From an uncultured Coriobacteriaceae bacterium (GTDB taxonomy: Bacteria > Actinomycetota > Coriobacteriia > Coriobacteriales > Eggerthellaceae): a stretch of 36,225 nucleotides of DNA. The stretch's first letter is position 1; every line of letters begins with the position of its first letter. Below, in pieces: positions 1 through 36,225 of this stretch. A program made the translations under genes and the position numbers. The stretch lies in assembly GCA_902764575.1 (NCBI GenBank), contig CACWWI010000023.1, positions 1-36,225 of the forward strand, read 5' to 3'. Below the pieces are notes generated by a model. The model was not told the origin of the DNA and searched no databases. It worked only from the letters and a program-made list of their open reading frames with translations.

Positions 1-485
1 AACCTCGCCTTGTTGATAAAGTAGCCCATCAGGATTCCGACGATGGAGAACATGACGAGCATTTTCAAGGTCCAGCTATGCACTTCGGGGTTGATGAAGC
101 TCGGGCCGGTCACCGCGAACACGATGATGCACGCCGCCTCAAACAGGACAACTGGAAGCGTGTCGGACACGAACATGACGGGCACCACGAGGACGGCCGC
201 GATGATCGTGGCAGGCCGGACGTCAGGCTGGAGGTATGCGAGGCCGATTCCCGCAACGAGCAGCACGAGCTGCATTGCGTAAACGAGGAGCTTCGCGAAC
301 TGCGGCCCCCTCCCTGCAAAGCGGATCGAGCAAACAAGCGTGGCGATGGCCGCCAGGAGGGCGATGGCGTACACCACGCGGCCCGGCACGAAGTTCGGGT
401 CGTTAATCGACATGACCAGGCAGGCCAGCCAGAAGAGGATCTCAACCGCCGACCAGGCAATGGCCGCTTTACGGTTGTCCTCCAT
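1..485 (-). CDS. Multi-pass membrane sensor protein, partial (runs off window)
   Basis: Translated on the minus strand from the ATG at 485, the frame stays open to the window edge for 161 codons, so the C-terminal part is missing. It begins MEDNRKAAIAWSAVEI and contains about five hydrophobic segments (near residues 10-26, 38-52, 66-82, 90-120 and 140-158), ending in GYFINKAR. This pattern of short cytosolic N-terminus, five to six TM helices and a basic exit resembles the input domain of membrane diguanylate cyclases (GGDEF) of Coriobacteriia. That is inference, because no catalytic domain is visible. The open frame continues upstream of 485 to 599 and reads RIRDVLLFSTTVYDDQGH, which looks like genuine protein, yet has no ATG, GTG or TTG. 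The true start is therefore uncertain and the 5' end may be damaged. It lies downstream of the zinc-ribbon gene and in the same reading frame as it. Confidence 0.6.
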   Translation of the reverse strand, partial: MEDNRKAAIAWSAVEILFWLACLVMSINDPNFVPGRVVYAIALLAAIATLVCSIRFAGRGPQFAKLLVYAMQLVLLVAGIGLAYLQPDVRPATIIAAVLVVPVMFVSDTLPVVLFEAACIIVFAVTGPSFINPEVHSWTLKMLVMFSIVGILMGYFINKAR

Positions 486-599
486 GACCTGCTTTTCGAC
501 GTGACCCTGGTCGTCGTAGACGGTCGTCGAGAAAAGCAGTACGTCTCGTATTCTAGAAAGCGCGTCCGTGGTGCATCTATCCTTCGCTACACCGGCGGC

Positions 600-1013
600 T
601 CAGAGCAGGTTGCGCAGCTTCGAAAAGAACCCTTCCTCGCCCTGCGTGCCGTCGTCGTACCTTACCTTGTTCGCATCGCCTATCAGGTCGTACGTGGCGC
701 CGTCGAGCAGGACGGCCGAGATCTTGTTGGCATCGCCGATTACCTCCAGGTTGCCGACGTGCCGGGCCTCGGCCGCGCTCTTCTTGATCACGATCTTGTT
801 GGCGTCGCCCCTTACCGTAATCTTTCCGTGCACGGCGAAAACCTGGGCGGACTGATTGTCACCCTTCACCTGCGCATCCTGGAGCTCGCCCGTGCTGGGA
901 TCGAAGTCGATGAGGTAGCTGGCCTGGCAGTAAGGGCACTGGAACCTACCCGGACCAATCTGTTCGAGCTGGTTGGCCCCGCAGCTGCTGCACGTAAGCT
1001 TCTCGATTTGCAT
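600..1013 (-). CDS. Zinc-ribbon protein with GDANK beta-repeats
   Basis: Encodes 137 residues starting MQIEKLTCSSCGANQ. The N-terminus is a zinc ribbon with two CxxC pairs (CSSC near residues 8-11 and CPYC near 26-29). The rest is a repetitive beta-rich segment in which the motif GDANK occurs three times, spaced about 25-30 residues (GKITVRGDANK, NLEVIGDANK, YDLIGDANK). Such parallel-beta repeats resemble DUF3060-like proteins of actinobacteria. There is no signal peptide or TM segment, so it is probably cytosolic. The start at 1013 is chosen because AAAGGA lies 8 nt upstream; an in-frame ATG at 1031 has no comparable site. A -10-like TACAAT is at 1059-1054. The function is unknown; possible roles are nucleic-acid or metal-linked binding. 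The product is divergent from the aminopeptidase gene. Confidence 0.75.
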   Translation of the reverse strand: MQIEKLTCSSCGANQLEQIGPGRFQCPYCQASYLIDFDPSTGELQDAQVKGDNQSAQVFAVHGKITVRGDANKIVIKKSAAEARHVGNLEVIGDANKISAVLLDGATYDLIGDANKVRYDDGTQGEEGFFSKLRNLL

Positions 1014-1053
1014 GCGCGGTCCTTTCGTCATGTGCTCACAACCCCAATCTATG

Positions 1054-1059
1054 ATTGTA
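1054..1059 (-). promoter_or_regulatory. Putative -10 box for the zinc-ribbon gene
   Basis: TACAAT on the minus strand, about 40 nt upstream of the ATG at 1013. No good -35 box is seen. The same hexamer precedes the M18 gene and aroC. Confidence 0.4.
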
Positions 1060-1133
1060 ATACGCACCCAATAGGCACAGCGTCCCATATGCGCGCGTGC
1101 TGTGCGCCATGGTGGCGCCCGGGCGCGGGCTCG

Positions 1134-1163
1134 TGGACTCGCGCGGCGGCGGCGCGCTACAAT
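1134..1163 (+). promoter_or_regulatory. Putative promoter of the M18 aminopeptidase gene
   Basis: The -10 box TACAAT lies at 1158-1163. A weak -35 candidate TGGACT is at 1134-1139, with an 18-nt spacer. The start codon is 35 nt downstream of the -10. Confidence 0.5.
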
Positions 1164-1197
1164 AGCGCCGACCAAAAGAGTTCGAGGAAGGAAACAC

Positions 1198-2661
1198 ATG
1201 GAAACGAAATCAGCATGGAAGAAGTACGACGCCGCAGCGCTCGAGGAGCTCGAGGCCTTCGCAGCCGAGTACATGGAGTTCATCTCGCGCAACAAGACCG
1301 AGCGCGAGTTCGCCCGGGCCGCCATCGAGCAGGCCGAGCAAGCGGGCTACGTCGACCTGTTCGAGGCCTACGACGAGGGCCGCGAGCTGGAGCCGGGCGA
1401 CAAGGTGTACGCGCAGACGCACGGCAAGGCCGTCATCCTCGCGCACATCGGCACCGACCCGCTGATGGGCGGCTTCAACATCCTGGGCGCGCACATCGAC
1501 TCGCCGCGCCTCGACCTGAAGCAGAACCCGCTGTTCGAGCGCAACGAGCTGCTGCACCTCGACACGCACTACTACGGCGGCATCAAGCACTACCAGTGGG
1601 TCACGCTGCCGCTCGCACTGCACGGCGTGGTGGCCAAGAAGGACGGCTCGGTTGTGCCCGTCAACGTGGGCGACGACGAGGGCGACCCGGTGTTCTGCGT
1701 GTCTGACCTGCTCATCCACCTGGCGAAGGACCAGATGCAGAAGAAGGGCAGCGAAGTGGTGGCCGGCGAGGACCTCGACGTGCTCGTGGGCAGCCGCCCG
1801 CTCGTCGTGCCCGACGAGGACCAGAAGAAGGACGACGCCGACAAGACCGAGCTGGAGAAGATGGCCGCTAAGGAGCCGGTGAAGGCCTACGCGCTGCAGC
1901 TGCTCGCCGACAAGTACGGCATCGAGGAGGACGACTTCCTGTCCGCCGAGATCGAGGTCGTTCCCGCCGGCCCTGCGCGCGAGCTGGGCTTCGACCGCTC
2001 GATGATCCTGGGCTACGGCCACGACGACTCGTCGTGCGCCTACCCGTCGCTGGCCGCGCAGCTGGCGATCGAGGGAACCCCCGAGCGCACCGCCATGACC
2101 GTGCTCGTGGACAAGGAGGAGATCGGCAGCGTGGGCGCCACGGGCATGGCCTCCCAGTTCTTCGAGAACGTGGTCGCCGTGATCATGGACATGGCCGGCG
2201 AGGGCGGCGACATCGCGCTGCGCCGCGCGCTGGCCGCGTCGAGCATGCTCTCGAGCGACGTGTCCGCCGGCCTCGACCCCGCCTACGCGAGCGTGTTCGA
2301 GCCGCGCAACGCCGCCTACATGGGCCACGGCCTGGTGTTCAACAAGTACACGGGCGCGCGCGGGAAGTCGGGCAGCAACGACGCCTCGGCCGAGTACATG
2401 GCGCGCATCCGCCGCATCATGGACGACGCGGGCGTGTCGTTCCAAACCGCCGAGCTGGGCAAGGTGGACGCGGGCGGCGGCGGCACGATCGCCTACCTGC
2501 CCGCCAAGTACGAGATGGACGTCATCGACAGCGGCGTGGCCGTGCTGTCGATGCACGCCCCGTGGGAAGTGGTGAGCAAGGCCGACCTCTACGAGGCGTA
2601 CCGGGGCTACGTCGCGTTCCTGCGCGACGCGGGCCCGAGCGGGCGCACCCCGCAGGCCTAG
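1198..2661 (+). CDS. M18 family aminopeptidase
   Basis: Encodes 487 residues beginning METKSAWKKYDAAALEEL. It is a cytosolic dinuclear-zinc aminopeptidase of family M18 (aminopeptidase I/aspartyl aminopeptidase type), which removes N-terminal residues from peptides. Visible family motifs are GAHIDSPRLDLK (first metal His and Asp), YGHDDSSCAYP, VDKEEIGSVGATG (catalytic/metal Glu pair), SSDVSAGLDP and the C-terminal SMHAPWEVVSKADLYEAYRG, carrying the last metal His. Length fits bacterial M18 enzymes (about 430-480). The start at 1198 follows GAGGAAGGAAAC; an upstream in-frame ATG at 1102 would add an Arg-rich, unlikely extension. It is monocistronic, bounded by its own promoter and the hairpin at 2756. 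Exact substrate preference cannot be read from sequence. Confidence 0.93.
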   Translation: METKSAWKKYDAAALEELEAFAAEYMEFISRNKTEREFARAAIEQAEQAGYVDLFEAYDEGRELEPGDKVYAQTHGKAVILAHIGTDPLMGGFNILGAHIDSPRLDLKQNPLFERNELLHLDTHYYGGIKHYQWVTLPLALHGVVAKKDGSVVPVNVGDDEGDPVFCVSDLLIHLAKDQMQKKGSEVVAGEDLDVLVGSRPLVVPDEDQKKDDADKTELEKMAAKEPVKAYALQLLADKYGIEEDDFLSAEIEVVPAGPARELGFDRSMILGYGHDDSSCAYPSLAAQLAIEGTPERTAMTVLVDKEEIGSVGATGMASQFFENVVAVIMDMAGEGGDIALRRALAASSMLSSDVSAGLDPAYASVFEPRNAAYMGHGLVFNKYTGARGKSGSNDASAEYMARIRRIMDDAGVSFQTAELGKVDAGGGGTIAYLPAKYEMDVIDSGVAVLSMHAPWEVVSKADLYEAYRGYVAFLRDAGPSGRTPQA

Positions 2662-2720
2662 GCGCATCTGCGGAAACGCGTGCCGCGCTGGGCGTGGCGC
2701 CCGCAGAATCGCACCCATCG

Positions 2721-2741
2721 CGCCAGTTTGTTACGCTGGCG
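2721..2741 (+). other. Small hairpin downstream of the M18 gene
   Basis: CGCCAG (2721-2726) and CTGGCG (2736-2741) form a 6-bp stem followed by an A-rich tract. It may act with the terminator hairpin just downstream; the role is not clear. Confidence 0.3.
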
Positions 2742-2755
2742 GAAAATTACCTGGG

Positions 2756-2783
2756 AACCGCCGTCTTTCGGCGGTTTCCTCTT
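2756..2783 (+). terminator. Rho-independent terminator after the M18 gene
   Basis: An 8-bp perfect stem AACCGCCG / CGGCGGTT (2756-2763 and 2769-2776) with loop TCTTT, followed by the T-rich TCCTCTT. It ends just 12 nt before the guaB -10 box. Confidence 0.75.
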
Positions 2784-2794
2784 GTCATGGCGCG

Positions 2795-2800
2795 TATAAT
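2795..2800 (+). promoter_or_regulatory. -10 box of the guaB operon
   Basis: A consensus TATAAT located 35 nt before the guaB ATG. No convincing -35 box is seen; the position where one would fall overlaps the upstream terminator stem. Confidence 0.6.
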
Positions 2801-2835
2801 GTGCGAAAGCAAAATTCGGGTGAAGGGGTTATTCC

Positions 2836-4362
2836 ATGGCGCATTATTTCGAAGAGCCGTCGCGTACATTCAACGAGTACCTGCTGGTGCCAGGCTACAC
2901 GTCCGAGGAAACCATTCCTGCCAACGTGTGCTTGCGCACGCCGCTCGTTAAGTACCGCCGCGGCGAGGAAGAGCCCGCCATCAGCCTGAACATCCCCATG
3001 GTGTCGGCGATCATGCAGGCCGTGTCCGACGACAAGATGGCCATCGCGCTGGCCACCGAGGGTGGCCTGTCGTTCATCTACGGCTCGCAGTCCATCGAGG
3101 ACCAGGCGGCCATGGTGGCGCGCGTGAAGGACTACAAGGCCGGCTTCGTCACGTCCGACGCCAACCTGTCGCCCGACATGACGCTGGCCGACGTGGTGGA
3201 GCTGCTCGAGAAGACCGGCCACTCCACGATGCCCGTCACCGAGGGCGCCCGCCCGCACGGCAAGCTGCTCGGCATCGTGACCGAGCGCGACTACCGCCTT
3301 ACGCGCATGCCGCTCGAGACGAAGGTCGGCGACGTCATGACCCCGCGCGAGAAGCTGGTCGTGGCATCGGCTGACACGTCGCTCAAGGAAGCCAACGACA
3401 TCATCTGGGACCACAAGCTGAACTCGCTCCCGCTCGTCGACGACAACGACTGCCTCACCTACATGGTGTTCCGCAAGGACTACGACCAGCACAAGTCGAA
3501 CCCCGACGAGATGCTCGACGCGCACAAGCGCTACATGGTGGGCGCGGGCATCAACAGCCGCGACTACGCCGAGCGCGTGCCCGCCCTCGTGGACGCGGGT
3601 GTGGACGTGGTGTGCATCGACTCGTCGGAGGGCTACTCCATCTGGCAGAAGAAGACCATCGAGTGGATCCGCGGGCGCTACGGCGATTCCGTGAAGGTGG
3701 GCGCCGGCAACGTCGTGGACGAGGAGGGCTTCCGCTTCCTGGCCGAGGCGGGCGCCGACTTCATCAAGATCGGCATCGGCGGCGGCTCCATCTGCATCAC
3801 GCGCGAGCAGAAGGGCATCGGCCGCGGCCAGGCCACGGCCACCATCGAGGTGGCGAAGGCACGCGACGCCTACTTCAAGGAGACCGGCGTGTACATCCCG
3901 CTGTGCTCCGACGGCGGTATCGTGTACGACCACCACATCACGCTGGCGCTGGCCATGGGCAGCGACTTCGTGATGCTCGGCCGCTACTTCGCCCGCTTCG
4001 ACGAGGCGCCGAGCAACCGCGTGAACATCAACGGCTCCTACATGAAGGAATACTGGGGCGAGGGAAGCAGCCGCGCCCGCAACTGGCAGCGCTACGACCT
4101 GGGCGGCGACAAGAAGGGCATGACGTTCGAAGAAGGCGTCGACAGCTACGTGCCCTACGCCGGCCCGTTGAAGGACAACGTTGCCGTCACGCTGGCGAAG
4201 GTGAAGTCGACCATGTGCAACTGCGGCGCCCTCACCATTCCCGAGCTGCAGGAGAAGGCGAAGCTCACGGTGGTCAGCTCCACGAGCATCGTCGAGGGCG
4301 GCGCCCACGACGTGCTGCTGAAGGACAAGACCCCCTTCGTGAGCAACACCGTCTCGCGTTAG
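2836..4362 (+). CDS. guaB: Inosine-5'-monophosphate dehydrogenase
   Basis: Encodes 508 residues. It oxidises IMP to XMP with NAD+, the first committed step to GMP, in the cytosol. The layout is a TIM-barrel start (about 1-105), a pair of CBS domains (about 110-230, including VTERDYRL and the following [10 protein letters not shown]) and the rest of the barrel. The active-site loop reads [20 protein letters not shown] with catalytic Cys320; the usual bacterial loop has GPGSICTTR, so this is a divergent subgroup with Ile after the Cys. The GMP-side motif [18 protein letters not shown] and the flap region with NWQRYD are also present. SD GAAGGGG precedes the ATG at 2836. It heads an operon with ruvX, whose start codon overlaps the guaB stop by one base. 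Confidence 0.96.
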
Positions 4363-4787
4363 TGCGAATTCTGGCATTGGACATAGGCGAAAAGCGCGTC
4401 GGGATTGCCGTGAGCGACCCCGACGAGCGCGTCGCGTCGCCCGTGTGCGTGCTCCCCGCGAACGAGGTGCAGTCGGTGGCGAAGTCGTTCCGCCGCGTGT
4501 TGGAGGACTGGGAGCCCGAGTTGCTGCTGTGCGGCCTGCCCGTCACGCTGTCCGGCGAGGAGGGCCCTCAGGCGCAGCGCATCCGCGCGTTTGCCGCTGA
4601 CCTCTCCAAACGTTTGGCAATTCCCTACGAATACGCAGATGAGCGCCTTAGCTCGGCCGAGGCCAAACGGAGTTTGCGTGAAAAGGGCCTCGCAGAGAAG
4701 GACATGCGAGGCAAAGTGGATATGATAGCCGCATGTCTCTTTCTGCAATCATGGCTCGACGCGCGCAGCTCGGGCTCTAACAATTAA
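4362..4787 (+). CDS. ruvX: Putative pre-16S rRNA nuclease / Holliday junction resolvase-like YqgF
   Basis: Encodes 141 residues ([20 protein letters not shown]...), a typical YqgF/RuvX length. The RNase H-like fold is marked by LALDIGEKRVG with the first catalytic Asp, the GLPVTLSGEEG segment and YADERLSSAEA near the second acidic site. Family members mature the 5' end of 16S rRNA and have been proposed as Holliday junction resolvases. The start is a GTG at 4362 that overlaps the guaB TAG by one base; no separate SD is seen, so translation is probably coupled to guaB. The usual mltG neighbour follows 11 nt later, supporting the assignment. Confidence 0.92.
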   Translation: MRILALDIGEKRVGIAVSDPDERVASPVCVLPANEVQSVAKSFRRVLEDWEPELLLCGLPVTLSGEEGPQAQRIRAFAADLSKRLAIPYEYADERLSSAEAKRSLREKGLAEKDMRGKVDMIAACLFLQSWLDARSSGSNN

Positions 4788-4798
4788 GGATGAGCGCC

Positions 4799-5929
4799 AT
4801 GTCGCCTCGCAAGAACGTTACGTACTCCTCTCGTCCGACGCACGCCGCACGATCGGCGCACGCGAAGGGCGACAAGCTGTTCCGCACGTATGACACGTCG
4901 GCAATCCGCCCCAAGCGCAACCCGATTCCCGCAATCATCGGCATCATCGTGCTGCTCGTGCTGCTCGTCATCATCGTGACGAACGTGCTCGGCGCCGTCC
5001 GCGGCTGCGGTTCGGTGAAGCTGGTGGACAAGGGCACGGAAGTGCAGGTGACGGTGGCCGAGGGCGATGGCGCCAAGTCGGTTGCCAAGACGCTGATCGA
5101 CGCGGGTCTCATCTCCAACGCTAACGAGTTCACCGACCGCCTGCGTGAGCTCGGCGCGGAGGACAAGCTGCAGCCCGGTGTGTACACGCTGGTGGGCGGG
5201 CAGTCGGTCGACGAGATCATCCAGGTTCTCCAGACGCCGGTGGCGGCGGTGACGTTCACCGTGCCCGAAGGGAGCACGATAAAGCAGACGGCGGAGATTG
5301 TGGCCGAGGCCTCGGGAGGGGCCATCTCAGCCGAGGCGTTCATCTCGGCGGCGAGCAACGCCTCCACCTACGCGAAGGACTACCCGTTCCTCGAGGATGC
5401 CGGCACGAACTCGCTCGAGGGCTTCCTGTTCCCCAAGACCTACCCGATCGATGCCGACTCCACGGCCGACTCGCTCATTCGCGGCATGCTCGAGCAGTAC
5501 AAGCAGGAGACGGCGGGTCTCGACTGGTCGTATCCCGAGTCCATGGGGCTCTCGCACTACGACGTGGTGAAGCTGGCCTCGATCATCGAGAAGGAATCGG
5601 ACGCGAGCCATCGCGCGACGGTGGCGTCGGTGTTCTACAACCGCATTGTGGGCGGCATGCCCCTGCAGTCGGATGCCACGGTTGCCTACGTGGTAGGCCA
5701 CGACCCCACGCCCGAGGACGTGGCGACCGAAAACGAGTACAACACCTACTTCGTGTACGGCCTGAACATCCCCACGCCCATCAACTCGCCCAGCCTGGAG
5801 TGCCTGCAGGCCGCCTGCAAGCCCGAAACCACGAACTACCTGTACTTCTACTTCGAGCCCGACAGCAGCGGCAACATGCAGTACCACTTCACGGAGACGT
5901 ACGAAGACCATCGCTCGAAGTTCGAGTAA
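4799..5929 (+). CDS. mltG: Endolytic murein transglycosylase MltG
   Basis: Encodes 376 residues. A basic cytosolic N-terminus of about 40 residues is followed by one TM helix (IPAIIGIIVLLVLLVIIVTNV), a LysM-like subdomain (about 75-150, VTVAEGDGAKSVAKTLIDAG) and the YceG catalytic domain. The catalytic Glu lies in SIIEKESDASH (about residues 262-266), followed by ASVFYNRI, MPLQSDATVAYV and the closing NIPTPINSP motif. It cleaves nascent glycan strands at the outer face of the membrane and is thought to terminate peptidoglycan polymerisation. Start 4799 is preferred over the ATG at 4790, because AAGGA (4786-4790) is then 8 nt away. It follows ruvX in the same operon. Confidence 0.93.
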   Translation: MSPRKNVTYSSRPTHAARSAHAKGDKLFRTYDTSAIRPKRNPIPAIIGIIVLLVLLVIIVTNVLGAVRGCGSVKLVDKGTEVQVTVAEGDGAKSVAKTLIDAGLISNANEFTDRLRELGAEDKLQPGVYTLVGGQSVDEIIQVLQTPVAAVTFTVPEGSTIKQTAEIVAEASGGAISAEAFISAASNASTYAKDYPFLEDAGTNSLEGFLFPKTYPIDADSTADSLIRGMLEQYKQETAGLDWSYPESMGLSHYDVVKLASIIEKESDASHRATVASVFYNRIVGGMPLQSDATVAYVVGHDPTPEDVATENEYNTYFVYGLNIPTPINSPSLECLQAACKPETTNYLYFYFEPDSSGNMQYHFTETYEDHRSKFE

Positions 5930-5985
5930 TTTGGTTCCGGCCGCCTGACGGCGCCCCGCTGCTACGCTCGAGAAGGATAGTGGAT

Positions 5986-6846
5986 ATGGAGCGCGCCTAC
6001 ATCCTCGGTCACCCTGTGGGTCATTCCAAATCGCCCGCCATGCACAACGCGGCCTATAAAGCGCTGGGCATCGACTGGGAATACGGGTTCGCCGACCGCG
6101 AGGCCGAGCCCGACGCCCGGGCGTTCCTGCGCGACCGCAGCTGGCGCGCGCTCAACGTCACCATGCCGTGGAAACCCCTGGCCTACGAGCTGGCCGACAG
6201 CCGCAGCGTTGCCGCCGACCTGGCGCAGGGCGCCAACGTGCTGGTCAACTGGGACGGGCAGCTGCACGCCGACAACACCGACGGTAAGGGCTGCGTGTCT
6301 TACCTGCAGCGCTGCGGGGTGCGCTTCGACGGCGCGCGCGTGGTCGTGTGCGGGACGGGCCCCACGTCGCTGGCCATCATGCACGCATGCGTGCAGGCGG
6401 GGTGCGCGCACGCGGTGCTGCTCGGCCGCGATGCCGAGAAGGCCAGGCGTGCGCTCGCGTTCTACCGCGACCGTTCGGCAGCCGCGCAAGCCGGCGCCGA
6501 GTTCGCGGCGGGGTCGTACGAAGAAGCCGCAGACGCCCTGGCCGACGCTGCGCTGATCGTGGACGCGACGCCGCTCGGCATGAAGCCGGGCGACCCGGCT
6601 CCCTTCGACACGTCGGTCCTGGCCGCTGGCCAGGTGGTGTTCGACGTCGTGTACGGCCATGGCGAAACCGCGCTGGTGGCCGCAGCCCGCGCTGCGGGGT
6701 GCACGACGTACAGCGGCGAGGGCATGCTCGTGGCGCAGGCCGTCGAGACCGTGCAGGACATCGCGAGCATCACCGGCGCCTTCGCCGTTCCCGCGCAGAC
6801 GGACCTCTTCTCCGTGATGGCCGAGGCGGCGGGGTTCGACCTGTAG
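5986..6846 (+). CDS. aroE: Shikimate dehydrogenase
   Basis: Encodes 286 residues (MERAYILGHPVGHSKSPAMHN...). It reduces 3-dehydroshikimate to shikimate with NADPH. The shikimate-binding motif GHSKSPAMHNAAY, catalytic Lys in NVTMPWK (usual form NVTIPHK) and the Asp of DNTDGKG are intact. The nucleotide site reads VCGTGPTSLA with LLGRD at the end of the second strand, differing from the common GAGGA/NRT pattern, so cofactor preference may differ. SD AAGGA lies 8 nt before the ATG at 5986; an in-frame GTG at 5980 is too close to it. The gene is 56 nt behind mltG and 124 nt ahead of the aroC cluster, which has its own -10 box. Confidence 0.93.
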   Translation: MERAYILGHPVGHSKSPAMHNAAYKALGIDWEYGFADREAEPDARAFLRDRSWRALNVTMPWKPLAYELADSRSVAADLAQGANVLVNWDGQLHADNTDGKGCVSYLQRCGVRFDGARVVVCGTGPTSLAIMHACVQAGCAHAVLLGRDAEKARRALAFYRDRSAAAQAGAEFAAGSYEEAADALADAALIVDATPLGMKPGDPAPFDTSVLAAGQVVFDVVYGHGETALVAAARAAGCTTYSGEGMLVAQAVETVQDIASITGAFAVPAQTDLFSVMAEAAGFDL

Positions 6847-6931
6847 GGCCTCCCGCGAAGCGGCGCACGGTGCGAAAAGCGGCGTTTTCATAACGCGGCG
6901 GCGCAAGGCCCTCTGGCCGCTGGCGCTACGT

Positions 6932-6937
6932 TACAAT
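6932..6937 (+). promoter_or_regulatory. -10 box of the aroCKBQ cluster
   Basis: TACAAT located 33 nt before the aroC ATG. No recognisable -35 box. The 85 nt before it, following aroE, hold only short GC-rich inverted repeats and no convincing terminator. Confidence 0.5.
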
Positions 6938-6970
6938 CGGTGCAAACACCTACGAGGGAAAGACGGAACA

Positions 6971-8143
6971 ATGCGCTACATGACAGCGGGGGAAAGCCAC
7001 GGGCCGCAGCTGACGGCGATCGTCGACGGCGTGCCGGCGGGCCTTCAGATTTCCGAGGAGAGCATCAACGCCGACCTTGCGCGCCGCCAGGCGGGGTATG
7101 GCCGCGGCGGGCGCCAGAAAATCGAGACCGACACGGTGCGCATCGCATCGGGCGTGCGGTTCGGCAGGACGCTCGGGTCGCCCATCACGCTCATCGTGGA
7201 GAACCACGACTGGCCCAACTGGACCGAGCGCATGGCGGCGTTCGGCGAGCCCCCCGCCGACCTGAAGAGGGAGGTCACGCCCCGACCCGGCCACGCCGAC
7301 CTCGTGGGCGCCCTGAAGATCGGATCCGACGATTGCCGCGACGTGCTGGAGCGCGCGAGCGCGCGCGAGACCGCGGCGCGGGTGGCGGCGGCGGGCATAG
7401 CCCGCGAGCTGCTGGCCGACTTGGGCGTCGAGGTGTTCTCGTACGTGGTGTCCATCGGCGCTGCCAAGATGCACGAGAAGGACCCCATGCTCTCGGCGCC
7501 CGACTACAAGCCGCTCGAGATTGAGATCTCCGACGTGCGCTGCCCCAACGAGGCGGCGGCGGACGCGATGCGCGCCGAAATCGACAAGGCGCGCGAGCTG
7601 GGCGAGAGCCTGGGTGGCACGTTCCGCGTGGTCGCGCGCGGGCTCGTGCCCGGCCTGGGCGGATACGCGACGGCCGACGAGCGCCTGACGTCGCGCGTCG
7701 GGGCCGCGCTGTTCTCGATTCCCGCCATCAAGGGCGTCGAGTTCGGCCTGGGCTTCGAGGCGTCGCGCCTTCCCGGATCGCACGTGCACGACGAGATAAA
7801 GCTCGACCCCTCCGCCGGCTTCGTGCGCGCGAGCAACAATGCTGGCGGCCTGGAAGGCGGCATGAGCACGGGAATGCCGCTCATCGCCACGTGCGCGATG
7901 AAGCCCATCCCCACGCTCATGACCCCGCTGCAGACCATCGACCTCGACACGCTCGAGCCCGCCGAGGCGTCGAAGGAGCGCAGCGACGTGTGCGCCGTGC
8001 CGGCCTGCGCCGTCGTGGCGGAAGGCGAGATGGCATTCGTGCTGGCCAACGCGTACCTGGAGAAGTTCGGCCACGACAACATGGCCGACATCCGCGAGAA
8101 CATCGCCGCGTACAAGCAGCGCCTGAAGACGGTGGCGCGCTAA
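6971..8143 (+). CDS. aroC: Chorismate synthase
   Basis: Encodes 390 residues. It converts EPSP to chorismate using reduced FMN, the last step of the shikimate pathway. Signatures include the N-terminal MRYMTAGESHGPQL, the RRQAGYGRGGRQKIETD segment, RPGHADLVGALK, ARETAARVAAAGIARELL, and the NNAGGLEGGMSTGMPL and SKERSDVCAVPAC blocks near the C-terminus. All are canonical for the family. Length matches actinobacterial and Bacillus enzymes (about 390). SD GAGGGAAAG lies upstream of the ATG. The stop codon overlaps the aroK start (TAATG), indicating translational coupling. Confidence 0.97.
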   Translation: MRYMTAGESHGPQLTAIVDGVPAGLQISEESINADLARRQAGYGRGGRQKIETDTVRIASGVRFGRTLGSPITLIVENHDWPNWTERMAAFGEPPADLKREVTPRPGHADLVGALKIGSDDCRDVLERASARETAARVAAAGIARELLADLGVEVFSYVVSIGAAKMHEKDPMLSAPDYKPLEIEISDVRCPNEAAADAMRAEIDKARELGESLGGTFRVVARGLVPGLGGYATADERLTSRVGAALFSIPAIKGVEFGLGFEASRLPGSHVHDEIKLDPSAGFVRASNNAGGLEGGMSTGMPLIATCAMKPIPTLMTPLQTIDLDTLEPAEASKERSDVCAVPACAVVAEGEMAFVLANAYLEKFGHDNMADIRENIAAYKQRLKTVAR

Positions 8144-8736
8144 TGGCGTCGCCCACCTACGATTTCCGCAAACCCCAGGCCGAGGACTCGGCGGCAACGA
8201 CAGCCTACGAGCTGGCGCGCCCGGTGTTCCTCGTGGGCTTCATGGGGGCGGGCAAGACTACGGTCGCGCGCAAGCTCGCCCGCTACACGGGCACGGCTTC
8301 CATCGACATGGACCGCTACATCGAGCGCCGCTGCGACAAGAAGGTGAAGGACATCTTCGCCGAGGTGGGCGAGGAAGGGTTCCGCACAATCGAAACCGAC
8401 GTGCTGCGCGAGCTGGCCGCGGGCGAGCCGCGCTTCGTGTCGTGCGGCGGCGGCGTGGTGCTGAAAGAGGAGAACAGAGCCATCCTGAAGGAGGGCGGCT
8501 ACGTCGTGTACCTGAAGGTGACGGCCGAGGAAGCCGCCTCGCGCATCTCCGATTTGTCCACACGCCCCCTGTTCGGCGACCTGGAGCAGGCGCAGCGCGT
8601 CATCGACGGGCGCCTGGCATTCTACGAGGAAGTGGCCGACCTGCAGATCGAGACGGCCGGACGCGGGTCGGGCTCCATCGCGCGCGAAGTGGTAGGGCTG
8701 CTGAAGAGGGAAGGTGTCATATGGCAACCAAGATAA
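8143..8736 (+). CDS. aroK: Shikimate kinase
   Basis: Encodes 197 residues. It phosphorylates shikimate at the 3-OH with ATP. The P-loop GFMGAGKTT is at about residues 32-40, followed by SIDMDRYIE (substrate/Mg site), GEEGFRTIETDVLREL, SCGGGVVL and STRPLF of the LID. The first 26 or so residues form an unusual extension ahead of the kinase core; the gene overlaps aroC by one base (TAATG), so the start seems real. The 3' end overlaps aroB by 16 nt. Confidence 0.94.
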   Translation: MASPTYDFRKPQAEDSAATTAYELARPVFLVGFMGAGKTTVARKLARYTGTASIDMDRYIERRCDKKVKDIFAEVGEEGFRTIETDVLRELAAGEPRFVSCGGGVVLKEENRAILKEGGYVVYLKVTAEEAASRISDLSTRPLFGDLEQAQRVIDGRLAFYEEVADLQIETAGRGSGSIAREVVGLLKREGVIWQPR

Positions 8737-9821
8737 TCGTGGAGCTGCCCGGCGCGCGCGACTACGCGGTGCGCATCGGAGAAGGGGTGATAGACGCCCT
8801 CGGCACCAGCCTCCGCGACGTGCCGAGCTTCGAGCGGGTGCGTGACGTGCTCGTGGTAACCGACTCGAACGTGGGCCCCTTGTACCTGGCGCGCACGAAG
8901 CAGGCGCTCGCACAGGCGGGGTTCAAGCCCGCCGACGTCACGCTGCCCGCCGGCGAGGACGCGAAGACCCTCGCGGTGGCCGGCGAGGTGTGGAGCGCCA
9001 TGGCGCAGCTCGCGCTCGGCCGCGATTGCGCCGTCATCGCGCTCGGCGGCGGCGTAGTGGGCGACCTGGCCGGTTTCGTGGCCGCGTCGTACCTGCGCGG
9101 CGTGCCCGTGGCGCAGGTTCCCACGACCCTGCTCGCCATGGTCGACTCGTCCGTCGGGGGCAAGACGGCCGTCAACCTGCCGGAGGGGAAGAACCTCGTC
9201 GGCGCCTTCCACCAGCCCTCGTTCGTGTGCGCGGACGTTTCCACGCTGGCCACGCTGCCCGACCGCGAGTGGCGCTGCGGGTGCGGCGAGATTGCCAAGT
9301 CGGCCGTCATCGATTCCGACGATTTCTTCTTCTGGATGCTCGACCACGCGCACGACCTGGCAGGGCGCGACACTGCGGTTACCGCCGAAGCCATTCAGCG
9401 CTGCGTGGTGTTCAAGGCGCAGGTGGTCGCGCGCGACGAGCACGAGACCTCCGGGGTGCGCGAGTGCCTCAACTACGGCCACACGCTCGGCCATGCCGTC
9501 GAGACCGCCAGCGGCTTCGGCACGTTCTCGCATGGCGAGGCCGTTGCCGAGGGCATGCGCTTCGCCGTGGAGCTGGCGCAGGCACAGGGGGGCGTGGCGG
9601 AAGGCTTCGCGGAGGCGCAGGCCGAGCTGCTCGACGCGCTTGCGCTGCCGCGCCTGAGTTACGACGCCACGGCGGACGATTTAATGGGTATCATGAAACG
9701 CGACAAGAAGGTCCGCGGCGGGCAGGTGCGCTTCGTGCTCGCCCGCGACGTGGGCCAGTGGGAGGCGACTCCCGTATCCGACGACGTAGTCCGTGCCGGC
9801 CTCGCCAGCTGGCTGGGGTAG
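8721..9821 (+). CDS. aroB: 3-dehydroquinate synthase
   Basis: Encodes 366 residues. It cyclises DAHP to 3-dehydroquinate, needs NAD+ and a divalent metal, and acts in the cytosol. Motifs seen are PAGEDAKTL, ALGGGVVGDLAGFVAA, VPTTLLAMVDSSVGGKTAVN, KNLVGAFHQP, the metal-binding region CLNYGHTLGHAVE and FSHGEAVAEGM, and the C-terminal MKRDKKVRGG. The ATG at 8721 is inside the aroK end, preceded by GAGGGAAGG. Length is standard for the family. Confidence 0.96.
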   Translation: MATKIIVELPGARDYAVRIGEGVIDALGTSLRDVPSFERVRDVLVVTDSNVGPLYLARTKQALAQAGFKPADVTLPAGEDAKTLAVAGEVWSAMAQLALGRDCAVIALGGGVVGDLAGFVAASYLRGVPVAQVPTTLLAMVDSSVGGKTAVNLPEGKNLVGAFHQPSFVCADVSTLATLPDREWRCGCGEIAKSAVIDSDDFFFWMLDHAHDLAGRDTAVTAEAIQRCVVFKAQVVARDEHETSGVRECLNYGHTLGHAVETASGFGTFSHGEAVAEGMRFAVELAQAQGGVAEGFAEAQAELLDALALPRLSYDATADDLMGIMKRDKKVRGGQVRFVLARDVGQWEATPVSDDVVRAGLASWLG

Positions 9822-9834
9822 AAGGGAAACTGCC

Positions 9835-11547
9835 ATGACAATGCGACGTGTGCTTCTCCTGAACGGCCCGAACCTCGATATGCTGGGCATCCGCGAGCCC
9901 AACGTCTACGGCAGCGACACGCTGGTGGCCCTCGAGGAGATGGTCATGCAGTACGCCGCCCAGCGCGGCATCTCGGTGGACGCGTTCCAGTCGAACAGCG
10001 AGTCCAAGCTCATCAGCCGCATCCACGAGGCGCGCGACGTCTACGACGGCATCGTGTACAACCCGGGCGCTCACACGCACTATTCCTACGCGCTCCGCGA
10101 CGCGGTGGCCTCGATCGACGTGCCCGTCGTGGAGGTGCACATCTCCGATATCGATGCGCGCGAGCCGTTCCGCAGCGTGTCCGTCATAGCGCCCGTGTGC
10201 GTCGCGCAGGTGAAGGGGCTCGGCTTCGGCGGGTACTGCCGGGCCATCGACATCTTGCTCGAGAACCCCGTGCTCTCGCGCTTGGGCGAGGGCTACGAGA
10301 ACCGCTTCCCGATGGAGGAGCGCATCGTCGTGTCCACCGAGCCCGCAGCCGACGCCGGGGAAGACGAGCAGGAAGCCTTCGTGCCCCTTGACGACTATAC
10401 GGAGGCCTTCAAGGCGGCGGCGTTCGACAAGGACGCGGGGCACGTGTCGTTCGAGCGCCAGGAAGCCGCGCGTGCGGCGTGCGCCCGCCTGGGGCTTGAC
10501 GCCCTCCTCGTGCGCGACACGGCCAACATCGCCTGGCTCACCATGTTCGACGGCGTGTTCGACGAAGAGCGCGCGCATGCGCTGCTCGTCACGCCCGAGC
10601 GCACGCTGCTGCATTCCGATTCGCGCTACTCGAACGCGTTGCGCACGGTGGCGTCGTCTATGGGAAGCGGCGTGGGCATCAGCGACGAGCGGAAGTCGCA
10701 CGCGAAGTTCGCGCGCGACCGCCTGTCGACCGGCGACGAGGTGCTCGTCGACCGCCTGGGCATCGAGGACAGCGTGACGTACGCCGAGTTCGTGCAGATG
10801 ACGCAGGAGTTCGGCGCCCAGCGGCTGGCCGCTACGACCGACCTGGTGCTCGGGCTGCGCGCCGTGAAGACGCCGCTCGAGATCGCCCGCATGAAGGCGG
10901 CCCAAGCGGTGACCGACGCCGCGTTCGAGTACATCCTGCACTTCATGAAGCCCGGCATGACCGAGCGCGAGGTGCAGCTCGAGCTCGAGGACTTCATGCT
11001 GCGCCATGGGGGCGAGGGGCTCGCCTTCCGCTCGATCGTCGCTTCGGGCGCGAACGGCGCCGACCCGCACGCCACGCCGGGCAACAAGCGGCTCGAGGCG
11101 GGCCAGTGCGTCGTGATGGACTTCGGGGCCAAGGCGTTCGGCTACTGCGCCGACATGACGCGCACGGTGTTCCTCGGGAAGCCCGAGGGCCTCATGGCCG
11201 ATGCGTGGGCCGTGCTCCGTCAGGCCAACGAGGCGGTGGCGGCCCTGCTGCATCCCGGCGTTACGGGCAAGGAAGCCCATGAGCTGGCCGAGCGCGTGCT
11301 CGCCGAAGGCGGTTTCGAGGGGAAGATGGGCCACGGCCTGGGCCATGGCGTGGGCCTGGAGGTCCACGAGCTTCCCGCGCTCAACCCGCGCAACGACAAG
11401 CCGCTCGTGGCCGGCAACGTGGTGACGGTTGAGCCGGGCATCTACCTGCCCGGGCAGTTCGGCATGCGCTTGGAGGACTGCGGCGTGATCACCGAAAGCG
11501 GCTACGAGGTGTTCTCGCAGCTCGGCCACGAGATGGTTGTGCTTTAG
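9835..11547 (+). CDS. aroQ: Fusion: type II 3-dehydroquinate dehydratase + M24 Xaa-Pro peptidase
   Basis: One continuous 570-residue frame carries two enzymes. Residues 1-150 are a type II dehydroquinase: LNGPNLDMLGIREPNVYG (Arg20, Tyr25), QSNSES, YNPGAHTHYSYALRD (His82) and VEVHISDIDAREPFR (His102). Residues of about 150-205 form an acidic linker. Residues 205-335 look like a creatinase N-domain and 340-570 an M24 metallopeptidase with metal ligands Asp429, Asp440, His504, Glu533 and Glu547 all present (MDFGAKAFGYCADMTRT, GHGLGHGVGLE, VEPGIYLPG, RLEDCG). In Bacillus the equivalents yqhS and yqhT are separate adjacent genes before efp, so this is a fusion of neighbours. SD AAGGG lies 8 nt upstream of the ATG at 9835. 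Both active sites look functional. Confidence 0.92.
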   Translation: MTMRRVLLLNGPNLDMLGIREPNVYGSDTLVALEEMVMQYAAQRGISVDAFQSNSESKLISRIHEARDVYDGIVYNPGAHTHYSYALRDAVASIDVPVVEVHISDIDAREPFRSVSVIAPVCVAQVKGLGFGGYCRAIDILLENPVLSRLGEGYENRFPMEERIVVSTEPAADAGEDEQEAFVPLDDYTEAFKAAAFDKDAGHVSFERQEAARAACARLGLDALLVRDTANIAWLTMFDGVFDEERAHALLVTPERTLLHSDSRYSNALRTVASSMGSGVGISDERKSHAKFARDRLSTGDEVLVDRLGIEDSVTYAEFVQMTQEFGAQRLAATTDLVLGLRAVKTPLEIARMKAAQAVTDAAFEYILHFMKPGMTEREVQLELEDFMLRHGGEGLAFRSIVASGANGADPHATPGNKRLEAGQCVVMDFGAKAFGYCADMTRTVFLGKPEGLMADAWAVLRQANEAVAALLHPGVTGKEAHELAERVLAEGGFEGKMGHGLGHGVGLEVHELPALNPRNDKPLVAGNVVTVEPGIYLPGQFGMRLEDCGVITESGYEVFSQLGHEMVVL

Positions 11548-11593
11548 GCTGTGGTGTTCCTTTTGACATTGGGTTCGGCGTTCTTGATTCTTG

Positions 11594-11599
11594 TATAAT
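11594..11599 (+). promoter_or_regulatory. -10 box of efp
   Basis: A consensus TATAAT, 40 nt upstream of the efp start. A TTGACA at 11563-11568 is 25 nt further upstream, which is too far for a normal -35. Confidence 0.55.
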
Positions 11600-11639
11600 C
11601 GTGCAGGTTTTTGTACGCGAGGGATAAGGAATCGGACCA

Positions 11640-12200
11640 ATGGCTATTTCAACTGCAGATTTCAAGAACGGCATGTGCATCGAGTACAACGGCAAGCTGT
11701 GGACCATCGTTGAGTTCCAGCATGTGAAGCCGGGCAAGGGTGGCGCGTTCGTGCGCACCAAGATGCGCGATGTGCGCACCGGCCGCATCGTCGACAACAC
11801 GTTCAACTCGGGCACGAAGTTCGATTCCGTGCGCATGGAAACGCGCAAGATGCAGTACCTCTACAACGACGGCAGCGACTTCAACTTCATGGACAACAAC
11901 ACCTACGAGCAGGAGGCCATCTCCGCCGACATCGTGGGCGACGTGGCCAAGTGGCTCAAGGAGAACGACGAGGTTTCGCTGCAGTACGCAGGCGACGAGC
12001 TGATCGGCATCGAGCCCATGATGTTCGTCGAGCTCGAGGTTGCCGAGACCGAGCCCGGCTTCAAGGGCGACACCGTTCAGGGTTCCACCAAGCCGGCAAC
12101 GCTGGAGACCGGCGCCGTGGTGCAGGTTCCCATGTACGTCGAGATCGGCGACGTGCTGCAGATCGACACCCGCGACGGTCGTTTCGTGAAGCGTGTCTAG
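11640..12200 (+). CDS. efp: Translation elongation factor P
   Basis: Encodes 186 residues, the usual length. EF-P enters the ribosomal E site region to relieve stalling at polyproline stretches. It shows the N-terminal KOW-like domain with loop HVKPGKGGAFVR (tip Lys33, the position that is modified in many bacteria), followed by the two OB domains (NTFNSGTKFD, TYEQEAISADIVGD, the C-terminal GDTVQGSTKPATLETGAVVQVP and the final IDTRDGRFVKRV). The SD is GAGGGATAAGGA. Placement after pepQ-type and before nusB-type genes follows a widespread gene order. Confidence 0.97.
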   Translation: MAISTADFKNGMCIEYNGKLWTIVEFQHVKPGKGGAFVRTKMRDVRTGRIVDNTFNSGTKFDSVRMETRKMQYLYNDGSDFNFMDNNTYEQEAISADIVGDVAKWLKENDEVSLQYAGDELIGIEPMMFVELEVAETEPGFKGDTVQGSTKPATLETGAVVQVPMYVEIGDVLQIDTRDGRFVKRV

Positions 12201-12216
12201 GCTCTAGCCTTTACCC

Positions 12217-13134
12217 ATGTCCAATAACGCCAAGAACTCGGACGCACGACGCTCCCACGCCGGCGCTTGGGTTGCCGTGCTCGTGATCTTGGTGATCGTT
12301 TGCGCCTGCGCGGCCATCGTCATCATACGCCCCCCGTTCGCCGAAGGCGCCCTGAGCGCGCTCGGCATCCCTCGCATCGGGGGCACGCCTGAGCAGGCGT
12401 CGTCTTCGTCGGCCGCCGCGCAGACGTTCTCCGATGTGAACGACGTGACGCCCACTCAGTCGCAGGCAACGGAGCTGCTCGAGCAGGAGAAGCTGACGAA
12501 GCGCACGCCGCTGCTGGCGCGCTGTTCGGGCGTCGACATCCGTAGCAGCATCCGGCCGGCCGACATCACCGGCATCCTCTTCCACCAGGCCTCGCTCGAG
12601 TACGGCCTCGTCGTGGAAACCGAGCTTCCCGAGGCCGACTCCGAGGAGGCGGCCGACAAGCGCACGCTGCGCGTGAACCACGAGCAGAAGGACGGGGAGT
12701 GGCTCGACGCCGAGGTGCTCCACCTGTGGCGGACGGCCGACGACACCGAGATGGACACGTCGATCGACCTGGGCGCCATGGCGGGAACGACCGTGCTGGC
12801 GCCCGTAGACGGCACGGTGGTGCTCGTGCGCGATTACATGCTCTACGACGAGGTGCCCGACGTTGAGATACACATCCAGCCCGACGGGCGCCCCGACCTC
12901 GACTGCGTGCTCATCCACACGACCGACCCCGTCGTGAAGGCGGGCGACCGGGTGGAAGCGGGCATCACGCCGCTGTCGAAGGTGCGCGACATCGAGGAAT
13001 CGCTCACCGACGTGCAGCTCGCCTTCTTCCTCCCCGAAGACGTTGGCGGCAACCACGTCCACATCCAGATGAACGACGCCAACTACCCCGACTACCGCAA
13101 GAAGAAGCTCGAAGGCGCCATAACCGTGAAGTAA
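12217..13134 (+). CDS. Membrane-anchored degenerate M23 (LytM-like) domain protein
   Basis: Encodes 305 residues. An N-terminal cytosolic stretch of about 18 residues is followed by one TM helix (WVAVLVILVIVCACAAIVII), then a Ser/Ala-rich linker and a C-terminal domain of about 180 residues. This domain resembles M23 peptidases: TSIDLGAMAGTTVLAPVDGTVV corresponds to HxGxDxxAPxGTPVxAxxDGxV, KAGDRVEAGI to the GdxVxxGq turn, and GGNHVHIQMND to the HxH motif. The first metal His of HxGxD is replaced by Asp, so catalysis is doubtful and it may be a non-enzymatic cell-envelope protein. The ATG at 12217 has no strong SD; it is 16 nt after the efp stop, so coupling is likely. Confidence 0.65.
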   Translation: MSNNAKNSDARRSHAGAWVAVLVILVIVCACAAIVIIRPPFAEGALSALGIPRIGGTPEQASSSSAAAQTFSDVNDVTPTQSQATELLEQEKLTKRTPLLARCSGVDIRSSIRPADITGILFHQASLEYGLVVETELPEADSEEAADKRTLRVNHEQKDGEWLDAEVLHLWRTADDTEMDTSIDLGAMAGTTVLAPVDGTVVLVRDYMLYDEVPDVEIHIQPDGRPDLDCVLIHTTDPVVKAGDRVEAGITPLSKVRDIEESLTDVQLAFFLPEDVGGNHVHIQMNDANYPDYRKKKLEGAITVK

Positions 13135-13164
13135 TCCCTGCGCGGGGCGTTGCCAGACAGGCAG

Positions 13165-13185
13165 CGTGATTTCGGTCATATCACG
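13165..13185. promoter_or_regulatory. Inverted repeat CGTGAT-N9-ATCACG, possible operator
   Basis: A perfect 6-bp inverted repeat with a 9-nt spacer. It lies directly upstream of a -10-like TATGCT (13187-13192), about 60 nt before the zinc-ribbon membrane protein start. The size and symmetry suit a dimeric regulator; the role is inferred. Confidence 0.35.
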
Positions 13186-13245
13186 GTATGCTGTTGTATG
13201 CGGAGGATCAGCGTGTGACGGGCTCCCGAGGGGGAAGGGGTCGCT

Positions 13246-14325
13246 ATGATTTGTCCGAACTGCGGGTTCAACCAAGCCGACGGCAAGAAGTTCTGCGAGA
13301 ACTGCGGGTCGAGCCTGGGCGTTCAGGCGGCTCAGGGCATGCAGCCGCCGATGGCGCAGCAGCCGATGCCGGCCCAGCAACCACAGCAGCCACAGCCCGC
13401 TCCTGGGGCGCCGGCCCCGGTGGCAGCAGGCCGGCGCAGGAGCGTGGCCGTTCCCTTGGCCATCGCGGGCGGCGCTGCGCTCCTCGTGGTGGTCGCCGTG
13501 GTCGCGGTCGGCTTGCTCACCAACTGGTTCGGCCTTGCCAACGGCGAGTACTACGCGGTGTCGAAGCTCACCACGTTCGACGAGAACGGCAACAAAGTGG
13601 CGGTCACCGAATACGACCGCGACGAGAACGGCCTGGCGAAAAACTACAAGTCCACGAACTACACCAGCAACGGCGAGGTCCAGTTCACCACCTTGTACAC
13701 GGTCAAGTACGACGAGGACGGCTACGTGAAGAAGTCGTTCTACACCTCGACGGCGAAGAACGGCGACAAGCTGTCGGAGTACTCGGCCAAGCAGGACTTC
13801 GAAAAGGGCCGCGATGGCAAGCCGGTGAAGACCGAATACGAGAACGAGCGCAAGGCCTCGTCGGGTGCCGACATCACCAAGAACAAGGGAACCACGACGA
13901 TGGAATATCATCCGAACGGGCATTTGAAGTCGTCGTTGTCCGAATCGACCAACACGGGGTCGTACGGCTCGGGCTCCACGGAATACACCAGCGAGAACAC
14001 GTCGCTGTCGGAATACGATGACCGCGGCTACGTCCTGCATACGGAATGGACCGACTCGAACTACCAGGGCAAGGGCAGCAAGGCGAACGGCTCGACCGAA
14101 TACGCGTGGGAGTTCGACAGCGCCGGCAAACCCACGTCGATGAAGGAGACGGGCACCGCAACGGTGGGTGAAGACTACGAAAAGTCGTACACGTTCGACA
14201 CCGATGAGGCGGGCAATATCACCGCGGTGTACGACGAGAAGGGCAACAAGGTGAAGGAATACGAGTACGTGCGCGTGGAGCGCCCGCTCGCGAACATCAA
14301 ATTCAGCCAGACGCGTACGTACTAG
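13246..14325 (+). CDS. Zinc-ribbon, single-TM protein with YD-repeat-like outer domain
   Basis: Encodes 359 residues. Residues 1-25 form a zinc ribbon with two CxxC pairs (MICPNCGFNQ and FCENCGSSLG). A Gln/Pro/Ala-rich linker, a basic RRRS stop and a TM helix (about 65-90) follow. The remaining 270 residues, predicted outside, are Tyr/Asp/Gly-rich and made of repeating beta-hairpin units such as TTFDENGNKV, EYDRDENGLA, VKYDEDGYVK, MEYHPNGHL, SEYDDRGYV, FDTDEAGNI and VYDEKGNKV, similar to YD or MORN-variant repeats. The function is unknown; many gut Actinomycetota carry zinc-ribbon/TM envelope proteins. The start at 13246 follows GAGGGGGAAGGGG. A strong terminator lies 20 nt after the stop. 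Confidence 0.75.
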   Translation: MICPNCGFNQADGKKFCENCGSSLGVQAAQGMQPPMAQQPMPAQQPQQPQPAPGAPAPVAAGRRRSVAVPLAIAGGAALLVVVAVVAVGLLTNWFGLANGEYYAVSKLTTFDENGNKVAVTEYDRDENGLAKNYKSTNYTSNGEVQFTTLYTVKYDEDGYVKKSFYTSTAKNGDKLSEYSAKQDFEKGRDGKPVKTEYENERKASSGADITKNKGTTTMEYHPNGHLKSSLSESTNTGSYGSGSTEYTSENTSLSEYDDRGYVLHTEWTDSNYQGKGSKANGSTEYAWEFDSAGKPTSMKETGTATVGEDYEKSYTFDTDEAGNITAVYDEKGNKVKEYEYVRVERPLANIKFSQTRTY

Positions 14326-14344
14326 CGGCGCCGGCCCCTTCCCG

Positions 14345-14373
14345 CGGCCCCTCGGTTTCGAGGGGCCGTTTTC
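14345..14373 (+). terminator. Rho-independent terminator
   Basis: A 10-bp perfect stem CGGCCCCTCG / CGAGGGGCCG with loop GTTT, followed by TTTTC. It closes the zinc-ribbon membrane protein gene. Confidence 0.88.
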
Positions 14374-14416
14374 ATGTTGTTTATCGTGTTCCAGCTCTTC
14401 GCCGTGCACCCGCTTC

Positions 14417-14422
14417 TATAAT
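14417..14422 (+). promoter_or_regulatory. -10 box of the asp23-nusB-xseB-dxs unit
   Basis: A consensus TATAAT, 37 nt before the ATG at 14460. No clear -35 box. Confidence 0.55.
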
Positions 14423-14459
14423 ATGCATTTCGAGCAGTAACCGAGATAGGAGCATTTCT

Positions 14460-14807
14460 ATGGCGGATTTGAATATCGACGGCATGGCCATCGCGCCCGG
14501 CGTGGTTGAGACCATCGTTTCGCTGGCGGCGCGCGACGTCAACGGCGTCGTGAGCGTGGGCGACCCCACGACGAGCGGCTTGCTCACGTTCATTGCCGGC
14601 AAGCCCTCCACCGACGGCGTCGAGATCACGCTCGGCGAGAACGACGAGCTGAACGTTGCGATCAGCATTCACGTCGAGAGTGGCAACGTGCTGCCCGACC
14701 TCGCGGCGAACGTGCGCCAGGCCATCGCCGACGCGGTGAACACCCAGGTGGGCGCCAAGGTCGGATCGGTCGATGTGTACATCGACGGCATCCAGTTCAA
14801 CAACTAG
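14460..14807 (+). CDS. Asp23/Gls24 family envelope stress response protein
   Basis: Encodes 115 residues. It has the Asp23/Gls24 pattern: IAPGVVETIVSLAARDVNGVVSV at the start, then an alternating segment NVAISIHVESGNVLPDLAANVRQAIADAVN and a closing VGSVDVYIDGIQF. Family members (for example Bacillus YqhY) sit before nusB and have been linked to envelope or fatty-acid homeostasis. Here the gene directly precedes nusB by 25 nt. No TM or signal peptide is present. GATAGGAG serves as SD. Confidence 0.88.
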   Translation: MADLNIDGMAIAPGVVETIVSLAARDVNGVVSVGDPTTSGLLTFIAGKPSTDGVEITLGENDELNVAISIHVESGNVLPDLAANVRQAIADAVNTQVGAKVGSVDVYIDGIQFNN

Positions 14808-14832
14808 CGCGACGATCGCAGGAAGCGGCATT

Positions 14833-15315
14833 ATGGCATCCAAGAAGCACGAGCGCAGAAAGGCGCGCGAGGGCGCGCTGTCCGTCCTGTATTCCGGCGA
14901 CATCACCGAGAAGGATGCGCTGGGCATCGTCGAGGACGGCTCGTACCCGGCCGAGGAGATTACGCTCTCGGATTACGCCGAGCGGCTCGTGAGCGGCGTG
15001 ACCAGCAACGTCGAGGAGATCGACGCGCGGCTGGCCGCCACCTCGGAGAACTGGTCGGTCGACCGCATGCCGGTCGTCGACCGCGTGATCCTGCGCATGG
15101 CCGTGTACGAGATGCTCTACGTGGACGAGGTTCCCGTTTCGGTGGCCATCAACGAGGCCGTCGAGCTGGCGAAGGTGTACGGCGGCGAGGACGATTCCTC
15201 GCGGTTCGTCAACGGCGTGCTCGGCCGCATTGCCCGTGCCGAGGAAGCTGGCGAAGGGGAAGCTGGCGAAGGGGAGGCTCCCGAAGAGAAAGCTCCCGAA
15301 GAGGAGGCGGAATAG
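14833..15315 (+). CDS. nusB: Transcription antitermination factor NusB
   Basis: Encodes 160 residues. The all-helical NusB fold shows RRKAREGALSVLYSGDI at the N-terminus, then VDRMPVVDRVILRMAVYEMLY, VPVSVAINEAVELAKVYGGEDDSSRFVNGVLGRIAR. NusB binds boxA RNA together with S10 during rRNA transcription. The last 25 or so residues are an acidic Glu/Gly/Ala/Pro tail encoded by short tandem nucleotide repeats (15 nt, GAAGCTGGCGAAGGG twice, followed by a diverged pair). Such a tail is not part of the usual domain. AGGAAG serves as SD. The gap to xseB is one base. Confidence 0.93.
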   Translation: MASKKHERRKAREGALSVLYSGDITEKDALGIVEDGSYPAEEITLSDYAERLVSGVTSNVEEIDARLAATSENWSVDRMPVVDRVILRMAVYEMLYVDEVPVSVAINEAVELAKVYGGEDDSSRFVNGVLGRIARAEEAGEGEAGEGEAPEEKAPEEEAE

Positions 15316-15316
15316 C

Positions 15317-15625
15317 ATGGAACCCGCCCGCCAGGAGCAAGATTTCGAAAGCGTGAAGGCACGGCTCGACGAGATCGTGCAGGCCGTGAGCGACGACAAC
15401 CTGCCGCTCGACGATGCGCTCGCGCTGTACGAGGAGGCCGTGACGCTCGGCCTGCGCGTGAGCGATTTGCTCGAAGAGGGGATTAGCCCCTTTGCCCCGG
15501 AGGATGCGGAGGCCGAAGGACAGCCCGAGGACGCGGCTGCCGCCCCCGCGACGGACGGCCACGAGGGCGAACAGCAGCCCGCCGAAGCCCCGGCCGACGC
15601 CGTTACTCCCGTTTCCGCTGAATAA
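15317..15625 (+). CDS. xseB: Exodeoxyribonuclease VII small subunit
   Basis: Encodes 102 residues. The N-terminal 60 residues match XseB: DFESVKARLDEIVQAVSDDNLPLDDALALYEEAVTLG, two helices that bind the large subunit. The following 40 residues are an acidic Ala/Glu/Pro-rich tail without family similarity. It lies one base after nusB, and GGAGG-like sequence at the nusB end serves as SD. The large-subunit gene xseA, frequently adjacent, is absent from this window. Confidence 0.85.
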   Translation: MEPARQEQDFESVKARLDEIVQAVSDDNLPLDDALALYEEAVTLGLRVSDLLEEGISPFAPEDAEAEGQPEDAAAAPATDGHEGEQQPAEAPADAVTPVSAE

Positions 15626-15641
15626 GGTTTTAGGATTTCCC

Positions 15642-17522
15642 ATGGGTCGGATTCTCGATGCGATAACTTCACCTGCAGATATCAAGGTGCTAACCGACGA
15701 GGAGCTGAGCATCCTCGCACATGAAATACGCGAGCAGATCGTGGCCACCACGTCGAAGACGGGCGGCCATGTGGCATCTTCGCTCGGGGCCGTCGAGATT
15801 ATCCTGGCCGTGCATTCGCTCATCGACTCCCCCAAGGACCGTTTCGTGTTCGACGTGGGGCACCAGGCTTACGCGCACAAGCTCATCACGGGCCGCAGCG
15901 CCGAGTTCGACACCCTGCGCCAGGCGGGCGGCATCTCCGGGTTCCCGCGGCCGGACGAGAGCCCGCACGACGTGCACTACTCCGGCCATGCGTCCGACTC
16001 GATTTCCATCGCGCTCGGATTGGCGAAAGCCCGCGAGCTGCGGCGCTCCGACGAGAAGGTGGTCGCCCTCATCGGCGATGCCTCGCTGTCGGGAGGCATG
16101 GCGTTCGAGGCGCTCAACACCATCGGGCAGTTGCAGATTCCCATGGTCATCATCCTCAACGACAACGAGATGTCGATCTCGCGCAACGTGGGCGCGCTCG
16201 TTCGGCACCTGGGCGCGATCCGCTCGTCGGCGAGCTATCGCCAGGCGCGCGACCAGTCGCAGGAGCGCCTGGAGGGAAGCGGGGAGGGAAGCGGTGCCCT
16301 CGGGCGCGCGTTCGTGAACTTCGGGCGAAGCGCAAAGGATTCGATCAAGCAGTTCTTCGTGCCCGACACGATGCTCTTCGAGCAGCTGGGCATCTTGTGC
16401 ACGCCGCCCATCGACGGCCACAACATCACCGCCATGCGCAACATCCTGCGCACGGCCCTCGACGCCGACGGCCCCGTGCTTGTGCACGTGGTTACGAAGA
16501 AGGGCGCGGGGTACGAACCTGCCGAGGCCGATCCTGAGCGCTTCCACGGCCTGGGTTCCTACGACATCGCAACGGGAACGTCGGCCAGGAAGCTGTCGGG
16601 CCCGCAGAACTTTACCGAGGTGTTCGGCAAGTCGCTGGTGCGCGAGGCGCGTGCCGACGAGCACATCGTTGCTATCACGGCCGCCATGCCGTCGGGAACG
16701 GGGCTCAAGGAATTCGCGCGCGAGTTCCCCGACCGGTTCATCGACGTCGGCATTGCGGAGGAGAACGCGGTGGGCATGGCCGCGGGCCTTGCCCTGAGCG
16801 GGCTCAAGCCGGTCGTCGCCATCTACTCGACGTTCCTGCAGCGGGCCATCGACCAGATTGCCACCGATTGCGCGCTGCCCAACTGCAACGTGGTGTTCGC
16901 CATCGACCGCGCGGGAGTCGTGGGAGAAGACGGGCCGACGCACCACGGCATTTTCGATATCACGTACTGTCGGATGATTCCCGGCATGCGCATGCTCGCG
17001 CCTTCCGATGAGGCCGAGCTTGCAAGCGCGCTCCACACGGCGCTCCGGCTCGGCGGCCCCGTGGCCGTGCGCTACCCGCGCGGTGCGGGCGTTGGCGTAG
17101 CGGTGCCGGAGGACCCGCAGGTGTTTGCCGAGGGCAAGTCGCGCACGGTGCGCGAGGGCTCCGACGTGGCCATCCTCGCCTTCGGGGATCGCGTGGCCGC
17201 GGCGCTTCAGGCGGCCGAGCAGCTTGCGGAAGAGGGCGTGGACGCGCGCGTCGTCGACATGCGCTGGGTCAAGCCGCTCGACGAGGACGCCATCGTGGCG
17301 GCTGCGGGCACCAAGCTCGTCGTGACCGTCGAGAACGGCATCGTGTCGGGCGGGGCAGGCGAAGGCGTGCTGCACGTGCTCACGAAGCGCGGCCTGCAGG
17401 TGCCCGTGCGGATTCTCGGCGTCGACGACCAGGTGGTTCCCCACGGCAAACCCGCCACCCTCCTGGCAGACCTCGGCCTCGACGGCAACGGAATCGCAGC
17501 AGCCATCCGCGACGCCCTTTAG
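15642..17522 (+). CDS. dxs: 1-deoxy-D-xylulose-5-phosphate synthase
   Basis: Encodes 626 residues. It condenses pyruvate and glyceraldehyde-3-phosphate with thiamine diphosphate, starting the MEP isoprenoid route. Motifs: TGGHVASSLGAVE, DVGHQAYAHKLITGR, the ThDP/Mg motif GDASLSGGMAFEALN with NDNEMSISRNVGAL, the catalytic-domain block DVGIAEENAVGMAAGLA, GEDGPTHHGIFDITY and the C-terminal domain (ARVVDMRWVKPLDED). Length is normal. The start at 15642 follows TAGGA at 7 nt; an upstream extension would run through the xseB tail and is rejected. Last gene of the unit; it converges with recN. Confidence 0.96.
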   Translation: MGRILDAITSPADIKVLTDEELSILAHEIREQIVATTSKTGGHVASSLGAVEIILAVHSLIDSPKDRFVFDVGHQAYAHKLITGRSAEFDTLRQAGGISGFPRPDESPHDVHYSGHASDSISIALGLAKARELRRSDEKVVALIGDASLSGGMAFEALNTIGQLQIPMVIILNDNEMSISRNVGALVRHLGAIRSSASYRQARDQSQERLEGSGEGSGALGRAFVNFGRSAKDSIKQFFVPDTMLFEQLGILCTPPIDGHNITAMRNILRTALDADGPVLVHVVTKKGAGYEPAEADPERFHGLGSYDIATGTSARKLSGPQNFTEVFGKSLVREARADEHIVAITAAMPSGTGLKEFAREFPDRFIDVGIAEENAVGMAAGLALSGLKPVVAIYSTFLQRAIDQIATDCALPNCNVVFAIDRAGVVGEDGPTHHGIFDITYCRMIPGMRMLAPSDEAELASALHTALRLGGPVAVRYPRGAGVGVAVPEDPQVFAEGKSRTVREGSDVAILAFGDRVAAALQAAEQLAEEGVDARVVDMRWVKPLDEDAIVAAAGTKLVVTVENGIVSGGAGEGVLHVLTKRGLQVPVRILGVDDQVVPHGKPATLLADLGLDGNGIAAAIRDAL

Positions 17523-17562
17523 GGATTACTCATTCCTTTTGGCAACGGTTTTGGGATTGACC

Positions 17563-17589
17563 GTAGGGGCGCTCGGTGAGCGTCCCTAC
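17563..17589. terminator. Bidirectional hairpin between dxs and recN
   Basis: A 12-bp stem GTAGGGGCGCTC / GAGCGTCCCTAC (one G-T pair) with loop GGT, in the 92-nt convergent gap. There is no clear T-run, so it may act as a simple roadblock. Confidence 0.55.
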
Positions 17590-17614
17590 GTGCTACCTGC
17601 GTGCGGGTGCGGGT

Positions 17615-19228
17615 TTATTGGGCGAGGAGCTCTCGGGCGTGGGCTAGGGATGTTTCGGTGGCGGTTCCGGAGAGCATGCGGGCGATTTCTCGTTCGCGGT
17701 CTTCGCCTTCCACGCGTGCGAGGTCGGTCTCGCTTCCGTTGCGCTTCACCACGTAATGCACGTCGCCGCGCACGGCCACCTGAGCGAGGTGCGTGACGAC
17801 GATTACCTGGTGCGTGCGGGCGAGGTTGGCGATAACGTCGGAGAGCGCGTGCGCCGTGGTGCCGCCGACGCCCGCGTCGACCTCGTCGAACACGAGCGTG
17901 TCGACGTCGTCGTGGGCCCCGAGCACCACCTTGCACGCCAGCATGACGCGGCTCACCTCGCCGCCGGAGGCGATGCGCGCGAGCGGGCGCGCCTGCATGT
18001 CCGCTGCCGGGCGGTAGCGGAACTCGAAGGCGGAGGGCCCGGCGGCGGTCCAGGACGCGCGGTCGAGCCGGTCGCTGTTGCACACGAGCTCGGCGCCTTC
18101 CATCTCGAGCTTCGCCATGACGGCCGTCACCTCGCGCGCGAACGCCGGCGCGGCATCGTCGCGCGCCGCGTCGAGCGCGTCGGCGGCCTTCGCCAGGGCT
18201 TCTTCCGCTTCCGCGAGCGCCCGTTGGGCGGCCTTCATGCGCTCGGCCGAATCGTCCACGAGCGAGACGGTTTCTGCAGCGGAGTCGCGCCGTGCGAACA
18301 CGTCCTCCATGCGCGGCCCGTACGAGCGGAGCAGCCCGGTGAGCAGCTGGAACCGCTCCTGTTGCCGCACGAGCTCCTCGGGGTCGAACTCGATGCCGTC
18401 GCGGTAGTTGCGCGCCGACGCCGAAACGTCTTCGAGCACGAACCCGGCCTCCCTCAGGGAGGCGGCCAGGTCCGCGAGCTGCGAATCCACCGCGCCGGCC
18501 GATTCGAGCGCCGCTGCGGCCGCGTTCAGGCCGTCGAGCGCGCCGCCGTCGGACGAGAGCGCCTCGTGCGCGAGTGCAACCGAGGAGGCGAGCGCCTCCG
18601 CGTGCTCGGCGATCTCGAGGTCGTGCTTGAGCTGTTCGTACTCGCCCTCGACGGGCGCCACCTCGTCGATGCGCCGCAAGTCGAACCGCGCCTCGTCGAG
18701 CTTGGCGGTCGAAAGCTCGCTTGCGGCCTGCACGCGCGCCAGCTCGTCTGCCGCCTCGGCGGCGCGCTGGAACGCCGCCCGGTATTCGCCGAGGGCCACC
18801 TGCACCGGCTCGCCCGCCCACGCGTCGAGCATCTCCACGTGGGTCGCCGTGCGCATGAGCTGCTGGTGCTCGAATTGCCCGCACAGGTCAACCGAGGGCG
18901 CAACGCGCTCGGCGAGCTCGCGCATGCTGGCCATGGTGCCGTCGATCGTGGCGCGCGAGCGCCCGTCGGCCCCCACGCGGCGTACGGCGACCAGCTCGTC
19001 GCCCGGTGCGGAGCTGCGGGGCACGAAGCGCCCCGACACCACGAGCGCGCTTTCGCCGTCGCGCACCAGGTCGGTGCTGGCCCGCGCGCCCATGAGCAGT
19101 TTCAGGGCCGAGAGGAGCGCCGTCTTCCCCGCGCCCGTCTCGCCCGTGATGACGGTGAGGCCGTCGCCCGGCTGCAAGGAGGCATCGCGGATTAGCGCTA
19201 GATTCTGTACCTGAATTTCGTCAATCAT
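17615..19228 (-). CDS. recN: DNA repair protein RecN
   Basis: Encodes 537 residues, an SMC-like ATPase that works in double-strand break repair. The N-terminus [15 protein letters not shown] leads to Walker A GETGAGKT (residues 29-36). Long coiled-coil-rich central regions follow, then ABC signature [17 protein letters not shown] and Walker [14 protein letters not shown] with the D-loop. The start at 19228 is the conserved one; an ATG 33 nt upstream adds a nonconserved extension. TATAAT stands only 6 nt before the ATG, with no clear SD, so the mRNA is likely leaderless. The gene is divergent from dtd and convergent with dxs. Confidence 0.95.
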
Positions 19229-19234
19229 GCGAGA

Positions 19235-19240
19235 ATTATA
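19235..19240 (-). promoter_or_regulatory. -10 box of recN with predicted leaderless start
   Basis: TATAAT on the minus strand, followed by TCTCGC and then the ATG at 19228. A transcription start 7 nt after the box would coincide with the A of ATG. No -35 is recognised. Confidence 0.5.
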
Positions 19241-19259
19241 CCCCGAGGAAAGGAGCGCC

Positions 19260-19721
19260 ATGCGCGCAGTGATTCAGAGGGTGACGGAAGCGAGCGTGTC
19301 GATTGCGGGGAAGGTGGCCGGCGCCTGCGGACGCGGGTACGTTGTCCTGCTCGGCGTGGGCGAGGGCGACACCGAAGAAGAGGTGGAGCGCCTGTGGTCG
19401 AAGATCTGGAAGCTGCGGATCTTCCCCGACGGCGAGCACCACACGGGTGCCTCGCTGGGCGATGTGGAAGGCGAGGTGCTCGTCGTGTCGCAGTTCACGC
19501 TGTACGCCGACTGCCGGAAGGGCAACCGCCCGTCGTTCACCGGCGCTGGGGAGCCGGGCGAGTCGCAGCGGCTCTACGAGCTGTTCGTGGAGCGCGCTCG
19601 CCGCGATTGCGGGCACGTTGCCACCGGCGAGTTCGGCGCCGACATGCAGGTGTCGCTCGTGAACGACGGCCCGTTCACCATCTGCCTCGACACCGACGAC
19701 CTGAAGCGGCCCCGCCGCTAG
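19260..19721 (+). CDS. dtd: D-aminoacyl-tRNA deacylase
   Basis: Encodes 153 residues ([15 protein letters not shown]...). It hydrolyses the ester bond of D-aminoacyl-tRNA, a proofreading role in the cytosol. The two signature blocks are present: [20 protein letters not shown] with the SQxTL motif, and [13 protein letters not shown] with the NxGPxT motif. The length is standard. GAGGAAAGGAG lies 5 nt before the ATG at 19260; an in-frame ATG at 19227 has no SD and overlaps recN. It is 11 nt ahead of uvrB, with a GGACGGAGAA SD between. Confidence 0.95.
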
Positions 19722-19732
19722 GACGGAGAACC

Positions 19733-21886
19733 ATGAGCACCCATCTTTCTAACATCGAGGGCACGCCGATGGAGGGCAAGCTGCCCGAGGTGCGCCTGGC
19801 CAACACGCCGTTCAAGGTGGTGGCGCCCTACGAGATGGCCGGCGACCAGCCCCAGGCGGTCGAGGCCCTCTCGCGCGGCGTGGACCAGGGCCTGCGCTAC
19901 CAGACGCTGCTGGGCGTGACGGGCAGCGGCAAGACGTTCACCATGGCCAAGACCATCGAGGCCGTGCAGAAGCCCACGCTCGTCATGGCCCCCAACAAGA
20001 CGCTCGCCGCCCAGCTCGCGGCCGAGCTGAAGGAGTTCTTCCCCGACAACGCGGTGGTGTACTTCGTCAGCTACTACGACTACTACCAGCCCGAGGCCTA
20101 CGTGCCCGCCAGCGACACGTTCATCGAGAAGGACGCCAGCATCAACGAGGAAGTGGAGAAGCTGCGCCACGCCGCGACGAGCGCGCTGCTCAGCCGCCGC
20201 GACGTCATCGTGGTGGCGTCGGTGAGCTGCATCTACGGCATCGGCAGCCCGATGGACTACGCGGGCATGGCCGTCTTCCTGGACAGGCAGGTGCCCGCCG
20301 ACCGCGACGACGTGATTCACGACCTCATCGACATCCAGTACGACCGCAACGACTACGAGCTCGTGCGCGGCACGTTCCGCGTGCGGGGCGATGCGCTCGA
20401 CGTGTTCCCGCCCTATGCCGACAACCCCATCCGCGTGGAGTTCTGGGGCGACGAGATAGAGGCCATCACCGAGATAGACAACGTGAGCGGCGAGGTGATC
20501 GGCACGTACGAGGCCCTGCCCATCTGGCCGGCTTCCCATTACGTGACGGCGCGCCCGAAGATGGAGAACGCGCTGCGCACCATCCAGGACGAGCTGCGCG
20601 AGCGCCTGCAGCTGTTCAGGCAGGAGGGGAAGCTGCTCGAGGCCGAGCGCCTGGAGATGCGCACGAACTACGACCTGGAGATGCTCGAGACCATGGGCTT
20701 CTGCAGCGGCATCGAGAACTACTCGCGCCACCTGGACGGGCGCGAACCGGGCGAGCCGCCCTACACGCTCATCGACTACTTCCCCAAGGACTTCCTCTGC
20801 ATCATCGACGAGTCGCATGTGACGGTGCCGCAGATCCGCGGCATGCACGAGGGCGACCGCTCGCGCAAGATCACGCTGGCGGAGCACGGGTTCCGCCTGC
20901 CGAGCTGCCTGGACAACCGCCCGCTGCGCTTCGACGAGTTCGAGAGCCGTGTGCCGCAGTTCATCTACGTGTCGGCGACGCCCGGCGACTACGAGATAAA
21001 CGTGGAGCAGGCGCGCGTGGAGCAGATCATCCGCCCGACCGGCCTGCTCGACCCCGAGATCATCGTGCGCCCCACCGTGTCGCAGATCGACGACGTCATC
21101 GACGAGGTGCAGCTGCGCGCCGAGAAGGGGGAGCGCACGCTCATCACCACGCTCACGAAGAAGATGGCCGAGGACCTCACCGACCACCTGCTCGATCAGG
21201 GCGTGAAGGCCAACTACATGCACTCGGACATCGGGACGCTCGAGCGCGTGGAAATCCTGCGCGACCTGCGCCTGGGCAAGTTCGACGTGCTCGTGGGCAT
21301 CAACCTGCTGCGCGAGGGCCTCGACCTGCCCGAGGTGTCGCTCGTGGCCATCCTCGACGCCGACAAGGAAGGTTTCCTGCGCAACCACCGCTCGCTCATC
21401 CAGACCATCGGGCGCGCGGCGCGCAACGTGAGCGGCCAGGTGATCATGTACGCCGACAAGCTCACCGACTCCATGAACACGGCGATCGAGGAGACGCGCC
21501 GTCGCCGCGCGATCCAGATGGCCTTCAATGAGGAGCACGGCATCGAGCCGCAGACCATCCGCAAGGCGATCAACGACGTGCTCGGGTTCGTGACGGAGGA
21601 CGTGGAAGGCCTCACGGCCGAGGATGTGAACAGGGAGCTTGCCGCGCTTTCGCGCGAGGAGGTGCTGCGCATCATCTCGAGCATGGAGGATGAGATGGCG
21701 CTGGCGTCGCGCAACATGGACTTCGAGCAAGCTGCCCACCTGCGCGACCAGGTGGTTAAGCTGCGCGCGAGCGTGGAGGGCGAAGCCGAGGAGGACGTGC
21801 TGGCCAGCATGAAGAAGCAGGCGCGCAAGGGCAGCGCCTACGGCAACCGCAAGCACGCCGCCTACGGCAGCTCGCGCAGGTCTTGA
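19733..21886 (+). CDS. uvrB: Excinuclease ABC subunit B
   Basis: Encodes 717 residues, slightly longer than typical (about 670). It is a damage-verification helicase of nucleotide excision repair, working with UvrA and UvrC. Walker A GVTGSGKT is at residues 61-68, the beta-hairpin [12 protein letters not shown] near 115-125, the DEAD-like motif [15 protein letters not shown], then [33 protein letters not shown], and [10 protein letters not shown] of the second RecA domain. A UVR motif ([21 protein letters not shown]) lies near the C-terminus, followed by a basic Gly/Ser/Arg-rich tail. It is in an apparent operon with dtd. Confidence 0.97.
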
Positions 21887-21927
21887 ATGCTTTGTTAACG
21901 AACGGCCGCGCCTGCAGGTTCGCACGC

Positions 21928-21933
21928 TATAAT
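21928..21933 (+). promoter_or_regulatory. -10 box of the tandem-HTH regulator gene
   Basis: A consensus TATAAT, 23 nt before the ATG at 21957, with a GGAGGTG SD between them. No -35 is recognised. No terminator is apparent between uvrB and this box. Confidence 0.6.
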
Positions 21934-21956
21934 CGGAGCGCCATCGGAGGTGAAAC

Positions 21957-23366
21957 ATGTCGTTTGCGTCCGTTCTGAATTCATACTGCGATTCCCTCGA
22001 CTGCACGAACGCGGTCATAGCGCACCGCTGCGGCATTTCCGCATCGGCGCTCAGCCGCTACCGGAGCGGCGACCGCGTTCCCACGAACGGCGACACCGTC
22101 GACAAGATTGCCGACGGCATCGCCGAGCTGTCCCGTGCGCAGAACCCCGACGAAGCCTTGTCACGCGAGGGGGTTTACGCCGCCTTGGAGGCAGCACGCA
22201 AAGGGCTGGTGATTTCCGGCGAGACGTTCGGCGACCGCGTCAACCGGCTCATGGAGGCGCTCGGCATGCGCAACGCCGAAACCGCCCGGCAATCCGGCAT
22301 CGACCCCTCGTACCTGTCGCGCATTCGCAGCGGCCAGCGGGCGCCCATCAACCGCGCCGGGCTCGCCGACATGATTGCCCACGCTGCCGCCCGTCGGTGC
22401 CTGGCCAATGGCGCCATTGGCCGCCTGGTCGCCATCATGCCGCTTGAAAGCGAGGTGCTGGAAGGGGGCTCGCTCGTCTACGACCCCGAGATGCTGTTGG
22501 CGGACGATATCAAGCAATGGCTGCTGAGCGACGAGGTGACCGATGCCGACGTTGTCGACTTCAAGCGTTTGCTCGCCTGGTTCGACCGCTTCGATTTCGC
22601 GGCGTATACCGAGCAGTTGAAGGAGAGCGTGGAGATGCCTGAAATGGACCTCTCTCCCCGCGCACGCTTCTGCTATGGAATCGACGAGATGCAGGCGGCG
22701 GAGCTCGAGTTCCTGGACATCGCAGCCTTCGCGCATTCTCCCGTCGTGTACCTGACCAGCGATACGCCTATCATCGGGGGCATGTCCGACGAAGATTTCA
22801 TTGGGGGGCTCATCTACCGCGTCGAGCTCATCGTGCGCCGAGGCGGTTCCGTGAACGTCATCCACAACGTGGAGCGCCCGGTTTCGGAGCTCGTTGCCAT
22901 CATGAGCGACTGGGTTCCACTCTACATGACCGGCCACGTTATTCCCCTGCACGTTCGGGGGCTGAGCAATCGCCTGTTCAACCATGTGAACCACGTTTGC
23001 GATGCGTGCGCGTTGTCGGCGGAGTCCATCGTCGGCCATCTGGACGAGGGGCGTCACTACCTATCGCTCCTTCCCGAGGACGTGGCGTATTACCAGCGCA
23101 AGATGGAGCTCATCGTGGAGAAGGCGGAACGCTCCTTGGAGGTGTTCCTGGAAACGCGCCCGGGCGATTTCGACCACTTCGAGGCCGGGGAGCGCGAGCG
23201 TCAGGCGAGCGAGTCTTACCGCGAGGTGTGCGCGGGCGAATTCGAGAACCTTCGCGTCATGCACATGCCCGGCGATTGCGCCGTCATCTCGTTCCTCGCT
23301 GAGCCGAAAGCCCATTTCGTGATCAAGGACCCTCGGATGAGGTATGCTATCTCGCTGATGAACTAG
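21957..23366 (+). CDS. Tandem-HTH transcriptional regulator-like protein, large C-domain
   Basis: Encodes 469 residues. Two XRE/Cro-like helix-turn-helix units are duplicated: near residues 18-42 (NAVIAHRCGISASALSRY) and near 102-128 (NAETARQSGIDPSYLSRI), each ending RSGxRxP. The other 330 residues have no TM helix and contain GSVNVIHNVERPVSELVAIM, DWVPLYMTGHVIP, an ALSAESIVGHLDEGRHYL block and a helical EDVAYYQRKMELIVEKAERSLEVF segment. I recall similar architectures in Clostridia as uncharacterised large HTH proteins; the effector is unknown. It has its own -10 box, GGAGGTG SD, and codon use like its neighbours. Confidence 0.75.
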   Translation: MSFASVLNSYCDSLDCTNAVIAHRCGISASALSRYRSGDRVPTNGDTVDKIADGIAELSRAQNPDEALSREGVYAALEAARKGLVISGETFGDRVNRLMEALGMRNAETARQSGIDPSYLSRIRSGQRAPINRAGLADMIAHAAARRCLANGAIGRLVAIMPLESEVLEGGSLVYDPEMLLADDIKQWLLSDEVTDADVVDFKRLLAWFDRFDFAAYTEQLKESVEMPEMDLSPRARFCYGIDEMQAAELEFLDIAAFAHSPVVYLTSDTPIIGGMSDEDFIGGLIYRVELIVRRGGSVNVIHNVERPVSELVAIMSDWVPLYMTGHVIPLHVRGLSNRLFNHVNHVCDACALSAESIVGHLDEGRHYLSLLPEDVAYYQRKMELIVEKAERSLEVFLETRPGDFDHFEAGERERQASESYREVCAGEFENLRVMHMPGDCAVISFLAEPKAHFVIKDPRMRYAISLMN

Positions 23367-23394
23367 GATCCGCGGTAAACCCGAAAGGCCCGTC

Positions 23395-24165
23395 ATGGCA
23401 GATAGCGCGCAACTTCCCTTCCACAGCTTCTCGTTCACGCTCGTCGAGAACAGGCGCCCCCGCACGGCGCTGCGCTTGAGCGCGTCCGATGGCGACATGT
23501 ACGAGCTGCACGTCGAGAAGGGTTCGGCGGCCAACCCCACGAGCCAGTTCACGCGCAGCGTCCCGGTGGACGTGGCCCAGCGCTTCAAGGACGCGTTGCA
23601 GGACATCGGCGTGTTCGGATGGGAAGAGTCCTACGACGACGGGCAGTCGCGCGGGTCGCGGCGCTGGTCGGTGAGCACCGTCTTCAAGGAGGGCGTGTTC
23701 TCCGTGGCCTCGCGCGGCGGCGATACGGCGCCCGCTGGTTTCGACGCGCTGCTCGAGGAGCTGTACCGGCTCGATTTCCCCCGGCCCGCCTCGGGCAAGT
23801 CCGACGGCGGCCAGGCGCCCCGCGGGGTGGGAAGCGCCATGAACGCGATGGGGCTCGGCTCCCTGGGGAGCATCGGCGGGATGAGCGCCGGCGACCTGGG
23901 CGCCTTCGCGGCGAGCGGGGGACAGGGCGGCATGGACCCGTCCAAGCTGGCGGGCATGCTCGGGCGCGACCTTCCGGAGGGCTTCGACCCCGAGGACCTC
24001 ACGCGCGCCCTTTCGGAGATGCAGGGCAATCCCCAGGCGTTCCAGCAGCAGATGCGCGAAGAGTTCCGCCACATGTCGCACGAGGAGCAGGAGCGCATGC
24101 TCGATACGCTGGCCTCGATGGGCATGGCCTCCCGAGCCTGGTGGGAACGCTTCCTACGCGGTTAG
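23395..24165 (+). CDS. Conserved protein of unknown function
   Basis: Encodes 256 residues beginning MADSAQLPFHSFSFTLVENRRPR. I do not recognise a named family. The N-terminal 130 residues appear as a compact alpha/beta domain with VAQRFKDALQDIGVFGWEESYDD and FDALLEELYRLDFPRP. A Gly/Ser/Met-rich low-complexity linker covers about 135-180 (GLGSLGSIGGMSAGDLG). The C-terminal 65 residues are helical and acidic (PEGFDPEDLTRALSEMQGNPQAFQQQMREEFRHM). There is no signal peptide or TM helix. GAAAGG lies 8 nt upstream of the ATG. It sits 28 nt after the regulator gene and may be co-transcribed with it. Confidence 0.7.
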   Translation: MADSAQLPFHSFSFTLVENRRPRTALRLSASDGDMYELHVEKGSAANPTSQFTRSVPVDVAQRFKDALQDIGVFGWEESYDDGQSRGSRRWSVSTVFKEGVFSVASRGGDTAPAGFDALLEELYRLDFPRPASGKSDGGQAPRGVGSAMNAMGLGSLGSIGGMSAGDLGAFAASGGQGGMDPSKLAGMLGRDLPEGFDPEDLTRALSEMQGNPQAFQQQMREEFRHMSHEEQERMLDTLASMGMASRAWWERFLRG

Positions 24166-24185
24166 GCATGTTGCACCAGAACCGA

Positions 24186-24214
24186 CGCGGGGGCGCACAC
24201 TGTGCGCCCCCGCG
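24186..24214. terminator. Strong hairpin terminator between convergent genes
   Basis: A perfect 13-bp GC-rich stem CGCGGGGGCGCAC / GTGCGCCCCCGCG with loop ACT, located between the unknown-function gene and coaE, which converge. T-run is weak on both sides, but stem stability is exceptional. Confidence 0.75.
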
Positions 24215-24238
24215 GTTGCAATGCGTTGTTCGGGTTGT

Positions 24239-24838
24239 TTAATCGACGGCGTTGTACTCGTTCCACCAGTCGACGACTTTGTTGTAGAGCTCTTCCTTCG
24301 TGCCGTCGTTGTTGAACACCACGTCGGCTTGCTCGATGCGCTCGGCGTCGGTGATCTGCTGGGCGATGCGGCGACGTACGTCCTGCTCCTCGAACCCCGA
24401 TGCGACGGCGCGCTCGATGCGCAGATCGAGCGGCGCGAGGACAGCGATGACGATGTCGGCGAGGTACGCGAGCGACATCTGGCGGCTCTTGAACACCGAG
24501 TACTCGATTACGACGGCGGGGCAGCCTTCGGCTTCGAGCTCGTCGAGCCTCGTCATGAAGGCGTCCTCGATGCGCGGCTGGGTGATGCGGTTGAGCTTGC
24601 GGGTGTCGGCGGGCGTCTTGAACGCCTTGCGCGCGACCGCCTTGCGGTCGATCTCGCCGTTCTCGTCCATCACGTCGTCGCCGAACATTTCCGCGACGTC
24701 TTCCTTGACGATGTCCCAGTGGAGGATCTCATGGCCGATCTTGTCGAGGTCGATGTACTCGAGCCCCTGATCGACAAGCGCCTTGCGCGCCGTAGACTTG
24801 CCAGCGCCCATTCCGCCGATGATGAAAATCTTTTCCAT
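24239..24838 (-). CDS. coaE: Dephospho-CoA kinase
   Basis: Encodes 199 residues. It phosphorylates the 3'-OH of the dephospho-CoA ribose in the last step of CoA synthesis. The P-loop GGMGAGKST is at residues 8-16, followed by the conserved IDLDKIGHEIL segment, and the later IEYSVF region that in homologs reads xPLLFE. The LID-like region VRRRIAQQ and closing NNDGTKEELYNKVVDWWNEY fit. GGGGTGAG lies 6 nt upstream of the ATG at 24838. Confidence 0.9.
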   Translation of the reverse strand: MEKIFIIGGMGAGKSTARKALVDQGLEYIDLDKIGHEILHWDIVKEDVAEMFGDDVMDENGEIDRKAVARKAFKTPADTRKLNRITQPRIEDAFMTRLDELEAEGCPAVVIEYSVFKSRQMSLAYLADIVIAVLAPLDLRIERAVASGFEEQDVRRRIAQQITDAERIEQADVVFNNDGTKEELYNKVVDWWNEYNAVD

Positions 24839-24885
24839 GAGCTCACCCCTGCTTGCGCGTGGTCGTCAGTTTGCCCTGCAGTGCA

Positions 24886-24891
24886 ATAATA
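24886..24891 (-). promoter_or_regulatory. Possible -10 box of coaE
   Basis: TATTAT on the minus strand, about 47 nt before the coaE ATG and 8 nt downstream of the inverted repeat at 24900-24934. Confidence 0.3.
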
Positions 24892-24899
24892 CACGAACG

Positions 24900-24934
24900 A
24901 AAATGAGTCGGCCCCCAGGGGAATAACTCATTTT
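24900..24934. other. Inverted repeat in the rpsA-coaE gap
   Basis: A perfect 9-bp repeat AAAATGAGT (24900-24908) / ACTCATTTT (24926-24934) with a 17-nt centre that itself holds CCCC-AGGGG. On the minus strand the hairpin is followed by a T-rich stretch, so it may be a second terminator after rpsA; alternatively an operator in front of coaE. Confidence 0.5.
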
Positions 24935-24939
24935 GGCAA

Positions 24940-24971
24940 CAGAAAACGGCCCAGCGTGCGCTGGGCCGTTT
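24940..24971 (-). terminator. Rho-independent terminator of rpsA
   Basis: Stem AAACGGCCCAGC / GCTGGGCCGTTT with loop GCAC, read on the minus strand and followed by TTCTGTT. It starts about 25 nt after the rpsA stop. Confidence 0.85.
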
Positions 24972-24996
24972 CAGATGCTTGAACAGCGTGCGTTCG

Positions 24997-26292
24997 CTAT
25001 TCGGCAGCCTCTTCGGTTGCAGCTTCCTCGGCGGGAGCCTCCTCGACCGGGGCCTCTTCAGCGGCGGTCTCCTCGACGGCGGCTTCCTCGGTGGCAACCT
25101 CGGCCTCGTCAGCCTCGGCCTGCTCGCGGCGCGGCTTGCGGGCGGCGCGCTCCTCGGGGGCGACGGTCTCGTCGACCTCGATCTCGATGCCGAGCTCGGC
25201 CGCAGCGGCCTTCATGCTCAGGGAGATGCGACGGCGCTCGGAGTTGACCTCCATGACCTTCACCTTCACCACGTCGCCGACCTTCACGACCTGGGCCGGG
25301 GTCTCGATGTGGCGCGGAGCCATCTCGGAGATGTGCACCAGGCCCTCGGTGGCCTCGCCCAGCTGCACGAAGGCGCCGAACGGGACGATCTTGGTGACGG
25401 TGCCGTCGACGATCGTGCCCACCGGGTACGCCTCGACCAGCTTTACCCACGGGTCGGGCTGGGTCTGCTTCAGGCCGAGCGAGATGCGCTCGCGGCTCAG
25501 GTCGACGTCGAGCACCTCGACCTCGACCTCCTGGCCGACCTTGACGACCTCGGAGGGATGGTTGACATGGTTCCAGGACAGCTCGGAGATGTGCACCAGG
25601 CCGTCGATGCCGCCGAGGTCGACGAATGCGCCGAAGTCGACGATGCTCGAAACGGTGCCCTTCAGGCGCATGCCCTTGTTGAGCTTGGCCAGGATCTCGG
25701 CGCGCTCGTTCTTGCGGCCTTCCTCCAGCAGCACGCGGCGGGAAAGCACGACGTTGTTGCGGTTGCGGTCCATCTCGATGATGCGGGCCTCGAGCTCGGT
25801 GTTGAGGTACATGTCGAGGTCCTTGACGCGGCGCAGGTCGACGAGCGACGCAGGCAGGAAGCCGCGCAGCCCGATGTCGATGATGAGGCCGCCCTTGACG
25901 ACTTCGATGACCTCGCCGACGACCGGCTCGCCAGCCTTGAACTTCTCTTCGACGGAAATCCAGGAGCGCTCGTACTCGGCGCGCTTCTTGGAGAGGATCA
26001 GGCGGCCGTCCTTGTCTTCCTTCTGCAGGACCAGCGCCTCGATCTTGTCGCCAACCTCGACGAGCTCGGAGGGATCCGCGTCCTTGCGGATGGAGAGCTC
26101 GCGGGAGGGGATGACGCCTTCGGACTTGAACCCGATGTCGACCAGAACCTCGTCGCGCTCGATCTTCACGATCGTGCCATCGACCAGGTCGCCTTCGTCG
26201 AATTCGGTGAGGGTGCCATCAACCATCTCATTCATCTGCTCGTCGCTGATGTCGGAGAAGTCGATGACGTCGGGATTTTTGATCTCGGTCAA
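24997..26292 (-). CDS. rpsA: 30S ribosomal protein S1
   Basis: Encodes 431 residues from a TTG start at 26292, preceded 6 nt away by AAAGGGG; this start gives the conserved MTEIKNPDVIDFSDIS. Four S1 RNA-binding repeats are visible at about residues 35-103, 120-186, 203-271 and 288-358 (for example VDGTIVKIERDEVLVDIGFKSEGVIP, KGTVSSIVDFGAFVDLGG and GTVTKIVPFGAFVQLG). Four repeats are usual in Actinomycetota and Firmicutes; E. coli has six. The last 50 residues are an Ala/Glu-rich acidic tail. S1 helps mRNA binding to the 30S subunit. Confidence 0.95.
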   Translation of the reverse strand: MTEIKNPDVIDFSDISDEQMNEMVDGTLTEFDEGDLVDGTIVKIERDEVLVDIGFKSEGVIPSRELSIRKDADPSELVEVGDKIEALVLQKEDKDGRLILSKKRAEYERSWISVEEKFKAGEPVVGEVIEVVKGGLIIDIGLRGFLPASLVDLRRVKDLDMYLNTELEARIIEMDRNRNNVVLSRRVLLEEGRKNERAEILAKLNKGMRLKGTVSSIVDFGAFVDLGGIDGLVHISELSWNHVNHPSEVVKVGQEVEVEVLDVDLSRERISLGLKQTQPDPWVKLVEAYPVGTIVDGTVTKIVPFGAFVQLGEATEGLVHISEMAPRHIETPAQVVKVGDVVKVKVMEVNSERRRISLSMKAAAAELGIEIEVDETVAPEERAARKPRREQAEADEAEVATEEAAVEETAAEEAPVEEAPAEEAATEEAAE

Positions 26293-26456
26293 AACGGACC
26301 CCTTTCGTTGTCGGGGACCCGTCAACATGATCGTTCGGCAGTTCACCATGTTCGCTTCGCGTTTCGCTCCTGAAGCGCGCGTTGGGCCGCGTAACAAACA
26401 TGTCTCGGGGGCCAATATTTACTTACCTGCAGCTTTCTGCAAGTTTTCGCAGTATA
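26293..26456 (-). promoter_or_regulatory. rpsA promoter and ~150-nt 5' leader
   Basis: TATACT at 26456-26451 is a -10-like box, giving a leader of about 150 nt. Within it CCCC just upstream can pair with GGGG of the SD through the loop GACAACGAAA, and another stem CGCTTC/GAAGCG lies at 26353-26377. S1 autoregulation through its leader is known in E. coli; for this leader it is inferred. Nothing else is seen here. Confidence 0.4.
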
Positions 26457-26537
26457 GCACGCATGGCGCGCAATGCATGGAAAACCCCCATCCCTGCGCG
26501 TTTTCTGCACAGAGGCGGAAGTTTGGTGCCTATGGGG

Positions 26538-26553
26538 GGCGGCGGGAGCCGCC
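26538..26553 (-). terminator. Possible hairpin terminator after nfo
   Basis: Stem GGCGGC / GCCGCC with a 4-nt loop, 15 nt after the nfo stop. It has no T-run, so the call is weak. Confidence 0.35.
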
Positions 26554-26567
26554 TGCCGCGAGGGGCT

Positions 26568-27404
26568 CTAGTTGCGAGATGCTTTCAGGCGGGCGATCTC
26601 GTCGGCGTAGCCCGAGAGGTCTTCGTGGGGCGTTTCCAGGTAGAAGGGGAGGTCGCGCAGGGCGGGGTGGTTGATCGCCGCGGCGAGGGCCTCGAAGCCG
26701 ATATGACCTAGGCCGAGCTTTTCGTGACGGTCTTTGTGGGCGCCGCAGGGATTCTTCGAATCGTTCAGATGAACGGCGCGCAGGCGCTCGAGGCCCACGA
26801 CGCGGTCGAACTCCTCGAGCACGTCTTCGAGGTTGCCGACGATGTCGTACCCGCCGTCCCAGATGTGGCAGGTGTCGAGGCAAACGCCCACGTGATCGTC
26901 CAGGTTGACGCGCTCGATGATCGCCGCGATTTCCTGGAAGGTCCTTCCGACCTCGCTGCCCTTTCCGGCCATCGTCTCCAGGAGGAGCGTCGTGGTCTGG
27001 CTTGGTTCCAGCACCTCGTTCAGCGCGTCGGCGATGAGGCCGATGCCCGCATCTGGTCCCTGCCCGACATGGGCGCCGGGGTGCATGTTGTACAGCTGCG
27101 CGGGCATGATCTGCTCCATACGTGCGAGGTCGTCCGCGAGGGCCTGCAGCGCGAACTCGCGCGTGTCGGGTTTCGAGGACGAGGGGTTGAGCGTGTAGGG
27201 CGCATGCGCGAGGATGCGCTCGATCCCCGCTTCGGCGCGAACGACTGCGAAGTCGGCGAGGTCCTTGGCGCTGAGCTCCTTCGCCTTCCCTCCGCGCGGG
27301 TTGCGTGTGAAGAACTGGAACGTGTTGGCGCCGATCGACGCAGCATCGCGCGCCGCAGCGGCGAACCCCTTCGCTATCGAAAGATGGCAGCCTATCGTGA
27401 ACAT
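26568..27404 (-). CDS. nfo: Deoxyribonuclease IV (endonuclease IV, AP endonuclease)
   Basis: Encodes 278 residues, typical of Nfo. It cleaves 5' to abasic sites in base-excision repair using three zinc ions. Motifs seen: MFTIGCHLSIAKGFAAAARDAASIGANTFQFFTRNPRG, LAHAPYTLNPSS, LYNMHPGAHVG (metal His), LLLETMAGKGSEVGRTF (Glu), VGVCLDTCHIWDGGYD (Asp/His), VHLNDSKNPCGAHKDRHEKLGLGHIG and the C-terminal PFYLETPHE. All TIM-barrel metal ligands appear intact. The start at 27404 follows GGAAGGG; an upstream in-frame ATG would overlap the MGMT gene. It lies 40 nt after the MGMT gene, forming a small alkylation/base-repair unit. Confidence 0.95.
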   Translation of the reverse strand: MFTIGCHLSIAKGFAAAARDAASIGANTFQFFTRNPRGGKAKELSAKDLADFAVVRAEAGIERILAHAPYTLNPSSSKPDTREFALQALADDLARMEQIMPAQLYNMHPGAHVGQGPDAGIGLIADALNEVLEPSQTTTLLLETMAGKGSEVGRTFQEIAAIIERVNLDDHVGVCLDTCHIWDGGYDIVGNLEDVLEEFDRVVGLERLRAVHLNDSKNPCGAHKDRHEKLGLGHIGFEALAAAINHPALRDLPFYLETPHEDLSGYADEIARLKASRN

Positions 27405-27444
27405 CGTTTTCCCTTCCGTTTGCAGGGCGCGTGGCGCCGGGCGC

Positions 27445-27834
27445 TCACTCCTCCCCGAGCTCCCTTTCCCAATCGAAGTCGTCGGGTGGGCCGTCGTTCC
27501 CGGCGGCTTCATTGCGCCCGTCCCAGAGGTGCGCGCTCAGGTCGACGTGGTCGTCGTCGACGAACGCCACGCCCTCAGCGCGCAGTAGGTCGCGCTGAAC
27601 GTCGGGGCCTCCGAACGCGAAGCCCTTGCACAGCGACCCGTCCTTGAACAGCACGCGATGGCAGGGGATGTTGCCCTCTCCGCCGCCGGGCGTTGGGTTT
27701 CCGCGGAGCGCGAAGCCGACGTAACGCGCAGAGCGAGGCCTGCCCATGAGCCGGGCGACCTGGCCATATGTTGTAACTTTGCCGCGCGGCACCTGCCGCA
27801 CGATCTCGAACACCTTGTCGGCGAATTCTCCCAT
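27445..27834 (-). CDS. MGMT-family alkyltransferase, catalytic domain only
   Basis: Encodes 129 residues (MGEFADKVFEIVRQVPRGKVTTYGQVARLMG...). It contains the DNA-binding/catalytic domain of O6-alkylguanine-DNA alkyltransferases with the acceptor Cys58 in NIPCHRV, the Arg finger region RSARYVGFALRGNP and a helix-turn-helix recognition part. The N-terminal domain of Ogt/Ada is missing, a size typical of alkyltransferase-like proteins, but unlike classical ATL the Cys is present, so methyl acceptance is plausible. The last 30 residues are acidic. No SD is visible; an extended -10 (TGC-TATTCT) ends 6 nt before the ATG, so transcription is probably leaderless. Co-transcribed with nfo. Confidence 0.87.
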   Translation of the reverse strand: MGEFADKVFEIVRQVPRGKVTTYGQVARLMGRPRSARYVGFALRGNPTPGGGEGNIPCHRVLFKDGSLCKGFAFGGPDVQRDLLRAEGVAFVDDDHVDLSAHLWDGRNEAAGNDGPPDDFDWERELGEE

Positions 27835-27840
27835 AGCGGC

Positions 27841-27849
27841 AGAATAGCA
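27841..27849 (-). promoter_or_regulatory. Extended -10 of the MGMT gene, predicted leaderless start
   Basis: TGCTATTCT on the minus strand, followed by GCCGCT and the ATG at 27834. The predicted start nucleotide is the A of the ATG. This mirrors the spacing seen at recN. Confidence 0.45.
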
Positions 27850-27851
27850 TG

Positions 27852-27897
27852 TTGCCCGCACGTGAGCGCAGGACCCTATAGCCGACAGTGCGGGCAA
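27852..27897. promoter_or_regulatory. Inverted repeat TTGCCCGCAC-N26-GTGCGGGCAA
   Basis: Two perfect 10-bp half-repeats separated by 26 nt in the 144-nt divergent gap between MGMT and the DUF1292 gene. The first half lies at about -15 to -30 relative to the MGMT start, overlapping the core promoter. The centre-to-centre distance is 36 nt, suiting two copies of an operator. Function inferred. Confidence 0.45.
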
Positions 27898-27978
27898 TTG
27901 CGGTTTCTGGCCCGTGGGGAGATGCGGGTGGTTTACCATGGGAGCACGATAAAACGCCGCTTGAGGAGAAGATGGCTT

Positions 27979-28299
27979 ATGCGCGAGGGAAGTGCCCCCA
28001 ATTTCTGCCCGCCGGTCACGGAAGGCGATGTGTTCGAGTTCGAAGACGAGAACGGCGACGTGGTCGCGCTCGAGTTCCTGGGGCTCGTGCTCCACAACGG
28101 CCGCCGCTACGGCTTCTTCTTCCCCATTTCCGAAGACGAGCCCGCGCTGTCGTCGGGCGAGGTCATTCTGCTCGAGGTGACGGACGTCGACGACGAGGGC
28201 CAGCCCCTCGAGTTCGAGTACATCGACGACGAGGCCATCGCGGCCGAGGCGTTCGAGGCGTTCAAGGTTGCCGCGAAGGACCTCTACGACTTCGAATAG
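27979..28299 (+). CDS. DUF1292 family protein
   Basis: Encodes 106 residues. It has the DUF1292 pattern: an acidic small beta protein with FEFEDENGDVVALEFLGLVLHNGRRYGFFFP, SGEVILLEVTDVDDEGQPLEFEYIDDEA and a final helix. Such proteins (for example Bacillus YrzB) have no established role. The start at 27979 is chosen because GAGGAGA lies 9 nt upstream. It is divergent from MGMT, and its 3' end overlaps the convergent ECF ATPase gene by 16 nt. Confidence 0.8.
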   Translation: MREGSAPNFCPPVTEGDVFEFEDENGDVVALEFLGLVLHNGRRYGFFFPISEDEPALSSGEVILLEVTDVDDEGQPLEFEYIDDEAIAAEAFEAFKVAAKDLYDFE

Positions 28300-29108
28300 C
28301 GCATAATCTCGTCGGCGAGCGCGTCGATTCCCACCTGCGGTTCGAGGGGCATGCCGCGTTCCTCCAGCTTGCGCGAGAGGCGCAGGGCGAACGGCACGTC
28401 CAGGCCCAGCAGGTCGAAGTCCCCGATGCGGGTGAGTGCATGCTGCGGCGTGCCGTCGAAGACGAGCGCGCCCTGGTCGAGCACGAGGATGCGGTCGGCG
28501 AGCATGGCCATCTCGGTCGAATGCGTGATGAGCACGATCGCTATGCCCCTGCCGTGCAGTTCCTCGCAGATGCGCATGAGGTCGCGTCGGCCGCGCGGGT
28601 CGAGCATCGATTCCGCCTCGTCCAAGATGAGCACCTGGGGCTGCATCGCGAGCGCCCCCGCAATGGCGACGCGTTGCTTCTGGCCGCCCGAAAGGGCGTG
28701 GGTGGAAGAGCCCTCGAGGCCCTCGAGGCCCACCTGGGCGAGCGAGCGGGCCACGCGCTCGCGGATTTCCGCTGGGTCGATCCCCAGGTTCTCGGGGCCG
28801 AAGGCCACGTCGTCTTCCACGGTGCTCGCGACAATCTGGTCGTCGGGGTTTTGGAACACCATTCCCACGAGGCAGCGGGTGTCGGCGAGGCTCTTCGCGT
28901 CGGACGTGGGCCGGCCGTTCACGCGCACCTCGCCCGACCGGGGGACGAGCAGGCCGTTCATCAGCTTGGCGAGCGTCGACTTGCCGCTGCCGTTGCTGCC
29001 GAGCACGCTGACGAACTCGCCGGCGTCGATGCCGAACGACACTCCGCCGAGCGCGTTGCGCTCGTCGTCGTACGAGTACGAAACGTTGTCGATTTCGATG
29101 AAGGCCAT
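28284..29108 (-). CDS. Energy-coupling factor (ECF) type ABC transporter ATPase
   Basis: Encodes 274 residues. ABC ATPase of the EcfA/CbiO type: Walker A GSNGSGKS (37-44), Q-loop VFQNPDDQIVAST with the EcfA-typical NPDDQ, signature LSGGQKQR (139-146), Walker B LILDEAESMLDP and the H-loop ITHSTEMAMLADRILVLDQG. ECF importers need two ATPases, an EcfT membrane coupler and S components. None of these lie in this window, so it may serve a shared coupling module encoded elsewhere. It follows the GT-B-like gene by 27 nt with SD GGGAG, suggesting co-transcription. The end overlaps the DUF1292 gene. Confidence 0.9.
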   Translation of the reverse strand: MAFIEIDNVSYSYDDERNALGGVSFGIDAGEFVSVLGSNGSGKSTLAKLMNGLLVPRSGEVRVNGRPTSDAKSLADTRCLVGMVFQNPDDQIVASTVEDDVAFGPENLGIDPAEIRERVARSLAQVGLEGLEGSSTHALSGGQKQRVAIAGALAMQPQVLILDEAESMLDPRGRRDLMRICEELHGRGIAIVLITHSTEMAMLADRILVLDQGALVFDGTPQHALTRIGDFDLLGLDVPFALRLSRKLEERGMPLEPQVGIDALADEIMRYSKS

Positions 29109-29135
29109 GCAGCTCCCGTTCGGCGCGAACCCGCG

Positions 29136-30602
29136 TTATTCCTCGCCGCAGGCCAGCTGCACGACGCGGTAGGCGCCGTCGTAGGTTCCCACGGCATCCG
29201 CGGCGACGATGTTGTCGCACATGTCGGCGATGATCGACGGCTCCGCCTGCACGAGGTCGATCATGGCGCAGATCTCGGGGAGCGTCTCCAGCTCGTAGGT
29301 GCCGTCGCCCACTTCGGCTGCGCGGATGGCGCCCCAGGCCTCGTGCCCGCCCACGCGCTTGATCATGAGCTTGGGCACGGGGTAGTAGGCGAGCTCGCTC
29401 GGCTTGGTGACGAGCAGGTCGCACGCGCGCATGAGCAGGTTCGTCATGTACACGGCCGAGAAGATGTCCGAATCGCCGAACGCGTGGATGCCCGTAACCT
29501 CCCCTTCCAGGGCCTCCTCGGCGAAGGCGGCCGCGGCGTCGAAGTCGTCGAAGTGCTCCGTGAGCTTCACGAACGGCGGGATGGACGTGCGCAGGGACTC
29601 CCAAACGTCCCGATGGTCGCCGACGTTCACGAACAGCGTCGCTTCCTCGCGCTTGATGAAGGGCAGCAGGTGCTCGATGATCCCGCGGAACAGGTCTTGC
29701 TGGGCACCGGCCCCGCCCACGGTGAGCAGGTAGCGCGTCGGGCTGCCGTCGAGCGCGCGGTCGATGCGACGCAGGCAGTCGAACGGGATGTTGAGCACCA
29801 GCTCGTGGTCGATGTAGTGCCCCGTGTACACGAGCGAGCCCTCGGGCATGGGGTGCAGCGCGCGCTTCTTGTCCATGCCGCGCAGCGCCTTGTAGCCCAG
29901 GAAGGCCGAAGGCGTCTGGACGGTGTGCGTGGCTCCCTCGGAAAGGTGCAGCGCCATGGGCCAGTTGTCGGGGATGGCGTTCACTACGTGCGTGAGCCCC
30001 GCGTGCACGGCGGCCTGGGCAGGCCAGGCGTGCGTGCCGATGAACGGGATGTCGCGCGGCAGGTCGGCGTAGGGCGCCACCATGAGCTCGGCGTTCTTCT
30101 GGTCCGCGGCGTTGTACGTGAGCTTGCGGAAGCCCTCGGAGTTCAGCGGTTCCCACACCAGCTTGTTGAACAGCCAGATCTTCTGCGAGAGCACCGACCC
30201 CAGGGAGTACAGGGCGTTCTGCTGCGCGATGAGCTGGGTTGCCGCGGTGCCCGGGAAGCCCATGAGGTCGAACCAGAGCGGCGTGTAGCCGAGCGCCGCC
30301 GCTGCCGAGGCCATGGCCATGGAGATGCGGTAGTGCCCGAAGCCCATGCGGATGTTGCCCACCACCACCGGCTTCTCGATGCCCGAGAGGTCGACGGCCC
30401 CCGCTCCGGCGTCGGCGGGGCGCAGCCACTTGGCCCCGAAGCGGTCGCCTATCACGGGAAGGTCGGCCACCTGCAGATGGCACGTTTCCGTCCCGTCGCA
30501 GCCGAACTTGCGCGCGCGCTTCTCCTTGGACTTGCACGCCTTGGCGTAGGTGCGTGCATCGATCTCATTCCCGAAGATAACGGCTGCTCGGTCGGTTGTC
30601 AT
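29136..30602 (-). CDS. Uncharacterised GT-B-like protein
   Basis: Encodes 488 residues, with no signal peptide or clear TM helix. The segment GNIRMGFGHYRISMAMASAA (about 82-101) resembles the first loop of GT-B enzymes of the MurG/diacylglycerol-glycosyltransferase type (GxGHxxAA). Later, RYLLTVGGAGAQQDLFRGIIEHLLPFI resembles the second Rossmann domain start, and LLVTKPSELAYYPVPKLMIKRVGGHE is similar to the donor-binding end of such enzymes. I cannot name donor, acceptor or family, so a lipid or envelope glycosyltransferase is only a guess. The start at 30602 has a near-perfect SD GAGGAGAAA. It is divergent from the galactoside operon and upstream of the ECF ATPase. Confidence 0.65.
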   Translation of the reverse strand: MTTDRAAVIFGNEIDARTYAKACKSKEKRARKFGCDGTETCHLQVADLPVIGDRFGAKWLRPADAGAGAVDLSGIEKPVVVGNIRMGFGHYRISMAMASAAAALGYTPLWFDLMGFPGTAATQLIAQQNALYSLGSVLSQKIWLFNKLVWEPLNSEGFRKLTYNAADQKNAELMVAPYADLPRDIPFIGTHAWPAQAAVHAGLTHVVNAIPDNWPMALHLSEGATHTVQTPSAFLGYKALRGMDKKRALHPMPEGSLVYTGHYIDHELVLNIPFDCLRRIDRALDGSPTRYLLTVGGAGAQQDLFRGIIEHLLPFIKREEATLFVNVGDHRDVWESLRTSIPPFVKLTEHFDDFDAAAAFAEEALEGEVTGIHAFGDSDIFSAVYMTNLLMRACDLLVTKPSELAYYPVPKLMIKRVGGHEAWGAIRAAEVGDGTYELETLPEICAMIDLVQAEPSIIADMCDNIVAADAVGTYDGAYRVVQLACGEE

Positions 30603-30631
30603 GGGTTTCTCCTCTGGCCTGGTATCGCTGG

Positions 30632-30652
30632 TATAATCCTTGCATCATTATA
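30632..30652. promoter_or_regulatory. Overlapping divergent promoters, TATAAT-N9-ATTATA
   Basis: A plus -10 TATAAT (30632-30637, extended by TGG) and a minus -10 TATAAT (30652-30647) form a perfect inverted repeat around a 9-nt centre. Predicted starts are near 30644 (transporter) and 30640 (GT-B-like gene). The two polymerase sites overlap, so they may exclude each other. Confidence 0.6.
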
Positions 30653-30670
30653 TTCATGGGAGGGTCATTC

Positions 30671-32062
30671 ATGGAAGAAAAGAAACTGGCGAGCAATGGG
30701 TTGCTCTGGGTTTTCGCGCTCGGCCAGATGGGCTGGGCAGCGTTGTCCGGCGTTATATCGAACTGCCTCGTGTACTACTACATGCCCGAAGAGGACCTAC
30801 TTGCGCAGGGGCACACCATTTTCATCGCGCAGGGCCTCGTGTTCCTGGGCTTCCTCACCATCATCGGCGTCATCACGGCTCTCGGCCGCCTGTTCGACGC
30901 CGTCACCGACCCCTGGATCGCATCGCTTTCGGACCGCTGCAAGCACAAGCTGGGCCGCCGTATCCCGTTCCTGCGCTACTCGGCCATCCCCTTCGGCATC
31001 ATCACCGTTTTGGTGTTCGTGTCGCCCATTCCCGAGGAAAGCCCCGTAAACGCCGTGTTCCTCGGGGCCATGATGCTGCTGTTCTACCTGGCGATGACCT
31101 GCTACTGCACGCCGTACAACGCGCTCATCCCCGAGCTCGGCCGCACGCAGAAGCTGCGCATCAACGTGTCCACCTACATCAGCGCCACCTACTTCATCGG
31201 CACGGCGCTGGCCTACGCGGTGCCCACCGTCGCCAGCATGCTCATCCCCTCGTTCGGCGTGGCCGGGGCCTATCGCATTGCCATAGCGGGCCTGGCCCTC
31301 GTCGCGGTCATCTGCATGCTCATCCCCGCGTTCGCCATCGACGAGCACAAGTACGCCGACACGACCCCTTCGCAGTCGCCCGCGTTCAGCAGCCTGGTGA
31401 AGACGTTCAAGAACAGGGAGTTCCAGGCGTTCGTGGGCTCCGACATCCTGTACTGGATTGCGTTCACCATGTTCCAGACGGGCCTGCTCTTCTACGTGAC
31501 GCAGCTCATGGGGCTCGACGTGGCGTGGTCCACCATCCTGCTCGTGCTGATGATGGGCGTGGCGTTCATCTTGTACATTCCCGTGAACATCCTGGCCAAG
31601 CGCATGGGCAAGAAGAAGCTCATCGTGTTCGCGTTCGCGTTCTTCGCGGTGACGTTCGGCATCACGGCTTTCTCGGGCATGGTCGGCGTGCCGCTGGAGG
31701 CGTGGGGCATCCTCATCGCCATCATGGCGTCCATCCCGCTGGCCATCCTGGGCGTGCTGCCGCAGGCCGTGGTGGCCGACATCGCCGAGGTGGACGCGCT
31801 CGATACGGGCGAGGCGCGCCAGGGCATGTTCTATGCGGCCCGCACGTTCGCCATGAAGCTGGGCCAGGCGGTGTCGATGCTCGTGTTCACGGGCATCATC
31901 GCCATGGACATCGGCGATATGAAATACCGCATCACGGCCGTTGTCGCCTGCGTGTTCTGCCTGCTCGGCGCCCTGGTGTTCGCATGCTACCACGAGAAGA
32001 AGGTGCTGAAGCGCATCGAGGAGGCCAGCGAGGTCGAGCACTTCGGGGAAGTGGGGGCCTAA
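30671..32062 (+). CDS. GPH-family sugar:cation symporter (putative alpha-galactoside permease)
   Basis: Encodes 463 residues with about 12 hydrophobic segments. Glycoside-pentoside-hexuronide transporters (MFS-like, MelB family) show LFDAVTDPWIASLSDRCKHKLGRRIPFLRYS after helix 2, and a similar arrangement VPLEAWGILIAIM near the C-terminal half; the first motif, with its conserved acidic residues in DAVTDPW, is clearly present here. The context with GH36 alpha-galactosidase, galK and galT suggests melibiose- or raffinose-like substrates; the precise substrate is inferred. The start at 30671 follows GGGAGGGTC. It is first in the galactoside operon, and the next ORF begins one base after the stop. 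Confidence 0.88.
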   Translation: MEEKKLASNGLLWVFALGQMGWAALSGVISNCLVYYYMPEEDLLAQGHTIFIAQGLVFLGFLTIIGVITALGRLFDAVTDPWIASLSDRCKHKLGRRIPFLRYSAIPFGIITVLVFVSPIPEESPVNAVFLGAMMLLFYLAMTCYCTPYNALIPELGRTQKLRINVSTYISATYFIGTALAYAVPTVASMLIPSFGVAGAYRIAIAGLALVAVICMLIPAFAIDEHKYADTTPSQSPAFSSLVKTFKNREFQAFVGSDILYWIAFTMFQTGLLFYVTQLMGLDVAWSTILLVLMMGVAFILYIPVNILAKRMGKKKLIVFAFAFFAVTFGITAFSGMVGVPLEAWGILIAIMASIPLAILGVLPQAVVADIAEVDALDTGEARQGMFYAARTFAMKLGQAVSMLVFTGIIAMDIGDMKYRITAVVACVFCLLGALVFACYHEKKVLKRIEEASEVEHFGEVGA

Positions 32063-32063
32063 G

Positions 32064-33806
32064 ATGGCCGCGGCTGGTGTCGAGGTGCCCTATGGCGCTC
32101 GGATGGCGATGGAGCCCATCGCGCTGACCGTCCGCTACACCGGTGCCGGCGCGACCGAAGCAGCAGAGGAGCAGCGCGATGTGTTCGCGCCCTTCGAAAC
32201 CGCAGAGCTTGCCGTGGAGGCGCAGTTCGATGGCGAGGTGATCGAGTTCGCCGCCACGCCCAAGGCGCCCATGCGCATTGATTTCGCGCAGGTGAAGTTG
32301 CGCCATGCGTTTTCGACCGATGAGCTGGTGCTGATGAACGGCTACCAGTCGTGGACCGATACGCGCGAGATGCCGGCCTGGGAGCGGATGAAGGGCCTGC
32401 GCGGCGTGCCGAAGGGCGCCGTGTCGAAGTGGGCGCTCGACGGCGGCGGCGACTACTCGTTCGTGCAGTACACGGGCAAGCGGGGCGAGCAGCACGGTTT
32501 CACGTACGCGACGTTCCGCCGCGACGAGGGCATGGTGCTCGTGGGCTCGCTCGACGAGAGCCACGGCTTCACGTTCATCCGCGCGGACGCGAACGTGGGC
32601 GAGGTCACGCTCGAAACCGAGACGCCGCCACGGGAGCTTCCCGCTGGCGAGCGCGTGGTGCTGGGCCGCTACGCCATCTGCCGCGGGACGCTCGACGAGT
32701 GCTACGACCGTTGGTTCGAGCTGTCGGGCATTCAGGCGCGCCCCGTTAAGCCGCTCGTCGGCTACACCAGCTGGTACCGCCACTACGGCGACATCACCGA
32801 GGAGAAGCTCCTGGGCGATTTGACCGAAATCGACACGAAGGGCACGCCGGTCGTGGCCTCGATCGGCAAATGGGCGCACCGGATGTTCCAGATCGACGAC
32901 GGCTACTGCAAGGTGGGCGACTGGCTCGATGTGAACAAGGACGACTTCCCCCGGGGCCTTGCCCCGCTGACCGACGAGGTTCGGGAAAGGGGCTTCATGC
33001 CCGGCCTGTGGGTGGCGCCGTTTTTGTGCGAGCGAGAGTCGCGCCTGTTCGAGGAGCACCAGGACTGGCTGCTGCGTGACGAGGCGGGCGAGCTGGTGCG
33101 GACGGGGCCCCAGTGGTCGGGCGGCTATGCCCTCGACACGCTCAACATCGAGGTGCGCAGCTATGTGCTGGAGGTGCTGCAGACGATGACGCTCGAGTGG
33201 GGCTTCGACCTGCTGAAGGTCGACTTCCTGTTCGCGGCGTGCATGGTGCCCCACGGCGGCAGGAACCGCGGCGAGCTCATGGCGGACGCCATGCAGCTGC
33301 TGCGCGCGGGAGTGGAAGACAGCACGCTCATCCTGGGATGCGGCGTGCCGTTGGGCAGTGCGTTCGGCATCGTCGACTACTGCCGCATCGGGTGTGATGT
33401 GGGCCTCGACTGGGACGACTCGCTCTACATGCGCGGATTGCACCGCGAGCGCGTGTCGACCAAGCTCTCGCTGCGCAACACCCGGGCGCGCGCACCGCTC
33501 GACGGCCGCGCGTTCGGCAACGACCCCGACGTGTTCTTCCTGCGCGATGACGTGAAGCTGACCGAGGAGCAGCGCGATGAGCTGCTGTTCGCCAACGCCA
33601 GCTACGGCAGCGTGCTCTTGACGAGCGACGACAAGGACCAGTGGACCAAGCACATGCGCCGGCGCTACAACGACGCGCTGCGCGTGCTGTGCGGGCGGTT
33701 CGCCCCCGAGCTACTCGACGAGTTGAACGAGACGATGCCGACGCACGGCGTGGAGCCGAGCCGGGGCCGCCGCCTCCTCCCGTTCTCGAAGGGGAGGGCG
33801 AAATGA
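32064..33806 (+). CDS. Alpha-galactosidase, glycoside hydrolase family 36
   Basis: Encodes 580 residues with no signal peptide, so probably cytosolic. It has an N-terminal beta domain (about 1-220) and a TIM barrel starting at VGYTSWYRHYGDI. The nucleophile is Asp387 in LLKVDFLF and the acid/base Asp445 in CRIGCDVGLDWDD, the canonical GH36/clan D pair. Other substrate-site motifs, QIDDGYCKVGDW, GLWVAPFLCERESRLF and GGYALDTLN, are present. The length is near the shorter GH36 group (T. maritima GalA, 552) rather than the 720-residue group. It should release galactose from imported alpha-galactosides. The stop overlaps the galK start by 4 nt (ATGA). Confidence 0.92.
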   Translation: MAAAGVEVPYGARMAMEPIALTVRYTGAGATEAAEEQRDVFAPFETAELAVEAQFDGEVIEFAATPKAPMRIDFAQVKLRHAFSTDELVLMNGYQSWTDTREMPAWERMKGLRGVPKGAVSKWALDGGGDYSFVQYTGKRGEQHGFTYATFRRDEGMVLVGSLDESHGFTFIRADANVGEVTLETETPPRELPAGERVVLGRYAICRGTLDECYDRWFELSGIQARPVKPLVGYTSWYRHYGDITEEKLLGDLTEIDTKGTPVVASIGKWAHRMFQIDDGYCKVGDWLDVNKDDFPRGLAPLTDEVRERGFMPGLWVAPFLCERESRLFEEHQDWLLRDEAGELVRTGPQWSGGYALDTLNIEVRSYVLEVLQTMTLEWGFDLLKVDFLFAACMVPHGGRNRGELMADAMQLLRAGVEDSTLILGCGVPLGSAFGIVDYCRIGCDVGLDWDDSLYMRGLHRERVSTKLSLRNTRARAPLDGRAFGNDPDVFFLRDDVKLTEEQRDELLFANASYGSVLLTSDDKDQWTKHMRRRYNDALRVLCGRFAPELLDELNETMPTHGVEPSRGRRLLPFSKGRAK

Positions 33807-34942
33807 GGACTGTCCGCGCGTTTGCCCCCGGGCGCACCGAGATCGCGGGCAACCATACCGACCATCAGGGCGGCCGCGTGGTCGCCGCGGCCGTGTCGTG
33901 CGGGGTGGAGATGCGTCTGGAGCCCCGTGCCGATGGGCGCGCGCACGTCGAGAGCGAAGGCTTCGCGCCGTTCGAGATTGCCCTGAGCGACGATGCCGCG
34001 CGCGTCGACGAGCGGGGTACCACCCGTGCGCTCGTGCGCGGCGTGGTCGCGGGCCTGCGCGGGCGCGGCGTGCCCGTTGAGGGGTTCCGCATGAAGGCGA
34101 GGAGCACGGTGCCCTCGGGCGGCGGCTTGTCGTCGTCGGCCGCCTTCGAGCTGGCGCTGGGCGCGGGCCTCGAGGCGCTGTTCGCCGGCGAGGGTGCCGA
34201 GCCTGCGGGCGCGGTCGGCCTGTCCGTTGTTGGCCAGGCGGCCGAGCGCGACTACTTCGGAAAGCCCTGCGGGCTCATGGATCAGCTGGCCGTGGCGTGC
34301 GGAGGCGTGTGCGCCTTCGATTTCGGGGATGCAGCCCAGCCCGCCATCGAGCAGATCGACTTCAGCTTCACCGACCACGGCTATGCGCTGTGCCTCGTGG
34401 ACACCCATTGCGACCACAGCCGGTACACGGACGAGTACGCCCAGGTGGCCTACGACATGAACGCCGTCGCCTCGTTCATGGGCGTGCCCGTTCTGTCCCA
34501 GGTGCCCGAGGCGGCGTTCATGGACCGTTTCGAGGTCGTGCGCGCAGGGCTCGGCGACCTGCCGGCGCTGCGCGGCTTGCACTACTACCACGAGATGAGC
34601 CTCGTAGACGAGCGCATCCGGGCTATGAAGGCGGGCGACATCGCCGCCTTTCTGGACGCGACGCGCCGGTCAGCCGCCTCGTCGGCCCAGTACCTGCAGA
34701 ACGTTTCGACGTCCGACCGTGCGAGCCAACCCGCCATGGTGGCCCTCGCCCTGTGCGACCGGTTCCTCGAAGGCGAAGGCGCCGCCCGCATCCACGGCGG
34801 CGGCTTCGGCGGCTCCATCCAGGCCTTCGTCCCCACCGACCGCCTTCCTTTCTTTAAAAAGCAACTTGACGAGCACCTAGGCAAGGCCTCATGCCAAACC
34901 TACGAGATCGCCCCAGAAGGCGCCCGAGCCGAATGCTTGTAA
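33803..34942 (+). CDS. galK: Galactokinase
   Basis: Encodes 379 residues. It phosphorylates galactose at C1, the first Leloir step. GHMP motifs are intact: APGRTEIAGNHTDHQGG (motif 1, in the divergent TEIAGN form rather than VNLIGE), VPSGGGLSSSAAFE (motif 2, ATP loop), GLMDQLAVACGG (catalytic Asp) and IHGGGFGGSIQAFVP (motif 3). The start overlaps the alpha-galactosidase stop by 4 nt, with GGGGAGGGCG upstream, so translation is coupled. galT follows 176 nt downstream, separated by a large inverted repeat. Confidence 0.95.
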   Translation: MRTVRAFAPGRTEIAGNHTDHQGGRVVAAAVSCGVEMRLEPRADGRAHVESEGFAPFEIALSDDAARVDERGTTRALVRGVVAGLRGRGVPVEGFRMKARSTVPSGGGLSSSAAFELALGAGLEALFAGEGAEPAGAVGLSVVGQAAERDYFGKPCGLMDQLAVACGGVCAFDFGDAAQPAIEQIDFSFTDHGYALCLVDTHCDHSRYTDEYAQVAYDMNAVASFMGVPVLSQVPEAAFMDRFEVVRAGLGDLPALRGLHYYHEMSLVDERIRAMKAGDIAAFLDATRRSAASSAQYLQNVSTSDRASQPAMVALALCDRFLEGEGAARIHGGGFGGSIQAFVPTDRLPFFKKQLDEHLGKASCQTYEIAPEGARAECL

Positions 34943-34973
34943 GAGTGAAAAAGCCCCCTAAACCGTTAACGTA

Positions 34974-35085
34974 GCCTGGGTCGGCGGGGTGAAGGGCGGA
35001 GCGAGGTCAAGCGAAAATCGTCTAAGAGACCTTGGCTCGTGCGATTTTCGCGTCGAGCGCAGCCCTTCACCCCGCCGACCCAGGC
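34974..35085. repeat. 112-bp nested inverted repeat between galK and galT
   Basis: The outer arms, 34974-34997 and 35062-35085, are perfect 24-bp reverse complements. Within, 35011-35020 (GCGAAAATCG) pairs with 35042-35051 (CGATTTTCGC), leaving a 21-nt loop. Alternative stems also exist: GAGC-GGTC (34999-35008) with GACC-GCTC (35028-35038), and GCTCG (35035-35039) with CGAGC (35054-35058), which enclose GCGA/TCGC. No T-run, no obvious target-site duplication, no ORF. It may be a dispersed palindromic element (REP/MITE-like) or an mRNA structure separating galK and galT; the remaining 30 nt of the gap each side hold the galT SD and nothing else evident. Confidence 0.9.
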
Positions 35086-35118
35086 GGACGAGCAAGAATA
35101 GAGTTCGAGGAGTTCCCC

Positions 35119-36198
35119 ATGGCAGCCAACACAATCGACACCAACGCTTTCTACCAAGAGAGCTGCGAGGCCAACTACGTAAAGGTCTCGGACATTGCAC
35201 GTAACGTTGCTTGGACCACCCCCACTGAGTGGGGCGACCTGCAGATCACCATCAACCTGTCGAAGCCCGAGAAGGACCCGCGCGCCATCGCGGCGGCCGC
35301 CAAGGCGGGCCCGTCGGAGAAGCCGGACTACGTGGACCCGGCGACGGGCCGCACGCGCCCGTGCCCGCTGTGCGTGACGCAGGAAGACGTCGACTGCGGC
35401 TATGCCAGGCGCCTCGACCTGGCCGGCGACCAGTGGGCGCTGTGGTACAGCCCCTACGCGTACTACAACGAGCACTGCATCGCCATGAGCTGGGAGCACC
35501 GCCCCATGCACATCGACCGCTCGGCGTTCGAGTCGCTCTTCGACGTGGTGGACGTGCTCCCCGAGTACTTCTTCGGTAGCAACGCCGACCTGCCCATCGT
35601 GGGCGGCTCCATCCTCTCGCACGACCACTACCAGGGCGGCAGGCACGTCTTCCCCATGGAGGTGGCGCCGCTTTCCGAGTCGTTCGACCTGCCCTCGTTC
35701 GCGGGCGTGCAGGCCGGCATCGTGAAATGGCCCCTGAGCGTCATCCGCCTGCGCGGCGCCGACCGCGCGCAGGTCATCGGTGCCGCGTGCGCGATCCTGG
35801 ACGCGTGGCGCAGCTACGACGACCCGCGGGTCGGCATCGTGTCGCACACGGGCGAGACGCGCCACAACACCATCACCCCCATCGTGCGCATGAAGGGCGA
35901 CCAGTACGAGATGGACCTCGCGCTGCGCTGCAACATCACGAGCGAGCAGCACCCGCTCGGCGTGTTCCACCCGCACGAGGAGCTGCACCACGTGAAGAAG
36001 GAGAACATCGGCCTCATCGAGGTCATGGGCCTGGCCATCCTGCCGCCGCGCGTGCAGCAGGTGATGGAAGAGCGCGGCATGTCGCGCGACGACGTGGGCC
36101 GCGTGTTCGGTCAGGTGCTCGAGCATGCAGGCGTGTTCAAGTGGGATGCCGAGGGCCGCGCAGCTTTCGGGCGCTTCATCGCCCAGCTGAACGGCTAG
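35119..36198 (+). CDS. galT: UDP-glucose-hexose-1-phosphate uridylyltransferase, type 2 (short form)
   Basis: Encodes 359 residues. It exchanges UMP between UDP-glucose and galactose-1-phosphate. The sequence matches the Firmicutes-type enzyme: EANYVKVSDIARNVAWTTP, DLQITINLSKPEKDPRAIAA, PCPLCVTQED, SPYAYYNEHCIAMSWEHRPM, GSNADLPIVGGSILSHDHYQ with the active-site HDH motif, HNTITPIVR and NIGLIEVMGLAILPPR. The family, for example Bacillus GalT, is about 500 residues and has roughly 110-140 helical N-terminal residues before the first block; these are absent here. GAGGAG lies 6 nt before the ATG. An in-frame extension to a TTG at 35032 would start inside the inverted repeat and is unlikely. Both catalytic halves are complete. 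Confidence 0.9.
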   Translation: MAANTIDTNAFYQESCEANYVKVSDIARNVAWTTPTEWGDLQITINLSKPEKDPRAIAAAAKAGPSEKPDYVDPATGRTRPCPLCVTQEDVDCGYARRLDLAGDQWALWYSPYAYYNEHCIAMSWEHRPMHIDRSAFESLFDVVDVLPEYFFGSNADLPIVGGSILSHDHYQGGRHVFPMEVAPLSESFDLPSFAGVQAGIVKWPLSVIRLRGADRAQVIGAACAILDAWRSYDDPRVGIVSHTGETRHNTITPIVRMKGDQYEMDLALRCNITSEQHPLGVFHPHEELHHVKKENIGLIEVMGLAILPPRVQQVMEERGMSRDDVGRVFGQVLEHAGVFKWDAEGRAAFGRFIAQLNG

Positions 36199-36225
36199 CG
36201 CGTCCTGCCTTCGCGGGGGCGCCGC

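Follow-up and report, generated by a model that had tools for sequence, protein, structure and literature searches.

The 112-bp palindrome between galK and galT in an uncultured Coriobacteriaceae bacterium is probably a dispersed, non-autonomous DNA element of the REP/REPIN kind, one of a family found in the Eggerthellaceae, and its presence between these two genes is best explained by an insertion confined to this lineage. Assignment to the REP/REPIN kind rests on a GYAG motif that marks the foot of the hairpin in 36 of 84 elements, on tandem arrays of half-elements, and on the fusion of elements to the GTAG-tagged REP of a RAYT in G009, the relative richest in copies. Here, “the window” is the whole 36,225-nt stretch of DNA that was analyzed, G000 is the genome from which it comes, and the genus sample consists of 15 genomes.

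The palindrome in the galK-galT gap

The left outer arm of the window copy, GCCTGGGTCGGCGGGGTGAAGGGC, is an exact reverse complement of the right outer arm at 24 of 24 positions, and the two arms enclose a 10-bp inner stem (Table 1); both features had been described in a sequence-only reading of this DNA and are borne out. The element is slightly longer than the 112 bp originally delimited, as feet common to other copies flank it on both sides. RNA folding of positions 34960-35100 gave -86.5 kcal/mol, compared with -49.8 +/- 4.0 kcal/mol for shuffled sequences (z = -9.1), and the fold energy was matched by 0 of 200 dinucleotide shuffles. In the minimum-energy fold of the window copy, the inside of the element is paired differently from the comparative model, which supports a predicted single long rod with the 10-bp stem as P2. 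Nothing resembling a terminator or a sigma-70 site was found at positions 34800-35250; the sequence-only reading had already judged that the element, lacking a T-run, is not a simple terminator.

Table 1. Position of the palindrome, its parts and the neighboring operon genes in the window
Feature	Position	Strand	Remarks
MFS transporter gene	ends 32062		Operon member, upstream of the melibiase-like gene
Melibiase-like gene	32064-33806		Operon member, upstream of galK
galK (GHMP kinase)	33803-34942	+	Upstream neighbor; gene call; Pfam PF00288, PF10509
Left foot GTAG	34971-34974	+	Present in the window copy; final G doubles as first arm base
Left outer arm P1	34974-34997	+	20 nt variable + GGGC; perfectly complementary to 35062-35085
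Conserved core, short type, GGAGCGAGGTCAAG..GAGACCTTGGCTCG..CGTCGAGCGCA	34998-35061	+	About 97% identical to copy L257 (G009:C16)
P2 inner stem, left side, GCGAAAATCG	35011-35020	+	Pairs with 35042-35051
P2 inner stem, right side, CGATTTTCGC	35042-35051	+	Pairs with 35011-35020
Right outer arm P1'	35062-35085	+	Perfectly complementary to 34974-34997
Right foot GGACGAGC	35086-35093	+	Most window-genome copies have GG[AG]C[AG]AG after the right arm
galT (galactose-1-phosphate uridylyltransferase)	35119-36198	+	Downstream neighbor; Pfam PF02744, PF01087

The other junctions of the operon, from the MFS transporter gene through the melibiase-like gene to galK, are as tight as the sequence-only reading had noted. 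The element was absent from the galK-galT gap of all 11 relatives in which galK precedes galT and the gap could be read. Repeats of a different, ATGAGT type occupy this gap in G004 (L119) and G006 (L112), which raises the possibility that small palindromes land in this gap repeatedly.

A family of dispersed palindromes

Used as a query, the 112-bp element gave many partial matches within its own genome. A covariance model built from 35 elements then identified 19 copies in G000, 45 in G009 and fewer in the others, amounting to about 110 related elements across 11 of the 15 genus genomes after a few opposite-strand double matches were dropped. Short-core forms occur in Adlercreutzia, Enterorhabdus and further Eggerthellaceae genera, as well as in G002 and G006; the named carriers are rumen and gut Coriobacteriaceae/Eggerthellaceae MAGs, Adlercreutzia faecimuris JBNU-10 and Enterorhabdus sp. 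P55. According to gene calls from a simple codon-usage caller written for this analysis, 113 of 114 elements are intergenic and one lies inside a called gene. The family is thus both multi-copy and located between genes, as expected of a dispersed extragenic palindromic repeat. The many intergenic copies in this genome and in relatives, with a conserved core and feet, support the earlier suggestion of a REP or MITE-like dispersed repeat. No Rfam family scored above its gathering threshold, with only microRNA hairpin models appearing, far below threshold. A search of viral contigs with one conserved pattern gave no match, and a literature search found no paper on such repeats in Eggerthellaceae. 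Within the searches made, the family is new and undescribed.

Each element consists of a core, GGGCGNAGCGAGGTYAAGCCAAAGG...GTCGAGCGNAGCCC, held between copy-specific outer arms and often carrying an extra terminal hairpin (ACTTTT..CGCC/GGCG..AAAAGT). The window copy is of the short-core type, without this hairpin. From the outside in, the order is the foot (GYA followed by G), the variable arm, GGGC, an internal loop, P2, the optional terminal hairpin, and then the mirror side, which ends in a right foot of GGAC or GGGC. Arms are mostly 15-36 bp long and cores about 63 to 94 nt, and in the window genome most copies have an arm whose variable part measures 20 nt. The internal loop contains conserved purines, GNAGCGAGG opposite CGAGCGNA, which, judging from the alignment columns, could form tandem G·A pairs. 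P2 covaries (GAGATCC/TTAGCTC, GAGACCC/TTGGCTC, GAAATCC/TTAGTTC), and other short-core copies have GCAAAATTTG/CAAATTTTGC, GTAAAAAACG/CGTTTTTTAC and more.

Elements also form arrays, in which left halves with a period of 68-70 nt, each with its own 20-nt arm, are followed by a full element and then by right halves (about 51 nt in G000 arrays). In G000, half-element arrays lie beside full elements on C4, C9, C10, C14, C47, C60, C129 and C238; because many of them are at contig ends, the arrays are probably longer than assembled. Other compound forms were also seen. In one G000 copy (L062, C137:1-260) the right core is split by about 88 bp that hold further small hairpins, and three G009 loci (L243, L236 and L083) are right-half arrays with a period of about 71 nt and a GTAG-tagged REP in every unit.

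Conserved cores with unrelated arms

Long perfect DNA stems are usually ascribed to conserved ends or to selection on RNA. Elements of this family were retrieved through their core sequence, with the arms then measured by extension. Watson-Crick pairs accounted for 948 of the 977 arm positions in the first 55 elements, a proportion that measurement by extension biases upward, and nine elements had arms shorter than 13 nt. The alignment of 35 elements had 98.8% of its cells paired, with 98.3% for the outer pairs; these percentages describe well-armed copies, since most aligned elements were selected for arms of at least 14 nt. It contained 280 two-sided changes, compared with 78 when shuffled, with changes on both sides at 17 of 18 outer pairs, and pairing over the whole structure fell to 35-45% when one side was slid by 1-3 columns.

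Despite this complementarity, arm identity between copies is only 37%, compared with 32% expected from composition. Among 18 pairs of elements with cores 97-100% identical, mean arm identity was 0.54, compared with 0.48 for shuffled arms; only two of these pairs had arms that were more than 80% shared, and in one pair the cores were identical and the arms unrelated. The closest comparison for the window copy is L257 in G009, whose core is nearly the same (Table 1) and whose 36-bp arms have one mismatch and are unrelated to those of the window copy. The converse case is found at L051, also in G009, where two inverted neighbors have common arms and different cores. Because near-identical cores are flanked by unrelated yet almost perfectly complementary arms, comparison of the copies indicates that the arms must change, by replacement or rebuilding, separately from the core.

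Genomic sites and orientation

The core of L257 lies between argB and argD in G009, antisense to both genes, and no element was found at the same place in the other genomes, including G000. Across the 114 elements, 35 are sense and 38 antisense with respect to transcription, with 13 between convergent and nine between divergent genes. On the element strand, unpaired arm cells comprise 45 G:T and 19 A:C combinations (p = 0.002, for copies that are not fully independent). A G:U excess was considered as a signal of a sense RNA and set aside, as it was mostly antisense in the first 55 elements and present in both contexts in the 114 (9:5 for sense and 20:9 for antisense). Selection on mRNA accounts for the excess less well than does hairpin formation by a single DNA strand or a strand bias in mutation.

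Two sites are common to more than one genome. An element lies upstream of a gene for a 2-hydroxyacyl-CoA dehydratase subunit in G000, G004, G005 and G008, at the same place and in the same orientation, with arms that differ in sequence and length among the four species; this counts against the insertion reading and suggests long residence or a hot spot. The second site is common to G000:C98 and G009, where the arms are partly alignable. At such orthologous sites, an element may have stayed for long while its arms turned over, or insertion may have happened more than once. The genomes compared yielded no excision, no fresh insertion and no empty site from the same species; comparison of target sites, in which no target duplication was seen, was limited by intergenic sequences of other species that are too diverged to align.

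Relationship to known repeats and to RAYT and Y1 genes

REPs and REPINs are thought to be mobilized as single-stranded hairpins by RAYT (Y1 HUH) enzymes, which read the GTAG foot and the hairpin (PMC8266576, PMC3116915). In the REPINs of Pseudomonas fluorescens SBW25, the spacer of the hairpin may vary in sequence but keeps its length and its pairing, through compensatory changes (PMC3116915). The family described here resembles those REPINs in being dispersed and extragenic, in its long hairpin, in its clusters, and in the compensatory changes in the free part (PMC3116915). However, the arrangement is reversed: REPINs have conserved 16-mer ends and a variable middle, whereas the present family keeps its middle and varies in its outer arms, so that two conserved inverted REPs bounding a variable spacer were not found. 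Further differences are the arms, mostly 15-36 bp long with almost perfect pairing, and the lack of any RAYT tied to the family. Similarly, the family shares a GYAG foot in many copies, intergenic location and compound arrays with GTAG-tagged REPs (PMC3733652, PMC8266576), and its G009 members are often fused to the GTAG-REP of a RAYT, as in TnpA-REP/RAYT systems. Unlike GTAG-tagged REPs, whose stems of 6-13 bp close a short loop, its members mostly have stems of at least 15 bp and a large conserved core, fewer than half carry the foot tag, and the G009 RAYT occurs in that one carrier only. Left halves, full units and right halves, together with spacers of their own, make up mosaic arrays that recall bacterial interspersed mosaic elements (BIMEs); BIMEs are built of alternating short REPs, whereas the units here are halves of one large hairpin. 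Like MITEs, the elements are short, non-autonomous, palindromic and dispersed, but the terminal repeats of MITEs are conserved and match a transposase, while the arms here are not conserved.

In G009, elements occur next to the REP of a RAYT. A GTAG-tagged REP lies within 60 nt of 12 of 35 G009 elements, on the right side and in one orientation in 11 of the 12, and many of the joints are at GGAC, in the place of the right foot. Crowding in gaps could account for the number of adjacent REPs by itself, but not for their constant side and junction. The same REP adjoins a Y1 transposase gene (G009:C22:180832, 173 aa), and at this RAYT locus short GCCGCC-TTC-GGCGGC hairpins are joined to the GGAC-REP in place of arm-core-arm. 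No relatives of the G009 RAYT were detected in the other genus carriers, including G000, and a cognate RAYT flanked by the same repeat as the family was not found in genus carriers. Y1 genes are present in 12 of the 15 genus genomes. G000 has two Y1_Tnp genes, L127 (C42:4174-4503) and L139 (C96:4967-5296), and each is accompanied by its own, different family of short palindromes (ATGAGTC..CCCC/GGGG..GACTCAT and CTCCCCGCGGGAAATCRGTTTCCCGCGGGGAG). A Y1/RAYT enzyme was rejected as the general mobilizer, as the G000 genes accompany other REP families and the GTAG RAYT occurs only in G009. A separate G000 hairpin (L149, C11:8449) has the family feet (GTAGC..GCGGACAAGC) and arms of about 30 bp around an unrelated core of about 50 nt. 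Together with the G009 RAYT locus, this hairpin is suggestive of cores inserting into ready-made hairpins, in what are few cases.

Alternative explanations

Two explanations invoke a functional RNA. The sequence-only reading had raised the possibility of an RNA element that sets the galK:galT ratio, which would be a cis-acting attenuator, processing site or riboswitch. The very stable fold, the sense orientation within a transcribed intercistronic gap and the covariation of stems across the family are consistent with such an element. However, no such element stands in the gap of the 11 relatives, a near-identical core in G009 is antisense to argB and argD, between which it lies, the family is unbiased in orientation with a G:T excess not tied to the transcribed strand, and the genes neighboring the copies are functionally unrelated. 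These data leave little probability for the proposal; the window element is probably not an RNA switch of the galactose operon, although it may have a local effect on galK:galT expression. Covarying stems had been put forward as the mark of a cis-regulatory RNA, and the strong covariation found here in a dispersed element does not discriminate. The other possibility is a dispersed structured noncoding RNA, either an sRNA or a protein-binding RNA, that spread through the usefulness of the RNA. Conserved unpaired loops with possible tandem G·A pairs, covarying helices, and retention of the core at orthologous sites in four species argue for this explanation. It is nonetheless improbable, given the lack of an Rfam family or of a promoter-like site near the window copy, and given that the very few one-sided arm changes, and full arm turnover on an unchanged core, are unlike RNA drift.

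An intrinsic transcription terminator is the least credible explanation. While a GC-rich stem does lie downstream of a stop codon, it has no T-run, no terminator match and a long structured loop, and members of the family are found in both orientations between co-directional genes. A more serious alternative is a variant of the dispersed-repeat reading, in which the arms drift fast and are kept perfect by template switching between them, while the cores are homogenized by gene conversion. Template switching makes and mends perfect stems (PMC8794818). The variant would also accommodate the orthologous C98 and G009 copies, with arms diverged but partly alignable, and the two inverted G009 neighbors that share arms and differ in core. 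On the other hand, cores are identical over about 90 nt and arms are at chance similarity, so that conversion tracts would have to end at the arm boundary without flanking homology, and the largely constant arm length of 20 nt in the window genome also argues against drift. We consider this variant possible but doubtful.

A possible mechanism and its implications

Under the preferred reading of a dispersed REP/REPIN-type DNA element, the element would spread as a single-stranded hairpin of its own (+) strand. A putative enzyme, perhaps of the HUH/Y1 type, would read the core loops and the foot, and the arms would need only length and pairing. The arms could be remade during insertion, as a perfect inverted copy or from the target, or they could arise through template switching during replication; identical cores with unrelated arms would favor fold-back or target copying at insertion. 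We tentatively propose, as a model with well under an even chance of being correct, that every insertion equips the core with fresh, perfectly complementary arms, some 20 bp long in this lineage, which might be produced, for example, through inverted-repeat copying of the target or through fold-back synthesis. As for the galactose operon, the window copy, if it acts at all, would most likely do so passively, as a highly stable transcript hairpin with the potential to shield galK mRNA or to lower galT expression.

Selection on RNA does not readily explain why near-identical cores, in both orientations to transcription, carry unrelated but perfectly paired arms, and the contrast suggests that palindromes are made or renewed by a process at the DNA level. 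It also means that strong stem covariation alone is no proof of a functional RNA. With more than 100 natural replicates, the family offers material for studying how such arms originate. If the proposal of new arms at each insertion is true, this would be a “self-palindromizing” element, with a transposition chemistry not yet described.
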